This document shows positions 1 through 64,000 of a DNA stretch of 64,000 nucleotides, piece after piece. The notes under the pieces are model-generated. The model was not told where the DNA came from, made no database searches, and saw only the letters and a program-made list of their open reading frames with translations. Location of the stretch: NCBI GenBank assembly GCA_001898145.1, contig MKSR01000040.1, positions 974,680-1,038,679 on the forward strand, in the 5' to 3' direction. Both the position numbers and the translations under genes were made by a program. The stretch's first letter is position 1. Each line of letters opens with the position of its first letter. The stretch comes from Dyadobacter sp. 50-39. Its GTDB lineage: Bacteria; Bacteroidota; Bacteroidia; Cytophagales; Spirosomataceae.

Positions 1-402
1 AACCGGATGATCGGCATTTACCACGGCGACCGCAATGGCCGCGCCAAGCTGAAAGACCGCTGGCGATCGGAGGAAGAACCCGGCTCGGGCGATATCCTCC
101 GCGCCAACCGCGATCCGAAGGGGTTGCAGAAGGAGCCTTCGAGTTACTGGGTGGAAAATGGCTCGTTCCTGCGTATCCGCAAGATCTCGCTGGGCTATAA
201 TTTCGACGGTGAAATGCTGCAGAAGATCAAAGTCCGTTCCCTGCGCGTGTACGTGACGGGCCAGAACCTGTACACTTTCACGAAATACCCGGGTTTCGAT
301 CCCGAAACGAGCAGCGAGGGTAACGGCCTCTCGCGCGGGGGAGACTACCTGGGCTACCCGGCCGCACGGACTGTTATTGCAGGCCTTAACATTACATTCT
401 GA
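1..402 (+). CDS. SusC/RagA TonB-linked outer membrane receptor, C-terminal fragment (gene begins before window)
   Basis: Only the last 133 codons of the gene lie in the window; the frame is open from base 1, so the start is upstream. The visible part is the end of a TonB-dependent beta-barrel of the SusC class. It carries the WVENGSFLRIRKISLGY segment, the VYVTGQNLYTFTKYPGFDPE segment and the final barrel strand ending in ITF, all standard for SusC C-termini. SusC proteins import oligosaccharides through the outer membrane with a SusD lipoprotein lid, and the next gene 17 bases downstream is a SusD. The family call is firm. The substrate cannot be judged from this fragment. Confidence 0.93.
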   Translation, partial: NRMIGIYHGDRNGRAKLKDRWRSEEEPGSGDILRANRDPKGLQKEPSSYWVENGSFLRIRKISLGYNFDGEMLQKIKVRSLRVYVTGQNLYTFTKYPGFDPETSSEGNGLSRGGDYLGYPAARTVIAGLNITF

Positions 403-419
403 TTATTCCTCAATCCATC

Positions 420-1940
420 ATGAAAAGATATATGCTAGCCGCCTTCCTGACCGCGACCTCGGTGTCGTGCAAGGAAAGCTTTATCGACCTGCAACCGATA
501 TCGGATATGAATGCGGGCAATTTTTACAAGACAGAGCAGGACATGAACCAGGCCGTCATGTCGCCCTACTCCTCCCTGCGCGATCTGTACAACCAGCTTT
601 ACATTTACACCGGCGAAATCCGCTCCGACAATACCACCTTCTCGTGGGTACCGGGCAGCTCGAAAGACATGACGTCGATCGACAACTTCGGCGACGTGCT
701 GCTTTCCGACAACCAGAATATCCTCAACCTTTGGAACCGCAGCTATGTTACCATTCTGCGCAGCAACATCGTGCTCGACAAGATCGATGCGGTGACTTTC
801 CGGGACGATAAGCTGAAAAACCAGTACAAAGCCGAAGCGCGGTTCCTGCGCGCACTGGTGTACTTCTGGCTGGTGCGGGTTTACGGCGATGTGCCGAAGG
901 TGGACAAACAGATTTCCGTTCAGGAGGCCTATACCCTGGGCCGCACGCCGGTCGAAGAGCTTTACAATTTCATCGTGGACGACCTCAAATTCGCGGAAGC
1001 CAACCTTCCTGCGACGTACGCCACGGCCGACCGCGGCCGCGTAACCGCAGGTGGTGCCAAAGGGCTGCTCGCCAAAGTGTATATGTTTATGGCCGGCTAT
1101 CCGCTCAAAAAGGGCGCGTCGCATTACGCATTGGCCGAGGCCAAAGCCCTGGAAGTGATCAACGACAAGCAGTATTCGCTGTTACCGGACTACAAATCGG
1201 TTTTTGATGTCAGGAATGAAAACAATGCGGAATCGCTTTTTGAAGTACAATACAAAAAAGGCGGACCGGCCCCGATCGTGACCGGCAGCCCGTGGAGCAA
1301 CGATTTCGCCCCGCGCTTTTCGAATAAGGAGGTGATACCGGTGGGCGATAAGTCGGGTTTCAATGCACCTACGCCATCGATGTCGGCCGCATATGAAAAA
1401 GGCGATCCGCGCAAGGCCATTTCCATGGCAGATGGCTATGTGTCCGACCCGGGCGGGCAGCAGATCAATGAAAAGTATGTCAGAAAGTATTACGACATCT
1501 CATTCTCGGTTTCACCCGACAACGATAACAACTGGCCTGAGCTGCGCCTGGCTGATATTTACCTCCTGTATGCCGAAGCGCTCGTGCGCCAGGGCAAGCA
1601 GCAATCCACCGCACTCCTGTATCTGAACAAGATCCGCGAGCGTGCGCGCAACAGCGCAGGCGCCGCGCCCGGCGCATTGCCCGACTACACCGCATTTACT
1701 TCCGATACCGAGTTCCTGCTCGCGATCGAGAAGGAACGGCGTGTGGAGCTCGCATTCGAAAACCACCGCTGGTTCGACCTCGTTCGCACCGAGCGCGCGA
1801 AGGCCGTCATGAGCCAGGAGCAGAAAGAGCAGAACGGCTTCAACCCGGCGACCTGGAACGACAATATGCTGCTCTTCCCGATCCCGTTGCAGGTGATCCA
1901 GTCCAATCCAGAAAAAATCAAACAAAACCCCGGTTACTAA
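420..1940 (+). CDS. SusD/RagB family nutrient-binding outer membrane lipoprotein
   Basis: The protein is 506 aa, typical for SusD. A lipoprotein signal ends at Cys17 (SVSC), followed by the usual FIDLQPISDMN-like start of the mature protein. The C-terminus has the SusD signature: a block with ADIYLLYAEALVR, then ERRVELAFENHRWFDLVR, and the terminal KQNPGY. TPR-like helices form the platform that caps the SusC barrel and binds glycan at the cell surface. The gene follows the SusC fragment by 17 bases and its stop overlaps the next start by one base, so the four genes from position 1 to 4009 read as one operon. The substrate is unknown. Confidence 0.95.
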   Translation: MKRYMLAAFLTATSVSCKESFIDLQPISDMNAGNFYKTEQDMNQAVMSPYSSLRDLYNQLYIYTGEIRSDNTTFSWVPGSSKDMTSIDNFGDVLLSDNQNILNLWNRSYVTILRSNIVLDKIDAVTFRDDKLKNQYKAEARFLRALVYFWLVRVYGDVPKVDKQISVQEAYTLGRTPVEELYNFIVDDLKFAEANLPATYATADRGRVTAGGAKGLLAKVYMFMAGYPLKKGASHYALAEAKALEVINDKQYSLLPDYKSVFDVRNENNAESLFEVQYKKGGPAPIVTGSPWSNDFAPRFSNKEVIPVGDKSGFNAPTPSMSAAYEKGDPRKAISMADGYVSDPGGQQINEKYVRKYYDISFSVSPDNDNNWPELRLADIYLLYAEALVRQGKQQSTALLYLNKIRERARNSAGAAPGALPDYTAFTSDTEFLLAIEKERRVELAFENHRWFDLVRTERAKAVMSQEQKEQNGFNPATWNDNMLLFPIPLQVIQSNPEKIKQNPGY

Positions 1941-2659
1941 TGTCAATGCAATCCAAAATGCTACGCGTGCTGGCGGGTGGAATGCTGGCCTGGATGCTCA
2001 TCCCGGCCGCATTTGCCCAAAAGGATAACACGCTCACTCCGACTGAAAAGAAAGAAGGCTGGGTGCTGCTGTTCGACGGCACCTCCACCAAAGGCTGGGC
2101 AACCACTGCCGGCAAACCCGTTCCCGCCAGTTGGGAGGTTAAAAACGGCACATTATCTGCCAAAAAAGACGGCAAAGGCGGTGATATCGTCAGCGACGGG
2201 GAGTTCTCCGACTTCGACCTCAAAGCCGACTTCAACATTGCGCCGGAAGGCAACAGCGGCCTTAAATATTTTTTCACACGTTACAAACAGGGCGGTAACC
2301 TGGGCTTCGAATACCAGATCCTGGACGACAAACTGGCCGAGGACAACAAGAAGGCCAATCACCTTACCGGCTCTTTCTACGACGTAATGCAGCCCGACGA
2401 GTCCAAAAAGAAAGTAAATGCACCGGGCCAATGGAACACGCTCCGCATTGTGGCCAAAGGCCAAAACGTGCAGCATTACCTGAATGGCGTAAAGATCCTC
2501 GAATTTACCCGCGGCGGAAAGGTATATACCGACGCCGTGGCACTTAGTAAATTCAGTAAGGCCGTGCCGGCATTCGGATCGGTGGAGAAAGGGCACATCC
2601 TGTTGCAGGAGCACGGGGCCGAGGTTTCATTTAAAAACATTAAAATCAAAGCATTATAA
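1940..2659 (+). CDS. Secreted DUF1080 (3-keto-disaccharide hydrolase-like) protein
   Basis: The protein is 239 aa with a Sec signal peptide ending near AAFAQ; translation could start at residue 1 or at the nearby internal Met residues. A single DUF1080 concanavalin-like beta-sandwich follows. It begins with the family motif GWVLLFDGTSTKGW, then has SDFDLKADFNIAPEGNSG and a GQWNTLRIVAKG segment. Characterised DUF1080 members in Bacteroidota cleave 3-keto-glycosides made by Gfo/Idh/MocA oxidoreductases. Here the next gene is exactly such an oxidoreductase, so I infer a two-step periplasmic oxidation and cleavage of the sugar taken in by SusC/SusD. The start codon overlaps the SusD stop (TAATG). 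Lectin-only function without hydrolysis is possible. Confidence 0.87.
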   Translation: MSMQSKMLRVLAGGMLAWMLIPAAFAQKDNTLTPTEKKEGWVLLFDGTSTKGWATTAGKPVPASWEVKNGTLSAKKDGKGGDIVSDGEFSDFDLKADFNIAPEGNSGLKYFFTRYKQGGNLGFEYQILDDKLAEDNKKANHLTGSFYDVMQPDESKKKVNAPGQWNTLRIVAKGQNVQHYLNGVKILEFTRGGKVYTDAVALSKFSKAVPAFGSVEKGHILLQEHGAEVSFKNIKIKAL

Positions 2660-2662
2660 ATC

Positions 2663-4009
2663 ATGGCTAACAGACGTGAATTTTTAAAAACGACCGCCGC
2701 AGGCTCGCTGGGCCTTGCCATCGGCGGGACGGCTATGGGTTTCAGTGCGAAAAGCTATAACCGTATTATCGGTGCCAACGACCTCATCCGCGTGGCGACC
2801 ATCGGCGTCAACAGCCGCGGCAGAAGCATGAGCGGCACATTCGCCGGGCAGAAAAACACCGAAGTGGGCATTGTGTGCGACGTAGACGAGCGGGCCATCC
2901 CGAAGGCGATCCAGGCGGTGATGGATGCCAAACAAAAATTGACCCCCAAATCCGAAAAAGACCTTCGTAAGGTACTGGAAGACAAATCCATCGACGCGAT
3001 CTATACCGCCACGCCCGACCACTGGCACGCTCCGCTCACGATCATGGGCTGCCGGGCGGGCAAGCACGTGTATGTAGAAAAGCCGCTGAGTCACAACCCG
3101 CGCGAGGGCGAGCTCGCGATCGAGGCCGCACGCAAGTATAAGCGCGTGGTGCAGATGGGCGCCCAGCGCAGGTCGGCACCTGTGCTCACGGAAGGCATCA
3201 GGCAGCTGCACCAGGGCATTATCGGCCGCGTGTATTTAGCTAAAACCTGGTATACCAATAAAAGAAAGGCTACTTATCTGAAACCTGGCACCGTTCCTTC
3301 CTGGCTCGATTATGAACTGTGGCAGGGCCCCGCGCCGCGTATGCCGTATAAAGAAGGGCTGATCCACTACGACTGGCACTGGTTCTGGCATTGGGGCACC
3401 GGGGAAGCACTCAACAACGGCACGCATGAGGTGGATGTAGCGCGCTGGGGCTTGGGAGTGGACTTCCCCACCCGTGTCAGCTCCGTCGGCGGGCGTTACG
3501 AGTTCAAAGACGACTGGGAAACACCCGACACGCAGGTGATCGCGATGGACTATCCCGGCCGCGTTTCGCTGATCTGGGAATCGCGGAGCTCCAATGGCCG
3601 CAAGATCGAAGGCCAGGACCGCGGGATTATTTTCTATGGTGAAAACGGCAGCCTGGATACCGGCGGCGATTCCTACAAAGTTTACGACCTCGACGGCAAA
3701 CTTATCAAAGAAGTAAACTCCCCGACGGAAGAAGGCGGAATGCAAGGCCGCAACCTTGCCAGTCCGAGCCTCGGCATGGACAACCTCCACGTAGCCGACT
3801 TCCTCGACGCGATCCGCAACAACCGCAAACCCAACTGCGACGTAGAATCAGGCTTCAAAAGCGTGGTAGCCATGCAGCTCGGCAACATCGCCTGGCGTGT
3901 GGGCCGCGACCTTAAAATCGATCCGAAAAACGGGCACATTATCGGGGATAAGGAAGCCGAAAAGCTATGGTCACGCGAGTACGCCAAAGGCTGGGACCCT
4001 GTGGTGTAG
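2663..4009 (+). CDS. Tat-exported Gfo/Idh/MocA family oxidoreductase
   Basis: The protein is 448 aa. It opens with a twin-arginine signal (NRREFLKTT followed by a Gly/Ala-rich hydrophobic stretch), so it should be exported folded with its nicotinamide cofactor bound. The Rossmann domain has the IRVATIGVNSRG nucleotide-binding start and the hallmark EKPLSHN (EKP motif, about residue 139). The C-terminal alpha/beta dimerisation domain contains the family's GTHEVDVARWGLG stretch. Members of this exported group oxidise sugars or glycosides, often at C3. Placed three bases after the DUF1080 gene, it probably generates the 3-keto substrate for that protein. A 13-bp hairpin follows the stop. The exact sugar is unknown. 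Confidence 0.92.
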   Translation: MANRREFLKTTAAGSLGLAIGGTAMGFSAKSYNRIIGANDLIRVATIGVNSRGRSMSGTFAGQKNTEVGIVCDVDERAIPKAIQAVMDAKQKLTPKSEKDLRKVLEDKSIDAIYTATPDHWHAPLTIMGCRAGKHVYVEKPLSHNPREGELAIEAARKYKRVVQMGAQRRSAPVLTEGIRQLHQGIIGRVYLAKTWYTNKRKATYLKPGTVPSWLDYELWQGPAPRMPYKEGLIHYDWHWFWHWGTGEALNNGTHEVDVARWGLGVDFPTRVSSVGGRYEFKDDWETPDTQVIAMDYPGRVSLIWESRSSNGRKIEGQDRGIIFYGENGSLDTGGDSYKVYDLDGKLIKEVNSPTEEGGMQGRNLASPSLGMDNLHVADFLDAIRNNRKPNCDVESGFKSVVAMQLGNIAWRVGRDLKIDPKNGHIIGDKEAEKLWSREYAKGWDPVV

Positions 4010-4019
4010 CAGAAACCGG

Positions 4020-4059
4020 ACTTCCGGGCCCGGGAATAACTTTCGACGGGCCCGGAAGT
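4020..4059 (+). terminator. Hairpin terminator after the SusCD/DUF1080/oxidoreductase operon
   Basis: A perfect 13-bp GC-rich inverted repeat (4020-4032 with 4047-4059, 14-base loop) lies 10 bases after the oxidoreductase stop. The T-rich tract comes late, near 4078-4090, so termination efficiency is uncertain. Confidence 0.55.
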
Positions 4060-4133
4060 ATTGAACAATACCACGATTTCTTTTTATTTTAGTCCGACCA
4101 AGAGCATTTCAAACTTTAAACTTCGGATTCAAC

Positions 4134-4505
4134 ATGAAAGGAAAGCATTACCTACTTACCGCCATCGCCATTTGCATGGTTTCCATCGCAGCGGCAACCG
4201 CAGTTTTGCCGCAGGACATCCTCGGTACCTGGAAATACCTGATCAGCGACGTTCCGCCTGAATACGAATCGGGCTTCTTTACCTTCGAACAAAAAGAAAA
4301 TAAAACCGTCGGCTACTCCGGCGACACGGAAAAAGAGGAACTGAAAGAACTGACCGTAGACCAGGGCAAGGTGACCTTCACCATCGAAAACCAGGCCGGT
4401 GTATTCAAATACAGCTTCGCTCAAACAGGCGACACCCTCACCGGCATCGTTTCATCCCAATACGGAGACTTCCCCATCAAAGCCGTGCGGCAGGGGAAAA
4501 AGTAG
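4134..4505 (+). CDS. Small secreted protein of unknown function
   Basis: This 123-aa protein has a clear N-terminal signal peptide (MKGKHYLLTAIAICMVSIAAATAV) and a mature part of about 95 residues. The mature part starts DILGTWKYLI and continues as alternating short strands (GKVTFTIENQAGVFKYSF, GDTLTGIV). The GTWKY start and the strand pattern look like the small lipocalin-like or DUF-type beta proteins common in Bacteroidota, but I do not recognise a named family. It is separated from the upstream operon by a hairpin and followed by its own strong terminator, so it is probably a single-gene unit. Codon use matches its neighbours. Confidence 0.7.
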   Translation: MKGKHYLLTAIAICMVSIAAATAVLPQDILGTWKYLISDVPPEYESGFFTFEQKENKTVGYSGDTEKEELKELTVDQGKVTFTIENQAGVFKYSFAQTGDTLTGIVSSQYGDFPIKAVRQGKK

Positions 4506-4528
4506 GTTTGCTAATGTGTCCTATTAGA

Positions 4529-4562
4529 CAACAAAAGCCGCTCGATGGAGCGGCTTTTGTTG
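4529..4562. terminator. Strong bidirectional Rho-independent terminator
   Basis: A perfect 15-bp stem (4529-4543 with 4548-4562) has a 4-base GATG loop and CTTTTGTTG in the arm. It lies between the + gene ending at 4505 and the - gene ending at 4628 and can serve both. Confidence 0.85.
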
Positions 4563-4627
4563 GTTATGGCAGGTTGTTAGAGTAGTAGTCACAAACTTTT
4601 GACGTCGATGATTTCCACATTCAAGAC

Positions 4628-5317
4628 TTACTTATCCAACTTTGACCAAACGGCGTCGCAGTTACACTGGTTGGCTAAGGTATCAGGAATATTTATTTTG
4701 ACTGGGTCCGCGAGATTGTAGGTATATTCGACGCTATCCGCTTTGTCTCCGTACGAACAGGTTTTGGATATTCTCCTCAATCCGATACCTCCCTTAACTA
4801 TTGAAAACTCAGTAGAATAGCTCCAAGAATAATTGGCGCCAGCCTCATGGACAATTTTAAATCCGTTCTTCGACAAAAATATTCCACTATAGTGAGAAAG
4901 CACACCACCAACATCAGAAATGACATTATAGTATATACTTCTGATCTTTGCATCACCTTTGGGCTTTTTGATAATCTCAGCCAATACCCTTTTTGGCGCT
5001 TTATCAAAATCAAAATCGCATTTAACATCGATGGGATCTAACGATTTAGGCGACAGCACAAGGATCATGTCAATAAAATTATCATCATTCAAATTGACAG
5101 GCAAGCTGTCTAATACTGAGTAGTAGTTTGAAATAAGAATCCCAGACTTCTGATAATAACCGACTACAAATCGAGAACAGTTCTGATCAACAGCAGTAGT
5201 CTTAAAAAGTGGATGTTTAAGCGTATCTAAATCAGTCCATCTAGTCGCCGTTTGCCCCGTAAAGTTGTTCAAATTAACCAACAGAACTGCCAGTATGGGA
5301 ATTGCTACTTTCAACAT
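4628..5317 (-). CDS. Secreted protein directly downstream of the RHS toxin; candidate immunity protein
   Basis: This is a 229-aa protein with a Sec-type signal peptide (MLKVAIPILAVLLVNLNNFTGQ) and no family I can name. The mature part is rich in beta-strand-like segments, has several Cys residues (including a C-terminal CNCDAVW) and no membrane span. Its start lies one base after the stop of the RHS gene, so the two are co-translated. Its AT-rich composition matches the RHS tip and differs from the GC-rich RHS core. In polymorphic toxin systems the small gene right after the toxin tip is normally the immunity gene. An exported immunity protein fits a toxin acting in the periplasm. This role is inferred from position and signal peptide only. 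Confidence 0.65.
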   Translation of the reverse strand: MLKVAIPILAVLLVNLNNFTGQTATRWTDLDTLKHPLFKTTAVDQNCSRFVVGYYQKSGILISNYYSVLDSLPVNLNDDNFIDMILVLSPKSLDPIDVKCDFDFDKAPKRVLAEIIKKPKGDAKIRSIYYNVISDVGGVLSHYSGIFLSKNGFKIVHEAGANYSWSYSTEFSIVKGGIGLRRISKTCSYGDKADSVEYTYNLADPVKINIPDTLANQCNCDAVWSKLDK

Positions 5318-5318
5318 T

Positions 5319-8300
5319 TTACTTTTTATCTATTTTCCAAAAAATTGATTTCCCAGCGGCCCCAGTTGCTTGAAGAGAATAGTACTTCCCACTTCCATTT
5401 AACAGAAAGGATGACTTACACCCAATTGCGTCACAAAAATCCCCAGAAGCAGCCCCACGTTTATATGCCGATGAATATTTTTGCAAAACTGCGCCATCAA
5501 TTGTAACTGTCGAATACTCTTTAAATTTATTATGTGAAGCTCCCTTCTTCAAGAAGTCTGAACCATCCCAAAGTACAGCTCCACCTGTGGGATCAGACTT
5601 CCCGGACAAAACACTTATGACCGCCGCTCTCGCATTGTTTGAGGCTGAGCTATTATCGCTATCCTTTAATGGCGTTCTCGCGCTGGCGGGAGTGGTGGAA
5701 TAGTTCTTATCTGTCAACTGGTCGTACAACGTCTTATTATTCCTTTTGTAGTCGATCGCATTATTATCTTTGGCATTGTTGGCAGCGTGTGCTATCCATA
5801 AACTCTCATCTTTATCGCCAGATGATTCATGTTTCACGACATTTGCTGATGTTGTAAATTCATCATGGTTCGTTGCAAGTTCTTGCGCATTATCAAACCC
5901 TCCGTCTGCATTTTTCGAGTCGGCCAGGTAAACCTTATTGTCGTCGACGCCATCATTTCCCAGATATTTTCCATTTGAGTCATAATAATCGCCAAACATA
6001 CCATTCGGGTCTATAAACCTTAAGGGATTGTTAAATACATATGTAAATGGGCTCGTTTTTCGATCTAGCTCCGACAACGGATCCACCACCATCCAACGTC
6101 CTATCGCGGGGTCATACATCCTCGCGCCGTAATCCAGCCAATTGGTTTCCGGCTGCTTCTCCTTGCCATTGTAAAGATACTTATTCGTGCCAGCCGTCCT
6201 AGGGATCGCCAAGCCAAAGGGGAAATACTCGGTTTCCTGCAAAACGGTCCCCGCTTCGTTGATGACCTGCCGGGTGTTGCCCAGGTGATCTTTCAGGTAG
6301 TATTCAAATGCGTAGTCGTTGGCACTGGCACCGTTGTTGGTGACGGAAATCTGCCCCTCGTCGGTCGCGATCCGGGTGAGGTAGTTGCTGCTGTTGTATT
6401 CAAAAACACCCGCATATTTGGTGTTTTCCGCCCCTCGCTCCATTCTAAGCTTCGAGCCGGAAGCGTCGTAGTGATACTTCATCGTCAGGCCGTTGACAAC
6501 GACCTCTCTCGGAAGGTTCATGAGATTGTACCGTATGCCGCCACTGGCGATTCCGCGGTTCTGGTCCTGGATCAGGTTGCCGTTGCCATCGTAGTTGAAG
6601 TCGTCGGAACTTCCGGAAGAACCATTGTTGAACCCTTCGGTGGTGCCGGCGTCGGTTACCCTGGTGAGGCGGTTGCCATTGCCGTAGATGTAGGTGAGAT
6701 CATCCCAGGTGGCAGTGAGCTTTTTTCGCTGCAATGCCTTAATATTCCCGTTGAGATCATAAGCGGAGACGATTTCGCTGTAATCGTAGTTGGAGCCTTC
6801 GCCTTTGGTCAGCCGGTTGCCCTTGTCGTAGGTAAATTTGTAACCTACCCAGGCGCTACCCTGCCGCCAGAGCATTTCGCCGATATTGCCATTGTACTGA
6901 GGCGTGGTCGCATTGGCATATTTGAGCTCGACGCCGAAGTTATCCCCTGCGCCCGTCTTTCCGGTCACTTTGCTCATCCAGCCCCGGGGAATGTAGCGGT
7001 AGTCCAGTTGCTCGCGGAAACTACTGCCATCCGTGGAGTTCAGAAACTTGTTTTTCATCTGCCCGATGCCATCGAAACGGCTGGCAGCCACCACGATGTT
7101 CTTCCTTTCTGTGGCCCCGTTCTTCACGATATAACGGGTACTCAGCAGCCGGTCGGCATGGTCGTAAGTGTACTGCTTTTCGACGGTATTGTCTCCCGTG
7201 CTCACACTCTGCCTGACGAGCTCTTTTTCCACGCGGCCGTCAAAACGGAGCTGTCTGGCTACATATTCATAGTTATTGCTGCTGCCGCCCAAATCGAAAA
7301 CGTTCCTGATTGTTTGGATCACGTTGAAGCGGTCGTCGTAGTACGTGGTGGTATAATACCATCCGGATGTGGCATCGCTGTAACTGCCGTCCGGGTTCAG
7401 AATGCGCGTGGCTGTGACCGTTACCTTACCTTTCACATTAGTCCGGTAGGAGGAAGCGTAGCCATTGCCGTAATTGGTGACAAATGCCTGTACCCCGCCA
7501 AATGAAGGCGAATAGTTATCGTAATGGGTTTTGACCAGCGGTAGGTAACTTGTTCCGGATTTCTCGCCGGTTTCGATTACGCGGTTGAACGTATCGTATT
7601 TAAAGTAGGTGATTTTGCCATTGCCGTCCGTACTTTCGGATAGCCGGTCCTGGCTGTCGTAGATCATCGTCGTCGTCCCGCCGCCAGGCACATATTTGCT
7701 GCTCATCAGTCCGCGCGAATTGTATTTGTACTTAAATGCGTATTTATCGGCATTCGCATCCGTCTGATACTCCGGCTGCAACACAAACCGGAGTTGTGAA
7801 AGATCGTCGTACACATAAAATGTATTCGCCCAGGTGGTTTGCGTGACCTGAGCGGCCCTCAGTACGATCTGCCCGCTTTTGTTTTTTACTTCGACGGACA
7901 GGCTTCCGTTTTCATCGGTGGTAGTGGTTTTAAACAGCTGATTGGCATCGTAATACTCATTGTTATACACCAGGTTATCTCCCGAGACACGGTAAAGTTT
8001 GATTTCACCGCCACTGTTGAATGTATATTGCAGGTCGACCGAGCGATCCGACCCCACGGCAAACTGCCTGGTGACGCGGTTCAACGGCGAAGCTTCATAC
8101 TCTGTCAGTGCATAGCCCCTGGTATTCTTTTCATTGAAGTTGATGTCGCTGTTGTAAAAATCCACTGATTTCGTAGGTGCATCGCCGGCATATTTCCCGT
8201 TACCCGCAGCGGGACTGGCGGCATACCCGGCCGGATACGGTGCATACACTTTCGACACACGCCCCAGGGCATCGTACTCGGTGTGCGTAACGATATCGGA

Positions 8301-8543
8301 AGGGCGCGAGCCTATCTGAACGGGGCTTCCATGGGCGGAAACGCTCTGCAGGGGACGGCCCAGGCCATCGGAATAGGCCACGTCCTGGGCAGCGTCTTTC
8401 ACATTCCCGCTCACGGTCGTGCGCGCGGCTTTATAGGTGCGGGTCAGCACGAAGTTCTTGTCCGTGCTTTGCGCGAGAAGGCTTGGAGAATAAAGAACTG
8501 CTGTCAGAAGCAGGTAGCGAAAATAGGTAGCCGGTGCCATCAT
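5319..8543 (-). CDS. RHS/YD-repeat protein with RHS core and a C-terminal SleB-like toxin tip
   Basis: The protein is 1074 aa with a signal peptide ending near LLAQ. The N-terminal part is the DUF6443-type region of Bacteroidota RHS proteins (YSDGLGRPLQSVSAHGS), followed by many YD repeats that build the RHS cocoon. The RHS-associated core lies at about residues 750-848, with DHLGNTRQV, the YLYNGKEKQPETNWLDYGAR block and the closing YVFNNPLRFIDPNG. After that boundary comes a 226-residue variable tip (DNA 5322-5999). It contains HESSGDKDESLWIAHAANN and later DPTGGAVLWDGSDFL, which resemble the two conserved blocks of SleB-type cell wall hydrolases. The tip is more AT-rich than the core. I infer a peptidoglycan-targeting toxin. 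The RHS call is firm and the tip activity is tentative. Confidence 0.88.
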   Translation of the reverse strand: MMAPATYFRYLLLTAVLYSPSLLAQSTDKNFVLTRTYKAARTTVSGNVKDAAQDVAYSDGLGRPLQSVSAHGSPVQIGSRPSDIVTHTEYDALGRVSKVYAPYPAGYAASPAAGNGKYAGDAPTKSVDFYNSDINFNEKNTRGYALTEYEASPLNRVTRQFAVGSDRSVDLQYTFNSGGEIKLYRVSGDNLVYNNEYYDANQLFKTTTTDENGSLSVEVKNKSGQIVLRAAQVTQTTWANTFYVYDDLSQLRFVLQPEYQTDANADKYAFKYKYNSRGLMSSKYVPGGGTTTMIYDSQDRLSESTDGNGKITYFKYDTFNRVIETGEKSGTSYLPLVKTHYDNYSPSFGGVQAFVTNYGNGYASSYRTNVKGKVTVTATRILNPDGSYSDATSGWYYTTTYYDDRFNVIQTIRNVFDLGGSSNNYEYVARQLRFDGRVEKELVRQSVSTGDNTVEKQYTYDHADRLLSTRYIVKNGATERKNIVVAASRFDGIGQMKNKFLNSTDGSSFREQLDYRYIPRGWMSKVTGKTGAGDNFGVELKYANATTPQYNGNIGEMLWRQGSAWVGYKFTYDKGNRLTKGEGSNYDYSEIVSAYDLNGNIKALQRKKLTATWDDLTYIYGNGNRLTRVTDAGTTEGFNNGSSGSSDDFNYDGNGNLIQDQNRGIASGGIRYNLMNLPREVVVNGLTMKYHYDASGSKLRMERGAENTKYAGVFEYNSSNYLTRIATDEGQISVTNNGASANDYAFEYYLKDHLGNTRQVINEAGTVLQETEYFPFGLAIPRTAGTNKYLYNGKEKQPETNWLDYGARMYDPAIGRWMVVDPLSELDRKTSPFTYVFNNPLRFIDPNGMFGDYYDSNGKYLGNDGVDDNKVYLADSKNADGGFDNAQELATNHDEFTTSANVVKHESSGDKDESLWIAHAANNAKDNNAIDYKRNNKTLYDQLTDKNYSTTPASARTPLKDSDNSSASNNARAAVISVLSGKSDPTGGAVLWDGSDFLKKGASHNKFKEYSTVTIDGAVLQKYSSAYKRGAASGDFCDAIGCKSSFLLNGSGKYYSLQATGAAGKSIFWKIDKK

Positions 8544-8601
8544 TTTTATCAGAAAATATCTCCTTAATAAGAACCAGTGAAATGTGCTTGCAGCCGGGGA
8601 C

Positions 8602-11600
8602 CTAGTTGGGGCATCCGACCAGCGTTCTCACCCACTTGTTTGATCCGAAGGTGTTATCAGGATCATTGACCAGTCCGATATCGCTGGCCGGGTTGGTCAA
8701 ATCCCCGGCACCCCAGTTGAACCGGCTTCCGATACGTAGTGTGGTCCCTTTTCTCACGAGCTTGTAGCGGCCCGCGTCTGCACCGGTCATGGCGCTCATA
8801 TCCCACAGCTGATGGTCTCCCGTGGCACTGCCCTGCAAATCCACCGCATCGCCATCGGAACTGCCCTGGCCGGCCACTCCCAGCACGCTGCCGATGCCCG
8901 TACCATTCGTGCTGCCTTTGGAAATGATCTTGAAGTAGGTCGAAGAAGCGGTTACCTGCCAGATCTGGGACGCACTTCCGTCCGCGTCCTTCACTTTCGG
9001 CACGCCATTGTGATTGGACAGGAGCTTGTTGTTGCTTGCTAAGGCAAAAGTATAGCAGGTGGAGGTGCTGGTGGCCTGAACCGTCAGCGTCACAGTGGCC
9101 GTTTTGGAAGTACACCCGCTTTTGGCGACCGCGACCGTGTAGTTGTAGCTGCCCGCAGTGCCTGGCGCGGCGAATGTCGTGGACGAAGCAGTTCCATTGC
9201 TGCCCTGACCCGTCCAGCTGTAAGTAAGGCCGCTACAATCCCCACCCGTGCAGCCGGAAGTGAGCGTTACCTGCTGTCCCGTGTTGGGAGAGGTGGCGCT
9301 GGTGCCGAGGGAGATGTTGAAGTTACAGCCAGGGCAACCTACGGAAGTCATTATCCATTTGTTAGATCCGTATGTATTGTCCGGATCGTTGGCCAGGCCT
9401 ATATCGCTGGCAGGGTTGGTCAAATCACCGGCACCCCAGTTGAACCGGCTTCCGGCCCGCAATGTCGTTCCCTTCCTGACGAGCTTGTAACGGCCCGCGT
9501 CCGACCCGGTCATGGCGTTCACGTCCCACAACTGATGGTCTCCGGTGGTGCTTCCCTGCAAATCCACGGCATTGCCGTCCGAACTGCCCTGCCCGGCTAC
9601 GCCCAGCACGCTGCCGATGCCCGTACCATTCGTGCTGCCTTTGGAAACGATTTTGAAAAAGCCCGACCCCTGGTTGCTCACATCCCAGATCTGCGATGCG
9701 CTTCCGTCCGCATCCTTCACTTTGGGCACGCCATTGTGATTGGACAGGAGCTTGTTATTACTCGCCACCGCAAAAGTGTAACAAGTGGAAGTACCGGTGG
9801 CCTGTACATTCAGCGTGACGGTGGCCGTTTTGGAGGTACATCCGTTCCGGGCGACCGTAACCACGTAGTTATAGCTGCCCGCACTGCCGGGTGCGGCAAA
9901 TGTCGTGGCGGCGGCGGTGCCGTTGCTGCCCTGGCCCGCCCAACTGTAACTAAGACCGTTGCAATCACCTCCGGCACAGCTGGAAGTGAGCGTTACCTGT
10001 TGCCCTGTATTGGGAGTGGTGGAGCTTGCCACAAGGGAAATGTTGAAGTTGCAACCTGTAACGGAGATCAAGCCGGGGCTGGATGGCGCACTTACGGCCG
10101 GATCGTCGGCAATGCCGCTACTCCACCCGCCCTGGTTCGCATAATTGTAATGGAAGCTCTTGACCAGGTTACCGGCGTTGCTGTTTTCCCGTATGTCGGA
10201 GAGGCGGCCGAAACTGTCGTAGTTATACCAGGTGACCTTGCCGCTGGGATCGGTGACAGACTCAATGCCCAGGAGCGGCTTGTACGAGTAAGTCGTGACA
10301 AGCGCCGAAGCGGCGAGCCCATAGATTGCCGAAGAAAGGGTACTGCTCGAATAGGAAGCCGCTTTGCCATCCTGGGAACTGATAGTCGCGTAGGCGGCCC
10401 CTTTCACCTGCGCCATGGGGTACACGCCCGATGCGTCCCACAGGTAGGATGTGGTGATACCGTCACGGCCGAGCGCCTGCCTTACATTCCCGGTGGGACT
10501 GTAACTGTCGTAGCTGATCTCCGCCGTTGTATTGTAGCGGCTGTCTTTGGTGGTCCCGTTAAAATAGGTGAACGATGATTCGGCCAGGGGCGTGGTGACA
10601 TCGAACCGGAATTTCTTATCAGGTACATAATAGGTAATGGACCCGTTTGCATTGGATTTATAGGTATTGAGCGAACTGGCGGTGACCGAAGTGTTTTTAA
10701 GCTGCACCTGTTCGATCGGGAAATTCAGCATCTTTTTGGCTACCATTGAAGCATAGACTCCCGTATTAATATCGGCCGGGTATTTTATTTTGGTCTTGAT
10801 GGTTTCCAGCATACTATTCGTAAAACTAACCTCCGACCGCAGCTTCTGGGAATTGTACTGATACTGCGTGGTCTTCACCAATGTATTGCCCGACTCATAG
10901 GACTTCTCGACTTCCTGTTCGAGGTACACGGGGTAGGTATATACTTCGTAACTGTTGAGCACGGAGAAAATCAGCGGATTATTAATGTAGGCCAGCCCTA
11001 TTTCGAAGCCGAGCTGCGCCAGCCCCTGATCGGCCGTGGTGGCGATATTCAGGACAGGCACATTCTGGCTGAACCGGTTCGGGTCTGTGGCGTAGGTGTA
11101 GTTTACTTCTTTCTTCAGAACATTGGCAGCATCATAAACCTTCATGCTCTCGACCTGGCCGCGTTCAAGCGAAGTGGAAGATCCTTTTCCCAGGTTTCCG
11201 ACGAATCCGATGGTTTCAAAATACCCGGTAATGTTGCTATTGGAGAATCCGACGGAATAGGTGGCGGAATTCCACGTATCGTCCCGGTCGGGATAATACA
11301 TCGGTGACCGCATGGTGTATTCGGTATAGCTCTTGTCGGACAGGAACTCGATCACCTTGCCGTACACAACGGCCGGCTCGCCTTCAATGGAAAGTCCGTT
11401 TACCACACTCCTTCCAAAATACGGGATTCCGGGAATCTTATAGAGGATGCCGCTGCTCAGAAACTCGATCGGGCTCATGCTCCCGGGTACATAGTCGGGG
11501 TTATTGGGATTGAAAGAACTGACATAACGGTACTTTTTGACCACATCACCCAAAGTAACTTTGGACACTCTCAACCCGCCGGCCGTTCTGGGTTCGTTCA

Positions 11601-12990
11601 CCGCTTCAAACTGGCGACCGGTCGGGCGCTGGACGCCTTTATAGGAATAGGTATTCAACTCGTATTCGTAACTCTCCACACCGCCTGTGGGATAAGTAAT
11701 CGAGGTCAGCACTCCGCGCTTCGTGTGATCGAGCGAGGGCATGCGCTGCGCGTAGGTAATGGTGGCATTCAAAAAGTTGTCCCAGTAGGACGATACATTG
11801 CCGGTTCGGTACGTGGTAACCTCGAAGCTCCCGTTATAGAAGCCCCAGTAGTCGGAGCCCAGGTAAGTACCTATGGAAGGAAGACCGCTGCGGCTGTAAT
11901 ATCCGAACGTATACGACCGCCCGTCTACGACCACCGCATCCAGGAAATAATACCGCGTAGCGTTATTCTCGGAATAAGTGAAAGTCGAAGTGCTCACGAC
12001 ATTGCTGTTCGGATCCTTCAACTCGATCTTGCTGATCATCCTTGAATTGCTCGGAGAATCCACGATAGACTGCGAAACCACGGACGAGGTAAACAAAACC
12101 GTTCCGCCATTGAAAGCGATATTGTCGAGTACCACCGGGGAATTCGTGACAATTGCATTATTGGATTCCGACGACGGGATGAAGCGAACAAATGTGCTGG
12201 AATTGGCCTGGTAGTTGAACGTGACGGTCCGGCCGTTTACGGATTTGATTTCGGTGATGTACCATGCGTCGGCCTGGTAGGGCGTAGAGCCGGTTCCTCC
12301 CGAAAGCTCCATGGATCCCACGGAGCCGCCAAACGTAAACTCCGTGCCGTCATTGGCCGTCAACTTGAATGATATCGTATTTCCCTGGCCGGGCCAGACC
12401 ACGGGACTGGCCACATTTATTTTTTCTACCGACACGATATCCTGTGACTGGATTTTAAACTGGCCGTCATAACCCATGATGAAGTACCCCGAATAGCCCA
12501 GGAAGCTGAATGTGAATACATCGGGGGAGTACTCGGTATTGGGAATGAAGTATTTATCCCCGTTTGCGCTCGTACCCACATAGGTATTTACATTATTCTT
12601 GACATAGCTGGGGGTTACTGTATTGGGTGCCAGGCTAAAAAAGCCGTTCAAAGGCGCATTGGGCTTCAATACCTCGTCGCACACGCCGTTTTTCGACCGG
12701 GTTATCGCACCTCCGGCGGAAACCCTCCACCCAACACCTACGCTGCTGTAAGGGTTAATGGGTTTCAATCCTGCCCCGCCTACATAATTCAATGTGACCG
12801 GAATGGTGATCTCGTTCGTTTGAACCTGGGTAAGCGGAATAGAGATGTTGGCCTGCCCGGTGTAGTAAGAAACCGGTTTGAAAACCTCCTGTTTTATACT
12901 TGATATCTCAGGTGTATTGAACGTTTGAGCACAACAATAATCAATGGTTATGATCAGACATAAAACCATGATCGACATTAACCTAGCCAT
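8602..12990 (-). CDS. Large secreted YD-repeat protein with duplicated PKD-like plus ricin-type lectin modules
   Basis: This 1462-aa protein has an N-terminal signal (VLCLIITIDYCCAQ). The first ~970 residues are the RHS-companion type found next to DUF6443 proteins in Bacteroidota: it starts with EISSIKQEVFKPVSYYTGQANIS and GVGWRVSAGGAITR, and ends in YD-type repeats (VTWYNYDSFGRLSDIREN). The C-terminal third is two tandem units of about 241 residues. Each unit contains a PKD/Ig-like domain (NTGQQVTLTS, then SGCTSKTATVTL) and a ricin-type beta-trefoil with DADGSASQIW and GDHQLWD motifs. It lacks an RHS core and a toxin tip. It lies 58 bases upstream of the RHS gene on the same strand. The lectin domains suggest glycan or cell-surface binding. 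The exact role is unknown. Confidence 0.85.
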   Translation of the reverse strand: MARLMSIMVLCLIITIDYCCAQTFNTPEISSIKQEVFKPVSYYTGQANISIPLTQVQTNEITIPVTLNYVGGAGLKPINPYSSVGVGWRVSAGGAITRSKNGVCDEVLKPNAPLNGFFSLAPNTVTPSYVKNNVNTYVGTSANGDKYFIPNTEYSPDVFTFSFLGYSGYFIMGYDGQFKIQSQDIVSVEKINVASPVVWPGQGNTISFKLTANDGTEFTFGGSVGSMELSGGTGSTPYQADAWYITEIKSVNGRTVTFNYQANSSTFVRFIPSSESNNAIVTNSPVVLDNIAFNGGTVLFTSSVVSQSIVDSPSNSRMISKIELKDPNSNVVSTSTFTYSENNATRYYFLDAVVVDGRSYTFGYYSRSGLPSIGTYLGSDYWGFYNGSFEVTTYRTGNVSSYWDNFLNATITYAQRMPSLDHTKRGVLTSITYPTGGVESYEYELNTYSYKGVQRPTGRQFEAVNEPRTAGGLRVSKVTLGDVVKKYRYVSSFNPNNPDYVPGSMSPIEFLSSGILYKIPGIPYFGRSVVNGLSIEGEPAVVYGKVIEFLSDKSYTEYTMRSPMYYPDRDDTWNSATYSVGFSNSNITGYFETIGFVGNLGKGSSTSLERGQVESMKVYDAANVLKKEVNYTYATDPNRFSQNVPVLNIATTADQGLAQLGFEIGLAYINNPLIFSVLNSYEVYTYPVYLEQEVEKSYESGNTLVKTTQYQYNSQKLRSEVSFTNSMLETIKTKIKYPADINTGVYASMVAKKMLNFPIEQVQLKNTSVTASSLNTYKSNANGSITYYVPDKKFRFDVTTPLAESSFTYFNGTTKDSRYNTTAEISYDSYSPTGNVRQALGRDGITTSYLWDASGVYPMAQVKGAAYATISSQDGKAASYSSSTLSSAIYGLAASALVTTYSYKPLLGIESVTDPSGKVTWYNYDSFGRLSDIRENSNAGNLVKSFHYNYANQGGWSSGIADDPAVSAPSSPGLISVTGCNFNISLVASSTTPNTGQQVTLTSSCAGGDCNGLSYSWAGQGSNGTAAATTFAAPGSAGSYNYVVTVARNGCTSKTATVTLNVQATGTSTCYTFAVASNNKLLSNHNGVPKVKDADGSASQIWDVSNQGSGFFKIVSKGSTNGTGIGSVLGVAGQGSSDGNAVDLQGSTTGDHQLWDVNAMTGSDAGRYKLVRKGTTLRAGSRFNWGAGDLTNPASDIGLANDPDNTYGSNKWIMTSVGCPGCNFNISLGTSATSPNTGQQVTLTSGCTGGDCSGLTYSWTGQGSNGTASSTTFAAPGTAGSYNYTVAVAKSGCTSKTATVTLTVQATSTSTCYTFALASNNKLLSNHNGVPKVKDADGSASQIWQVTASSTYFKIISKGSTNGTGIGSVLGVAGQGSSDGDAVDLQGSATGDHQLWDMSAMTGADAGRYKLVRKGTTLRIGSRFNWGAGDLTNPASDIGLVNDPDNTFGSNKWVRTLVGCPN
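8605..10053 (-). repeat. Tandem intragenic duplication of a ~723-bp PKD+ricin unit
   Basis: Two in-frame copies (about 10053-9328 and 9327-8605) are offset by 723 bases. Matching blocks such as those at 8691 and 9414, or 8881 and 9604, are nearly identical at the DNA level, with a single 3-base length difference near the unit start. Confidence 0.9.
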
Positions 12991-13099
12991 AATCAGATAA
13001 TCAGTTAATATTAAAGGTTACGTCGCCCGCTGCGCCGGATGGCTGCGGGTGGGACATTTTATCGGATGGAAAATCCTGAATTGATTGGCCTCCGGAGGA

Positions 13100-15550
13100 T
13101 CATTGTTTTACAATATGAACCACCTTGCAGCAGGCCCCGTTTTCTTCCACACTGAGCACATAGCTGCCTGGCTGTAAATGCTTTGCATCGACAACCGCCT
13201 TGTACATCCGGCCTGCCTTTTTCAAGGCCTGCTCATGCATGACCCTTCCCTGCATATCTATCAGTTTCAACATCCCGGCCTGGTTGTCTGAGGTTAATTC
13301 AATGGTTGCCTTTTCCGCCACCGGATTAGGATACACGACCAGTTTTCCATCCCCGGACGTCACCCTGTCGCCGGCTTGCACGTTTTCAGGCAGAAAACCA
13401 AAGTCGAGGTCATGCATATGGACGCCCGCCGCCCCGGTTTGGAACGCGATCACCGCGTCGTTTCCTACTTTGGTCGCGTCGTTGTCTATTTCTTTGTCTG
13501 TGGAGCGTCCGGCGATCGTCGGCCGGAGTTTTCCGTCATCCAGGCCGATACGGATCTCGTAGGCTGTTGCCGGTTTGAGTCCCCCGGTCAGGTTTTCTTC
13601 ACTGAAAAGGTATGTCCCGTTCGCATCCGTGCGGGTGGTGGCGACTTTTGCCCCTTTCTCATACAAATCCACCGGTACACCGGCAAGTGCGGGCTCTTCG
13701 GGGTCCTGGATGCCATCGCCGTTGGTATCGGACCATACCCGGTTGCCGGCCGCTATCGGAGGCTGGCCGGTGATCAGCGCCAGGCCGCCTACCCCGTTGG
13801 CTTTGCCGAATGTACCCTGCTGGGCATTCCTGTAAAGCAACCAGCCGCGGCTCGTACGGCCATCCGCATTGAAAAACGACTTGATACCGCCCGAATTGAA
13901 CTCCTGGGTCGGCTCATGGGCCGTCATCAGCACCTCGCCGGTTGCCGGCAGGGCCAGCACCCCTCCCGCCCCGGTCTCCTCGTGCACAACCCGCGCATGG
14001 CGGAGCTCGTCGCGGAACATAAAATCGTCCTGAAAGAAAAATTCACCGCCTTGCGGCCCCTGCGTATTGCCCTTTCCCTCACTTGCGAACTCCCCGGCAA
14101 CCGCATTGCCTTCCAGGCTGAACTTCACGTCTTTGCTTCCCGGCCGTCGGGGAAATACGCGCAGGATATCACCCGCTGCGACAGCGGCATAGCTGGCCTG
14201 GCCGCCGGGATCCGGCTGCCCCGTGCCGGACTGATGCCCGAAGCGGTCCATAAAGCCCAATATCATTACCCCATGCTGATCAAACGCAATGGAAGCTAAA
14301 ACCGGCTGCGGCCGCGAGGCGGTAGAGGGCAGCGCACTCTGCAGGGCCTTGCTGAAATCGTCCGTCCAGGGGTTCCAGGTTTTCTGATCGGTACCTTCTA
14401 CGGCAGTGCCGCGGGGATAGTCCAGCGAAGTGGTGAAAACTTCCCGGAATTGCTTCGTGGAAGGATTCAGCGCATATACCACCGCTTTCAGATCGGCTAC
14501 CGATTGCGACTGGAAGGCATCATATACCGCTCCTATATATACGTAGCCGCGGTACGCTTTCACCGCAAAGGGTCGGACAGCGCCCGCCTTGCTTGCCGAC
14601 AAAGGGATTTTGTATCGGGTAACATCCGCGGCAGTCGGCCTTGCGGCGGTGTCGGCGGGAAGTTTGATACCATACAATGTCTGGTCCGACAAATTCATCA
14701 CATACAGAAACTGGCCATCGGCGGAAACGTCGATCCCCCCAAGGCTCAGCCTGCCCACATCGGCCATGAACCGGCCGTCGACATTACTGCTGTCAACTGC
14801 ACGCTTTAACCCTTCATGGTGATCGTCGCCGGTTGGGATACCCAGCTTTTTCAGGTCCAGCCAGTTGGTGGTACGGCGCGTGCGCCAGTCGGTGCGGTAA
14901 ATCCCGCCTGTTCCCAGCGGCCCATAACCGACGTGCCGCTTGGCCAATGCAGCCGAATACAAATGGCCCGTGACCCTGTTGAATGCCACGCCCCACAATG
15001 CCCCTACCTCCCGGGAAGTAGCCAGGCTGATCACGGAAGTGTCTTCCAATGCCAGGGCGGTCAAAGCGGAGAGGCTGTCATTTCCGCTTCCGTTGATGTA
15101 GACGGGAGATGCCAGGTAGGATTTGGGCGAAATATAATGTTCCGACTGGTACACGGCCCAGTTCACTTCCGTGGCGGGGCTCTTCACAAACCGGACGGCG
15201 GGCGTTAAGGCACTGCTTTGCAATGTATTTGATTCATCCTCAAAGACCATTCTCACCGGTTTTCCCTCGGGGACATTGAGCGAATAGCCGCCTGACGCAT
15301 CGCTCCATGTGCGTGCGACGACCTCGTACTTGCCCGCATCGGACAGTCCGAATGCCGTAATCCGCACAGCATGCCCTCGGTTCAGCCCCGCCTGGGCAGC
15401 ATTGGACCGGGTAGCATCCAAAATCCTTCCGCTGATCTGCGCTGTCGAATAATATGGAGATAATATCGAAATAAAGAAAAGACAAAGCCGAAGATGCTTT
15501 TGCACCACCAGCAAGGTAAGAGCTGGCATAACTTTCCTGTTTTGTTCCAT
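13100..15550 (-). CDS. T9SS-sorted surface protein with beta-propeller-like region and SdrD B-like domain
   Basis: From the start chosen at 15550 (MEQNRKVMP) the protein is 816 aa with a hydrophobic signal (LCLFFISILSPYYSTAQ). A longer frame reaches 15601 but its extra 17 residues look unlike a signal peptide start. Domains in order are a carboxypeptidase-regulatory-like fold (QISGRILDATRS), a long beta-propeller-like region (IDVSADGQFLYVMNLSDQTLYGIKLP), an SdrD B-like domain near residues 603-665 (DTNGDGIQDPEEPALAGVPVDLYE), and a type A T9SS sorting domain at the end (YPNPVAEKATIEL to the last residues, KVVHIVKQ). It should be exported across the outer membrane by T9SS and displayed. It sits 109 bases upstream of the YD/ricin gene on the same strand and may be its operon partner. 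The ligand is unknown. Confidence 0.85.
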   Translation of the reverse strand: MEQNRKVMPALTLLVVQKHLRLCLFFISILSPYYSTAQISGRILDATRSNAAQAGLNRGHAVRITAFGLSDAGKYEVVARTWSDASGGYSLNVPEGKPVRMVFEDESNTLQSSALTPAVRFVKSPATEVNWAVYQSEHYISPKSYLASPVYINGSGNDSLSALTALALEDTSVISLATSREVGALWGVAFNRVTGHLYSAALAKRHVGYGPLGTGGIYRTDWRTRRTTNWLDLKKLGIPTGDDHHEGLKRAVDSSNVDGRFMADVGRLSLGGIDVSADGQFLYVMNLSDQTLYGIKLPADTAARPTAADVTRYKIPLSASKAGAVRPFAVKAYRGYVYIGAVYDAFQSQSVADLKAVVYALNPSTKQFREVFTTSLDYPRGTAVEGTDQKTWNPWTDDFSKALQSALPSTASRPQPVLASIAFDQHGVMILGFMDRFGHQSGTGQPDPGGQASYAAVAAGDILRVFPRRPGSKDVKFSLEGNAVAGEFASEGKGNTQGPQGGEFFFQDDFMFRDELRHARVVHEETGAGGVLALPATGEVLMTAHEPTQEFNSGGIKSFFNADGRTSRGWLLYRNAQQGTFGKANGVGGLALITGQPPIAAGNRVWSDTNGDGIQDPEEPALAGVPVDLYEKGAKVATTRTDANGTYLFSEENLTGGLKPATAYEIRIGLDDGKLRPTIAGRSTDKEIDNDATKVGNDAVIAFQTGAAGVHMHDLDFGFLPENVQAGDRVTSGDGKLVVYPNPVAEKATIELTSDNQAGMLKLIDMQGRVMHEQALKKAGRMYKAVVDAKHLQPGSYVLSVEENGACCKVVHIVKQ

Positions 15551-15601
15551 GAAACAAATTTTAATGGGACGGACAAAAATCCACGCGCAGCTACCATGCA
15601 A

Positions 15602-15975
15602 CCGGCACCGCGTTAGTACAGTAAATAAGGCTGTTCGGCAAATCGGTTATTTGCAAAAAAGCTGATTATCAATTCGGAAGACAGGGTCGTAACGATGTCC
15701 GGGCCCGGGAGAATTCACGGACAAGATCGGTTAGCGTGTGAAGCAGGAGCAAAAACGGCGTTTGATAGGAAGGAAAGGTTTTGCATAAAATATGGGGCGG
15801 TAAAGTGTAAATAAACTGCTCCGTTAAACTACGCTTTAAATCCAAATACTTCAATACAAAAAAAATATTTATAGCAACTATTTCGACGAACAATATCTTT
15901 TTTTCGACAAATATGTTCAAAACAAAATGAGGGCCACCGGTCAGGCAGCCCTCACTCTTGTTATACAGTACTCCC
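15602..15975. other. 374-bp intergenic region
   Basis: This is an AT-rich spacer between two - strand genes. It holds a terminator at 15918-15954 for the upstream SusD gene and, by position, the promoter of the 13100-15550 gene. I found no clear TAnnTTTG element and no credible coding frame. An 83-codon open frame at 15669-15920 has low-complexity composition and no recognisable features. Confidence 0.6.
15918..15954 (-). terminator. Rho-independent terminator after the SusD gene (15976-17508)
   Basis: A 7-bp GC-rich stem (15929-15935 with 15948-15954) is followed on the - strand by TTTTGTTTTG. It lies 21 bases beyond the SusD stop and closes the sigma/FecR/SusC/SusD unit. Confidence 0.75.
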
Positions 15976-17508
15976 CTACTTCAACAACCACATCACCCCC
16001 AACGTATTATCGTTTCCGCCAAACTGGCTGGCTACGGCGGCAGACATATTTTCGCCGTTGTAGCTGATCTCGTTGGTGGGGTAGAGCCAGCGAAGCGGGA
16101 ATGCCGTGTTCGGGTTGTTCAGGTTCGTGCTGGTGTTCAGGATAAACTTTGGGTACCCAGTGCGGCGGTTGTCGAACCAGGCCGTAAAATTGACGCAGTG
16201 AAGGAAGTCGGCGATGTACTTCTGGCCGATGATCTGCTCGATTTTCGACTCCGCCGTGCCTGTGAGGGCCACGCCGGCCAGGTATTCGGTAATGTACGCA
16301 TCGGTGATCTTCATATTGTGATGGTATTTCGCATTGTCGGGCGTGTAGTTCGCGACGAACTTCATGGATTGGGTAATGCCGGCATTGTAGTAAGTCGCTG
16401 CCGGTTCCGGGATCCAGCCGCGCACTGCGGCCTCTGCCAGCGTAAACTGCAAGTCCCAGTAGTTGAACAAGCCAACCGGTTCCGCATTGAACAGATCGGC
16501 GTAGCGGTCGTTCAGGTCTGTGAAGTCCTTTGTCGCACGCATGGTTTGCAGGCTGGGAAATGGCGCGGACGGCTCGGCTCCGGGATAGGCATTCCAATCC
16601 GAAACGGCCGTGCCTGCTGCAATCTTTACCGCCGACGGTTTACCAAAATAAAACAACCGACGGTCTTTCATAGCCTTCATGGGATCGAGCAGCGTGCTGG
16701 TGAGCATCGGATAAATCACCGAGGGGTTGGAGCTATTGATATTCACCCAGGGATATTTCTGGCCGTCCTTATCAAGGTAAGCGAGTGCGAAATTGTCGCT
16801 GTAACTGCGCATCAGGGGACGGGCGGCTACGGTTTTGAATTTCTCGATGACTTTCAGGTCGGTGTCGGCCGTCTTCGCTGAAAGCGTAATCAGCACATAC
16901 AGCTGGAAGCTGTTCGAGAGCCGCTGCCATTTGTCAACACTGCCGTTGTAGATCGGGTCACCGCCGAAATCCGCACCTTTGGCGAAAAGGTCGTTAGCCT
17001 GGTCGAGTTCGGCAAGAATGCCTGCAAAAACCTGCTTTTGGGTGTCGTACTTCGGCTTGATAATGCCTTCCGACTCGCCTTTGATCGCCTCGCTGTACGG
17101 GATGTCGCCCATTTGCAGGGTAGTAAGGAAAAACTGCCAGGCGCTGATAAAATGTCCGAGGGCGGTGTACGCGTTTTTCAGCTCAGGCGTCTCGGCCTGG
17201 TTGATCATCGGCGTGATGTTTTTCAAAAGTTCGAGCCGGCTGAAACTTCCGCGCTGAATGCGGTTGTACTGAAATGACTCCTGCCCTTCCTGCCAGGTAA
17301 TGTACTTGCCGAGAATGAACGGCTGCATAAAGCTCTTCTGGGTAGCAATAGGCCCTCGGGTAATGCCCAGAATGAGGTTGCTCGCCTGCATGGCCGAAGT
17401 CACCTTCGTCGTCGCATTCGGGTTGGTGTTAATCTCATCGAAATCAGTGCAGCCGATGCCGGTCAGCATCAATGCAGGAAGCATTATTTTGATAATCGTA
17501 CTTTTCAT
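15976..17508 (-). CDS. SusD/RagB family lipoprotein (SusD-like type 2)
   Basis: The protein is 510 aa with a lipoprotein signal ending at Cys20 (LTGIGC) and the mature start TDFDEINTNPNATTK. That start marks the SusD-like_2 subgroup rather than classical SusD. Other subgroup hallmarks are LQMGDIPYSEAIKGE, the FTLAEAAVRGW helix and the FNYWDLQ segment. It binds nutrient at the cell surface with the SusC encoded 18 bases upstream. A terminator follows. SusD-like_2 proteins often accompany receptors for diverse glycans or peptides, and no degradative enzyme is encoded in this operon, so the substrate is open. Confidence 0.93.
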   Translation of the reverse strand: MKSTIIKIMLPALMLTGIGCTDFDEINTNPNATTKVTSAMQASNLILGITRGPIATQKSFMQPFILGKYITWQEGQESFQYNRIQRGSFSRLELLKNITPMINQAETPELKNAYTALGHFISAWQFFLTTLQMGDIPYSEAIKGESEGIIKPKYDTQKQVFAGILAELDQANDLFAKGADFGGDPIYNGSVDKWQRLSNSFQLYVLITLSAKTADTDLKVIEKFKTVAARPLMRSYSDNFALAYLDKDGQKYPWVNINSSNPSVIYPMLTSTLLDPMKAMKDRRLFYFGKPSAVKIAAGTAVSDWNAYPGAEPSAPFPSLQTMRATKDFTDLNDRYADLFNAEPVGLFNYWDLQFTLAEAAVRGWIPEPAATYYNAGITQSMKFVANYTPDNAKYHHNMKITDAYITEYLAGVALTGTAESKIEQIIGQKYIADFLHCVNFTAWFDNRRTGYPKFILNTSTNLNNPNTAFPLRWLYPTNEISYNGENMSAAVASQFGGNDNTLGVMWLLK

Positions 17509-17526
17509 GATGTCTTTCTTGGTTGA

Positions 17527-20500
17527 TTAGAATCCCAGTTTTACGTTAACACCCACCATTCGCTGAGAAGGCGCATTCAGGTTCTCGGTGAATACGTCCG
17601 GGTCGGAGAATTTGAACTTGGTAAACAGCAGTACATTCTGGGCGGTAAGCGCCACACTGGCCGACCGGAGTGTTTTACCCAGAAACTTCGACGGAATTTT
17701 ATAGGCGGCCGAGAGTTCTCTCACCTTTACAAATCCCTGTTTCTGAACACCCGCCTCGTCGTCACCTGCCACGGACTGTACGTAATCCTGGTAACCTACC
17801 TGCACGTCGTTCGGTGCATACTCGCGGCTATCGCTGGTGATGTTGCCGTATTTGTCAAACTGCACGCTTCCGCCGACGACTTTCACACCCTGGCCCACAT
17901 AATTCGTCTTCCCGTTCACCACTTGGTCGTACCGGTACTGATTGTCGGTATCCGGGTTCGAGCCGGTATCGAACATTTTATTGTAAATCTGGTTATACAT
18001 CAACCCGCCGAAACGGCCGTCGATGGTCATACCGAACGAGAAATTGCCTACGTCCAGGGTATTGATGAAGCCGAGTGCGAAATTGTAATCGCCATATCCC
18101 ATTTTACCCAGGTAATCGCCTTCCACGGGATAACCGTTGTTGTGGATCAGATTGCCCTGCGGGTCGCGGAGCCAGAGGTATTTTTTGTAAACATCCACGC
18201 GCTCGCCTTTCTTGGTCCACGGATCGTCCGACGAATACACCGGATCGATATCCACATAATACATATGCGAAAGCGAGTAGTTGATCGTCGCGTGCCATTC
18301 CAGGTTCCTGCGTTTCACGACTGACCCGTCGAGCGTGATTTCAAGTCCTCTGCGCGCCCTGGTTTCTTTCGTATTCACGAGGGTAGATGCGAATCCCGAC
18401 GCGCTTGAAATACTCTGGGCTTTCTGCTGATTGTAATAATACCTGTTGAAATACGCCACATCCAGGTGCGCACGCTTCCCGAATGCAAACACGCCCGCTC
18501 CTATTTCCCATGTGCGCTGCGAGTTGGGCAGCAGGTTGTTGCCCAGCAACGACGACGGGTAGGTCGACGAATTCAGGTTACCCCACACAGCCGGATTTAC
18601 CGTGTAGGTACGGTTGGTAGCAAACACCCCGAGCGGCGATTTGTCGATGGTCCAGGAACCACGGATTTTCAGCATATCGATCTGCGACGGCATCGGCAGG
18701 AATTCCGAAAGCAGCACGCTCGACGAAATGGACGGATAGAAGTACGAACGCGTCGCGGCGGGCTGTGTGGAGCTCCAATCGTTACGCCCGGTGAGGTCAA
18801 GGAAAACCGCATCACGCCATGCGAGCGAGAGCTTGCCGTAAGCACTGTTGATCTGCCGGCGGCTGATCCCTTCCGAGGCAATGATGTTGCCCAGGGACGC
18901 TTTCAGCGAATACCAGCCGGGCACGCTGATGCCGTTTTGCGTTGCGGCGTCGAGGCTGCGGTCCTGGTAGTAGTAAACCGTCCCGCCCGCAAGCGCATCC
19001 ACGCTGAAATTCTTCAGTTTCTTGCCGTAGGTCAGGATCAGGTCATTGTTGGTGCTCAATCCCCAGTCTTTATTGATCCCGTAGGTACCCAGCGAGTTGA
19101 ACGGCACATTGGTCGTGCCCACATAAAACCCGCTGCGGTTGGAATTGATACCGATCGGGTTGCGCATAGTCTCTACATTGCTGTAAAAATCGTAGCCCGT
19201 CCTGAACAGCAATCTGAGGTCTTTGCTGAAACTGTAAGTAGCGGCAAAGCTGGCATTGAGCTTGTTCTGGTCGATCCCGTTCAGCTTTTCGTAAGCGATC
19301 AGGTACGGATTATCGTACCAGCTGTCGTACAGCCAGTTCTGGCTTTCGTTGGGTGTTACCCAGTAGTCTTTATACTGGCGGATATCGTAGTCGGCACCGG
19401 TCCACATGAGGAGCTGGTACAGATAGCCCTGGTTGCCATAGCCTGTCCCCCATATCTGCGGCGCGGACTTGCGGGTGTAGCCTGTGTGGGTTTCAATACT
19501 AAACTTATCCCCTACACGCAGCTCGCCGCCCGTTGTGAAACTGGTCATATTCAGCGTCGTGTTCGGGAATTGTCCTTTGTTGTAAATATGGTTCACGCCC
19601 ACCCGGAAAAACCCGTTCTCGCCGGTCTGGGTTACATTAATGTTGTTGTTGGACACCAGTCCCGGGCGGATGAAGTTTTTGAGGTTGTTTTTACCGCTCG
19701 ATACCAGCGGCATTTGCTCGTATTGCTTCGTCACCGGGTTCCATTGTTCGGCGGTCGTACCGATATCGAGCTTGGGGCCCCATACATAGTCGTCGGCGAT
19801 CTCGCCATTGATACCGTGCCCGTAGGACGTCTGCACCTTAGGAAGCGCCACATAGCCCATCATGGTCATGGTATTGCTGTTGATATCGACGCTGAGCCCT
19901 TTTTTCTTGCCTTTTTTAGTGGTGATGATAATCGCGCCGCTGCCTCCGCGGGAGCCGTAGAGGGCCGAAGCTGTGGCTCCTTTGAGAATGTCCATGGTTT
20001 CGATATCATCCGTGGGAATGTCGCGGAGCGTCATATTTCCGTAAGGCACGCCATCGATCACCAGGAGCACGTTCGATTCTCCGCGCAGCTGAATGGTGGG
20101 CGTCGCATTAAACTCGGTGGAGTTGAGGATGGTCATCCCGGCAACGCGTCCCGAAAGCGAGGTACCGATATCGACACCCTTCACGGTCTGCAACTCCCTG
20201 CCGCCGACTTTCTGCACCGCATAACCCAGCGATTTCTCCTCACGCTTGATCCCGAGCGCGGTCACGACCACCTCGTTGAGCACTTTAGAGTCGGTTTTTA
20301 ATGAAATGGCAAAGGTTGTCTGGTTACCGACCACGATTTCCTGCGACTGGAAGCCAATGGAAGAAAGGATCAATACGGCATTGGCGTCCGCTACCGACAG
20401 CCGGAATTTCCCCTCACCGTCCGACGAGGTGCCGTTGGCGGTACCTTTTTCGAGCACGTTCACGCCGGGCAGCGGCGTGCCGCTTTCATCCGTAATGACC

Positions 20501-20940
20501 CCGTTTACATCCTTCACGGTCGCTTTGCCCGCCTTCGGGAGTGCCTGAACAGGTGCCGTCCGGGGCGTCTCGCGCGCTTTCACCACGACGGTCTTACCCA
20601 CCACGCTGTATGTGAGGTTCTGGTCGGCGAAGCATTTTTCCAGCGCCTCTTCAAAACTGACATCCTTTACATTGATATCAACCGGCCTGGCCGTTTTCAG
20701 CAGGGCTTCATCGAAAAAGAAAGTATAGCCCGATTGCCTGCGCAGGATTTTGAATATCCTTTCCAGCGAAGCATTTTTTTCCGAAACCGATATTTTCTGG
20801 GAATAGCCGGCGGCCGCCACGCACAGGTTCACCGACACAAACAACAGGAAAGCCAGCCGGATAATATTCCGCGCTTTACCTGGTTTGGGGTGCATGGGTA
20901 AATGCGCGAGCCGCTTTCGAAGGGGTACAAGTCTGTTCAT
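17527..20940 (-). CDS. SusC/RagA TonB-linked receptor with STN signalling domain
   Basis: This 1137-aa receptor has a hydrophobic signal (IIRLAFLLFVSVNLCVAAAGYSQ). An STN (secretin/TonB short N-terminal) domain follows at about residues 50-120 (LERIFKILRRQSGYTFFFDEALL), then a carboxypeptidase-like domain (GVITDESGTPLPGVNV), the plug with VLLVIDGVPYG and TASALYGSRGGSGAIIITTKKG, and the 22-strand barrel. STN domains contact a FecR-type anti-sigma factor, and a FecR and an ECF sigma gene lie just upstream in the same orientation. The receptor therefore both imports substrate and triggers transcription of its own operon. The family assignment is firm and the substrate unknown. Confidence 0.95.
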   Translation of the reverse strand: MNRLVPLRKRLAHLPMHPKPGKARNIIRLAFLLFVSVNLCVAAAGYSQKISVSEKNASLERIFKILRRQSGYTFFFDEALLKTARPVDINVKDVSFEEALEKCFADQNLTYSVVGKTVVVKARETPRTAPVQALPKAGKATVKDVNGVITDESGTPLPGVNVLEKGTANGTSSDGEGKFRLSVADANAVLILSSIGFQSQEIVVGNQTTFAISLKTDSKVLNEVVVTALGIKREEKSLGYAVQKVGGRELQTVKGVDIGTSLSGRVAGMTILNSTEFNATPTIQLRGESNVLLVIDGVPYGNMTLRDIPTDDIETMDILKGATASALYGSRGGSGAIIITTKKGKKKGLSVDINSNTMTMMGYVALPKVQTSYGHGINGEIADDYVWGPKLDIGTTAEQWNPVTKQYEQMPLVSSGKNNLKNFIRPGLVSNNNINVTQTGENGFFRVGVNHIYNKGQFPNTTLNMTSFTTGGELRVGDKFSIETHTGYTRKSAPQIWGTGYGNQGYLYQLLMWTGADYDIRQYKDYWVTPNESQNWLYDSWYDNPYLIAYEKLNGIDQNKLNASFAATYSFSKDLRLLFRTGYDFYSNVETMRNPIGINSNRSGFYVGTTNVPFNSLGTYGINKDWGLSTNNDLILTYGKKLKNFSVDALAGGTVYYYQDRSLDAATQNGISVPGWYSLKASLGNIIASEGISRRQINSAYGKLSLAWRDAVFLDLTGRNDWSSTQPAATRSYFYPSISSSVLLSEFLPMPSQIDMLKIRGSWTIDKSPLGVFATNRTYTVNPAVWGNLNSSTYPSSLLGNNLLPNSQRTWEIGAGVFAFGKRAHLDVAYFNRYYYNQQKAQSISSASGFASTLVNTKETRARRGLEITLDGSVVKRRNLEWHATINYSLSHMYYVDIDPVYSSDDPWTKKGERVDVYKKYLWLRDPQGNLIHNNGYPVEGDYLGKMGYGDYNFALGFINTLDVGNFSFGMTIDGRFGGLMYNQIYNKMFDTGSNPDTDNQYRYDQVVNGKTNYVGQGVKVVGGSVQFDKYGNITSDSREYAPNDVQVGYQDYVQSVAGDDEAGVQKQGFVKVRELSAAYKIPSKFLGKTLRSASVALTAQNVLLFTKFKFSDPDVFTENLNAPSQRMVGVNVKLGF

Positions 20941-21075
20941 AGTTTACTTCAATTTAATTGGGTAATTGGGGTTAAAAGGAAAATTCAGGCACAAGGATTT
21001 CTTGGGCACGGTGTCGGATTTTGTTCCTTCACGGCGTGCGGGCTTAGGGTTCAGAAATAGTCAGTGGATTGCCGT

Positions 21076-22254
21076 TCAGGGCATTACGAGCAATTGTTTA
21101 TCGGTTAATTTGAAATGTACGCCACTGATTTCGAGAATTTTCAGCACGTCGTCAAGGTTGGAGTCACGGGATATTTCCCCGCCGAACCGCCTCGGTCGGA
21201 TCACCCCTTCATAGCGGACGTCGATATCGTACCAGCGCATCAGTTGCCGCATCACCTCCTGCAGAGAGCTTCCGCTGAACTGGAAATAACCTTCTTTCCA
21301 GGCCACGGCCTTATCGGTGTCGGCAGCCGAAACCGCAATGCCGCCAGCCTTCACGTCCGCCTGCTGCCCGGGCCTGAGCAGGTCACTCCGCGCACCGGCC
21401 GTCACCTTCACCGACCCTTCGAGCAGGGTGGTACGCGTTGCAGGTTCGTCGGCGTATGCATTGACATTGAAATGCGTGCCCAGCACGACCACCTCAGCGC
21501 CGTTTGCCTTTACCCGAAATGGTCTGGCCGCATTTTTGGCCACTTCGAAATAAGCCTCGCCCGTCAGCTCCACTTCCCGGTTTTCACCGTCGAACCTGAC
21601 TGGGTACCTCAGCGAAGAAGCCGCATTAAGCCATACGCGGGTGCCATCCGAGAGTTCGAGGCGGTATTGCCCGCCCCGCGGTGTGGCTATCGTGTTGTAG
21701 GAAATTTTTGCCTGGGCCTGGCCGGCTTCGTAAACGATGAGACCGTTTTCGGCCTTGGTCACCTTACCGGCATTTTCACTGGCAATCTGTCCGTTACGGA
21801 CACTGTCGAGCGTTACAATGGAACCATCCGCCAGCGTAAGCGTCGCCCGGTCGCCGCCGGGGCGTACAGATCCGGATTGCTGCGCAGCCTGAATGTGTTT
21901 CTCCGGATTTTTTCCGGAATAAAGGAAATAGTACATGCCCAGCCCCAGCGCCACCACGATACCCGCTGCGGCCTTCCACCAATCCGCTCCCAGCCAGAAA
22001 CGGCGAGCCGTGTCCCCGGGCGCACTGCTTTCTCTGCCATGAGCCAGTACGTTCTCGAATATCCGCTCGCTTTCGGCGTGGGTGAACACATTCCGTTCCG
22101 CAGCGAAAGTCGCCCAGGCCTCGTCCATCAGGCTTTTGACGGCCGCCTCGTTTTCCGCTTCACGAAGGAATGACGAGAGCTCAGCCAACTCCTCCCCGGT
22201 GGCGGTCTGGTCGAAATAGCGGTAAAACAAATACTGGATTCTGGCGTCGGGCAT
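21076..22254 (-). CDS. FecR family anti-sigma factor
   Basis: The protein is 392 aa. The N-terminal cytoplasmic region (about residues 1-90) should bind the ECF sigma factor encoded 80 bases upstream. One membrane span lies at about residues 93-112 (WWKAAAGIVVALGLGMYYFL). The periplasmic FecR domain has TPRGGQYRLELSDGTRVWLNAASSLRYP and EVVVLGTHFNVNAY. The C-terminal DUF4974 domain ends GVHFKLTDKQLLVMP and should touch the STN domain of SusC. It passes the receptor signal inward to release the sigma factor. Order and spacing match the classic sigma-FecR-SusC-SusD cassette. Confidence 0.95.
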   Translation of the reverse strand: MPDARIQYLFYRYFDQTATGEELAELSSFLREAENEAAVKSLMDEAWATFAAERNVFTHAESERIFENVLAHGRESSAPGDTARRFWLGADWWKAAAGIVVALGLGMYYFLYSGKNPEKHIQAAQQSGSVRPGGDRATLTLADGSIVTLDSVRNGQIASENAGKVTKAENGLIVYEAGQAQAKISYNTIATPRGGQYRLELSDGTRVWLNAASSLRYPVRFDGENREVELTGEAYFEVAKNAARPFRVKANGAEVVVLGTHFNVNAYADEPATRTTLLEGSVKVTAGARSDLLRPGQQADVKAGGIAVSAADTDKAVAWKEGYFQFSGSSLQEVMRQLMRWYDIDVRYEGVIRPRRFGGEISRDSNLDDVLKILEISGVHFKLTDKQLLVMP

Positions 22255-22334
22255 GGAATGTCAGGTGCAAAAGGTTGCTTTTGCCCTAAAGACACGAAGG
22301 TGTTCCGGAAGGGTCAATGACGCTCGGAAAAAAT

Positions 22335-22934
22335 TTATGTTTTTGTGAAAAAAAATACCAGCGTAATGCTGACCCGCCCGGCATTCTCCCGCACGTAGCG
22401 AGATATCGAGCTGATGGAGAGGCTGATATGCCTTTTGACCGTTTCCCTGGACAGCTGCATTTGCTCGGCAATCTGCTCATGCCGAAGGCCTTCCTGCCGG
22501 CTCAGCAGGTAAGCCCGCTGCTGCTGGGGCGGCAGTAGCGCCACGGCCTGTTCGAGCAGGGTAAAGTAACGTTCCGGGTCGGAAACTTCGAAAGGGTTTT
22601 CGTGATGGTCGCTGATTTGCTCCGCATCGAGCGAGGTATGCAGCGACGCGTTTCGCGCCAGGTCGCGCAGCACATTATACCCGTGGTTCCTGGCAATGAT
22701 AAAAAGGTAAGCACCAAAGTCGGTCACTTCGGGCAGCGTGCCCCGCTTGGCCCACACTTTGATAAACGTTTCCTGAACGATTTCCTCCGTCAGCTCGCGG
22801 GACCGGGTCAGTTTCAGTACGTACGCGCCGAGCTTACCGTGGTAGGCCTGGAACAATGTACGGAATGCCCTCTCGTCACCGAGGGCAACCCTTTGAAGCA
22901 GATCCTGTTCATTATCCGGTTTAATGCGTTCCAA
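22335..22934 (-). CDS. ECF RNA polymerase sigma factor (RpoE-like, Bacteroidota type)
   Basis: This 199-aa protein has region 2 at about residues 25-90 (FQAYHGKLGAYVLKLTRS, EEIVQETFIKVWAKR) and region 4 at about 130-185 (LLPPQQQRAYLLSRQEGLRHEQIAEQM followed by LSRETVKRHIS). This is the small sigma-70 group that pairs with FecR. It should direct transcription of the downstream SusC/SusD genes when released. A TAnnTTTG-type element on the - strand lies just upstream at 22959-22966. The gene is followed by its FecR at 80 bases. Confidence 0.94.
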   Translation of the reverse strand: MERIKPDNEQDLLQRVALGDERAFRTLFQAYHGKLGAYVLKLTRSRELTEEIVQETFIKVWAKRGTLPEVTDFGAYLFIIARNHGYNVLRDLARNASLHTSLDAEQISDHHENPFEVSDPERYFTLLEQAVALLPPQQQRAYLLSRQEGLRHEQIAEQMQLSRETVKRHISLSISSISRYVRENAGRVSITLVFFFTKT

Positions 22935-22958
22935 AACTTGGGCGGGCTATCGTTTCGC

Positions 22959-22966
22959 CAAAGCTA
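22959..22966 (-). promoter_or_regulatory. Possible -7 element of the ECF sigma gene
   Basis: TAGCTTTG on the - strand matches the Bacteroidota -7 consensus TAnnTTTG and lies 25 bases before the sigma start. No matching -33 element was found at the usual spacing, so this is tentative. Confidence 0.35.
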
Positions 22967-23045
22967 TCCAATTTGCAAAAAAGATGGAATTTGTTTGGCA
23001 AATCTTTGTTCGCTGGCGGTCGCAGGAATTCCGTTCAACCGGTCG

Positions 23046-23606
23046 TTACCGGAAGGTGAGGCTACCCTCCGCCGCCCTGAATTTGGCTATCATACGCCGC
23101 AGCCTCGGGCGGGTGTACCGCTGTAACAGGACGGGGTAAACGTTCAGGAAAAGGTTGAAAAGCACCAGCCAGCCGATGGCCCGGAATGAATACGTGAAGG
23201 CCACATAGCCCGTGACCATCAGCACAATAATGCCGACCACCAAATGCCCTGCCTCGGCTACACGGCTTCCGCGCTCGTAGGCCAGGAACGCCTGATGACT
23301 TTTGGAAATCGGCATCGTCTGCTGCCTGAGCTTCTCCCACCCGCTTTTCACCAGAATCGCCCTGTACCATTCCACACCCAGCATCCGGTAGATTTTCCCT
23401 TGCTTTTCAAAAGGATAGGTATCAAAATAGGGGGAATCGAGGGCGGGCTTGACCTGTGATTCAAACACGGCAACCCAGAACATGAGCAGAAAGTTGAATG
23501 CCATACTGAATGACGCCGAGGTGATATTCATGAAGCGCACCATGAGACCTGTCGTTGCTGCCGCCAGGGAGACGATAAGCAATGCTTTAACCCATTTCAA
23601 AAACAT
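23046..23606 (-). CDS. Predicted integral membrane protein, CrtO acyltransferase-like
   Basis: The 186-aa protein has about four membrane spans: two near the N-terminus (VKALLIVSLAAATTGLMV, AFNFLLMFWVAVFE) and two near residues 118-160 (LVVGIIVLMVTGYVAF, WLVLFNLFLNVYPVLL). Between them a soluble stretch reads YPFEKQGKIYRMLGVEWYRAILV. That stretch and the ending NVYPVLLQRYTRPRLRR resemble the family of glycosyl-4,4'-diaponeurosporenoate acyltransferase (CrtO), which acylates carotenoid glycosides. The match is by motif memory only and no carotenoid genes are nearby. It appears to be a single-gene unit, separate from the sigma gene that follows at 22934. Confidence 0.6.
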   Translation of the reverse strand: MFLKWVKALLIVSLAAATTGLMVRFMNITSASFSMAFNFLLMFWVAVFESQVKPALDSPYFDTYPFEKQGKIYRMLGVEWYRAILVKSGWEKLRQQTMPISKSHQAFLAYERGSRVAEAGHLVVGIIVLMVTGYVAFTYSFRAIGWLVLFNLFLNVYPVLLQRYTRPRLRRMIAKFRAAEGSLTFR

Positions 23607-23798
23607 AGCAAGTTGAGTAACCGGATCGGATAAGAATATCCCAAAGCTAGTAATTTCTCAAAACACCCGGCGGCGGATGTTACCGCTTTTCGAAAATTGT
23701 CACAAATCCCCCGTTTGTTTGTCCCGAATCACTTCGCGCCGCAGCCGGCATTGAAGTAATTTGGTCCCGGATCAATGTATTCACCAGACCTGAATAAA

Positions 23799-24359
23799 AT
23801 GGGAAAAATTATCGGAGCATTCAATATGACACTCGACGGCGTTTGCGACCACACCAAAGGAATTGCCGACGAGGAAATACACGACCATTATGCCGCGATG
23901 CTGGACCGCGCCGACGGAATGCTGTTCGGCAGAATTACGTTTGAACTGATGGAGTTTTGGAAAACCGTGCTCGACAGCCCCACCGGCAACAAGGCAATGG
24001 ACGATTTTGCCGTGTCCATCGACAGAATTCCCAAAATCGTATTTTCCCGGACGCTCACTTCCGTGGATTGGGATAGCGCAAGGTTGGCCACGCGGGAACT
24101 CCGGGAGGAAGCCCTGGCGCTCAAAGAGCAGCCCGGCACGATACTGGTCGGCAGCCGGAGCCTGATCATCGCATTAATGAAAATGGGCCTGCTCGACGAG
24201 CTGCAACTGACGGTCCATCCCGTGGTCGCCGGAGAAGGCATGCCGTTTTTTGAAGATTTTCACGATTACCGGATTTTAAAACTCACCAAAACCAAAACAT
24301 TTGGCTGCGGCGCTGTAACGCTGTTTTATGAGCCAGGAACCGCCCAGGCAGCAAAATAA
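23799..24359 (+). CDS. Dihydrofolate reductase / RibD C-terminal family protein
   Basis: The chosen start (MGKIIGAFNMTLDG, 186 aa) matches where family members begin; an upstream Met at 23775 adds only MYSPDLNK. The fold is that of the RibD C-terminal domain: an NMTLDGVCDH start, the FGRITFELMEFW segment, SIDRIPKIVFSRTL, and the nucleotide-binding TILVGSRSLIIALMKMGLLDEL followed by LTVHPVVAGEGMPFF. Stand-alone members are NADPH-dependent reductases of unknown substrate; true folate reduction is not implied. It converges with a methyltransferase gene over a shared terminator. Confidence 0.88.
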   Translation: MGKIIGAFNMTLDGVCDHTKGIADEEIHDHYAAMLDRADGMLFGRITFELMEFWKTVLDSPTGNKAMDDFAVSIDRIPKIVFSRTLTSVDWDSARLATRELREEALALKEQPGTILVGSRSLIIALMKMGLLDELQLTVHPVVAGEGMPFFEDFHDYRILKLTKTKTFGCGAVTLFYEPGTAQAAK

Positions 24360-24362
24360 AAA

Positions 24363-24406
24363 GTCTGTACGGCACATTGCCGATGCAATATGCGTACAGA
24401 CCTTTT
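24363..24406. terminator. Bidirectional terminator between convergent genes
   Basis: A 9-bp stem (24363-24371 with 24393-24401) is flanked by TTTT on the + side and by a long T-run on the - side (AAAATAAAAA at 24353-24362). It serves the reductase (+) and the methyltransferase (-). Confidence 0.75.
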
Positions 24407-24419
24407 GCTCAAACTATCG

Positions 24420-25244
24420 CTATCGGCGGACCGTCACTTTCAGGAATGTAGCCGGAATCGACGTTGCGTTTTTGTCCGTACTTTGATTCTGACTTTCGAA
24501 CAGCGCTTCCAATTCACGCTGCAGATCGGCTTGCTTTCCATTTTTTTCGGCCGCTTCAAACGCATTCATGGTAGGGCCGTAGTAGTTTCTGAATGTATCC
24601 AGAAACGTAGCCGGTGTAAATGGCGCCCGGAAAGTGAATGTTTCCCTTTCGAACGAAATATTCTCTTCCAATGCGCCTGCGGCCACGAAGCGTTCGGTCA
24701 CATTGCTTTCCACGCCCCAGAGCATGGGGCTGATAAAACCTTCCGGCGGGGCGGGCGTGTAGGCGGAACTCACTCTCAGGATCTGCGCTACGAGCGTCGG
24801 GTCGCCGGGGATCCAGTTGCCCATTACGATCCTGCCGCCGGGCCGCGTCACACGAAACATTTCCTTGGCGACATCGAAAGGTTTCGGCGCAAACATTGCC
24901 CCGAAAATACTGACCACGAGGTCGAATGATTCGTCGGCAATATCGTTCAGATCGATCGCGTCGCCTTCGCGGAACGTGATGTTGGTCAGGCCCTCCGCCT
25001 TTACCCTGGCGTTACCGGCCTCCACGAGGTTTCTCGCGATATCGACACCCTGCACGTTCGCGCCGAGCCGTGCGGCAGGGATAGCCGTGGTGCCATCGCC
25101 GCAGCCAAGGTCCAGCACATCCATGCCTTCCTGAATTCCCAATTTTGCTACCAGCGCAGTACCGCTTTCGCGCATAGTGGCTGCCAGACGGGTGAAGTCC
25201 CCTTTTTCCCAAAGTGCTTTGTTTGCATTCATTTTATTTTTCAT
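24420..25244 (-). CDS. Class I SAM-dependent methyltransferase
   Basis: The 274-aa protein has motif I VLDLGCGDGT at residues 43-52, the acidic end of strand 2 (VQGVDIA), a GDAIDL adenine-contact block and the post-I segment FDLVVSIFGAMFAPKPFDVAKEMFRVTRPGGRIVMGNW. This is the Methyltransf_11/25 type seen in small-molecule methyltransferases such as the UbiE/menaquinone-like and natural-product groups. The second Met (residue 5, MNANKALWEKGDF) is an alternative start. The substrate is unknown; the FGAMFAPKPF motif resembles a widespread group of uncharacterised methyltransferases. A very short hydrophobic open frame follows the region upstream at 25277-25351. Confidence 0.9.
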   Translation of the reverse strand: MKNKMNANKALWEKGDFTRLAATMRESGTALVAKLGIQEGMDVLDLGCGDGTTAIPAARLGANVQGVDIARNLVEAGNARVKAEGLTNITFREGDAIDLNDIADESFDLVVSIFGAMFAPKPFDVAKEMFRVTRPGGRIVMGNWIPGDPTLVAQILRVSSAYTPAPPEGFISPMLWGVESNVTERFVAAGALEENISFERETFTFRAPFTPATFLDTFRNYYGPTMNAFEAAEKNGKQADLQRELEALFESQNQSTDKNATSIPATFLKVTVRR

Positions 25245-25276
25245 TTAGAGTTAATAGATACTGATTTAATTTTTCG

Positions 25277-25351
25277 CTAAGCCACTACTTTATAATGCAT
25301 TACAGAGAGCAGCAAGGCGAGAAGCAAGGTGATTAAGTTAACAATTTTCAT
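25277..25351 (-). CDS. Possible 24-aa hydrophobic micropeptide
   Basis: The short frame encodes MKIVNLITLLLALLLSVMHY plus four residues. It is a single predicted membrane-spanning or signal-like helix with a charged N-terminus. It lies 32 bases upstream of the methyltransferase on the same strand, so it could be a leader peptide or a small membrane protein. Nothing beyond composition and position supports it. Confidence 0.3.
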   Translation of the reverse strand: MKIVNLITLLLALLLSVMHYKVVA

Positions 25352-25583
25352 GGCTGTTTTTGAATTGGTTGAGGCTGCAAAATTGCACTGCGGCGAAGGG
25401 CTGCACTTGTAATGGTGAAGCATATCCAGGTAATTATGCGTCACCGCAGCACCCCGTGAATGCCTCCGCACATAAGTACCTGCATCTGCATCCGGAATAC
25501 AATCCCGGCCCGGCAGGGCCATTTAGTTTTGCCGACGGTTAAATCAAACCGCTCTTATCCACTCATTTCCATTACAAACAGCT

Positions 25584-26201
25584 ATGAAAAACGGTAACAT
25601 TTTCCGCCGCGGCGGGCAGATTCTTGCATTGCTTATCCTGACAGGCCTCCTCAGCGCCTGCTCCGACTACGAAACACCGAAACCCATCCTAAAACCGGCC
25701 GACTACATTGCGCTGAGTGAAAACCTGACGATGCCCGGCACGTTTGCGCTGCCTCCCAATGCCGGGGGCTATGAACGTGCCGCCACTTACTATGCCGTAG
25801 GCGTGCAGAAGTACAGAGCGCAGGTGAAAGACGGGCCGGGGCCGGTCCAGTACCAATGGGTGTTCGCAGGACCCGAAGCCGATCTCTACGATGCGTCCAA
25901 TGCTAAAATAGGTAGCCACTATGCCGGCCCCACCTGGAAACTGACGGCTCCCGGGCACCTGATCGCCGGACAGGCATTCAGTCCCGCCAGGACGTTTTCG
26001 AAAAACCCCGATAGCATCGACTGGCTGTTGCTGGGCAACAAGACCGGACAGGAACCGACCGGCACATTCCAGGGTGTAACATTTATTTTCAGGATCGCGA
26101 CCACGGGCGGCAAGGCCCCGGCCACCCAACCGGCAGATCCGGCCGCCACAGCCGATGTACCGTACACGGCAGTATACCGGTTTGTGCGGCCCATACTTTA
26201 A
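25584..26201 (+). CDS. DUF3455 domain lipoprotein
   Basis: This 205-aa protein has a lipoprotein signal ending at Cys26 (LLSAC) and a DUF3455 domain. The domain shows AVGVQKYRAQVKDG, the WVFAGPEADLYDASNAKIGSHYAGPTWKL block, SIDWLLLGNKTGQ and the closing FIFRIATTGGKAPA with VPYTAVYRFV. DUF3455 proteins are secreted beta-proteins of unknown function in bacteria and fungi. The gene ends exactly where the convergent regulator gene ends (no base between the stops), so there is no room for a private terminator. Role unknown. Confidence 0.87.
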   Translation: MKNGNIFRRGGQILALLILTGLLSACSDYETPKPILKPADYIALSENLTMPGTFALPPNAGGYERAATYYAVGVQKYRAQVKDGPGPVQYQWVFAGPEADLYDASNAKIGSHYAGPTWKLTAPGHLIAGQAFSPARTFSKNPDSIDWLLLGNKTGQEPTGTFQGVTFIFRIATTGGKAPATQPADPAATADVPYTAVYRFVRPIL

Positions 26202-29200
26202 TTACGCATCTTTCTGGGAAACCCTTGCGGAGTATTCTGTGGGGGTTTCCCCGAATTCTTTTTTAAAACTTTTGCTGAAATAGGATTGGTCGTTAAAACC
26301 TACCGCATAACCGATCTGGGTGATCGTATCCGCTTTTTGGCGGATCATTTCCGCCGCCTTTTGCAGGCGCAGGTCGCGGATGAAATCATTCGGGGCGAGG
26401 CCGGTGAGTGCTTTCAGTTTCCGCAGCAGCTGGGTGCGGCTCAGGCTCATTTCCTCCGCCAGTTTTTCCACCGAAAAGAGCACGTCCTCCATGTTCGCCT
26501 CGACGATTTCCTTTGCTTTCATTAAAAACTTATCGTCCAGCGACATTTCCCCGGCCGACGTCACATGCACGCGGATACGCTCACGGTAGCGCCCGGCGAG
26601 TTTCTTCCTCAGCTCGATCAGGTTGGCTACCCGCACCCTGAGCTCTTCCACGGAAAATGGTTTGGTGAGATAATCGTCCGCACCCGTTTTCAACCCGTCG
26701 ATCCGGGATTCCCGACCGCTTTTGGCTGTGAGCAGGATCACCGGAATGTGGCTCGTCCGTTCGTCTGATTTAATGCGGGTGGTTAATTCCATACCATCCA
26801 TTCCGGGCATCATCAGGTCGCTGATGATCAGGCTCGGCAGTACTTTTCTTGCGCATGCCAGCGCTTCGGCACCGTCGGGCGCCTTGTAGATGATGTAGTC
26901 GTTTTCGAGCAGCGATGCCATGTATTCCCGCAGTTCGGGATTATCCTCGACGATCAGCACCGTTTCCCGGTTCACTGCGCCGGGGCTTCCCGGCTCATGC
27001 GCGTCCTGCTGGTTTCCAACCACCTGGTCCGGCGAGGGCATTATAGGCTGCACGGAGGGCAACATGTACCCGCCAGCTCCGGGCGCGACTACCTGATCGG
27101 CATCAAAGGCCACCCTGCTCACAGGTATCCGCACAGAGAATACCGAACCTTTGCCTACTTCGCTTTGGAGCGAAATAACGCCTTTGTGCAGCTTCACCAG
27201 CTCTTTCGCGAACGCTAACCCAAGGCCGGTGCCGCCATCCTGGTTCTCCACCGTCTGCCGGGCCTGGTAAAACGACTCGAATACCCGCTTCTGCTCGTCG
27301 GGCGCTATGCCGCGCCCGGTATCCGAAACCGTGATATGAAGCATTGCACCGCCAGCCTTCGCTTCCATTTCCGTGGCGAAGCTCACCGTGCCGCCTGCCG
27401 GGGTAAATTTGAATGCATTGGAAAGCAGGTTCACGATCACCTTTTCCAGCTTGTCCGGATCGAACCAGAAAAGTCCCTCGGGCACTGCGACCGTTTTCCC
27501 AAAGGTAATTGCCTGGTGCTGTGCAAGCGAATCGAAAGACGAGGAAAGGACGCGCAGGAACTGGTGCAGGTCTACCGCCTGTACCTGCAAATCCATTTTA
27601 CCGGCTTCCAGTTTCGAGAGGTTCAGCAGCTGGTTCACCAGTTCGAGGAGTCTGTTGGCATATCGCTTCATTACCAGCAGCTTGCCCTGCTCCTCCGGCG
27701 GCCTTTTGCCCAGTTCTTCTTCCAGGGGCGCCAGGATGAGCGTCAGCGGCGTGCGGAATTCGTGGGAGATGTTGGCAAAAAACCGGGATTTAACCCGGTC
27801 CATCTCTTTCAGTTCTTCCGTTTGCAGCATAATTTTTTCCGTCCGTTCACGCACGGTGTTTTCCAATGCGAGCTTTTCCATTTGCAGCTTTCGCTCCCGC
27901 ATGCGCACCAGCACGACTGCCATCCCGCCCAGAAGCAGCGCATACAAGGTAAATGCCCACCAGGTCCGGTACCAGGGCGGAAGCACGGTAAACGTCAGCC
28001 GGTCTTCGCTTCCCGCCTCCCCATATACATTCCTGCCGCGCACGCGGAACACGTAATTTCCTTCCGGCAAGTTGGTAAAATCCACAAACGACTCGCCCGA
28101 CCAGCCCGACCATTGTTCGTGGAAGCCTTCGAGAAAGTACTGGAATTGGTTTTGGGTTGAAAGATCGTAGCTCGGTAAGGCAAACTGAAACCTCAGCCGA
28201 TGACCGTATTCGATTTCCGGAACAGACGGAGCGCCGCGGAAGCTAACCAGCGAATCCTGGCTGATCGAAACCTGCCGGATCAGCGTTTGGAATGGCTTAC
28301 TTGCACCGGCTTTAAAAGTCCTGTCGAACAGGGCAATCCATTTATTGGACCCGAAGAGCATAAAACCGTCCCCGTTATCATGTACTTTGGAAATGAGCGC
28401 GTCCGAGAGCCTGCCCGAAACCGGTAACCGCTGCAACCGGCCATTGCCATACTCAAAAACATGGCTCTGGTAATTGTGGTACAGGGTAAACCACATGGTC
28501 CCATCCCGGCCCGCCACGATTTCATTGATCCACCCGCCTTTGAATGGCGCTACACCGGTCGTGAGCAGCGAGTCGACTTCAAAAACGCGCTTCGCCGGGT
28601 TGAAACGGTGCATGGCTTCGTCGGTGGAGGCATAGACGGCGTTCCCTACCCTTTCGAGCCAGCGGATCTTATTCGACGAAAGCCCGTTTTCAGGGCCGTG
28701 GTGAAGCAGTTTGAAGTTATCGCGCAGCGTATGCGGCCCGGGGGTTTCCCAGGCCATTTCGTAGATGCCGTTGCGGCGGCTGTTAAGGAAAATCGTCCCG
28801 TCGGGTGCACGCGCGAAGCTTTCCGAATAAAACTCCATATTGTCGCGCCTGCCGCCCTGCACCCATTTGCCGCCGGTGAAAAGCAGCTCGGTGAGCCCAT
28901 TCCCTTCCAGTCCTACGAGCAAATGCCCCGGCATTTGCGCCGGCCGCGTTTCTTCCACCCGCACGACATTCTCCCTGGCGATCTGCGATTTGTTTCCGTT
29001 TTGATCCAGCTTAAAAACGCCGTCATAGTTGGACACGAGCAGCTCGTTACCATACACCTGGCAATGCATCGTCAGGTTGTCGATCCCTTCGATTTTCCTG
29101 AAATAGGGCTTTGGTAGCCCTTGCGAAATCGTGCTGTTCAGCTCAAAAAGCCCTTTGCTGTTGGTCGTAAACAGCTTGTCGTGAAAGACCTCGATATCCA

Positions 29201-30230
29201 TCGGGTTTTCATCCAGGCCGTGGTTCTCATTCAGGATGCGGAGCGGGGAATTGGTTTCAAGCCGGGTGATACCATTGTCGGTGGCGAGCCACAGGTCCTT
29301 TTCCGCATCCTCAAAAACCGAATACACCGCGTCACTCGACAATCCTTCCTTGCGGCAGAAATTGTTGCGGATCGTCCCGTCACGCTGCATCAGGTAAAGC
29401 CCGGAGCCGGTAGTAGCCAGGGCATAATCCCCGTTGCTCAGCTGCACGCCGTGGTAAACGGCATCGCGGATGCGCACCCGCTGCCCATTCCTCACGAACG
29501 GTTCCAGCCTGGCACCGTCGTAGATGAAAAACTCCTTGCTGAACCCTACCGCCAGCAGCTTGTTTCCCTCATAGGGCAGCAGCCCCGAAAGCCCCATTCC
29601 CTTGAATGCCTTACCTCCCCGGACGAGCTTCACCCCATCTCTCTCCTTTTTCAGCAGACCCTGCCCGCTGGCACTGATGTACAATTCGTCGTGCACGAAC
29701 CAGGCGAAACCAAGCGCTCCGATATCGCTTTTCCACACCTTGAACTTCCCACCCACCCATTCGAGAATATGAAAATCGCAAACGAAATAGACCGAGCCCT
29801 TGCCGGCAAATGTGAACCAGACATTTCCGAAGTTCCAGTCGCTCCGGCCGAGCTTGTTTTTCAAGGAATGGAAAAACATCCTGTTTTTGCCATTCGCTGC
29901 CAGGTAACCCACCTCCCCCGATCCGCCCACATAAATGCGGCCCTTCGGATCTTTGGCCAGCGAGCGCACGGGATTACCTTCGGTAGTAGGGATGAGCTGC
30001 CACGACACGCCGTCGAATTCGAGCACGCCGGAATTGTTCGCTGCATACATGAGCCCGTTATCGCCCTGGACCAATGCCCAGTTCTGGAAAGCCGCCTTGT
30101 AGTCGTTGGTGGAGTAGTTGGTGATAAACGGAAGACTCTGCTGCCAGATCCGGGCCAGCGGCGATCCGGGCTGCTGCGCCGCCGCATTCAGGCTGATCGC
30201 GAGCGCGAAAAGCAGGAGTAATCTCTTCAT
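26202..30230 (-). CDS. Hybrid two-component system regulator (HTCS): sensor kinase, receiver and AraC output in one chain
   Basis: The protein is 1342 aa. A signal peptide (LLLLFALAISLNAAAQ) is followed by a periplasmic sensor of reg_prop beta-propeller blades to about residue 690, a Y_Y_Y domain (LPEGNYVFRVRGRN), and one membrane span at about 753-777. The kinase has the phospho-acceptor in ISHEFRTP (His about 822) and ATP-binding motifs NAFKFTP, DTGRGI and GTGLGLAF. The receiver domain has VLIVEDN and the acceptor Asp in SDLMMPGMDG (about 1138). The last ~95 residues are an AraC-type helix-turn-helix ending FGETPTEYS. HTCS proteins sense glycan fragments and activate utilisation loci. No glycan locus adjoins it; the divergent neighbour is the CHAT operon. 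Confidence 0.96.
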   Translation of the reverse strand: MKRLLLLFALAISLNAAAQQPGSPLARIWQQSLPFITNYSTNDYKAAFQNWALVQGDNGLMYAANNSGVLEFDGVSWQLIPTTEGNPVRSLAKDPKGRIYVGGSGEVGYLAANGKNRMFFHSLKNKLGRSDWNFGNVWFTFAGKGSVYFVCDFHILEWVGGKFKVWKSDIGALGFAWFVHDELYISASGQGLLKKERDGVKLVRGGKAFKGMGLSGLLPYEGNKLLAVGFSKEFFIYDGARLEPFVRNGQRVRIRDAVYHGVQLSNGDYALATTGSGLYLMQRDGTIRNNFCRKEGLSSDAVYSVFEDAEKDLWLATDNGITRLETNSPLRILNENHGLDENPMDIEVFHDKLFTTNSKGLFELNSTISQGLPKPYFRKIEGIDNLTMHCQVYGNELLVSNYDGVFKLDQNGNKSQIARENVVRVEETRPAQMPGHLLVGLEGNGLTELLFTGGKWVQGGRRDNMEFYSESFARAPDGTIFLNSRRNGIYEMAWETPGPHTLRDNFKLLHHGPENGLSSNKIRWLERVGNAVYASTDEAMHRFNPAKRVFEVDSLLTTGVAPFKGGWINEIVAGRDGTMWFTLYHNYQSHVFEYGNGRLQRLPVSGRLSDALISKVHDNGDGFMLFGSNKWIALFDRTFKAGASKPFQTLIRQVSISQDSLVSFRGAPSVPEIEYGHRLRFQFALPSYDLSTQNQFQYFLEGFHEQWSGWSGESFVDFTNLPEGNYVFRVRGRNVYGEAGSEDRLTFTVLPPWYRTWWAFTLYALLLGGMAVVLVRMRERKLQMEKLALENTVRERTEKIMLQTEELKEMDRVKSRFFANISHEFRTPLTLILAPLEEELGKRPPEEQGKLLVMKRYANRLLELVNQLLNLSKLEAGKMDLQVQAVDLHQFLRVLSSSFDSLAQHQAITFGKTVAVPEGLFWFDPDKLEKVIVNLLSNAFKFTPAGGTVSFATEMEAKAGGAMLHITVSDTGRGIAPDEQKRVFESFYQARQTVENQDGGTGLGLAFAKELVKLHKGVISLQSEVGKGSVFSVRIPVSRVAFDADQVVAPGAGGYMLPSVQPIMPSPDQVVGNQQDAHEPGSPGAVNRETVLIVEDNPELREYMASLLENDYIIYKAPDGAEALACARKVLPSLIISDLMMPGMDGMELTTRIKSDERTSHIPVILLTAKSGRESRIDGLKTGADDYLTKPFSVEELRVRVANLIELRKKLAGRYRERIRVHVTSAGEMSLDDKFLMKAKEIVEANMEDVLFSVEKLAEEMSLSRTQLLRKLKALTGLAPNDFIRDLRLQKAAEMIRQKADTITQIGYAVGFNDQSYFSKSFKKEFGETPTEYSARVSQKDA

Positions 30231-30497
30231 GAGGTTTAAGTAGTGAAAATAAAACTACTGCATTTCAGGGCTGTGTGCAATCAATGGGCCGCCGATCCGT
30301 CGGAGAACTTACTTAACGGGTCCGGGATGAAACACCACCCGGTTACATAGCGCCTGGCCCGACCGTTAAATAAACAAACTGCCCCGGTCATCGATTTTTA
30401 TTTAAATTAATACTACCAACCGGCCCGGTATCTCCGCTGGACCAACCTCCCCGACACACATCGAAGTAACCACCACAGGCACCCCAGTTTCCATTCT
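30231..30497. promoter_or_regulatory. Divergent 267-bp intergenic region between the HTCS and CHAT operons
   Basis: By position this must hold the promoters of both divergent units. I found AT-rich tracts near 30390-30415 but no clean TAnnTTTG element on either strand, and no coding frame. Confidence 0.4.
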
Positions 30498-32342
30498 ATG
30501 AAACCTACCGTACTGATTTTTTATGCCAACAACCCGGGCCAGGCATTCCTGAGTGAGCTGGACAAAGAATGCAAGGGAATCCAGCAACTGCTCAATGCCG
30601 TGGAAAGGCGGGAATATGAAGTTTCGCTGATTCCTCAAACGAGCATTAGCGACATCATCGATACACTCAATATCCCCGGGCGCTCCGTCGAGATCATCCA
30701 CTTTTCGGGACACGCCAGCGATTCCATGCTGATGTTCGGCGACACGCATGCCGACGCCGCTTCATTTGCCGGTAAGCTCCAATCGATGAAGTCATTAAAG
30801 CTGGTATTCATCAACGGCTGCTCCTCGAAGGGGCAGGTTCAGTTCTTCCACGAGGCCGGCATTCCCTATGTGATCGCCACTTCGCGCCCTGTGGAGGATA
30901 CCAGGGCTTCCTGGCTCGCAAACCAGTTTTACAACTACCTGTCGCTCGGACGGACCATCAACGCCGCGTTCGATGAGATCCAAAAGGATACCCGGCTGCT
31001 GAAAACGGACATTAACCTGGTGATGAACCGGGGTCTGCTGCTTGCGGCTCCCGGCCAGGAGCGCGACGAACTCGAATGGGGCCTGTATACCCTGCCCGAC
31101 CCGGCCGAATACAGGCTCCCGATCACCCGGCTGGTGACGGACCAGTCGCTCCAGAACGGCGTGAAGCATACCCGGATGCTTTCCCGGATGCTGGTCGCGC
31201 TGAAAAACCAGACCAGCCCCATCAGCAGCAAATACAAAAACACGATTGCGACAATCGAGCTGCAGGGCGAGCCTGCCGACCGGATAATGGTGCGAAGCCT
31301 GCTCGAAATACTACCCTACCCGCTGGGGATTAGACTGCAGCAGATCAACGGGATACCCGCCGACGACGGTAATACCGACGAATACCACCGGCAGCTTCTG
31401 TACGACTACGCCCTCTTTTTCGAAACCCAGCTGCACCTGAGCGCGATTTTGCTCCTCAGCCAGATCTGGCAGAACAAAGCGGCCGTCGATTTGTCATTAC
31501 AGGAAAAATTCGGCCCGATACGGGCGTTTCTGACCAGCAACAGGCTGAACCATTCGCTGTCGGACTATGCCGTGGTGATCCGGAACGGGATCGAGATCCT
31601 GAACGGCGCCGGTATCGTCAACATCATTCCCAAGATCGAAAACGTGCGGGATTACCTGAGCAGCGGCGCATTCGAGGCCGCATGCGCATTTTTTGACGTC
31701 AACAAAAACTACTTCTGGAGCCACGTCAGGCTGAGCCAGGACGAGGCCGTGGAACGGTGCTATGCATCGCAGGAGCACATTATGGGCGACCTTCCCTACT
31801 TTTCCTTCGTCGTTGAAAACATCCTGACTTCGGTGCGGGATGTGGATACGGTGAATTTCAGGCACGTGGATAAGTATTTCGCGAGCAGCGTATCGCAGCT
31901 GGTGGCGGTGTCCGAAGAAGCCGGAAGCAGCTTTATGCTCAATCCCAATCCGATGGAAAACAAGTCGGTGCTCTGCTATTCCAAATATGACTACGACCCG
32001 TGCACCCCTTCCATCAACCTGTTCCCCTTCCTGCTAGATCGTAATGTCTTTATCAGGCAGATCGCGACGGAAATCGACCTTTACCTTTTCCTGGGCTTTT
32101 TCAGCGACGAAATGGTTACCAACCTATCCATCCGCAAGGTCCAGAACCCGTGCTACTATTTTATGTCGTTGAAAAACCCGCAAAAGATCTGGCGGTTCAA
32201 TGACCAGGACCCATCCGGCTCGGACCTGGCCCACATCGACGACGTAGTGGCTGAGACTTACAGACAGAACCACCTGCTCACCAATGCCGGGGAACTGAAC
32301 ACCTATCTGAACCAGTTCAAGACCTTTTTTATCGCTTCCTGA
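30498..32342 (+). CDS. CHAT-domain (caspase-like) protease
   Basis: The 614-aa protein starts with a CHAT caspase-like domain in roughly residues 1-190. The predicted catalytic pair is visible: His72 in IIHFSGHA and Cys108 in LVFINGCSSKG, with the family's VIATSRPVEDTRASWLANQFYNYLSLG helix following. No signal peptide or membrane segment is seen, so it is cytoplasmic. The remaining ~420 residues are helix-rich and match no family I recognise; they may recognise substrate or partner. The next gene, an nSTAND ATPase, starts two bases after the stop, and a secreted LRR protein overlaps that one. I infer a protease activated by the ATPase. The target is unknown. Confidence 0.87.
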   Translation: MKPTVLIFYANNPGQAFLSELDKECKGIQQLLNAVERREYEVSLIPQTSISDIIDTLNIPGRSVEIIHFSGHASDSMLMFGDTHADAASFAGKLQSMKSLKLVFINGCSSKGQVQFFHEAGIPYVIATSRPVEDTRASWLANQFYNYLSLGRTINAAFDEIQKDTRLLKTDINLVMNRGLLLAAPGQERDELEWGLYTLPDPAEYRLPITRLVTDQSLQNGVKHTRMLSRMLVALKNQTSPISSKYKNTIATIELQGEPADRIMVRSLLEILPYPLGIRLQQINGIPADDGNTDEYHRQLLYDYALFFETQLHLSAILLLSQIWQNKAAVDLSLQEKFGPIRAFLTSNRLNHSLSDYAVVIRNGIEILNGAGIVNIIPKIENVRDYLSSGAFEAACAFFDVNKNYFWSHVRLSQDEAVERCYASQEHIMGDLPYFSFVVENILTSVRDVDTVNFRHVDKYFASSVSQLVAVSEEAGSSFMLNPNPMENKSVLCYSKYDYDPCTPSINLFPFLLDRNVFIRQIATEIDLYLFLGFFSDEMVTNLSIRKVQNPCYYFMSLKNPQKIWRFNDQDPSGSDLAHIDDVVAETYRQNHLLTNAGELNTYLNQFKTFFIAS

Positions 32343-32344
32343 CC

Positions 32345-34249
32345 ATGGCAGATAGCCCGTTCAAACTTTTTGAGCCATACAGCTCTTCGGACAAGGATAT
32401 CTTCTTTGGGAGAGACCCTGAAATTTTTGCATTGTACAATTTACTTCAGCAGACCCGCCTGGTGCTGCTCTATGGGGCCTCCGGAACAGGCAAAACGAGC
32501 ATTATCAATGCCGGTCTGCCGAAAGTGTTCAAGCTCACCGACTGGTCGCGGGTATCCGTGCGCAGGAGGGACAATATCAATCAGTCTTTCCGGCAGGAAT
32601 TGAAGCGCCTGCTCGGGGAAAGCGAAATTTCCAGTCTGGCCGCCGCTATTACCGATGTGTATGAAAACCGCTGGATTCCCGTCTACATTGTTTTCGACCA
32701 GTTTGAAGAAATTTTCACGCTGGGCGACCACGCGGAAAGAGTGGAGTTTTTCAAAGACATGCAGCAGCTGCTGGCATTGCCCATTCCCTGCAAATTGATC
32801 CTGTCGATCCGGGAGGAATATATCGGGCACCTGTACGAATATGAGCAGTTTGTGCCGCTTTTGTTCGACAAGCGCTTCCGGGTGGAGCCTATGAAAGACG
32901 AGACTACCCGCTCGGTCATTATGGACATGAGCAGCTCTGCCGGGGTACGGCTGGAAGACGGTGCAGAAACCGCCCGGAAGATATTGCTGCAAGTGAAGGA
33001 AGGCACGCAGGCCGCGCATCTTCCCTATCTTCAGATTTACCTGCATTACCTGTATGCGCAGGAATGCAAGACGCAGGCGGCAACTGAGATCACCTTCACC
33101 GAAGCGGGGATTAACGCGGTGGGCAGGCTGGGCAATGTATTGAAAACCTTCATTGAATCCATGCTGGAAAAGGCGCGAATGGAGTTTGTGGCAATGGATC
33201 TTCCCGACGATTTCGCGTCGCGGCTGCTGGACGAGTTTGCTACCGACGAAGGCACCAAGCAATCGCGGAAGGTGGATGAGCTCATGGTAAGTCTGGAAAC
33301 CGGTGAGCAGGACATTAAAAAGGCGCTTACCTATTTCTCCAATCTCAGCTTGCTTCGTGCCGACGAGGACGACGTGAGCCGTTATGAACCGGTCCACGAC
33401 GTGGTGGCCAAGCAGATCAGTGAACTGAGGTCGCTGGAAAGCCGGGAATTCAAGGCATTTATCCGGTCGTTGCAGAGCGATTACGACCGCTGGGTTTCAG
33501 AAAACAAACCCGAAACCCGGCTGCTGACTGAAACGGACATTGCCAAAGCGAACGTCTACTGCGCGAAACTCGAAAAAGTCCCCCAATACGAAAGTAATTG
33601 GAAGGATTACCAGGAGCTGAGCACGAAGTACCACCAGGAAAAGCTCAGCAATGCCCAGCGCGAGGCCCTCGACAAAGAAGAAAAGAACCGCGAGCTGACG
33701 GAAGCACTGGCCACCGCCGAACGGGCGAGAAGAAGAGCGTACCTGGTCACCGCCATCACCTTGATTTCGTGCCTCGTGGCGTGGCTGTCCTACAAGAATG
33801 CCGAATCGCAGCGGGCCATCGCTGAAACCGAAAAGCGAAGGTCGGAAAAGTTGACCACGATCGCCGAAGAGAAGAGGAAAGAGGCCACCGAGCAGGCTGA
33901 GCGCGCCAGAGTGTCGGAAGAACAGGCCCAGTATGCGCTGGAAGAAAAACTATCCGCATTGGCTGCGCTGGAGGAGAGCAACCGGGCGACCAAAATCCAG
34001 CGAAACAGGGCGACGGCCGCATTGAGCAAAAGCGAAGCCGACCTGACCAGAAGAAAGGCCGCGGAAAACCAGCGGGATAGCATCGAAGTAAAAAAATACA
34101 TTTCCGCGGCGAACCGGATGCATAACATTCAGAAATACGACCTGGAAATGGCGATCCTGAAAAAAGGCCTCGGGAAATTCCGGAACAGTACCGAATTGCT
34201 CGACAGCCTGAAATCGCTCGAGAAACAAATTCAACTCCTTCAACCATGA
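32345..34249 (+). CDS. nSTAND1-type P-loop NTPase with a single membrane span and coiled-coil tail
   Basis: The 634-aa protein begins with an nSTAND1-type module (FKLFEPYSSSDKDIFFGRD). Walker A is GASGTGKT at residues 44-51 and Walker B is IVFDQFEE at about 115-122. A sensor-like LILSIREEYIG follows, as does the usual helical/winged-helix region to about residue 380. No signal peptide precedes it, so the ATPase is cytoplasmic. One hydrophobic span lies at about 465-487 (YLVTAITLISCLVAWL), followed by a charged, Glu/Ala/Arg-rich coiled coil to the end. That tail should face the periplasm. STAND ATPases act as ligand-triggered switches in conflict systems; here the likely effector is the CHAT protease upstream. 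It overlaps the next gene by four bases (ATGA). Confidence 0.88.
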   Translation: MADSPFKLFEPYSSSDKDIFFGRDPEIFALYNLLQQTRLVLLYGASGTGKTSIINAGLPKVFKLTDWSRVSVRRRDNINQSFRQELKRLLGESEISSLAAAITDVYENRWIPVYIVFDQFEEIFTLGDHAERVEFFKDMQQLLALPIPCKLILSIREEYIGHLYEYEQFVPLLFDKRFRVEPMKDETTRSVIMDMSSSAGVRLEDGAETARKILLQVKEGTQAAHLPYLQIYLHYLYAQECKTQAATEITFTEAGINAVGRLGNVLKTFIESMLEKARMEFVAMDLPDDFASRLLDEFATDEGTKQSRKVDELMVSLETGEQDIKKALTYFSNLSLLRADEDDVSRYEPVHDVVAKQISELRSLESREFKAFIRSLQSDYDRWVSENKPETRLLTETDIAKANVYCAKLEKVPQYESNWKDYQELSTKYHQEKLSNAQREALDKEEKNRELTEALATAERARRRAYLVTAITLISCLVAWLSYKNAESQRAIAETEKRRSEKLTTIAEEKRKEATEQAERARVSEEQAQYALEEKLSALAALEESNRATKIQRNRATAALSKSEADLTRRKAAENQRDSIEVKKYISAANRMHNIQKYDLEMAILKKGLGKFRNSTELLDSLKSLEKQIQLLQP

Positions 34250-35922
34250 AAAGAATCTGCCTGTTATGGATTTTGCTCGTGGGAACTTATGCCTACGGCC
34301 AGACCAAATCGAAAAAAATAGCCGAGCCCGAACCGGACCATTCCTGCGAGGATCTGCTGATGTCCGCCAAAAACTCGCTTGAAAAAAATGAGCTTACCCA
34401 GGCACGGGATTATTGCGAGGCAGGCCTGCTGGTTTGTGAAGACCTATCAGGGAGTTTTCAGTCGGTACTCAAAAATGTGAATGCAAAAATAGATTCGCAA
34501 AAGATAGAGATCGTCAAAGCCTACGAGTCGGCGCGCGTGCTGGCGGAGAAAAATCAAAACCTGATCAAAGCCTTCTATTTTTACAATGGAAAATTTGCAT
34601 TGGCATTCAATAGCGGCCGGTATGGGTTTGTCAATAACAATGGTGATGTGCTCATCGATTATCAATATGCCAATGCGATTCCATTCGGCCAGAAGTACGG
34701 GTTTGCTATTGTTAAAAAACAGGAGCATGGTCCTGAATTTCTGCTGGATACGACCAAAACGGAATACAAGCTCGCCAGAAATGTAACCGCGCTGACCGAT
34801 ACTTCGATCACCGCATGCATTACTTCCATCCGGACCAAAAAGGAAAGGTTCGCAATTTTTAATGCGAAGCAGCTGAGGATACTTTTTATTGAAGATTCGC
34901 GGGGCGTAAACCAAACGCTGCTGCGGCGGCTCGTGCTCGGATTGAAATACCTGCCTTCCCTTACCACTTTGGGACTTGCCAATACGGGTATCACCGCGAT
35001 ACCGAGAGGCATATTTCTCATACCGCATTTGAATACATTGGACCTTTCCAACAATAAACTGGGATTATCGGCTGAATTATTCCCAAGCGACTCGCTTGAA
35101 CAAAGCAATCTCGTCAAATTAGACCTGTCCAATAATCAACTCGACAGCATCCCCAGAAGAATTGCCGGGTTGAAAAAGCTGCAATACCTAAACCTGCTTG
35201 GAAACAATATCAGCAGGGCGCATTTGGAGGAGATTAAACAATGGCTGCCAAATCGCACCATCCTCTATAAAGATTACTACGAGGATCCTCAAAAGCTTCT
35301 TGCCGAAATAAAGGCCACACCACAGGGCAATATTGACAAGAAAATAAATCTTTACCAGGACCTTACCTCGTTGCTGGAAGGCTATCGCCGGGAGGTCCCC
35401 CTGGAAAATGGCATTAAGGTAATGCTGTTTCAGAGCAAAGCGGACCTGGCCTGGCAGCAGAGCTGGAAACTGGTGCGGATCCAAACCGTCAGTGCCAGTC
35501 CCGCCTACGACTCCATTGTGCATTACCAGGAACGTCTGCGGGATAAACTACTGGTATTGAACGACTCCCTGCCGAATGACCCGATCATCCGGTTTCGTCT
35601 CGCGCAATGCTATGGCAATCTCGGGTTCTATCAAATGTTCCTGGGGCAATATGCGCAGGCCGAAAAAGCCTGCCGGCTGGGCCTGGAAACGAGTCCTTCG
35701 CAAAATTTCATCAAATTGAACCTGGCGCATGCATTGCTTTGGCAGGATAAGTACGACGAGGCATGGAGGACCTACCACGACTACCTCATCAACGAGGCCG
35801 CCCGCAAGACTGCCCTGCAGGATTTCGACGACCTCCAAAAAGCGGGGGTACCCACCCACCCCGACGTGCCCAAAATAAAGGATATGATCAACAGGCTGGC
35901 TTTTGCAGCCAAAGGGAAGTGA
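34246..35922 (+). CDS. Secreted WG-repeat / leucine-rich-repeat / TPR protein
   Basis: The 558-aa protein has a signal peptide (MKRICLLWILLVGTYAYGQ), so it is periplasmic or surface-exposed. In order it shows a helical N-terminal region (residues 40-100), a WG-like repeat (GRYGFVNNNGDVLIDYQYANAIPFG), and several leucine-rich repeats at about residues 225-335 (LGLANTGITAIP, LDLSNNKLGL, LDLSNNQLDSIP, LNLLGNNI). C-terminal TPR-like helices (RLAQCYGNLGFYQMFLGQY, LNLAHALLWQDKYDEAWRTY) follow. Its start overlaps the stop of the membrane nSTAND gene, so the two are translationally coupled. It could be the outside sensor, a partner of the ATPase tail, or a protease substrate. LRR/TPR proteins with this layout have no fixed function. 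Confidence 0.8.
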   Translation: MKRICLLWILLVGTYAYGQTKSKKIAEPEPDHSCEDLLMSAKNSLEKNELTQARDYCEAGLLVCEDLSGSFQSVLKNVNAKIDSQKIEIVKAYESARVLAEKNQNLIKAFYFYNGKFALAFNSGRYGFVNNNGDVLIDYQYANAIPFGQKYGFAIVKKQEHGPEFLLDTTKTEYKLARNVTALTDTSITACITSIRTKKERFAIFNAKQLRILFIEDSRGVNQTLLRRLVLGLKYLPSLTTLGLANTGITAIPRGIFLIPHLNTLDLSNNKLGLSAELFPSDSLEQSNLVKLDLSNNQLDSIPRRIAGLKKLQYLNLLGNNISRAHLEEIKQWLPNRTILYKDYYEDPQKLLAEIKATPQGNIDKKINLYQDLTSLLEGYRREVPLENGIKVMLFQSKADLAWQQSWKLVRIQTVSASPAYDSIVHYQERLRDKLLVLNDSLPNDPIIRFRLAQCYGNLGFYQMFLGQYAQAEKACRLGLETSPSQNFIKLNLAHALLWQDKYDEAWRTYHDYLINEAARKTALQDFDDLQKAGVPTHPDVPKIKDMINRLAFAAKGK

Positions 35923-35934
35923 GTACCACCGCGA

Positions 35935-38193
35935 CTAGCGCCCTTGGATACCTGTGCGGTACGAATCGTGGATCAGGCTCCCGTACTTTGCATGCAGTTG
36001 GGTTGCGACCTGGACGCTGCTTCCATTCGGTATCACCGGAAAATCCTTGCGTGCCTTCACCCATTGCCATTCCCACTGCGCGATTGACTTTTCGAAGCCG
36101 GAAAAATCCGGCGTTTGCCCGGATTCCATGGCGCTGTCGAGCATCACAAAAAATTTCTCCCAGCGCACCTTGTAAAAATCATTCAGCAGGCCACTCCATT
36201 GGCGGTTCGAATATTCATGGAGCGGACTTTCGGCATCGCCCCAGAGTGTGATCAGGTCGCGGGCATTTTGTTCATAAAGTGCCTTCTCGTCATCGTTGGT
36301 CCCCCATTTGCGGGCGGATGCGATCCACGGGCCCAGCAAAAAGTCCTTCCGCGTGGCCAGCAGCAGGTCCATATCTGAAATCAGTTCCAGAAATGCACGG
36401 CTGTGCTTCGCGAAAGCGGCGCGATCACCTGCGCGGAAGGCCTGTACCCATTGCTTCTGCACGACTAATGCGTAATTGGCCAGCACCTGTCGCGAAATGT
36501 CGGTCAGGTCGTACAGGAAGCCGTCGGTATGCGGGCCCTTCGCGGCGGACTGTACAAACAGTTCCCACGCCGGCAGCAGGTCGGCAGGCGGGTAGTTCAG
36601 TTTCGTGCGCGTCCACACCGTCGTGGAATCGAGCGTAGGCCTTCCGGTGACGATGGATTCGGCTCCATCGCGGATTTCCTTGCCATTATAGGCCGTTTTG
36701 CGAAGAATCTGCCATGCCTGCACCAGATTCCGGTCGTCTTTTCCATACCGGTTCCTGGCATATTTCGGCAGCCATTCGTCAAGGTCGATCGGCGTCGTAC
36801 GCCAGGTGTGGTCCATCGTCAGCTCGTAAATCACCGGATTTTGTTCGATGGCCTCCATCGTCAGGCCTATGCCCTCCATTCGCTTTTTGGCCGGGTCGTT
36901 CCAGGCGGCTGCCGGTCCTTGGGCCACGCCGTCCAACCTGCCGAACAGGTTCACATTCCCCCCGAAATTATTGAGCATATTCCATATCCAGGGTTTGCCG
37001 TAAAAGGCATCCGTCCGTTTCCAAACGGGTTCTATTTCCGCAGCCAGGTCGAGCAGCAGCATCCGGTCGTCGGGCACGGCATTCAGCAATGCTTCTATCT
37101 GCGGCGCCTTCCAGAACTTCCGGTCGCTATAAAAAAGCCAGCCCTGCATGACCCACACCGCGTCGGGATCGGCCTGGCGCATGCCCTCGTAAATGCGTTC
37201 GCTGAGCCTGGAAAGGTAAGCCGGATCATCGGTAGGCGGCTCGTTTTCATTGAATGTATCGGCAGAATAGAGGTGATCGGTGCCGTACAATGCTTTCTGT
37301 TTATCCAAAAAACGCTTCCCGATCTCGGCAAACATCGGGTCCTGCGAATCGAGAATGTAGGTATCGCCGAAACCGTTGGTCCAGTTGGTGGCTTTCAGCT
37401 GTGCCTGGGGATACTTTTTGCGGAATGCGGCCGGAACGTGCCCGGTGAATGCAGGCAGCACAGGCTTCATGCCCAGTTCCCGTTCCCGGCGAACGATCTG
37501 CTGCTGCAAGGTTTTGTGGCTCTCCATCCAGCTCAGCGGCAGCGGCCCGCCCCAGCCATCCAGGTTGCCCATCCAGAACCAGCCGAAGTAGGCCGGCCCG
37601 CTGAAAAAATCTTTGAGGTCATCATCCGAAAAACCCATTTCCCTGTACACTTGCAGCCATACATATTCTTCGCCGGTAATGGCCAGCGGCATGTTGATAC
37701 CGTGCAGCGCCATCCAGTCGATCTCTTTCTGCCAGCGGTCCCAATCCCACCAGCTCATGCTGTAATTGAATGTACAGTAATTGAGGTTATAGCGGTGCCG
37801 GTACATGGTCTCCTTACGTACGCGGGCAGGTACTGCGGGCAATACCGCGGGTAGCGCCAGGTTGGTTCCATTCCAGGTGATCTGGCAATGGGCGTACTCG
37901 GTGAGGTAATGGTACAAGGCAGACGCTACCGCCACGCCGCTCGTTCCGCGCAGGACAATCTTGCCCTGCCGGCTTTCTATTTCAAATTCATCTTTGGCTG
38001 ACTTCGAAGCCAGTTCTTCTACCTGAAAATGCGATGCATGCTTTGGGATAACCCTTTTAATCAGGGAACTTCCCGAACCTACAATCGACTGGGCGATGGA
38101 GGTTTGGGCGAGGACACTCAGCAAAAGGACAAGACAAAAGCGGTTGCCTCTCCCCCACCATCGGGAAGAGCAACCATGAAGGAAATGATTCAT
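35935..38193 (-). CDS. Alpha-N-acetylglucosaminidase, NAGLU family (GH89)
   Basis: The start is placed at 38193 (MNHFLHGCSS), giving 752 aa and a normal signal peptide (FCLVLLLSVLAQTSIAQ). The longer frame to 38403 would run into the SusD gene upstream. The three NAGLU domains are present: a small N-terminal domain, the catalytic barrel with WMALHGINMPLAITGEEYVW, FGWFWMGNLDGWGGPLP and ADTFNENEPPTDD (the catalytic Glu is in FNEN/E), and the C-terminal helical domain (TDISRQVLANYA). GH89 releases terminal alpha-linked GlcNAc, as in heparan sulfate or mucin-type O-glycans, outside the cell or in the periplasm. It is the last gene of the ECF/FecR/SusC/SusD operon, which points to an alpha-GlcNAc-capped glycan as the substrate. 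Confidence 0.94.
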   Translation of the reverse strand: MNHFLHGCSSRWWGRGNRFCLVLLLSVLAQTSIAQSIVGSGSSLIKRVIPKHASHFQVEELASKSAKDEFEIESRQGKIVLRGTSGVAVASALYHYLTEYAHCQITWNGTNLALPAVLPAVPARVRKETMYRHRYNLNYCTFNYSMSWWDWDRWQKEIDWMALHGINMPLAITGEEYVWLQVYREMGFSDDDLKDFFSGPAYFGWFWMGNLDGWGGPLPLSWMESHKTLQQQIVRRERELGMKPVLPAFTGHVPAAFRKKYPQAQLKATNWTNGFGDTYILDSQDPMFAEIGKRFLDKQKALYGTDHLYSADTFNENEPPTDDPAYLSRLSERIYEGMRQADPDAVWVMQGWLFYSDRKFWKAPQIEALLNAVPDDRMLLLDLAAEIEPVWKRTDAFYGKPWIWNMLNNFGGNVNLFGRLDGVAQGPAAAWNDPAKKRMEGIGLTMEAIEQNPVIYELTMDHTWRTTPIDLDEWLPKYARNRYGKDDRNLVQAWQILRKTAYNGKEIRDGAESIVTGRPTLDSTTVWTRTKLNYPPADLLPAWELFVQSAAKGPHTDGFLYDLTDISRQVLANYALVVQKQWVQAFRAGDRAAFAKHSRAFLELISDMDLLLATRKDFLLGPWIASARKWGTNDDEKALYEQNARDLITLWGDAESPLHEYSNRQWSGLLNDFYKVRWEKFFVMLDSAMESGQTPDFSGFEKSIAQWEWQWVKARKDFPVIPNGSSVQVATQLHAKYGSLIHDSYRTGIQGR

Positions 38194-38258
38194 TTTGGAA
38201 GTAGGAATGATTGCCTGCCGGCAGAAGGAAGCGGCGGCTGAAAAGATGTGAATGAGCG

Positions 38259-38293
38259 CATTCTCCGTACCCGGCGTGCGGGCACGGAGAATG
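38259..38293 (-). terminator. Hairpin between SusD and GH89 genes
   Basis: A 10-bp perfect stem (38259-38268 with 38284-38293), extended by CCG/CGG pairs, lies just after the SusD stop. There is no immediate T-run on the - strand (TTTTC comes about 15 bases later). It may be a weak terminator or an mRNA processing/stability element that lowers GH89 expression relative to SusC/SusD. Confidence 0.5.
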
Positions 38294-38300
38294 TTATAAA

Positions 38301-39917
38301 TCAATAGCCCGGATTCTGGACCAGTGCAGGATTGAGTTGCAGCGCTACCCTCGGGATCGGGAAAATGCGTCGGGTGACGTCCGAGTTGGTCTTGTACCCC
38401 CATTTGCCTTCGAATTTTCCAAACCGGATCATGTCGTTCCGGCGCCAGCCTTCCCAGGCAAATTCACGTGCTCTTTCGGCATAGATGAATTCGAGGTTGA
38501 CGCTGGTCAATGCAGGCGACGTGGTGCGTTGCGCCCGCAGCTCATTCACGAGCGAGAGTGCAGTATGCCCCATTGTCGGAGAGCCTCCGCGAAGTATTGC
38601 CTCAGCCTTCATCAACACAATGTCCGAGTACCTGAAAATAGGGATATCATTGTTCTGGTTCCTGTTCAGCGAAGTGGCATCGGGATAGAATTTCATGTTG
38701 CGGTACCCCATATGCCAGGCGATTTCGTCGTTACCCGCGTCAAAAGACGTCACATCCTGCCGCAGCACCACGTCGGGCGTCAACTTCACCTGGTAGGTGT
38801 AGGGTGCCGAAGGGCTGTCGCCTTTGTAAAACTGGTCGTAGCCGATGTTCGTGGTCGTCACGGTCAGCGGTGTTACGCCGTCGCTCATGTATTGCAGGCC
38901 GGTCAGCCACTGCTTGTTGCGGATATCACCGTCGTCATTGAAATTGGCATAAAACTCCGGCAAGGTACTCGCGCTTCCGGCGGGCGTGAACGGCAGACTA
39001 AACTTCTTCACCATACTTCTGGGAATGTCGTAACGCGAACGGTTGTTCACACTCCTGAATGGAAATGTGTTGGTTTGGGCCGGATCGTAAGGAATGGCGA
39101 AAATAAACTCCTTCATCTGCGGTCCGTTCGACGGATAGAACATGCTCAGGTAGCTGCTCCTGGGTTCCAGTGCAAACAATCCCGAAGCCATTACCTTGTC
39201 GCAGGCGGCGATGCAATCGTTGTAGCGGTTGGTACCGGTATAGTACTCTGCGTTCAGGTACATTTTGGCCAGCAAGGCGTAGGCGGTCCATTTGTTGGGC
39301 CTTCCGTATTGGGTTATGCCCGATACGTCGCTCAGATTAGGGATCGCTTCCAGGATCTCCTTTTCGACAAAATTGAAAACCTCTGTTCTCGGCGAGTTGG
39401 TTTTGGGCGCAAAATCACCGTAAGTGGTGTAGATTGGCACATTTCCAAAAGCATCCATCATCATGAAATAGGCGAATGCGCGTACCACCTTGATCTCCGA
39501 AAGCGTGGTCTGCTTCGCTGCTCCCTCCGGCATTTTCTGTTCCAGAATGGATATCGACTGGTTGGAAACACCAATTATGGTCGATAGCCAGGTCCAGTGG
39601 CCGTTCACATAGCCATTGTCCACGGTCCAGGTGTGCAGGTGCAATGTTTGGTTTTGGCCGCCGTCGTACCAGTTTCCACCGCGGGCAGGCATAATGCCCT
39701 CATCGGTGCTGTAAGAGGCGATCTGAAATGCTTCGGCTCCGAAATTCCCTCTCAATGCCACGTAAACGGGCCCGGAAGCGGAAATGAATTGTTCAGCCGT
39801 ACTCGGGAAAACGTCGGTCGTCAGCGCGGTGGTTACCGGCACGTCCAGGTCGTGGCAGGAAAACAGGGTGGTTGCCGCCAGCGTCGAAAAAAGTAGTTTT
39901 ATATATGAATTCTTCAT
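38301..39917 (-). CDS. SusD/RagB family nutrient-binding outer membrane lipoprotein
   Basis: This 538-aa protein has a lipoprotein signal ending at Cys21 (TTLFSC), then HDLDVPVTTALTTDVFPST. The SusD core shows NEIAWHMGYRNMKFYPD, IFRYSDIVLMKAEAILRGG, the FIYAERAREFAWEGWRRNDMIRFGKFEG signature and the terminal QNPGY. It caps the SusC encoded 16 bases upstream. The adjoining GH89 gene suggests it binds glycans with alpha-GlcNAc ends. Length and motifs are fully typical. Confidence 0.95.
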   Translation of the reverse strand: MKNSYIKLLFSTLAATTLFSCHDLDVPVTTALTTDVFPSTAEQFISASGPVYVALRGNFGAEAFQIASYSTDEGIMPARGGNWYDGGQNQTLHLHTWTVDNGYVNGHWTWLSTIIGVSNQSISILEQKMPEGAAKQTTLSEIKVVRAFAYFMMMDAFGNVPIYTTYGDFAPKTNSPRTEVFNFVEKEILEAIPNLSDVSGITQYGRPNKWTAYALLAKMYLNAEYYTGTNRYNDCIAACDKVMASGLFALEPRSSYLSMFYPSNGPQMKEFIFAIPYDPAQTNTFPFRSVNNRSRYDIPRSMVKKFSLPFTPAGSASTLPEFYANFNDDGDIRNKQWLTGLQYMSDGVTPLTVTTTNIGYDQFYKGDSPSAPYTYQVKLTPDVVLRQDVTSFDAGNDEIAWHMGYRNMKFYPDATSLNRNQNNDIPIFRYSDIVLMKAEAILRGGSPTMGHTALSLVNELRAQRTTSPALTSVNLEFIYAERAREFAWEGWRRNDMIRFGKFEGKWGYKTNSDVTRRIFPIPRVALQLNPALVQNPGY

Positions 39918-39932
39918 GATTCTGCTCCGATG

Positions 39933-42900
39933 TTAGATGGAAATGTTCAGACCGAATAGAAACGTGCGGGTCTTCGGATAGAAGTTGTTATAGTCCACCC
40001 CCGGAGCGATCCCGCCCTGGTTCACCTCGGGATCAACGCCTTTGTACTTGGTGATGACAAACAAATTGTTAACCGAAGTATAAGCCCTCAGACCTTTGAC
40101 AAATGGCCCCAGCTTCTTGAAATTGTAGCCCAGCGTAGCGTTGTCAAACCGCACAAAACTTCCGTTTTCGACGAAACGTGACGAGTAAACGTAAGCATTG
40201 AAATCACTTGCAGACTCATTGCCAGCGTCCAGAAGAATGTTGGAGTACTGTGCAGTGCTTGGGCGGAACAGGTCGGCGCGGGTGGCATTGAAAATCTTGT
40301 TTCCGAACACGCCCCTGATGAAGACATTCAGATCGAAGTTTTTGTACCGCACGCTGTTCGTCCAGCCCAGCATCAGTTTGGGTTGCGCACTGCCCAGGTA
40401 GTGATAATCCTTCCCTATTACCGGTGTGGTCGTGAGGGTGCCGTCTGCCGCCACGAATTGGGAGACACCCGCTTCATTTTTCCCGGCATACAGGAACGAG
40501 AAGTATTGTCCCAATGGCCGGCCCGCTTTCAGGATCTGAAGCGACCTTCCCGACTGCCCGCCTCCCTCGGGGCGCGACAACAATACCGAATCGCCGCCCG
40601 CAAATAACGGATTGGTAAGGCTGGTGATCACGTTTTTATTGTGCGCCAGGTTGATCCCGCTCGTCCAGCTGAAATTTGACTTGTCCACCAGACGTGCGCT
40701 GATATTAAACTCAACGCCTTTGTTATTCACGCTGCCGCCATTGGCAACGATGCTTCCCGACGGCACCAGCACCGGGTTCACGGTGTAGGAGTAGATCATA
40801 CCGGTGGTATTTTTATCATACACTTCAAGCGAGCCGTTTACCCGGTTTCCGAGTACCGAAAAGTCCAGCCCGAGATTGGTGGTCGCCGTTTTTTCCCATT
40901 TCAAATCAGGGTTCTCCGACTTCGTAGGACCGTAAGCACCTGTGAGCGAGCCATTATAGTAGTAAGTACCCAACGCGCCGGAGATAAATTGTGCCGTGTA
41001 GGCATTGAATCCGGTCGCATTACCGGTAACGCCATAGCTGGCTCTCAGTTTCAGGTCGGTGAACACATGCTGGTTTTCCATGAAACTTTCCTGGCTGATC
41101 CTCCATGCGGCACCTACCGACGGGAAATATCCCCATTGGTTATTCGCTCCGAACACCGAGCTGCCGTCCCTTCTGATCGATCCCTGCAGCAGATATTTGC
41201 TCTTGTAGTTATAGTTAAATCTGGCGAAATCGGAAATCAGCTGTGTTTCCTGATACACTCCATCCGGGCCGAAGCTGATCTGGTAGCCTGCCGTGCCGTA
41301 GGGATTGCTCAGCGCGAGGTTGTTATAGGTGACGTTATCGACGGGGAAATTGCTGGTGGTCACCTGAAAGCCCTGCCCTACCTTATTATTCTGCCACGAG
41401 TAGCCTACCACCGCATTAATGGAATGGTCTCCGAACTCCTTGTTCCAGGTCAGGTAAGTTTCCAGGATCTTGCTGGTATTCTGGTACGAACTTCTGTTTG
41501 CCTGGCCATTTTTACCGAATGACTGAACAGCATGGAAACCCACGCCCGGATCCGGGTTGTCGTACATGTTGTTGTAGTTGTTCGTAAAGTATTTGTTATA
41601 GTAGGTGCCCTGTAATGAGTTTGTATTCAGGTAAGAAATGTCCAGATTGTAAGTCAGCCCGAAAGGCAGCTCCACCTGCGTTTTGAAACTTCCAATGAGG
41701 TTGTTCGACTTCGTATTGCTCTCACTGTTGTTGATCATCGCCACCGGGTTATAGTAGTTGGTATTCTGAAAATTTTCAAAATAGGATCCATCTTCTTTTT
41801 GGATGGGCGAAACAGGCAGGTAAGAAGTCGATTGCAGCAACACGGTGTTGCGGTAAGGAATGTCGTTCGCATTGCTATGCGAGTTCGTCACCGAAAACCC
41901 GAATTTCAGCTTGTCCTTCAATGCGCGCTGCTCGATCGACAGGCGGCCGATGACGCGGGTCAGATCGCTGTTCAGCAGGATACCGTCTTTCTTTACATAG
42001 TTCAAACTCGCGGCGTAGGTGGTATGCTCGCCGCCGCCGTTGAAAGACAGGTTATGGTTGGTAGAAACCGCAGTCTTTTTCTGGATCGACGATTGCCAGT
42101 CCGTATTGGCACCTTGATCGTCCGCCGGCGTAAACCCTACACTGTTTTTTTCCAGAAAAGCCCTCAGTTGGCTGCCGGTCATCATATCGAGGCGGTTCGA
42201 GACCTTCTCGAAGCCAACGTAGCCGTTGTAGGAAATCTGCATGGTGCCCGGCTTTCCTTTTTTGGTCGTGACCATGATCACACCATTCGCAGCGCGGTTA
42301 CCGTAAATGGCCGTTGCCGCGGCATCTTTCAGCACGTCCACCGACGCGATATCATCCGGCGCAATCGTGGCAATGTCAGCCCCCGGCACACCGTCGATCA
42401 CATAAAACGGTCCCTGCGCACTATTGATGGTAGACGCACCGCGCATCACCACCGCTGCCGGCTTGTTAGGGTCTCCGCTGGCTGTGATATTCAGTCCCGG
42501 AACCTTCCCCTGAAGCAACTGTCCGACATCGGTGATAGCGCCATTGTTCAATTCTTCTCTTTTAATCGTACTGACGGCGCTGGTCAGGTTCTTCCGTGAC
42601 TGCTGGCCGTAGCCTACTACCGCCACCTCATTCAGGGTTGTATTACTTTCCGTCAGTGAAACCGTAATGTTGGTTTGCTTTCCGACCAGCACCTCCTTGG
42701 ATTCAAAACCGATGTAGGAGAAAACGAGCACGTCGGTATCCGTCACATCGATCGAAAACTTGCCATCGACATCCGTCACGGTACCCAGCTTGCTGGCCTT
42801 CACCACGACGGTTACACCCACCAACGGCTTCCCGTCCGAGCCCGATACCTGGCCTTTGATCAGCTGTACTGCCTTGGGGGCCGGAGGTGCAATTTTAGAC

Positions 42901-43289
42901 TGCTTTTTAGGTTGCAGTACAATGGTCTTATCCACGATAGAATATTCCAGCGGCAGGTTCGCTAGGCATTGGGCCAGCACGTCTTCCAGGGAACTTTCGC
43001 GCATGGAAACCGTCACCTTTTCCGATTTCCGGATCAGCTCGGTCCTGTACCAGAACGAGTAGCCGCTCTGCTTTTCAATCTCCTTCAATACCCTTTCCAG
43101 CGGTGCATTCTTCGCCAGAATGGTGATCTTCTGCGAAAAGCTGCTGGCGCTTACCTGCATGCAGAATGCGAGCGATATGATAAAGATCAGTTTCATAATC
43201 CGGATGGCCCTGATAAAGGGAGAGCAGGGAGGTTCTTCATGGGCATACGAAGGCCCGATCCCCTTTTGGATAAAAGAGTTGTGGTTCAT
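39933..43289 (-). CDS. SusC/RagA TonB-linked receptor with STN signalling domain
   Basis: The 1118-aa receptor has a signal segment (MKLIFIISLAFCMQVSASSFSQ) set behind a polar 31-residue N-terminal extension. It then has an STN domain (LERVLKEIEKQSGYSFWYRTELI), a carboxypeptidase-like domain (IKGQVSGSDGKPLVGVTV), the plug (FYVIDGVPGADIATI, YGNRAANGVIMVTTKKG) and a beta-barrel ending FLFGLNISI. The STN domain fits the FecR and ECF sigma genes upstream. It imports the glycan fragments captured by the paired SusD, probably alpha-GlcNAc-containing as judged from the GH89 gene at the end of the operon. An internal Met at residue 32 is an alternative start closer to the signal peptide. Confidence 0.95.
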   Translation of the reverse strand: MNHNSFIQKGIGPSYAHEEPPCSPFIRAIRIMKLIFIISLAFCMQVSASSFSQKITILAKNAPLERVLKEIEKQSGYSFWYRTELIRKSEKVTVSMRESSLEDVLAQCLANLPLEYSIVDKTIVLQPKKQSKIAPPAPKAVQLIKGQVSGSDGKPLVGVTVVVKASKLGTVTDVDGKFSIDVTDTDVLVFSYIGFESKEVLVGKQTNITVSLTESNTTLNEVAVVGYGQQSRKNLTSAVSTIKREELNNGAITDVGQLLQGKVPGLNITASGDPNKPAAVVMRGASTINSAQGPFYVIDGVPGADIATIAPDDIASVDVLKDAAATAIYGNRAANGVIMVTTKKGKPGTMQISYNGYVGFEKVSNRLDMMTGSQLRAFLEKNSVGFTPADDQGANTDWQSSIQKKTAVSTNHNLSFNGGGEHTTYAASLNYVKKDGILLNSDLTRVIGRLSIEQRALKDKLKFGFSVTNSHSNANDIPYRNTVLLQSTSYLPVSPIQKEDGSYFENFQNTNYYNPVAMINNSESNTKSNNLIGSFKTQVELPFGLTYNLDISYLNTNSLQGTYYNKYFTNNYNNMYDNPDPGVGFHAVQSFGKNGQANRSSYQNTSKILETYLTWNKEFGDHSINAVVGYSWQNNKVGQGFQVTTSNFPVDNVTYNNLALSNPYGTAGYQISFGPDGVYQETQLISDFARFNYNYKSKYLLQGSIRRDGSSVFGANNQWGYFPSVGAAWRISQESFMENQHVFTDLKLRASYGVTGNATGFNAYTAQFISGALGTYYYNGSLTGAYGPTKSENPDLKWEKTATTNLGLDFSVLGNRVNGSLEVYDKNTTGMIYSYTVNPVLVPSGSIVANGGSVNNKGVEFNISARLVDKSNFSWTSGINLAHNKNVITSLTNPLFAGGDSVLLSRPEGGGQSGRSLQILKAGRPLGQYFSFLYAGKNEAGVSQFVAADGTLTTTPVIGKDYHYLGSAQPKLMLGWTNSVRYKNFDLNVFIRGVFGNKIFNATRADLFRPSTAQYSNILLDAGNESASDFNAYVYSSRFVENGSFVRFDNATLGYNFKKLGPFVKGLRAYTSVNNLFVITKYKGVDPEVNQGGIAPGVDYNNFYPKTRTFLFGLNISI

Positions 43290-43435
43290 ACTTTTGTCTT
43301 GAGAGTTGGTACTAAACAGTAGGACAATTGTTTACAAGTGCCGGGCTCTTCCGATCGGGAGCGGTTGCAACGTTCCCGTTCTTTTTTTACAGAGGCCGGC
43401 GAAGAAGTCGCTATTCGGTCATAGGCAGAGGGGGG

Positions 43436-44632
43436 TTATGGTGTTACAATAATGGTTTTGCCTTCAATGCTGAATTTCACCCCGCTCAGCGAGAGGATTT
43501 TCATCACGCTCGATACATTGGAGTTGCGCGGGAGCCGGCCGGTGAAGCTTTCGCCCCGGCTGTTGCCTTCATACCTTACTTCCACGTCATACCAGCGGGA
43601 TACCTGCCGCATGATGCTTTCCAGGCTCTCGTCTTCAAACTGGAAATAGCCGTTTTTCCACGAAAGCTCTTTTTCCGTATTCACATCATCCACGACGCGC
43701 AGGCTGCCCGTAGCCGGGCTGATCCGCGCCTGCTGGCCGGGCGTGAGCAATGCTTCCCTCCCGCCCCTGGTCACTTTCACGGAGCCTTCGATCAATGTGG
43801 TACGCATGATTTTTTCGTCGTCGTATGCCATCACGTTGAAATGCGTCCCGAGCACGGTAATTTCCGTCGCGCCGTTTTTCACGATAAAGGGCATTTGCCG
43901 GTTATGCGCCACTTCGAAATACACCTCGCCGGTAATCTCCACCTGGCGCTGCTTACCGGTAAATGCCGTCGGGAAGCGCAGGCTCGAAGCCGCATTGAGC
44001 CAAACGCCGGTCCCGTCCGGCAGTACGATGTGGAATTGGCCGCCTTTGGGCGTGGTAACGGTATTGAACACCGGCGCGCTAGCTGCTTCCCTGCCCGATT
44101 TATATACCAGCTGCCCCTTACCCGACTGGCTTACGCTCGTGCCGCCCTGGCTGGCAAGCACGCCATTGCCGGCACTGTCGAGCGTGATGCTCGATCCGTC
44201 GCCCAGGGTGAGCACAGCCTTGCTGCTTCCCGGCGGGATGTCGGCCAGTTGCACTTTGGCGGCCCGCTCCTGCCTTGCGACTTCATGTCCGTTGCGGTAG
44301 CTCGCCCACCAATACACCCCAAACCCGATCACCAGCGCGGCGGCGACCATCTTCGGCCAGAGCCATGCAATGCCGCCGCTTGGTTCGGCCTGCGCTTCTT
44401 CCCGCCACACCACTTGCTCCGCCGGGAAAATGTTGGCCAGAATCCGGTCTGAAACGACTTCCGGCATGGGCTGCTCGGGCTCGAACCGCTCCCAGGCGCG
44501 TTCCAGCGCATGGGCAAAACGCTCGTCGTCCGGGTTGAGCCGGACCCATTCGGCCAGCTCCCGTTTCTCCGTCGCGTCCAGCGTTCCGTCGATCAGTTTT
44601 CCTATTAAAATTTCGATCCGTTCGTCAGGCAT
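43436..44632 (-). CDS. FecR family anti-sigma factor
   Basis: The 398-aa protein has a cytoplasmic N-terminal part with LAEWVRLNPDDERFAHALERAWERF, and one membrane span near residues 92-110 (MVAAALVIGFGVYWW). The periplasmic FecR domain shows TPKGGQFHIVLPDGTGVWLNAASSLRFP and EITVLGTHFNVMAYDDEK. The C-terminal DUF4974 domain ends GVKFSIEGKTIIVTP. It links the STN domain of the downstream SusC to the ECF sigma factor encoded upstream. The 146-base gap to SusC likely holds a separate sigma-dependent promoter, though I cannot point to a clear element. Confidence 0.95.
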   Translation of the reverse strand: MPDERIEILIGKLIDGTLDATEKRELAEWVRLNPDDERFAHALERAWERFEPEQPMPEVVSDRILANIFPAEQVVWREEAQAEPSGGIAWLWPKMVAAALVIGFGVYWWASYRNGHEVARQERAAKVQLADIPPGSSKAVLTLGDGSSITLDSAGNGVLASQGGTSVSQSGKGQLVYKSGREAASAPVFNTVTTPKGGQFHIVLPDGTGVWLNAASSLRFPTAFTGKQRQVEITGEVYFEVAHNRQMPFIVKNGATEITVLGTHFNVMAYDDEKIMRTTLIEGSVKVTRGGREALLTPGQQARISPATGSLRVVDDVNTEKELSWKNGYFQFEDESLESIMRQVSRWYDVEVRYEGNSRGESFTGRLPRNSNVSSVMKILSLSGVKFSIEGKTIIVTP

Positions 44633-44778
44633 AAAATATTTCCAATCCGGCTAATGCCATTATTTAAATTTGGCTATCCTTATTTTTCCTAGCCAACAGC
44701 AAGCGATTTCAACCCGATTGCCAAATGAAAGACAACCGGCAAAAAGCCAGGGACTAGTCGCAGCGAAAATTTTTTGAA

Positions 44779-45399
44779 TTATTTTTTCAAAGAGAGCAGC
44801 ATTGCCGCTACAAGCAGCGAATCGGCGTGGCGGCGGAGCTGTGTCCGGATGGTCGCCATCGCCTGCACAATGTGGTTTTTGACCGTATTAGGGGATATTT
44901 TGAGAAGATCGGCGATTTCTTCATGGCTCTTTCCCTCCTCGCGGCTAAGGCGGTACACAGCCCGCTGCTGGGGCGGCAGCGTGTCCACTACCGACTGCAA
45001 AACCTCTTCCACTTCCCTGGCCGCCAGCAAATCCTGGGCGTTGTTATTGCCCTGGTCGCCGTCCCGGAACATCTCCGACACGATGGCCGTCTCGTGCGCC
45101 ATGCGTTTGAAATGGTTGAGTACGTGGTTGCGGGACATCCGGAAAAGGTAACCGCCGAAATTATCGATCGAAGACAGCGATTCGTGATCCGCCCAGAGCT
45201 TCATGAAAACATCCTGCACGATATCCTCGGCCAGCATTTCGGAGCCGGTGAGGCGGAGGGTGTAGCCGTAAAGTTTGCTTTTGTATCGATGAAAGAGCGC
45301 AACAAAAGCGGCCTGACTACCCTGCGCGGCAGAGAGTACCAGGTATTTGTCGCTATCCGAATAAGCCTCCTTCAAACCTTTAACAGAACTAATAATCAA
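44779..45399 (-). CDS. ECF RNA polymerase sigma factor, start codon uncertain
   Basis: Family homology starts at SDSDKYLVLSAAQGSQAAFVALFHRY and runs through region 2 (GYTLRLTGSEMLAEDIVQDVFMKLW) and region 4 (LPPQQRAVYRLSREEGKSHEEIADLLKISPNTVKNHI). There is no ATG in frame near this start. The only upstream ATG is at 45570, and the intervening 55 residues look non-coding for this family. I used TTG at 45399 (206 aa, normal ECF length); TTG at 45373-45375 is another option. The C-terminus carries a short hydrophobic tail (LLVAAMLLSLKK). It should drive the FecR/SusC/SusD/GH89 genes downstream. Confidence 0.88.
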   Translation of the reverse strand: MIISSVKGLKEAYSDSDKYLVLSAAQGSQAAFVALFHRYKSKLYGYTLRLTGSEMLAEDIVQDVFMKLWADHESLSSIDNFGGYLFRMSRNHVLNHFKRMAHETAIVSEMFRDGDQGNNNAQDLLAAREVEEVLQSVVDTLPPQQRAVYRLSREEGKSHEEIADLLKISPNTVKNHIVQAMATIRTQLRRHADSLLVAAMLLSLKK

Positions 45400-45553
45400 T
45401 AAGTAACCAGCCGGCAATATATTGTTTGGAAAATTACAGAAAATTAAGTAAAAATTTGTTTGGTATACTAGGTTTCCGAAGAAAAAGAGGGAATGGCAGG
45501 TGATGGGTAACTTTTGTTCGTTGACATATACAGTTTGAAAAATACTTCTATCC

Positions 45554-45847
45554 ATTGATACGTACGGCATTCAAATCATGCTGCTGTTCTCCATTTGAAG
45601 CACTAACTTAGAAGCAGCTTAAAACAGGAAGCTTTTCAAAAAACTTAACGACTTCATTTGGGAATTCAGGACGCTATACAATAGCAAGTCGTATCGACTT
45701 TTTTGTTTTTGGGACAAAGTTGATGGTAAGGAAACCTTGGTTGGGGCGACACATGGTATCCTAAAAAAGACATAAAAAACGCCGCCAAAGGAGATTAAGA
45801 AAGCTGAGGAAATCAGGAGACAGTATTTGGACTACAAAGCAAAATGA
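45554..45847 (+). pseudogene. Decayed HigB/RelE-type (Gp49-like) toxin gene
   Basis: Reading the frame that ends at TGA 45845-45847 gives NRKLFKKLNDFIWEFRTLY, then YRLFCFWDKVDG, LVGATHGILKKT, a stop, and KTPPKEIKKAEEIRRQYLDY. This is the recognisable C-terminal two-thirds of a HigB/Gp49-like mRNA interferase. TAA at 45773-45775 interrupts the conserved KKTQKTP block exactly where Gln is expected (CAA to TAA). Further in-frame stops lie at 45620-45622 and 45596-45598, and no start is visible. The intact XRE gene starting eight bases after the frame is the expected antitoxin. The toxin is therefore inactive unless the stops are suppressed. The 5' boundary is approximate. Confidence 0.75.
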
Positions 45848-45854
45848 AATAGTT

Positions 45855-46175
45855 ATGGATAATAAATTCAAAACCGTATCGCTTGATACAATGATTGACA
45901 AGCACATCGGAGAACGTGGGACAGAAAGACGGGAGGCTTTTGAAAACGAGCTAAAAATTGACTTGCTGGGCCAGGCAATAAAACAAGTAAGACGAGAGCG
46001 CAATCTAACCCAAGAGCAATTGGGAGAACTTGTAGGCGTGCAAAAAGCCCAAATTTCTAAAATTGAGAATAGTGTAAAAAATGCAAGGTTGGAAACGATT
46101 CTTAAAGTATTTGATGCATTAGGGGCAAAAGTGAATTTTAGCTTAGAACTCAATCCTAAAAAATTGGCTTCCTGA
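45855..46175 (+). CDS. XRE-family helix-turn-helix protein, HigA-like antitoxin
   Basis: The 106-aa protein has an N-terminal charged region (residues 1-35) and an XRE helix-turn-helix at about 38-92: LLGQAIKQVRRERNLTQEQLGELVGVQKAQISKIENSVKNARLETILKVFDALGAKV. This is the layout of HigA-type antitoxins that follow a HigB toxin gene, and the remnant of such a toxin lies directly upstream. With the toxin broken, it is now an orphan antitoxin or a transcriptional regulator in its own right. Its base composition is more AT-rich than the flanking polysaccharide genes, which suggests transfer. Confidence 0.88.
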   Translation: MDNKFKTVSLDTMIDKHIGERGTERREAFENELKIDLLGQAIKQVRRERNLTQEQLGELVGVQKAQISKIENSVKNARLETILKVFDALGAKVNFSLELNPKKLAS

Positions 46176-46208
46176 CGATCACCTCCAATACCAAACTCCC
46201 ACACACCC

Positions 46209-46349
46209 ATGAAAGCCTCCCTCTCTCACCTCCCACAATCCAAACAAAATCAACTAAAAGCGCTAACCCAAATCATTCTGGACAAAGTCCCGGCTGAAAT
46301 GATTATCCTTTTCGGCAGCTATGCACGTGGAGGATGGGTTGAGGATTAG
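46209..46349 (+). pseudogene. 5' remnant of an MNT-type nucleotidyltransferase gene
   Basis: A 46-codon frame (MKASLSHLPQSKQNQLKALT through AEMIILFGSYARGGWVED) ends at TAG 46347-46349. The IILFGSYARG motif is the nucleotide-binding loop of minimal nucleotidyltransferases. In full-length homologues of this group the chain continues through a second Asp motif and usually a HEPN domain. Here the frame stops just after the loop and the sequence runs into the end region of the GH95 gene. The gene is therefore truncated by deletion. It sits right after the orphan antitoxin. Confidence 0.7.
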
Positions 46350-46361
46350 CAATTCACAACA

Positions 46362-46394
46362 GAGTGAAGCCAAAGCAAATTCATGGCTTCACTC
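46362..46394. terminator. Inverted repeat after the GH95 gene
   Basis: An 11-bp perfect stem (46362-46372 with 46384-46394) has an 11-base loop and lies eight bases beyond the GH95 stop. No T-run follows on the - strand, so it is only a possible terminator. Confidence 0.4.
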
Positions 46395-46402
46395 CCGTTC
46401 CG

Positions 46403-48910
46403 TTACAATGGCCGCACCATTACTGTGGCTCCCTTCTTAATATTCACCGTGGTAACATAGCCATTTCCCGATTTCTCGCTTTTTACTTGCATACCTGCCA
46501 CCGCAATGGGCACATTCGTACGCAAGCGGCACGGCTGGCCGTTCAGTGACCGAATGCGCGCCTGGGTCAGTTTTCCGGCTTTCCAGGCGATGTCCAGCTC
46601 AAATCCGGCGCGGGCCTTCAAACCGCTCACCTGCCCCTCTTTCCAGGCTGACGGAAGCGCCGGAAGTATCGCTACCTCCGACAAATGGCTCTGCACAAGC
46701 ATTTCGGCCATACCGGCGGTACCGGCAAAGTTCCCGTCGATCTGGAATGGTGGGTGTGCGTCGAAGAAGTTGGGATAGGTGCCTCCGCTCCGCGAGCTGC
46801 TTTTGCTGTTGTCGGTGTATTGCATGAGCTGGCGGATCAGCTTGTAGGCATGGTCGCCGTCCAGCAGCCGCGCCCAGAAATTGATTTTCCAGCCTTTACT
46901 CCAACCCGTTCCCACGTCGCCGCGTACCTGCAGCGTCTTCTTGGCAGCTTCGAAAAATTCGGGCGTTTCGGTCGAAATCCGGCGCCCCGGATGCAATGCA
47001 AACAAATGCGAAACGTGGCGGTGGAGCGTATCCGTCTCCTCGAAGTCTTTGTACCACTCCTGCAAACGTCCCCTTTTATCGATTTTCAACGGGTATAGCT
47101 TGTTACGCTTTTCGATCAGCAGCTTCCTGAATTCAGGGTCCGTGCCCAGCACTTCGCCGGCATCGATGAGGTTCGAGAAAAGATCATGAATAATGGATAT
47201 GTCCATGGTAGTCGCGACGGAAACCGCCGCCTCGCCGCCTTTGGGATCCTTGAAAAGGTTTTCCGGTGAAGTAGAAGGCGCCGTTACCAGGTACCCGTCC
47301 ACATCCTCTACCAGCCAGTCGAGTGTGAACAATGCGGCTTCCTTCATGACCGGGTAGGCTTTGTTTTTAAGAAAATCCTTGTCCAGCGTAAACCGGTAAT
47401 GCTCCCAGAGGTGCTGGCAAAGCCAGTCGGCCCCCATAAACCAGTTGGCCCACACCGGATCGCCGTCACCGACATTACCCACCGGGTTCGACTGCCCCCA
47501 GATGTCCGAATTGTGGTGTGCTACCCAGCCTTTTGCCCCGTAAAACTCCTTGGCAGTGGTGGCACCGGTTTTAGAAAGGTCCTGGATCCAGCTCAGCAGC
47601 GGCTGGTGCATTTCCGAAAGGTTGGTAACCTCGGCAGGCCAGTAGTTCATCTGGGTGTTGATATTGATCGTATAGTTGGAGCTCCAAGGCGGGCGCATTT
47701 CCTTGTTCCAGATCCCCTGCAGGTTGGCGGGAGGCCCGGCCGGAACACCAGCCAGCGCCGGCCTCGACGAAGAGATCAGCAGATACCGGCCAAACTGAAA
47801 ATACAGCGTTTCCAATGCAGGGTCGTAAGCGCCCTTAGAATAGGATTTCAGGCGTTCGTCGGAAGGCAAGAGCGTATTCGGATTGACATTCAGGGTGTCT
47901 TTGATGTGGAAACCAACCCGGTTGAAAAAGGATTTATAATCCTTCAAATGCTCGCTTTTGAGCTGGTTATAGCCCTTGGCCGAGGCTTTTTGCATAAAAC
48001 CCGCGGCTAGTGCCTTTTCGTCCCTGCCGTCGCTGTCCGGGCATTTATCGAAACCATTGAAACTGGTGGCGGCGGAGAGGTAGATGACCACTTCGGAAGC
48101 GCCTTTCACCTGGATGCCCGCGGACGATGCCAGCACCTGGCCGTCCCTGCTCACCGCTTTGATCCTGAATTGAAATCGCATGCCGTTGCAACCCGTGGTA
48201 TCGTCGTACACGATCGGCTGGCGGCCGGGCGGGTTATAGTAGTTCGGGTCCACATGCGCAGGCGCCTTCCCGCTCACGAGAAGCTCATTACTTTTGGAGA
48301 CTTCCGTTTGGTAATGCAGCTTGCTGCCCGCCGACACATTGAAATTCAACTGACCGGCTTTGCTGGCCGACAATTTAATGGCGAGCACATTGTCCGGCGC
48401 CGAGACGATGATTTCCCGCCGGTACTCGACACCATCCACGGTGAAAACGGTACTGGCCAGGGCGTTACCAATTTGCAGGTCACGGTAGTAGCGCTCCGGT
48501 TTTACCCCTTTAAAATCCTGGCTGATCTTTAAGTCACCCATGGGCATATACGATTCCGTGTAGAGGCCCTGCATCTTTTTCAGCAATGTATTGGCGAGCT
48601 GGTAGTCCTGGTTTTCCAGCAATGCCTTGCGAACCTGCGGCAGGTAGGAAGCCGAGCCGGGGTTCACGCCGGTTTTGACGGGGCCTCCCGACCACAGCGT
48701 ACTTTCGTTCAGCTGGATCAGCTCTTCTTCCACTCCGCCGAACACCATGGCTCCGATATGCCCGTTTCCGACCGGCAGTGCTTCAATCCATTCTTTGGCG
48801 GGCTGGGCGTACCAGAGTTTCAGCGAATCAGCTTTTTGAGCAATGACTGCCGGAATGCACCAGCCTGAAACGGCCACGGAAAGTGCTATTCTTTTAAGCG
48901 CGATTTTCAT
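46403..48910 (-). CDS. Alpha-L-fucosidase-type glycoside hydrolase (GH95)
   Basis: This 835-aa secreted enzyme has a signal peptide ending near VIAQ. Family motifs are visible from end to end: [19 protein letters not shown] and [11 protein letters not shown] in the N-terminal domain, [20 protein letters not shown] (the N-x-N pair used in GH95 catalysis), [10 protein letters not shown] (containing the likely general-acid Glu) and [16 protein letters not shown] (the conserved Asp). GH95 enzymes mostly remove alpha-1,2-linked L-fucose (some act on L-galactose) from host or plant glycans. It stands alone with its own spacer on both sides, so it may be controlled by the AraC gene upstream or work with the GH89 locus nearby. 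Exact linkage specificity cannot be read from sequence. Confidence 0.93.
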
Positions 48911-49093
48911 CGGTTTACGTGATCTTTTGTTTAAAAAGTCCTGAAAAAGGGCACGCTAGCGCTGCTGCGACCCGTAAAAGGTGACCAACTTACTATAATG
49001 AAAGCTGGATAGAAAGCGTCCGGACGATAATGCTGATTTTTCTTAATCAACTGCCAATTATTGATAGCGGAATCAATGGCTTTTCAGCAGGCA

Positions 49094-49990
49094 TCAGCGC
49101 ACGAATACCGACTGGTAAGCAGCCGGGGTTTTACCGGTTATCTCCTTGAATTTTTTATAAAAACAGGAAAAATTGTTGAAGCCGCTTTCATAACAGATCT
49201 GCTTCACGTTCTCATCGCCGTCGATCAGCCTTTTGCAAGAATGCCCGATGCGGATTTCCGTGAGGAATTGCCGGAAATGTTTCCCGGTCCTGGATTTGAA
49301 ATACCGGCAGAAAGAGTTCGGCGACAGGCCGGCTACCGCGGCCACATCTTCGAGGGTAATGCGCTGTCCGAAATTTTGAAGCGCATAATTGTAGATCGCA
49401 TTGATCCGCTCGTTTTCCGATTCGGGCGTATCGTAGCGGAAGCCGATCGACGCCAGGGCGCTGCGGTCGTCGGCCAGGCTGGCGTGGTAGAGGCATTCCA
49501 GCAGGGTCGTCAGCCGGAAGGGTCCTTCCGTTTCCTGCATTTTCACCATCAGCGCCGCCACATTTTCGCGGACATGGCCGGTGAGGGAGAGGCCGCGTTT
49601 TGCCCTTTCCAGCACTTTGCGGATGCAGGCGTTCTCAGGAAGCAGCAGGAATTTATCACCCCAGAAATGTTCGGTAAAATGCAGTACGGTGGCATAAGGT
49701 CCGCTTTCACCAGACTCCTGGTGCTCCTCTACGGTATCATAATGCCAGTAATGCGGCAGATCGGACCCCACGAGCACGATGTCGCCGGCCGCGAACCGCC
49801 GGATGTTGTCGCCGACAAACTGCGTACCGCCGCCGCGGTGAAAATGGATCAGCTCCACCTCCGCGTGCCGGTGCCAGCGGCTATTGATGTTTGGGATGGC
49901 CTCCCGGCGCAGGCTGAACGACCGGTTGGGCGAATTGGCCACCTGCAAAAATTGCGCTTCCATACTGTATCGTTTTTCAATCACTTTCAT
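49094..49990 (-). CDS. AraC family transcriptional regulator with N-terminal cupin
   Basis: The start chosen at 49990 (MKVIEKRYSMEAQF, 298 aa) skips a 16-residue hydrophobic extension that is unlikely in a cytoplasmic regulator. A cupin-like sensor occupies about residues 25-110 (RWHRHAEVELIHFHRGGGTQFVGD, GDIVLVGSDLPHYW). Two helix-turn-helix motifs follow at the C-terminus (ITLEDVAAVAGLSPNSFCRYFKSRTGK; VKQICYESGFNNFSCFYKKFKEITGKTP). Such regulators usually sense sugars or small metabolites. It is 57 bases downstream of the MNIO gene on the same strand, so it may belong to that operon, or it may regulate the GH95 gene 183 bases further on. Role unresolved. Confidence 0.92.
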   Translation of the reverse strand: MKVIEKRYSMEAQFLQVANSPNRSFSLRREAIPNINSRWHRHAEVELIHFHRGGGTQFVGDNIRRFAAGDIVLVGSDLPHYWHYDTVEEHQESGESGPYATVLHFTEHFWGDKFLLLPENACIRKVLERAKRGLSLTGHVRENVAALMVKMQETEGPFRLTTLLECLYHASLADDRSALASIGFRYDTPESENERINAIYNYALQNFGQRITLEDVAAVAGLSPNSFCRYFKSRTGKHFRQFLTEIRIGHSCKRLIDGDENVKQICYESGFNNFSCFYKKFKEITGKTPAAYQSVFVR

Positions 49991-50047
49991 CAGAATGGCT
50001 AGTCCCAACAAAATGACCGGAGTGAATCCTCCGGTCAAAGTTAAGTA

Positions 50048-51187
50048 CTACTTCCAAATGAAGCCATCTTTCCACTTCCTGGCGATGGATACAGCAGTTT
50101 CGAGCATGTAAGGAGCCCAGTTCTCGACCTGCCAGGCGGTATTGCGCAAATCGGAGGCGAGCAGCAAGGCCCTGGCTTCGTACGCATCTGAGGCCGTTTC
50201 CAGAATGCGGGAGAGCTGGACCTGCTGGTTATATAAATCGGGATCTTCCAATGGCATGTCGTTTGGAAGTGTCCCTGCCGGCGCGAATGCATAGGCGGGC
50301 GCATGGGCAGAGCGGGATGCCGACGCCCGGACGATACCGTCCATGCGGAGGAAATCCGACTGGAAAGCGGCCTGTCTTTCCGGCGTTTCAAGGGCAGTAC
50401 CCATTTGTTCCAGCACCACAAACCGGATGTTTGGACATTTTGGAATGGCTTTACTCAAAAAGTCAAACACCGCTTCCGGAACCCTTTCATCGTGTGTATC
50501 GCGCCTCACGGGCCTGCCGGGCGCGGCCAGGATGTCGTCCCAGCTCCCGCCGGAAATATGGATTTCCCGCACCCTGTCCAGCGGATAGAGGCGCATGATA
50601 TCGTCGAAATCGATATTGAAATTGTGCGTCTGGCAGTAAACATTGTGCAGGTCGAGAATGATGAAGCCGTTGACGCTCCCGACCAGCTGACCAAGGAAGT
50701 CGCCGTGTTTCTTCACCTCGTCGATCGAATAGGAAAAAGCCAGGTTCTCCAACCCGACCGGACATTGGCAAGCATCCTGAATGCGTTCCAGACGATCTTT
50801 CCCCAGGGCCAGCGTCCGGGAGGTGAAGGGAATGCTGATCGGCGCGCCTTTATGAAAATCCTCGCCGGTCATGAACCCGAAATGCTCCGTAATATGCGCA
50901 AAGCGAAATTCGCCGGACAACTTACGGAGCTTGTCGAGCCATTCCTGCTGTTCGCGGGACCATTTCCCCGAAAATAGCGAAAAATACACGCCGTGACCGA
51001 TCAGCCGGTCGTGGTTACTGAACTCGCCCACAAGGTCTGTAAACCAGGCCGGGATTTCATCGAATTTGAAAAGGGTATCAAAAGACCATTCGATGGCCTC
51101 CACTTTTTCCTGTTCAAACAGTGGCAAAGCCGCTTGCAGAATGTGGGCATCCAGATTACAGGCAATGGAAGAGTAGATTTCAGACAT
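50048..51187 (-). CDS. MNIO family multinuclear iron oxygenase (DUF692) with a C-terminal extension
   Basis: The protein is 379 aa. Residues 1-285 are a DUF692/MNIO TIM barrel of the MbnB-TglH-ChrH group. Predicted iron ligands are in place: H65 in IGHGVYF, E101-H102 in ITEHFGF, E147 in GLENLA, D179/H181 in LDLHNVYC, E209-H210 in EIHISGG, D230/H232 in RDTHDE and E260 in VLEQ. MNIO enzymes oxidise Cys or Asp residues in short precursor peptides. A 51-aa Cys-containing exported peptide is encoded 12 bases upstream, which I take to be the substrate. The last ~95 residues (about 50048-50332) have no family I know and could replace the separate partner protein often needed for substrate binding. 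Confidence 0.92.
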   Translation of the reverse strand: MSEIYSSIACNLDAHILQAALPLFEQEKVEAIEWSFDTLFKFDEIPAWFTDLVGEFSNHDRLIGHGVYFSLFSGKWSREQQEWLDKLRKLSGEFRFAHITEHFGFMTGEDFHKGAPISIPFTSRTLALGKDRLERIQDACQCPVGLENLAFSYSIDEVKKHGDFLGQLVGSVNGFIILDLHNVYCQTHNFNIDFDDIMRLYPLDRVREIHISGGSWDDILAAPGRPVRRDTHDERVPEAVFDFLSKAIPKCPNIRFVVLEQMGTALETPERQAAFQSDFLRMDGIVRASASRSAHAPAYAFAPAGTLPNDMPLEDPDLYNQQVQLSRILETASDAYEARALLLASDLRNTAWQVENWAPYMLETAVSIARKWKDGFIWK

Positions 51188-51199
51188 GCATATCCGCGA

Positions 51200-51355
51200 T
51201 CAACCCATTCCGCAACCCGGGCAATAATCGTAAGGCTTGTTCTTAGTTATCTTCTCGCCGTTGGGGCCAATCGCATTGTCTGTGCAAGCCGTCGTGAGCG
51301 CAGCAACCGTAACCGCAACAGCCACAGCCTGCAATACTGATTTTGAGATTTTCAT
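51200..51355 (-). CDS. Exported 51-aa peptide with C-terminal CPGC motif; candidate MNIO-modified precursor
   Basis: The peptide reads MKISKSVLQAVAVAVTVAAL then TTACTDNAIGPNGEKITKNK and PYDYCPGCGMG. It has a positively charged N-terminus, an Ala/Val-rich hydrophobic core and a TTAC cleavage region (a weak lipobox or signal peptidase site). The short Lys-rich linker leads to a C-terminal core with two Cys residues spaced as CPGC. Only 12 bases separate its stop from the MNIO start. Signal-peptide-bearing MNIO substrates (the bufferin type) are known to bind copper after Cys oxidation; this sequence differs from them. The precursor role is inferred from motif and linkage. Confidence 0.75.
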   Translation of the reverse strand: MKISKSVLQAVAVAVTVAALTTACTDNAIGPNGEKITKNKPYDYCPGCGMG

Positions 51356-51451
51356 AGTGGAATCCGTTAAGGTGAATTAGAATACAGCAGAGACAGGGTT
51401 TGCGCGTATTTGGTTGTAACCGGTTATGACTAAATTGTTCTTTCTTTCAAC

Positions 51452-51486
51452 AAATAACTCCTCCGCAGTTCGCAGAGGAGTTATTT
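51452..51486 (-). terminator. Rho-independent terminator after the M14 carboxypeptidase
   Basis: A 12-bp perfect stem (51452-51463 with 51475-51486) has an 11-base loop and a TTATTTGTTG tract on the - strand. It lies 21 bases beyond the peptidase stop and isolates the MNIO operon from it. Confidence 0.75.
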
Positions 51487-51507
51487 TACCGGCCGCCGGA
51501 ATCAACA

Positions 51508-52761
51508 TTATTTTCCCTCGCTGAAATAATTATAGAATACCTCTCCCAGGTTTGAACCCAAAGAAATCCAGTCTTCGGCCAACGGTGCTTTGCTGAGCCC
51601 GGCAATCCATTCGTAATTCAGCTCATACACGGCCGCGTGGATACCGAAGCGCTCCATGAACCCCTCCCCGAGCGTGCCCGGGTTGCGGAAGCTGGGTTTG
51701 GTGGAGCCGGCGGTGAACCAGGTGTGCTTCCGCAGCAGCATTTCCAGCTTTTCCATGCTCGACAAGTAGGCGCTGATGTCGCCGTCCGGGCGGCTGATGT
51801 GCAGGTACCCGCCGGCGTCGTTGTGGATGTCGAGCGCCAGGTCGGGCTTCTTCCTGGCTTTGATCATCCGGTGGAGCCATTGTTCGAGGTAATAGTTCTC
51901 GGGTGCGATGAGCGAATCGGCGGGCTTGTCCCATTTGCGGTTCAGGTCATAGCCGTTCGCATTGAATCGCGTTTTGCCGCGGGCTACGCCATCCTTATTG
52001 GCCATCGGCAGGATGTACACGCAGTAGCTTTTGAGGTAACGTTTGGCGTCGACGTCGTTGCTGAGCAGCTTTTGCACCAGGCCCTCAACCGTCCAGTTCC
52101 CCCCTGCCTCGAATGCATGGGCGCGGGCACGCAGGAAAAGCCGTTTCGGGGCATTCTCATTGCCGATCCGGACGATTTCCAGCGAGCGGCCCTCGGACGT
52201 CTTGCCGATGGTTGTTACACTGGCGTTCTTGCTCTGCCTGATTTTCGCCAGCATTTTGTCCAGGTCGCTGATCCGGTAGGGCTCTACGCTGGCAATGTAG
52301 GCAAACGGCCCCTCCATTTTGAGTTTGATCAACACGCGACGGCCGGGTAGCGGGACGACGGAGCGGCTCTCCCACTTCTTGTTGTCAAACGAAACCAAAT
52401 ACCGCGACTTCTCCGACAAGTCGCTGGCGAGCCTTCCATTCCACACGTTATCAAAGTTTTCGAGGATCAGCGTCACCTCGGTACCCATGGCCGCTTCCAC
52501 TTTGAAATGATAGTGGTTCAATGCCCGGTTGGGTGAAAATCGTTCGTAGTCGTACACCATGGAGCCGATCACCCGGCCGGCCGAATCAATCCGCCAATTC
52601 ATGGGCGACGCATTTTCAAAGCCGGTATTGATAAAAATTTTGGGGGTGACGATGCTGTCAGGCACAGCCTTGGTTTTGGCACCGGCGACTCCCGCCGCAA
52701 AGGTCGCCGGGACGGCCATGAACCCGGCAAATATCGCCGTCAATAATGTTATCAGTTTCAT
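51508..52761 (-). CDS. M14 family zinc carboxypeptidase, secreted
   Basis: This 417-aa protein has a signal peptide (LITLLTAIFAGFMAVPATFAA). A beta-sandwich N-terminal domain of the cytosolic-carboxypeptidase-like type (residues 40-165, with RFSPNRALNHYHFKVEA) precedes the catalytic domain. Zinc ligands are H215 and E218 in RAHAFEAGGNW and H313 in LDIHNDAGGYLH; the substrate-binding Arg is in YDLNRKW (R275) and the catalytic Glu is E380 in VYELNYEW. Such enzymes trim C-terminal residues of peptides or peptidoglycan-derived peptides outside the cytoplasm. It follows the SusCD genes on the same strand after a tandem-repeat spacer and may be part of that operon. Confidence 0.9.
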   Translation of the reverse strand: MKLITLLTAIFAGFMAVPATFAAGVAGAKTKAVPDSIVTPKIFINTGFENASPMNWRIDSAGRVIGSMVYDYERFSPNRALNHYHFKVEAAMGTEVTLILENFDNVWNGRLASDLSEKSRYLVSFDNKKWESRSVVPLPGRRVLIKLKMEGPFAYIASVEPYRISDLDKMLAKIRQSKNASVTTIGKTSEGRSLEIVRIGNENAPKRLFLRARAHAFEAGGNWTVEGLVQKLLSNDVDAKRYLKSYCVYILPMANKDGVARGKTRFNANGYDLNRKWDKPADSLIAPENYYLEQWLHRMIKARKKPDLALDIHNDAGGYLHISRPDGDISAYLSSMEKLEMLLRKHTWFTAGSTKPSFRNPGTLGEGFMERFGIHAAVYELNYEWIAGLSKAPLAEDWISLGSNLGEVFYNYFSEGK

Positions 52762-52880
52762 ATAAAATAGGGTTAAAAGTTCCTGATGTCAACCTGAACG
52801 GAACCGAATACAGTTTGTAGGGCAACGCGCCCGCCCTTCCTTCGACCCGGTCCAGGGTAACATCGTGCATACGCACCCAC

Positions 52881-52972
<92 letters not shown>

Positions 52973-52974
<2 letters not shown>

Positions 52975-54412
52975 AAAAGTTGTACCCCGGATTTTGTTTG
53001 ATCCCGCTGGGGTTAATGTCGATCTGCGTCTGCGGGATCGGGAACACCGCGTTGAAATCCTGCACAACGGTCGCTTTGAAATGCTGGTTCATTACAGCCA
53101 CCTCGCGGCCCGTGCGCACGAGGTCAAACCAGCGGTGCCCTTCGAAGGCCAGCTCCACCTGCCGCTCGTGTTCGACGGCCAATGCGAATGCCTCCTTGGA
53201 CAAACCCGCCGGTAATGCCGCCAGTTTTGCACGCTTCCGCACGGTATTGATCGCGTCATAGGCCGCAGCGGCAGGGCCGTCGGCGGCGTTCACGGCTTCG
53301 GCGTACATCAGCAGCACGTCCGCGTAGCGCAATACGGGCCAGTTGTTGTCGGCGTCGCCGTCCGTGAAAGGCGTATCCTGGAATTTGAGGGTGTAGGGAT
53401 CAGCCACGTATTTCCCGGTAACGTTGTCGGTATATCCCAATGCGAGCGACACGTTTTTGCGGTAGTCGCCCGGTTCATAGGCCGTGATGAGATCCGTGGT
53501 AGGCAAATGCCGCCCGCCGGCAAATCCGACTTTGATCACCGAACTCCCCGAGTTGCGCGGCGCGAAATTGTTGTAAAAGCTGCTTCCGGTACCTGTGCCT
53601 CCCTTTTTAAATTGTACTTCAAAAAGCGATTCCTGGTTGTTCGCATTGGCTACCGGCCACAGGGCGGCATAGTCGTCGAGCAGCTTGTATGTGCCCGCGT
53701 CCATCACTTCTTTCAGTTTGTCTTTGGCCTTCGCAAAATCGCCCATTGTCAGGTACACCTTGCCCAGCAATGCCCTGGCGGCACCGCGTGTGGCCCGGCC
53801 CATGTCATTGCCGGCGTAGGAAACCGGCAGCTTCTGTTCGGCGTCCGTCAGGTCGGCGATGATCTGGCTGTAAACTTCCGCTTTCGGCATGCGGGGCTGG
53901 CTGTAACCTTCGTCCACGGATTTGGTTTCCGACAGTACCAGCGGCACATCCCCGAATGTCCGCACGAGGTTGAAATACTGCAATGCGCGCAGGAAACGCG
54001 CCTCACCGATAAACCGCTGCCGGAGCGCATCGTCCATTTGCGCACCACCGATATGGTCGAGCACGGTGTTGGCAGCGAGGATGCCGCGGTAAGTATCCAC
54101 CCACATCACGCGGATGATTTCGTTCGTGGAAGCCATTTTGAACTGGTCCAGCTCGGCGTCGGGCAGGTTACCGCCGCCTTCCCAGTTCATGGTGTTGTCC
54201 GAGCGCACTTCGGCCACATTATAATAGGCATAACCGTATTCGCCCGCATTGGCCAGCATGCCGTAAGCCGCGGTAACTGCGGCCTGCATGTCGGAGGCGT
54301 TTTTGTAAAAGTTACTCACGTTGGTGGCGTCGATAGGCGCCAGTTCCAGGAAGTCCGAGCAGCCCGAAGCGAGCACGCACAGGGAGCCGAAAATGATGGT
54401 ATGTAGTTTCAT
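52973..54412 (-). CDS. SusD/RagB family nutrient-binding outer membrane lipoprotein
   Basis: The protein is 479 aa with a lipoprotein signal ending at Cys18 (VLASGC), then SDFLELAPIDATNVSNFY. The SusD core shows YADVLLMYAEAVNAADG, HERQVELAFEGHRWFDLVRTG and a terminal QNPGYNF. It is a surface glycan-binding partner of the SusC encoded 15 bases upstream. Its layout is closely similar to the SusD at 420-1940, including EVRSDNT near the start and FEVQFKKGG in the middle, which suggests the two systems handle related ligands. The stop codon lies at the edge of a tandem repeat. Confidence 0.95.
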
Positions 54413-54427
54413 AAGTTCAGGTCGGGT

Positions 54428-57400
54428 TTAGAATGTCAGGTTCAATGCCAGGGTAAATGTGCGGGCCAGCGGGTAGCCGTTGAAATCGACGCCCGGTGTA
54501 AGCGAACTGCTGCCGTTGAGGCTCTGCTCGGGATTATAGCCGCGGTAGGGCGTGAAGGTGAGCGCATTCTGTACCGAGAGCGTCACGGCCGCATTTTGCA
54601 GATACACCGATTTTGAAACGCTCTCAGGCAGGTTATATCTCAAATTAATATTCCTGATCCTGAAAAACGACGCATTCTCGACGAGCAAGCTCGATACATA
54701 GCTCACATTGCCGCCCATGGGTGCCACATTCGCACGCGGTGTGCGGCCGTCGCCCGGCTGCGAGGGCGATTGCCAGCGGCCGAGCACGTCCTTCCGGCTG
54801 TAACTGCCATTCACGAGCCCGATGTTGCGGCGGGAGCCATTCAAAAGCTGGATTCCCTGCACGCCGTCGCCCAGTATACTGAGGCTGAACCGGCCATAGG
54901 AGAAATTGTTGGTAATACCATAAAAGAAATCGGGGCTGTTGTTGCCGATGATGGTGACGTCGCTCGGGGTGATGGCGCCATCACCGTCGATGTCCCGGAA
55001 TTTCAGGTCGCCCGGGCGTGACCCGGATGCCCCTCCTACCCGGGGGCTGTTGTCGACATCTTCCTGCGACTGGTACACGCCGATCGCGTCATATCCCCAA
55101 AAGCTGCCGATCGGCGCGCCGATTTTGGTAATGTGCGTATTCGGGCTGAATGAGGGGCTTTTCGAGATGATCGGGTTACCGGAAGGACCGAGTTTCACTA
55201 CCTTGTTTTGATTGAAAGAGATATTGAACGCCGTCGACCATTTGAATGCACCCGTCAGGTTTTTGGAATTAATACTAAACTCCCAGCCGCGGTTGTTGAG
55301 CTTGCCGATGTTTTGGAGGGCCGTTTCATAGCCCGTAGAAGCGGGAACCGGCACATTGAGCAGCAGGTCGGTGGTGTTTTTATTATAATAGTCAATAGTA
55401 AGACTGACACGGTTACGCAGCAATGCGAAATCCGCGCCTATATCAAACTGATGCATCATTTCCCAGCCCAGCTGCTCATTGCTGATGGAGCTCGGGTAAA
55501 GCCCGTATGCCAGCGAGCCCGTACCTGCGCCGAAACTGTAACGGCGGTTGGAAAGCAAGCCAATGTGGTTGTAGTTGCCAATGGTGTTGTTCCCGGCCAA
55601 CCCGTAGCTCGCCCGCAGTTTCAGGTCGGTTACCACATGCTGCGATTTCATAAAATTCTCCTCCGACAGGTACCAGCCCACCGACGCCGACGGGAACGTG
55701 CCCCATTTGTTGCGTGCCCCGAAACGCGACGATCCATCCCGTCGCATGGTGGCCGAAAACAGGTATTTGCCTGAATAAGTGTAGTTTACCCGTGCCAGCA
55801 GCGACAGCAGCGACCATTCCGACGCGTAGGTACCGCCGCCAGTAACCTGCCCTGCGTTCAGGGTCGGTACAAGGTCCGTCGGGAAGTTGGTCGCATTGAT
55901 TGCTGCCGATTCGCCATGTGCTTTCTGAGCCGTGAAACCGGCAAGCAGGTCCAGTTCATGCTTGGTATTGAATGTCTTTTTGTAGCTCAAAATATTCTCG
56001 TTCAGCCAGTTGAGCTCGCGTCCGGTAGATGCGATGGCGCGCGCCTGTACTGGAGCCGGAACGCCGTTCCAGCCTAAATCGGAGGGATAGTAGGCATTTT
56101 CGCGGGCATCGGAATAGTCGAGGCCGAACGAGGTGCGGAATTTAAGGCCGTCGATGAGCTTTAACTCGGCATATACATTACCCAATGTCCTGAAAACAGT
56201 GCGCTTGTCCTTGATTTTATTCGCAATCGCCACCGGATTGTCGATCACGCCGATGTTGTACGGCGACGGCCCGAGCAATGTCGTGTATGAGCCGTCGGCA
56301 TTGTAAACCGGCACGGTCGGCGGCAGCGACAATGCCGAACCGAGGATACCACCGGTAAATACCTGGTCTTCCACCGGCAGAATGCGGCTTGTGGCGTAGG
56401 AAGGCGACAAGTTCATACCCACACTCACATGCCGGGAAATATGGTGATCAAGATTGACGCGTGCCGAGTAGCGGTCGAAACCGGTTTTCATCACAATACC
56501 GTCCTGCTTGAAATAAGCGCCAGACATAAAAAAGGTCGTTTTGTCATTCCCGCCCGAAACCGACAACTGGTGATTCTGAATGGCGGCCGTCCGGAAAACC
56601 TCGTCCTGCCAGTCGGTACCCCGGCCGAGCGACTGCGGGTTCATAAACATTTCGGGGATTTGCAATGCGGAGGGCCGTGCGCTGTTGGGGTCGCTTGCGT
56701 TACCGCCCTTATCCACCCATGCATTGTTGCGGGCCTCAGTATTGTATTCGGCGTACTCCCGGGCATCGAGCATGTCGATCTTGTTTGCCACCTGCTGAAA
56801 ACCATAGTAGGTATCCAGCTGCACCACCGATTTCCCGGACTTGCCATGCTTTGTCGTCACCAGCACGACGCCATTGCTCCCGCGTGACCCGTAAATGGCT
56901 GCGGCCGAGGCGTCTTTGAGTATTTCAATGGATTCGATGTCGTTGGGATTAATGGACGAAAGCGGGTTGAAATTGCTGTTGAAATCGCTGGAAACAGGAA
57001 AGCCGTCGATCACGTACAAAGGCTCGTTACCCGCGCCTATCGAGCCGGTGCCCCGTACGCGTACGGATACGCCCCCGCCCGGCGCCCCTTTCGTCTGTGC
57101 CACGTTCACGCCCGCGATCTGTCCGCCCATGGCCTGGTCGAGGCTGGTCAGCGGCTGGCTCGCCACGTTTTTCATGGGTAGCGAGGCTACCGATCCGGTG
57201 ATGCTGCTTTGCTTCTGGGTGCCGTAGCCTACTACCACCACGTCGTTCAAAGCTTTGGTATCGACAGCCATCGAAAAGTTCAGTTCCGCATTGTTGCCTG
57301 CCGCGATTTCCTGGTTTTTATACCCTACAAAACTGGCGACGAGCACCAGTTCTCCGGCCATCGATTCGGGAACGCTCAGGCGGAATTCGCCATTCGCATC

Positions 57401-57964
57401 GGTGGCCGTGCCTGTCTGCGAATTTTTGACGATAATGCTCACGCCCGGAAACGGACTGCCGTTTTCATCGGTAACACGTCCCCGCACTATACGGTCTGTG
57501 CTCACGGGTAGTGGATCGATGCTGCGCCGGTTGAGCTCGATCACCGGCTGTGTTTCGGGCATGCGGCTCGGGATCGCAGTTTCCGGCACCGGCATTTTCA
57601 CGATCTTTTTCAGGACGATGTTCCGCTGAAAGATTTTGTAGGAGAGCGGCAGGTCCCTGAAAACTGCCTGTAAAAGCTCGTCGATCGATCCGTTTTTCAA
57701 CTTGACCGACACTTTTTTTGACGACGGCAAATCGAGCTCATCGTATAAAAACAGGTAGCCTGTGTGCTGCTCGATATTTCGCAGGGCAGTCTGTAGCGGG
57801 ACGTTTTTGGCTTGAAAGGAAATCTTTTGACTAAACCCGTCCGCGGTCACGTGGGAGAGGGTTACGATGAGCAAAAGCATGATCCTGGTCATAATCATCA
57901 GAGTTTGGGCAACAATATGCGCCCTGTCGCCCGCCGGAAAGCGGGGCAAAAGGTTAATTTTCAT
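54428..57964 (-). CDS. SusC/RagA TonB-linked receptor with STN signalling domain
   Basis: The start is placed at 57964 (MKINLLPRFP, 1178 aa), ahead of the membrane segment (IMTRIMLLLIVTLSHVTADGFSQ); the frame is open to 58072 but the extra residues are polar and unlike a leader. The STN domain (LQTALRNIEQHTGYLFLYDEL) is followed by a carboxypeptidase-like domain (VRGRVTDENGSPFPGVSIIV), the plug (LYVIDGFPVSS, YGSRGSNGVVLVTTKHG) and a barrel ending FTLALNLTF. It pairs with the SusD downstream. The FecR and ECF genes upstream complete a trans-envelope signalling loop. No glycosidase lies in this operon, so the nutrient is unknown. Confidence 0.94.
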   Translation of the reverse strand: MKINLLPRFPAGDRAHIVAQTLMIMTRIMLLLIVTLSHVTADGFSQKISFQAKNVPLQTALRNIEQHTGYLFLYDELDLPSSKKVSVKLKNGSIDELLQAVFRDLPLSYKIFQRNIVLKKIVKMPVPETAIPSRMPETQPVIELNRRSIDPLPVSTDRIVRGRVTDENGSPFPGVSIIVKNSQTGTATDANGEFRLSVPESMAGELVLVASFVGYKNQEIAAGNNAELNFSMAVDTKALNDVVVVGYGTQKQSSITGSVASLPMKNVASQPLTSLDQAMGGQIAGVNVAQTKGAPGGGVSVRVRGTGSIGAGNEPLYVIDGFPVSSDFNSNFNPLSSINPNDIESIEILKDASAAAIYGSRGSNGVVLVTTKHGKSGKSVVQLDTYYGFQQVANKIDMLDAREYAEYNTEARNNAWVDKGGNASDPNSARPSALQIPEMFMNPQSLGRGTDWQDEVFRTAAIQNHQLSVSGGNDKTTFFMSGAYFKQDGIVMKTGFDRYSARVNLDHHISRHVSVGMNLSPSYATSRILPVEDQVFTGGILGSALSLPPTVPVYNADGSYTTLLGPSPYNIGVIDNPVAIANKIKDKRTVFRTLGNVYAELKLIDGLKFRTSFGLDYSDARENAYYPSDLGWNGVPAPVQARAIASTGRELNWLNENILSYKKTFNTKHELDLLAGFTAQKAHGESAAINATNFPTDLVPTLNAGQVTGGGTYASEWSLLSLLARVNYTYSGKYLFSATMRRDGSSRFGARNKWGTFPSASVGWYLSEENFMKSQHVVTDLKLRASYGLAGNNTIGNYNHIGLLSNRRYSFGAGTGSLAYGLYPSSISNEQLGWEMMHQFDIGADFALLRNRVSLTIDYYNKNTTDLLLNVPVPASTGYETALQNIGKLNNRGWEFSINSKNLTGAFKWSTAFNISFNQNKVVKLGPSGNPIISKSPSFSPNTHITKIGAPIGSFWGYDAIGVYQSQEDVDNSPRVGGASGSRPGDLKFRDIDGDGAITPSDVTIIGNNSPDFFYGITNNFSYGRFSLSILGDGVQGIQLLNGSRRNIGLVNGSYSRKDVLGRWQSPSQPGDGRTPRANVAPMGGNVSYVSSLLVENASFFRIRNINLRYNLPESVSKSVYLQNAAVTLSVQNALTFTPYRGYNPEQSLNGSSSLTPGVDFNGYPLARTFTLALNLTF

Positions 57965-58148
57965 AACTTTGTTAAAGTTTAGGATGGCAAAATGACTTTT
58001 CAGAGAAGCTCGGTTGCGCCTGGACTGCGGGGAAAATGTTAGCGCATTTTCCCTTTTGTTTGTAGGCACCACGGTTTCAGGGCGGAATGTGCAGCGCAGT
58101 TTTCATCGGAAGAAGGTTTAAAATTGAACGCAAATAACTATACGCAAA

Positions 58149-59318
58149 CTAGGGTTCAATGACAATGGCATTATTTTCCAGACGGCAATTCACTCCCGCA
58201 TACCGCAGCATACCTACGAGTTCGGAGAGATTGACCTGCCTCGAGACCCTGCCCGTAAACTCCCGCACCGGCACTTCTCCACGGTAGGTCACCTCCACGT
58301 CGTACCAGCGCGAGAGCTGCCGCATGACATCCCTGACGCCCGCATTTTTGAAGTAAAACATCCCTTCCTTCCAGGCTACGGCCTCCTCCACCGGCTTGAA
58401 GGCCGTTTGGATATCGCCGCCCGGCAATAGCGAAGCCTGCTGGCCGGGCCGGAGCAACGCCTTACCGCTCTTGCTTCGCACCGACACCGAACCTTCCACC
58501 AGCGTCGTTTTAGACACCCGCTCATCGGCATAGGCCATCACATTGAAACGCGTGCCCAGCACCTGCACTTCCGAGCCATTGAAACTGACCGTGAAAGGCC
58601 TGGCGCGGTCTTTCGTAACTTCAAAGTAAGCTTCGCCGGTGATCGCTACCCGGCGCTCCGATGCCGGAAAGACGGACGGAAAACGAATGGATGAGGAAGC
58701 GTTGAGCCACACTTTGCTGCCGTCGGGCAACTGCACCTTGTACTGGCCTCCCCTCGGCGTGGATACCTTGTTGAAACCTGCCACCGCGGGTGCCGACGGA
58801 CGGCTGTTGTACACGACCAGCCCATCTTCCTGTTTGGTAATCTCCGTATTTCCCTCGCGTGCCACCAGGCCGCTGCCGACACGGTCGAGCTCAATGCCCT
58901 TTCCATCGGCGAGGGTAAGTAGGGCTTTATTCCCACCCGGCGCTACATCCCGGGCGATTGTAGCTTTTGTTTCAGGCAAATTTCCAAATGTTCCTCTCCG
59001 CATCACCCACATCCCGGCCACCACTGCCAGTACCGCCGCCACAGCCGCATACCGCACCCAAATGCGCATGGTCCAATGCCTGCGCTGCCTGCCGGAAGCC
59101 AGAATCGAACCCAGCATATGCCGGCTGCGTGCGGCATCGAAGAACGGAGGCGCGTCAGCCGATTGCAGCCAGTTACGCTTCATCCCCTCCTCAATGGCCT
59201 GATCGTGCTGCCCTGCACGAATGTGCCGCATCAACTCTTCCTGCTCGGCCGGCGTGGCCTGCCCTGCATAATAGCGGTCGAAAAGCGCTTGCAGCCTTTG
59301 TGGATCGTCCTCGTTCAT
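58149..59318 (-). CDS. FecR family anti-sigma factor
   Basis: The 389-aa protein has a cytoplasmic segment (residues 1-80, FDRYYAGQATPAEQEELMRHI), a membrane span near residues 86-106 (VRYAAVAAVLAVVAGMWVM), and a FecR domain with TPRGGQYKVQLPDGSKVWLNASSSIRFP and EVQVLGTRFNVMAYADE. A DUF4974 tail ends NCRLENNAIVIEP. It is the third copy of this module in the window and sits between an ECF sigma gene and an STN-SusC, as the other two do. The 184-base gap to SusC likely carries the operon promoter. Confidence 0.95.
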   Translation of the reverse strand: MNEDDPQRLQALFDRYYAGQATPAEQEELMRHIRAGQHDQAIEEGMKRNWLQSADAPPFFDAARSRHMLGSILASGRQRRHWTMRIWVRYAAVAAVLAVVAGMWVMRRGTFGNLPETKATIARDVAPGGNKALLTLADGKGIELDRVGSGLVAREGNTEITKQEDGLVVYNSRPSAPAVAGFNKVSTPRGGQYKVQLPDGSKVWLNASSSIRFPSVFPASERRVAITGEAYFEVTKDRARPFTVSFNGSEVQVLGTRFNVMAYADERVSKTTLVEGSVSVRSKSGKALLRPGQQASLLPGGDIQTAFKPVEEAVAWKEGMFYFKNAGVRDVMRQLSRWYDVEVTYRGEVPVREFTGRVSRQVNLSELVGMLRYAGVNCRLENNAIVIEP

Positions 59319-59386
59319 GGATTGAATACTGTTTCAACCCAAGGACAGCAAGGCATACCCAAAAGGGGCTATGGGTTCAGAAAAAA

Positions 59387-59959
59387 TTAAAAGAAAATTT
59401 TAAGCACCAGGATCGGGCTCATTTTCACACTTTTACCGATGTAGGTGATAATCGCGGCGGTGGCTATCTGAAGGTATTTTTTGACCGTCTCTTTCGACAG
59501 CCCCATTTGCAGCGCAATCTCATGGTAGGAAAGCCGCTGGTGCCTGCTGAGCAAATACACCTGCCGCTGCTGGGGAGGAAGCTGGTCGATGGCTTCGTCG
59601 ATCAATGCGTAGCGATAGTCGTCCGGCTCCGCCTCTCCTTCCGCTGCCTCGTCGAGCCCGGTAAATTTCATTTTTTCCGCGGCCAGCTTTTTCAATGCAT
59701 TCAGGGCCGCATTCTTGGATATTACAAAAAGGTAAACCGGGAAATTCTCGATTTCCACGAGCAATTCCCGGTTACGCCATATTTTGAGAAAAACGTCATG
59801 AACGAGCTCTTCCGCCACCTGCTCCGACCGGGTAATGCGGAAGATGTGATGTCCCAGGCGCTGGTGGTAATGGTCGAAGATCCTCGTAAAGGCCCGCTCA
59901 TCTCCTCCGGCTACCTGCCGCAGGAGTTCCTTTTCATCATTCAATGCGGACCTGTACAT
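59387..59959 (-). CDS. ECF RNA polymerase sigma factor (RpoE-like, Bacteroidota type)
   Basis: The start is placed at 59959 (MYRSALNDEKELLRQVAGGDE), giving 190 aa, normal for the group; the longer frame to 60040 adds 27 residues with no family match. Region 2 has FTRIFDHYHQRLGHHIFRITRS and AEELVHDVFLKIWRNR. Region 4 has QLPPQQRQVYLLSRHQRLSYHEIALQMGLSKETVKKYL. The C-terminal tail (YIGKSVKMSPILVLKIFF) is mildly hydrophobic. It should activate the SusC/SusD operon after FecR releases it. Confidence 0.93.
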   Translation of the reverse strand: MYRSALNDEKELLRQVAGGDERAFTRIFDHYHQRLGHHIFRITRSEQVAEELVHDVFLKIWRNRELLVEIENFPVYLFVISKNAALNALKKLAAEKMKFTGLDEAAEGEAEPDDYRYALIDEAIDQLPPQQRQVYLLSRHQRLSYHEIALQMGLSKETVKKYLQIATAAIITYIGKSVKMSPILVLKIFF

Positions 59960-60146
59960 GCGGAAACGCTGCAAATTGTGCTCGGATACAACTGGTGTAC
60001 CCCATAAAGCAGGCCCATTGCGGAATCTAATTGCCGCCAACGCAACTACAAAGCAGCGCAGCCCGGGGTATTTGCATAACTCCGGGCTGCGCTGGCATAA
60101 GTTTTAGAATAAAACGGTCTGTAACCAATTCAATACAGATTCCGCA

Positions 60147-60353
60147 ATGCCAAAAGCAACTTTTCAACTGAAAGAAGACGATACCCAGACCGTCAGTATC
60201 AGCCAGGATGAGGTCCAGGAAATGATCCCCGACGCAGATTTCCGGTTCAGCCTCATTATGCTCAAAGACGGGCGCAAATACTTTGTATGTGGTACGCTGG
60301 CGGAACTGGAACAGCAATTTTCCAGCCCCGCTGAATCGTCCGGAAATCGTTGA
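60147..60353 (+). CDS. Small acidic protein of unknown function
   Basis: The 68-aa frame begins MPKATFQLKEDDTQTVSISQ and continues DEVQEMIPDADFRFSLIMLKDGRKYFVCGTLAEL. It has no signal peptide, membrane span or known motif, but the alternating hydrophobic pattern and the KDGRKYFVCGTL segment look like a folded small beta protein. It is isolated, on the + strand between two - strand units, and its stop lies 82 bases from the end of the convergent gap gene. I do not recognise a family. Confidence 0.5.
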   Translation: MPKATFQLKEDDTQTVSISQDEVQEMIPDADFRFSLIMLKDGRKYFVCGTLAELEQQFSSPAESSGNR

Positions 60354-60435
60354 GCAGCAAACCTCCGGCACGCCTTTTTGCTTCCGACCGCGCTGTATGA
60401 AGGACTGGCGGCCTCGGGACACTCGCAGGAACTGC

Positions 60436-61422
60436 TTAGCCCAGCTCCTGGATCTGACGGATCATCTGGTTGGTGAAGCCCCATTCGTTGTCGTACCAGG
60501 CCATTACCTTCACCAGGTCGCCATCCACTACCCTGGTCATTTCCAGGTCGACTACCGCGGCATAGGGACTTTGCTTGATATCCGTTGAAACCAGTGGCTC
60601 GTCGGTCACGGCAACTACCTTCGCATATCTTGCGGTAGCAGCCTCCTCAATCAGAATTGCATTGATCTCCTCCGCAGTGGTGGGGCGCTCGGCGATGAAC
60701 GTGATGTCGGAAATAGAACCGACCGGAACGGGCACCCGTACAGCCACGCCGTCGAATTTACCGGCGTATTGCGGCAGTGCTTTGGTGGTGGCGATGGCGG
60801 CGCCGGTGGCCGCCGGGGCCAGGTTAATGCCTGCTGCCCTTCCCATCCGTGGCTCTTTCTTCGAAGGCGCATCCACCAGCGCCTGCGACGCGGTATACGC
60901 GTGTGTGGTGTTCAGTATGGCTTTTTTAATACCCAGCCTGCGTCCCAATATCTCGATTACCGGGCTAATATTGTTGGTAGTACAGCTGGCGCAGGAGAAA
61001 ATGGACGTTTTTCCTTCTTCGGTATTCACGCCGTGGACGATCGTCGGGGTGTCTTTCGTAGGCCCGGAAATGACCACGAAGCGCGCACCTGCTTTAATAT
61101 GCCTTTCCGCATCGGCATAATTCGTGAATACGCCTGTGCTTTCGATTACGACATCCACATTGAGCTCCTTCCACGGGAGGTCGTCGATGGACCTGGTTGT
61201 CGTATACCGGATCTTTTTACCGCCGACCAGAATATGGTCGTTTTCAAAGCTGACATCATGGTCATACTTACCGTAAACGCTATCGTATTTCAGCAGGTAG
61301 GCTGCATTCTCGATGCTCATCATATCATTGATGCCCACTACTTCAAGGCCGTCCGTGGCCGTAATCACTTTCAGGCCCGCGCGGCCAATTCTCCCAAAAC
61401 CGTTGATTGCTATCCTTTTCAT
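60436..61422 (-). CDS. gap: Type I glyceraldehyde-3-phosphate dehydrogenase
   Basis: This is a standard 328-aa GAPDH. The NAD-binding start is RIAINGFGRIGRAGLK, the catalytic Cys147 sits in SCASCTTN, and conserved blocks ILNTTHAYTASQALVD, RVPVPVGSISDITF and the terminal WYDNEWGFTNQM are present. It catalyses oxidation and phosphorylation of glyceraldehyde 3-phosphate in glycolysis, using NAD or NADP. It is 55 bases downstream of the TetR gene on the same strand, with a partial TetR-operator-like sequence in the gap, so this copy may be under TetR control. Genomes of this group often hold more than one gap gene; this may be a secondary, regulated copy. Confidence 0.97.
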   Translation of the reverse strand: MKRIAINGFGRIGRAGLKVITATDGLEVVGINDMMSIENAAYLLKYDSVYGKYDHDVSFENDHILVGGKKIRYTTTRSIDDLPWKELNVDVVIESTGVFTNYADAERHIKAGARFVVISGPTKDTPTIVHGVNTEEGKTSIFSCASCTTNNISPVIEILGRRLGIKKAILNTTHAYTASQALVDAPSKKEPRMGRAAGINLAPAATGAAIATTKALPQYAGKFDGVAVRVPVPVGSISDITFIAERPTTAEEINAILIEEAATARYAKVVAVTDEPLVSTDIKQSPYAAVVDLEMTRVVDGDLVKVMAWYDNEWGFTNQMIRQIQELG

Positions 61423-61441
61423 CGCTTTTACGTTTAAATTA

Positions 61442-61459
61442 TACAGAACAGTCTGTCTA
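61442..61459 (-). promoter_or_regulatory. Possible TetR-type half-site before gap
   Basis: On the - strand this reads TAGACAGACTGTTCTGTA, sharing the TAGACA half-site with the perfect palindrome at 62076-62097. It contains a short ACAGA/TCTGT inverted repeat. It lies about 20 bases before the gap start. Confidence 0.35.
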
Positions 61460-61477
61460 TTATTGAAACAAAAAATT

Positions 61478-62050
61478 TCAAACTTTTTTCAGCAAAACTT
61501 CTGCCATTTTCTTTGCTTTTTTTACCGGCCACGTATCCCTGTAAATCTTGGATTCCACAATAGCCCCCTCATACAGGAGATAAATCGAATCTCCCACAAA
61601 ATCTGAATCCACACCACTGGCACCTTCCAATGCTTTCTCCACGAGGCTTTTCATGTACTGCCTTAGCTTACCCTTATGCTCCAAAATCTGCTTGAACATC
61701 AATGGGCTGGTAGTGCCCACCTCCGATAGTATATTGATAAACTTACAGCCCAGGTAGTCATCCTTTTGCAAGGCATATTCCAGAAAATCAAAACAGGCAC
61801 TCAGCTTTTGTGCCGGCGCTTTTTTGGCGGCCGTCCATTGCTCTATCCCTGAAAACCATTCTTCTCTGCCCTGTTTCAGGTAAATGACACCCAGCTCATC
61901 TTTCGATCCGAAATGCTGGTACAGGCTTGCCTTGGCCACATTGGCTTCCGCGAGGATCTGGTTAATCCCCGTGTTGTTATAGCCCTGGCTGTGAAACAAC
62001 CTCGCAGCCGTTTCCAGAATCCGCTCTTTAGGTCCAAGTTTCTTTGTCAT
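61478..62050 (-). CDS. TetR/AcrR family transcriptional regulator
   Basis: The start at 62050 (MTKKLGPKERILETAARLF, 190 aa) is preferred over an ATG six codons upstream. The N-terminal helix-turn-helix reads FHSQGYNNTGINQILAEANVAKASLYQHFGSKDELG, the classic TetR DNA-binding domain. The C-terminal ligand-binding part (residues 70-190) is of the short YcdC/TetR_C type with CKFINILSEVG. A perfect inverted repeat begins 26 bases upstream, which should be its own operator. The following gene is gap. It may repress itself and gap in response to an electrophile or metabolite; the ligand is unknown. Confidence 0.92.
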   Translation of the reverse strand: MTKKLGPKERILETAARLFHSQGYNNTGINQILAEANVAKASLYQHFGSKDELGVIYLKQGREEWFSGIEQWTAAKKAPAQKLSACFDFLEYALQKDDYLGCKFINILSEVGTTSPLMFKQILEHKGKLRQYMKSLVEKALEGASGVDSDFVGDSIYLLYEGAIVESKIYRDTWPVKKAKKMAEVLLKKV

Positions 62051-62075
62051 GGCACAAAGATACAACAACCGTTTT

Positions 62076-62097
62076 ATATAGACAACTTTGTCTATAT
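62076..62097. promoter_or_regulatory. Perfect palindromic operator upstream of the TetR gene
   Basis: A 10-bp inverted repeat (62076-62085 with 62088-62097, core TAGACAA-CT-TTGTCTA) is separated by two bases. It ends 26 bases before the TetR start. Position and symmetry are those of a TetR autoregulatory operator. Confidence 0.75.
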
Positions 62098-62519
62098 TTT
62101 TTCTCGTTCTGAAATGCCTTGCAGAAACACCTGATATAATTGCAATTATAATCGACGCTCCGCAGTGGTTTTCAATATTAATGTAATGATTTGTGCGACG
62201 GCACGAATTCGAAAGTAAATAGTTACCCGATTAATTAAACAATTGCAACTTATTGATAATCAAAGAACCAGGCAATGTAAATATCATATTATTTGTTGTA
62301 CCAAATTAAATGAAGGTAGCTATTAGCTTGAATACCACATGAAATCATATTCAAGACCTATTCATTACATTTTAATTTAATATAAAAGTAATTTTTAGTT
62401 TATCAAATTTATCCTATTTTTGCAAAGTAAAAGCCTAAAAAAGCCGCTAATCCCTCCTAATCAAACGATTGATTGCAGCATTCCGTGGGTATTACATAAC
62501 TCAATGATTCCAATTTTTA
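62098..62519. other. AT-rich 422-bp intergenic region
   Basis: A divergent spacer between the TetR gene (-) and the SGNH gene (+), strongly AT-rich compared with most of the window. It holds a candidate promoter for the + genes at 62415-62422. No credible gene, terminator or RNA was found. Confidence 0.55.
62415..62422 (+). promoter_or_regulatory. Candidate -7 element for the SGNH/carbamoyltransferase genes
   Basis: TATTTTTG followed by C matches the Bacteroidota -7 consensus TAnnTTTG and lies 98 bases before the SGNH start. The -33 element is not clear. Confidence 0.4.
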
Positions 62520-63782
62520 ATGGAAAGCCGCATTACCAATAGTTCTCCCACTACCATTACGCCTATCCTTAAATTTGTCGGTGCTTTTCTGATTGCGGGG
62601 CTGATTTTATCTTTAATTGTCCTGTTTGTGGAGTTTAGCTTCGGAAATGGGGATGGAATTTGGTTCGATCTGGATATACGTCGAACAACATTTAGTTTTC
62701 TAAGCTGGTCCGCCGTGGTGGCTGTGGTTGTAATGCTTCTTTTCAGTAAAGTTTCGTATATCCGATCCATCACATTCAGCATTTTGACGACGCTCATTTT
62801 GCTTTTTGGGATTGAGAAATTATGCCGGTTCATTATCTCCATGCGCACACCGGCACCCAAAGCCAGCGTTCAGGCGGGTCCTGCATTTGAGCGTATCGAT
62901 TGGAAAGAATCTGCGATGGAAGATGACATTCTGGGTGTAAAAGCCAAGCCGAACCTGTCTTTTAAATGGGCCCCGGTCCACAAAGGCATCGCCTACGATT
63001 CCATACATATTTCCACAGACCAGTTTTCGCGCCGCATCACACCCCGCGCAGATTCCCTTCCCAGGCCTCGCTATGCCATGTTTTTGGGTTGTTCCTACAC
63101 GTACGGCGACGGCGTTTCCGACAACGAGACATTACCGTACTATTTTCAAAAAGAAGCAATTGATTATCAGTCTTATAACTACGGTTTCCTAGGCTATTCG
63201 CCTTTACATGCGTTGGCACGTCTGCAAAAATCAAATCTGAAAGAGCAGATGCCGCAGCAAAATGGTTTTGGTGTATTTACATTGATTAACGATCATTTGG
63301 ACCGGGTAATCCCCGCTTCCCGCTGGATTGAAATAACAAAAGGACGTTTCCCCTATTTGAATGAGAGCACCATGCAAACGGATGGGACATTTGATCAGCG
63401 CCGCAGATTATACACCACATTTGTTACCAATTTTCAGTCCACCGGTTTAAAAGAAATGCTCCGCTGGGGTTATCCCCGTTTCCATACGCCTGAGCATGAG
63501 GAGTTGCTGGCAAAAATTATTGTCAAAGCGCGGGATGAGTATGTAAGCCGGTTTCAAAATCAGAACTTTTATGTCATCATTTTCCCTGGCAATCCTGCCT
63601 CAGAAACTATTATCCGGCTTTTTAAAGAAAAAGGCATTCAATATTTCGACTATTCAAAGCTCATCGATTTAAAAACAAATATGCTTGGCTTTGATAATGC
63701 GCACCCCAAAGCAGTGGTATATCAGGCAGTGGCCCACAAATTAGTGGCTGATTTAAATTGCCGCGTCAGCCCTGCGCATTGA
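62520..63782 (+). CDS. Membrane-anchored SGNH/GDSL-like hydrolase
   Basis: The 420-aa protein has about three N-terminal membrane spans (ILKFVGAFLIAGLILSLIVLFV, SWSAVVAVVVMLLF, SITFSILTTLILLFGI). A soluble domain from about residue 120 follows. It has the SGNH block I motif in FLGCSYTYGDGVSDNETL (nucleophile Ser about 190), LINDH in the middle, and a late DNAHPKA block holding the catalytic Asp and His (about 392-395). Such proteins add or remove acyl groups on surface polysaccharides. The next gene, 81 bases on, is a carbamoyltransferase; these two types are often clustered with SxtJ-like proteins in polysaccharide or natural-product loci. The gene is AT-rich relative to the rest of the window. 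Confidence 0.82.
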   Translation: MESRITNSSPTTITPILKFVGAFLIAGLILSLIVLFVEFSFGNGDGIWFDLDIRRTTFSFLSWSAVVAVVVMLLFSKVSYIRSITFSILTTLILLFGIEKLCRFIISMRTPAPKASVQAGPAFERIDWKESAMEDDILGVKAKPNLSFKWAPVHKGIAYDSIHISTDQFSRRITPRADSLPRPRYAMFLGCSYTYGDGVSDNETLPYYFQKEAIDYQSYNYGFLGYSPLHALARLQKSNLKEQMPQQNGFGVFTLINDHLDRVIPASRWIEITKGRFPYLNESTMQTDGTFDQRRRLYTTFVTNFQSTGLKEMLRWGYPRFHTPEHEELLAKIIVKARDEYVSRFQNQNFYVIIFPGNPASETIIRLFKEKGIQYFDYSKLIDLKTNMLGFDNAHPKAVVYQAVAHKLVADLNCRVSPAH

Positions 63783-63863
63783 ATTGACTTTTGATTGCAA
63801 CGCTTGGGTATACCGGGTGTGTCTGCCTTATTAATCCACTAGCATTATTCTAATCACGCATTA

Positions 63864-64000
63864 ATGAAAATTTTAGGTATCTCGGCTTTTTATCACGACT
63901 CTGCCGCAGCGCTCATAGATAATGGCGAAATTGTCGCCGCAGCACAGGAAGAGCGTTTCACCCGCAAAAAGCACGACCCCGGTTTCCCCTCCCAAGCAGT
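63864..64000 (+). CDS. Carbamoyltransferase (NodU/CmcH family), N-terminal fragment cut by window end
   Basis: The visible 45 codons read MKILGISAFYHDSAAALIDN then GEIVAAAQEERFTRKKHDPG and FPSQA. This is the highly conserved start of NodU/CmcH/HypF-like O-carbamoyltransferases (GISAFYHDSAAAL, AQEERFTRKKHD). These enzymes transfer a carbamoyl group from carbamoyl phosphate to hydroxyl groups of sugars or natural products. The gene continues past the window. With the SGNH gene before it, it starts a probable surface-glycan or secondary-metabolite cluster. Confidence 0.93.
   Translation, partial: MKILGISAFYHDSAAALIDNGEIVAAAQEERFTRKKHDPGFPSQA

Follow-up and report, generated by a model that had tools for sequence, protein, structure and literature searches.

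The window analysed here, a 64,000-nt stretch of the genome of Dyadobacter sp. 50-39, carries on its reverse strand a short gene of the dybA type, followed by a dybH-type gene encoding an MNIO enzyme (Table 1). All positions are those of the window, and "own genome" refers to that organism's genome. Translation of the short frame (51200-51355, reverse strand) gives MKISKSVLQAVAVAVTVAALTTACTDNAIGPNGEKITKNKPYDYCPGCGMG, and 12 nt separate its stop codon (51200-51202) from the ATG of the MNIO gene, which begins at 51187. Coordinates and translation confirmed the preliminary description of this DNA, which reported a short frame with its stop 12 bases before a DUF692/MNIO gene.

Table 1. Features of the dyb cassette and of the genes upstream of it, with positions in the window.
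Feature	Position	Strand	Basis or remark
dybH-type MNIO (ChrH subfamily), 379 aa	50048-51187	-	PF05114, NF050165 MNIO_ChrH, AlphaFold2 model
C-terminal helical domain of the MNIO, residues 316-374	50066-50242	-	AlphaFold2 model
dybA-type RiPP-lipoprotein precursor, 51 aa	51200-51355	-	NF050125 ChrA_rel_RiPP; upstream of MNIO in 27/27 loci
C-terminal core CPGCGMG, predicted MNIO target	51203-51223	-	pN/pS 0.04, core conservation
Invariant lipobox Cys24, predicted diacylglycerol attachment site	51284-51286	-	27/27; equivalent DybA Cys lipidated (PMC12636315, available part)
Lipoprotein signal peptide, residues 1-23	51287-51355	-	Lipobox by eye; residues 2-15 pN/pS 0.16
ECF-sigma-type promoter element GTTACAACCAAATACGCGCAAACCCTGTC (-35-like TTACAACC, -10-like GTC)	51392-51420	-	Ends 36 nt before dybA start codon
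Exported M14 carboxypeptidase-like protein	51508-52761	-	Directly upstream of dybA
SusD-like frame	52973-54412	-	By eye; upstream of cassette
SusC	54428-58072	-	Upstream of cassette

The peptide matched NCBIfam NF050125, the chryseobasin-related MNIO class RiPP peptide family, with 62.9 bits (cut-off 40). Its N-terminus is a signal peptidase II (lipoprotein) signal with the lipobox L-T-T-A-C, as judged by eye. The signal sequence seen in the preliminary description is therefore present, but it is of the lipoprotein type, with LTTAC and an invariant Cys24 that had been missed. The same applies to the periplasmic location proposed there: the product carries an export signal, but the lipobox predicts lipid anchoring at the membrane instead of a free periplasmic peptide, and a membrane-anchored product is expected from the sequence. 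The core had been regarded as distinct from the known chryseobasin motif; it belongs to the chryseobasin type, CPxCGxG, as indicated by the NF050125 match and by a 2025 preprint (PMC12636315; this source, PMC10214503, PMC12452194 and PMC4800418 are cited from their available parts). Among 27 Dyadobacter precursors, the core reads CPACGMG in 20, CPGCGMG in six and CPACGLG in one; judging by these sequences, CPGC occurs naturally as a variant of CPAC. All 27 precursors keep the lipobox Cys, the two Cys and the Pro of the core, and two Gly of the core.

The 379-aa product of the second gene matched Pfam PF05114 with 103.6 bits (cut-off 25). Its best NCBIfam model was NF050165 (MNIO_ChrH) with 393.2 bits, under the equivalog cut-off of 600, and for this reason an S-methylated product like that of ChrH is not implied. 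Membership of the bufferin/oxazolin group was not found, since the enzyme scored under the cut-offs of the BufB (86.3 bits, cut-off 310) and HvfB (73.1 bits, cut-off 360) models and the peptide matched no BufA- or EGKCG-type model. Profile alignment to TglH (8hci) showed that the polar positions E147/N148, D179/H181, H210, D230/H232 and E260 are kept, as are H65 and H102 in the alignment to the DUF692 structure 3bww, and all of these positions are invariant in 27 relatives. We take these residues to be the iron ligands of the MNIO, in line with the metal ligands noted in the preliminary description. An AlphaFold2 model built with 27 sequences had a mean pLDDT of 84.6, and the best solved matches of its N-terminal part were TglH (8hci/8hi7) and MbnB (7tcr/7tcw/7dz9). 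After a low-confidence stretch, the model contains helices at residues 316-331, 335-343 and 359-374. By their position, residues 316-374 putatively correspond to the C-terminal bundle of helices reported for ChrH (PMC12636315) and to the separate MelHc.

Matches to the MNIO were obtained in 28 of 48 Dyadobacter genomes, with a full-length close relative in 27 of them and a distant paralogue alone in G008. The other 26 Dyadobacter MNIOs are 62-78% identical to that of the window, and a peptide of 50-52 aa is encoded immediately upstream of the full-length MNIO at all 27 Dyadobacter loci, one locus per genome. Across these loci, pN/pS was lowest in the core (0.04), followed by residues 2-15 (0.16), the MNIO (0.28) and the linker (0.49). 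Because of its conservation upstream of the MNIO at 27/27 loci and of this purifying selection, the short frame is judged to be a translated and selected gene, not a chance ORF. One genome, G036, holds a second MNIO copy (C62, L185) that was matched in two frames and whose precursor frame lacks the usual start; this copy is apparently decaying.

A scan of named genomes gave 26 loci, 11 of them in Dyadobacter and 15 in other Bacteroidota (Fluviicola, Chitinophagales, Saprospiraceae and others). At 14 of these 15 loci, the peptide encoded upstream has a lipobox (by eye) and ends in CxxCG(M/L/R)G. The preliminary description had proposed conservation of the short frame beside orthologous MNIO genes as a check, and this conservation was found, both at the 27 Dyadobacter loci and at these 14. 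Its reading of the pair as a RiPP precursor with its MNIO is likewise supported by the family matches and the conserved pairing. Seven of the 15 loci encode two precursors in tandem (L170-L172, L178, L180, L182 and L188), and some cores lack the Pro of CPxCGxG, namely CIACGRG (L170), CAACGMG (L178) and CLDCGRG (L188). Among 395 genomes sampled evenly across the phylum, the precursor family exceeded the cut-off in three, including that of the window, and in a fourth (G312) a CPACGMG peptide is encoded beside an MNIO, with a score under the cut-off.

The DybA/DybH pair of Dyadobacter crusticola has been characterised as a DAG-RiPP (PMC12636315). DybA has an internal lipobox Cys and a C-terminal CPACGMG; DybH is active without a partner protein and converts the CPxCGxG tail into a macrocycle plus a hydantoin, with a change of -4 Da, and the lipobox Cys was tri-acylated in E. 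coli. The locus in the window resembles this pair in genus, in its layout of two genes, in a lipobox precursor of ~50 aa with a C-terminal CPxCGMG and in the helical domain of the MNIO, and it equally lacks a partner gene. It differs in its core, CPGCGMG preceded by DY compared to the CPACGMG of DybA, and in its neighbours, the two systems being compared here by description. HymA of the HymA/HymH pair of Hymenobacter gelipurpurascens shares the CPGC core and was also shown to be modified (-4 Da), although it ends in CPGCGLG and belongs to another genus (PMC12636315). Chryseobasin, the ChrA/ChrH product of Chryseobacterium, has in common with the window a CPxCGMG core and a ChrH-subfamily MNIO, but the longer ChrA has a signal for signal peptidase I and lacks a lipobox Cys, the chryseobasin product carries an S-methyl group (+10 Da) and the cluster contains more genes (PMC10214503, PMC12636315). 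The locus therefore falls outside chryseobasin in the strict sense, with 393.2 bits against a cut-off of 600 for the MNIO and a lipobox Cys24 in the precursor. Some bufferins and oxazolins with lipoprotein signals are also predicted or shown to be MNIO-modified lipoproteins, but these have different core motifs and partner proteins, and their thiooxazole or oxazolone groups are tied to copper (PMC12636315, PMC12452194).

The cassette in the window is thus a further DybA/DybH-type DAG-RiPP, as seen in the C-terminal CPxCGxG, the lipobox Cys (by eye), and a ChrH-subfamily MNIO with a helical domain and no partner gene. The candidate new modified-peptide system of the preliminary description is not new, given the NCBIfam family match and the published DybA/DybH of Dyadobacter (PMC12636315); the system itself had already been described. 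The identity and chemistry of the cassette as DybA/DybH type can be assigned with high confidence. What the present analysis adds to the published work is a link to an ECF-type promoter and a constrained dybA signal peptide.

The genomic neighbourhood was compared in 31 regions of ~17 kb, comprising the window, 27 others with the dyb MNIO, one of them the additional G036 copy, and three where the MNIO is a different one. With neighbour families clustered at 35% identity over 60% of length, mechanical ORF calls and most neighbours unannotated, no gene family besides the MNIO was found in more than 13 of the 31 regions, and no conserved biosynthetic neighbours were detected. The families common to 10-13 regions reflect one common chromosomal site. 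This gene content suggests that the cassette is a two-gene unit that relocates. An inverted repeat, AACTCCTC...GAGGAGTT, was seen by eye between the M14 gene and dybA; a terminator at this position was considered and discarded, as a terminator scan found none. At 44779-45570, the window encodes a further ECF sigma factor, which is of the Bacteroidota TIGR02985 type (153.7 bits, cut-off 126.4); linking it to the SusC/SusD locus would be a guess.

ECF-sigma promoters have a -35 region with AAC and a -10 region with GTC. In the window, the only match to the pattern GTTACAACC-N15-18-RTC lies at 51392-51420, upstream of dybA, with 0.01 matches expected from shuffles. Aligned upstream regions contain TT(A/C)CAAC-N19-TC ahead of dybA at all 27 Dyadobacter loci, as TTACAAC in 26 and TTCCAAC in one. 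Across the 48 genomes, GTTACAACCA-N17-TC gave 164 matches, compared to 65 for the reversed pattern. When the 30 loci listed for each pattern were inspected on mechanical ORF calls, 19 motif loci and four control loci were intergenic; a frame started within 300 nt downstream in 16 and three of these, respectively, and the lipobox regular expression was passed in eight and none, bearing in mind that this expression missed the lipoprotein-looking L107 and that at L098 the MNIO frame was taken instead of dybA.

In the own genome, looser patterns were weakly enriched relative to the reversed control (7 vs 6 and 14 vs 8), and fixed spacing and many genomes were needed for the enrichment to show. The pattern TTMCAACC-N17-GTC had 13 matches there, compared to five for the reversed control. 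Twelve of the 13 sites were judged, again on mechanical ORF calls (L231, lying off-centre, was left out): three lie inside long frames and nine are intergenic with a frame downstream. The genes following these nine sites are dybA, an ECF sigma gene, LVIVD and FKBP lipoprotein genes (by Pfam) and five assigned by eye, for two further lipoproteins, two glycosyltransferase-like proteins and one 155-aa protein. Outside Dyadobacter, the strict element was absent within 250 nt of all 16 dybA genes; a looser form, CAAC(C/G)-N17-19-GTC, written after viewing the sequences, was present within 150 nt in seven of the 16 loci, with 0.06 expected from dinucleotide shuffles.

Of the genes at the 12 judged sites, the ECF sigma gene (motif locus L131; own-genome copy G000:C19:388630-389190) alone encodes a sigma factor. 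Relatives with E values of 1e-60 or better were found in all 48 genomes, 27 of which contain the dyb cassette. TT(A/C)CAAC-N19-TC precedes the ECF gene in all 34 readable genomes (L206 excluded), as TTACAAC in five and TTCCAAC in 29; in a first look, the strict TTACAAC form had been seen in four of 29 regions. Compared to GTTACAACC...TC, these 34 regions have zero, one, two or three mismatches in 5, 10, 17 and 2 cases, respectively, so that 32 of 34 have at most two, while 0.9 would be expected from mononucleotide shuffles. The same element was found before the neighbouring serpin-like lipoprotein gene in five of five genomes (Pfam Serpin with 340.5 bits in the own genome, the other four assigned by resemblance), and before the LVIVD lipoprotein gene in four of five, with no such gene seen in the fifth stretch. 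The stretch L226:1296-7339 contains three copies of this promoter element, and its gene order is ECF sigma, a 494-aa outer-membrane barrel-domain protein in the anti-sigma position, the serpin lipoprotein, the LVIVD lipoprotein and two more, encoding a 192-aa exported protein that matched no Pfam family and a lipoprotein-like protein whose META match stayed below the threshold.

The element is therefore common to dybA and to the upstream region of the sigma gene itself, as would be the case for an ECF-controlled operon. These data suggest that an autoregulated ECF sigma probably drives dybAH. On the other side, the ECF gene copies are mostly TTCCAAC (29/34) and the dybA copies mostly TTACAAC (26/27), other ECF factors may read similar elements, and the sigma gene is present in all 48 genomes but the cassette in 27. 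SigP of P. gingivalis was rejected as the cognate sigma, since its published motif differs (PMC4800418). The available part of PMC12636315 does not mention a promoter or regulon of the dyb genes, and among the papers listed on Bacteroidetes ECF regulons, serpin lipoproteins and Dyadobacter sigma factors, no link between dyb and an ECF factor was seen. The shared promoter element suggests an envelope-response role for the dyb product.

Recognition of the precursor through its C-terminus has been argued to relax selection on the N-terminus (PMC12636315). Residues 2-15 of dybA had a pN/pS of 0.19 in 12 species, while the same residues of five further families of exported proteins, encoded at mostly the same loci, had values of 0.26-0.71, and their mature parts 0.07-0.20; a sixth family (fam 5) was excluded from the comparison, as its starts were wrongly placed. 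By this measure, the dybA signal peptide appears unusually constrained within Dyadobacter, and its N-terminus does not look relaxed. Starts resembling MK(I/L)SxxLLxA recur in dybA-type precursors of other orders, and similar signals were also found on some unrelated lipoproteins (L192, L194). The signal peptide could be recognised by the enzyme or by the export machinery; alternatively, the constraint could simply reflect a strong export signal. The constrained signal peptide is, besides the promoter, a second testable point on the dyb cassette.

Taken as a whole, a DybA/DybH-type DAG-RiPP cassette under an ECF-type promoter is by a wide measure the best explanation of the locus. According to the promoter data, an envelope signal would release the ECF factor and lead to the transcription of dybAH. 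By analogy to the published relatives, the MNIO alone would then carry out a four-electron oxidation of CPGCGMG in the cytoplasm, generating a hydantoin and a macrocycle that joins the two Cys (-4 Da); after this modification, the peptide would be exported, Cys24 lipidated and the signal peptide removed by signal peptidase II. The resulting 28-residue lipopeptide would remain membrane-bound, with the outer membrane or vesicles as possible destinations. The other likely targets of the same ECF include a serpin, an LVIVD and an FKBP lipoprotein, and because the promoter is common to them, the lipopeptide most likely has a cell-surface function that is called for by an envelope signal. It might act beside these lipoproteins at the surface, helping to maintain or protect the envelope.

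The purpose of lipidated macrocyclic peptides is stated outright as unsolved in PMC12636315, and different roles can be weighed on the present data. The metal-binding role put forward in the preliminary description, a new periplasmic RiPP working like bufferins or methanobactin, would agree with the copper-binding peptides made by MNIO relatives and with the free thiol reported in the DybA product, but it is very improbable here: the family match is to chryseobasin-related and not to bufferin peptides, the DybA product was reported without a methanobactin- or bufferin-like absorbance feature in the available part of PMC12636315, the lipobox predicts membrane anchoring, and no neighbour gene of any kind is kept across loci, most neighbours being unannotated. 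The SusC, SusD-like and M14 genes directly upstream on the same strand raise a different idea, that the adjoining SusC/SusD and carbohydrate locus uses the lipopeptide as a ligand for nutrient uptake or signalling, possibly after trimming by the M14 carboxypeptidase. Frequent SusCD co-occurrence was remarked on in PMC12636315, and SusC-type proteins were found in six of the 27 other dyb regions (L032, L051 and L058 by scan; L036, L037 and L053 by gene family). However, the SusC, SusD, M14 and AraC families of the window recur in none of the 30 other regions, no SusC was seen among frames of at least 1000 aa in the other 21 dyb regions, and a conserved promoter element belongs to the cassette itself, making such a partnership distinctly unlikely.

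Somewhat less unlikely, though still doubtful, is the speculation in PMC12636315 that the macrocycle serves as a warhead against other bacteria, either on display or released in vesicles, which draws on its structural resemblance to the lantibiotic B ring and would fit the patchy distribution of the cassette (27/48 genomes). Since no third gene is conserved with the cassette, no immunity or export gene is conserved either, and sharing a promoter with the serpin, LVIVD and FKBP lipoproteins speaks for a part in maintaining the envelope. We tentatively propose that a core ECF envelope response of Dyadobacter has the dyb lipopeptide as an effector. Produced alongside a serpin, an FKBP isomerase and further lipoproteins of the surface, this rearranged thiohemiaminal macrocycle on a lipid anchor might shield proteins of the envelope or inhibit proteases of hostile origin. 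Its signal peptide would be under leader-like selection and maybe recognised by the enzyme or export machinery in the native host, contrary to the published view of relaxed selection on the N-terminus. This full version is plausible, with the odds somewhat against it. A promoter tie to a defined ECF sigma and to a few co-regulated envelope proteins would turn the question of purpose into ordinary genetics.

A different MNIO of 287 aa was observed in L031:1064-2199 (G018), L029 (G008) and L060 (G040), with BufB as its best NCBIfam model (145.8 bits, cut-off 310). In L060, the peptide was not called by the mechanical ORF picker. In L031 and L029, this MNIO is preceded by a 92-aa-type protein without a signal peptide, containing GC(T/L)(G/A)CGLGGRDL; the L031 peptide had no Pfam or NCBIfam match, and this protein is possibly an uncharacterised precursor.
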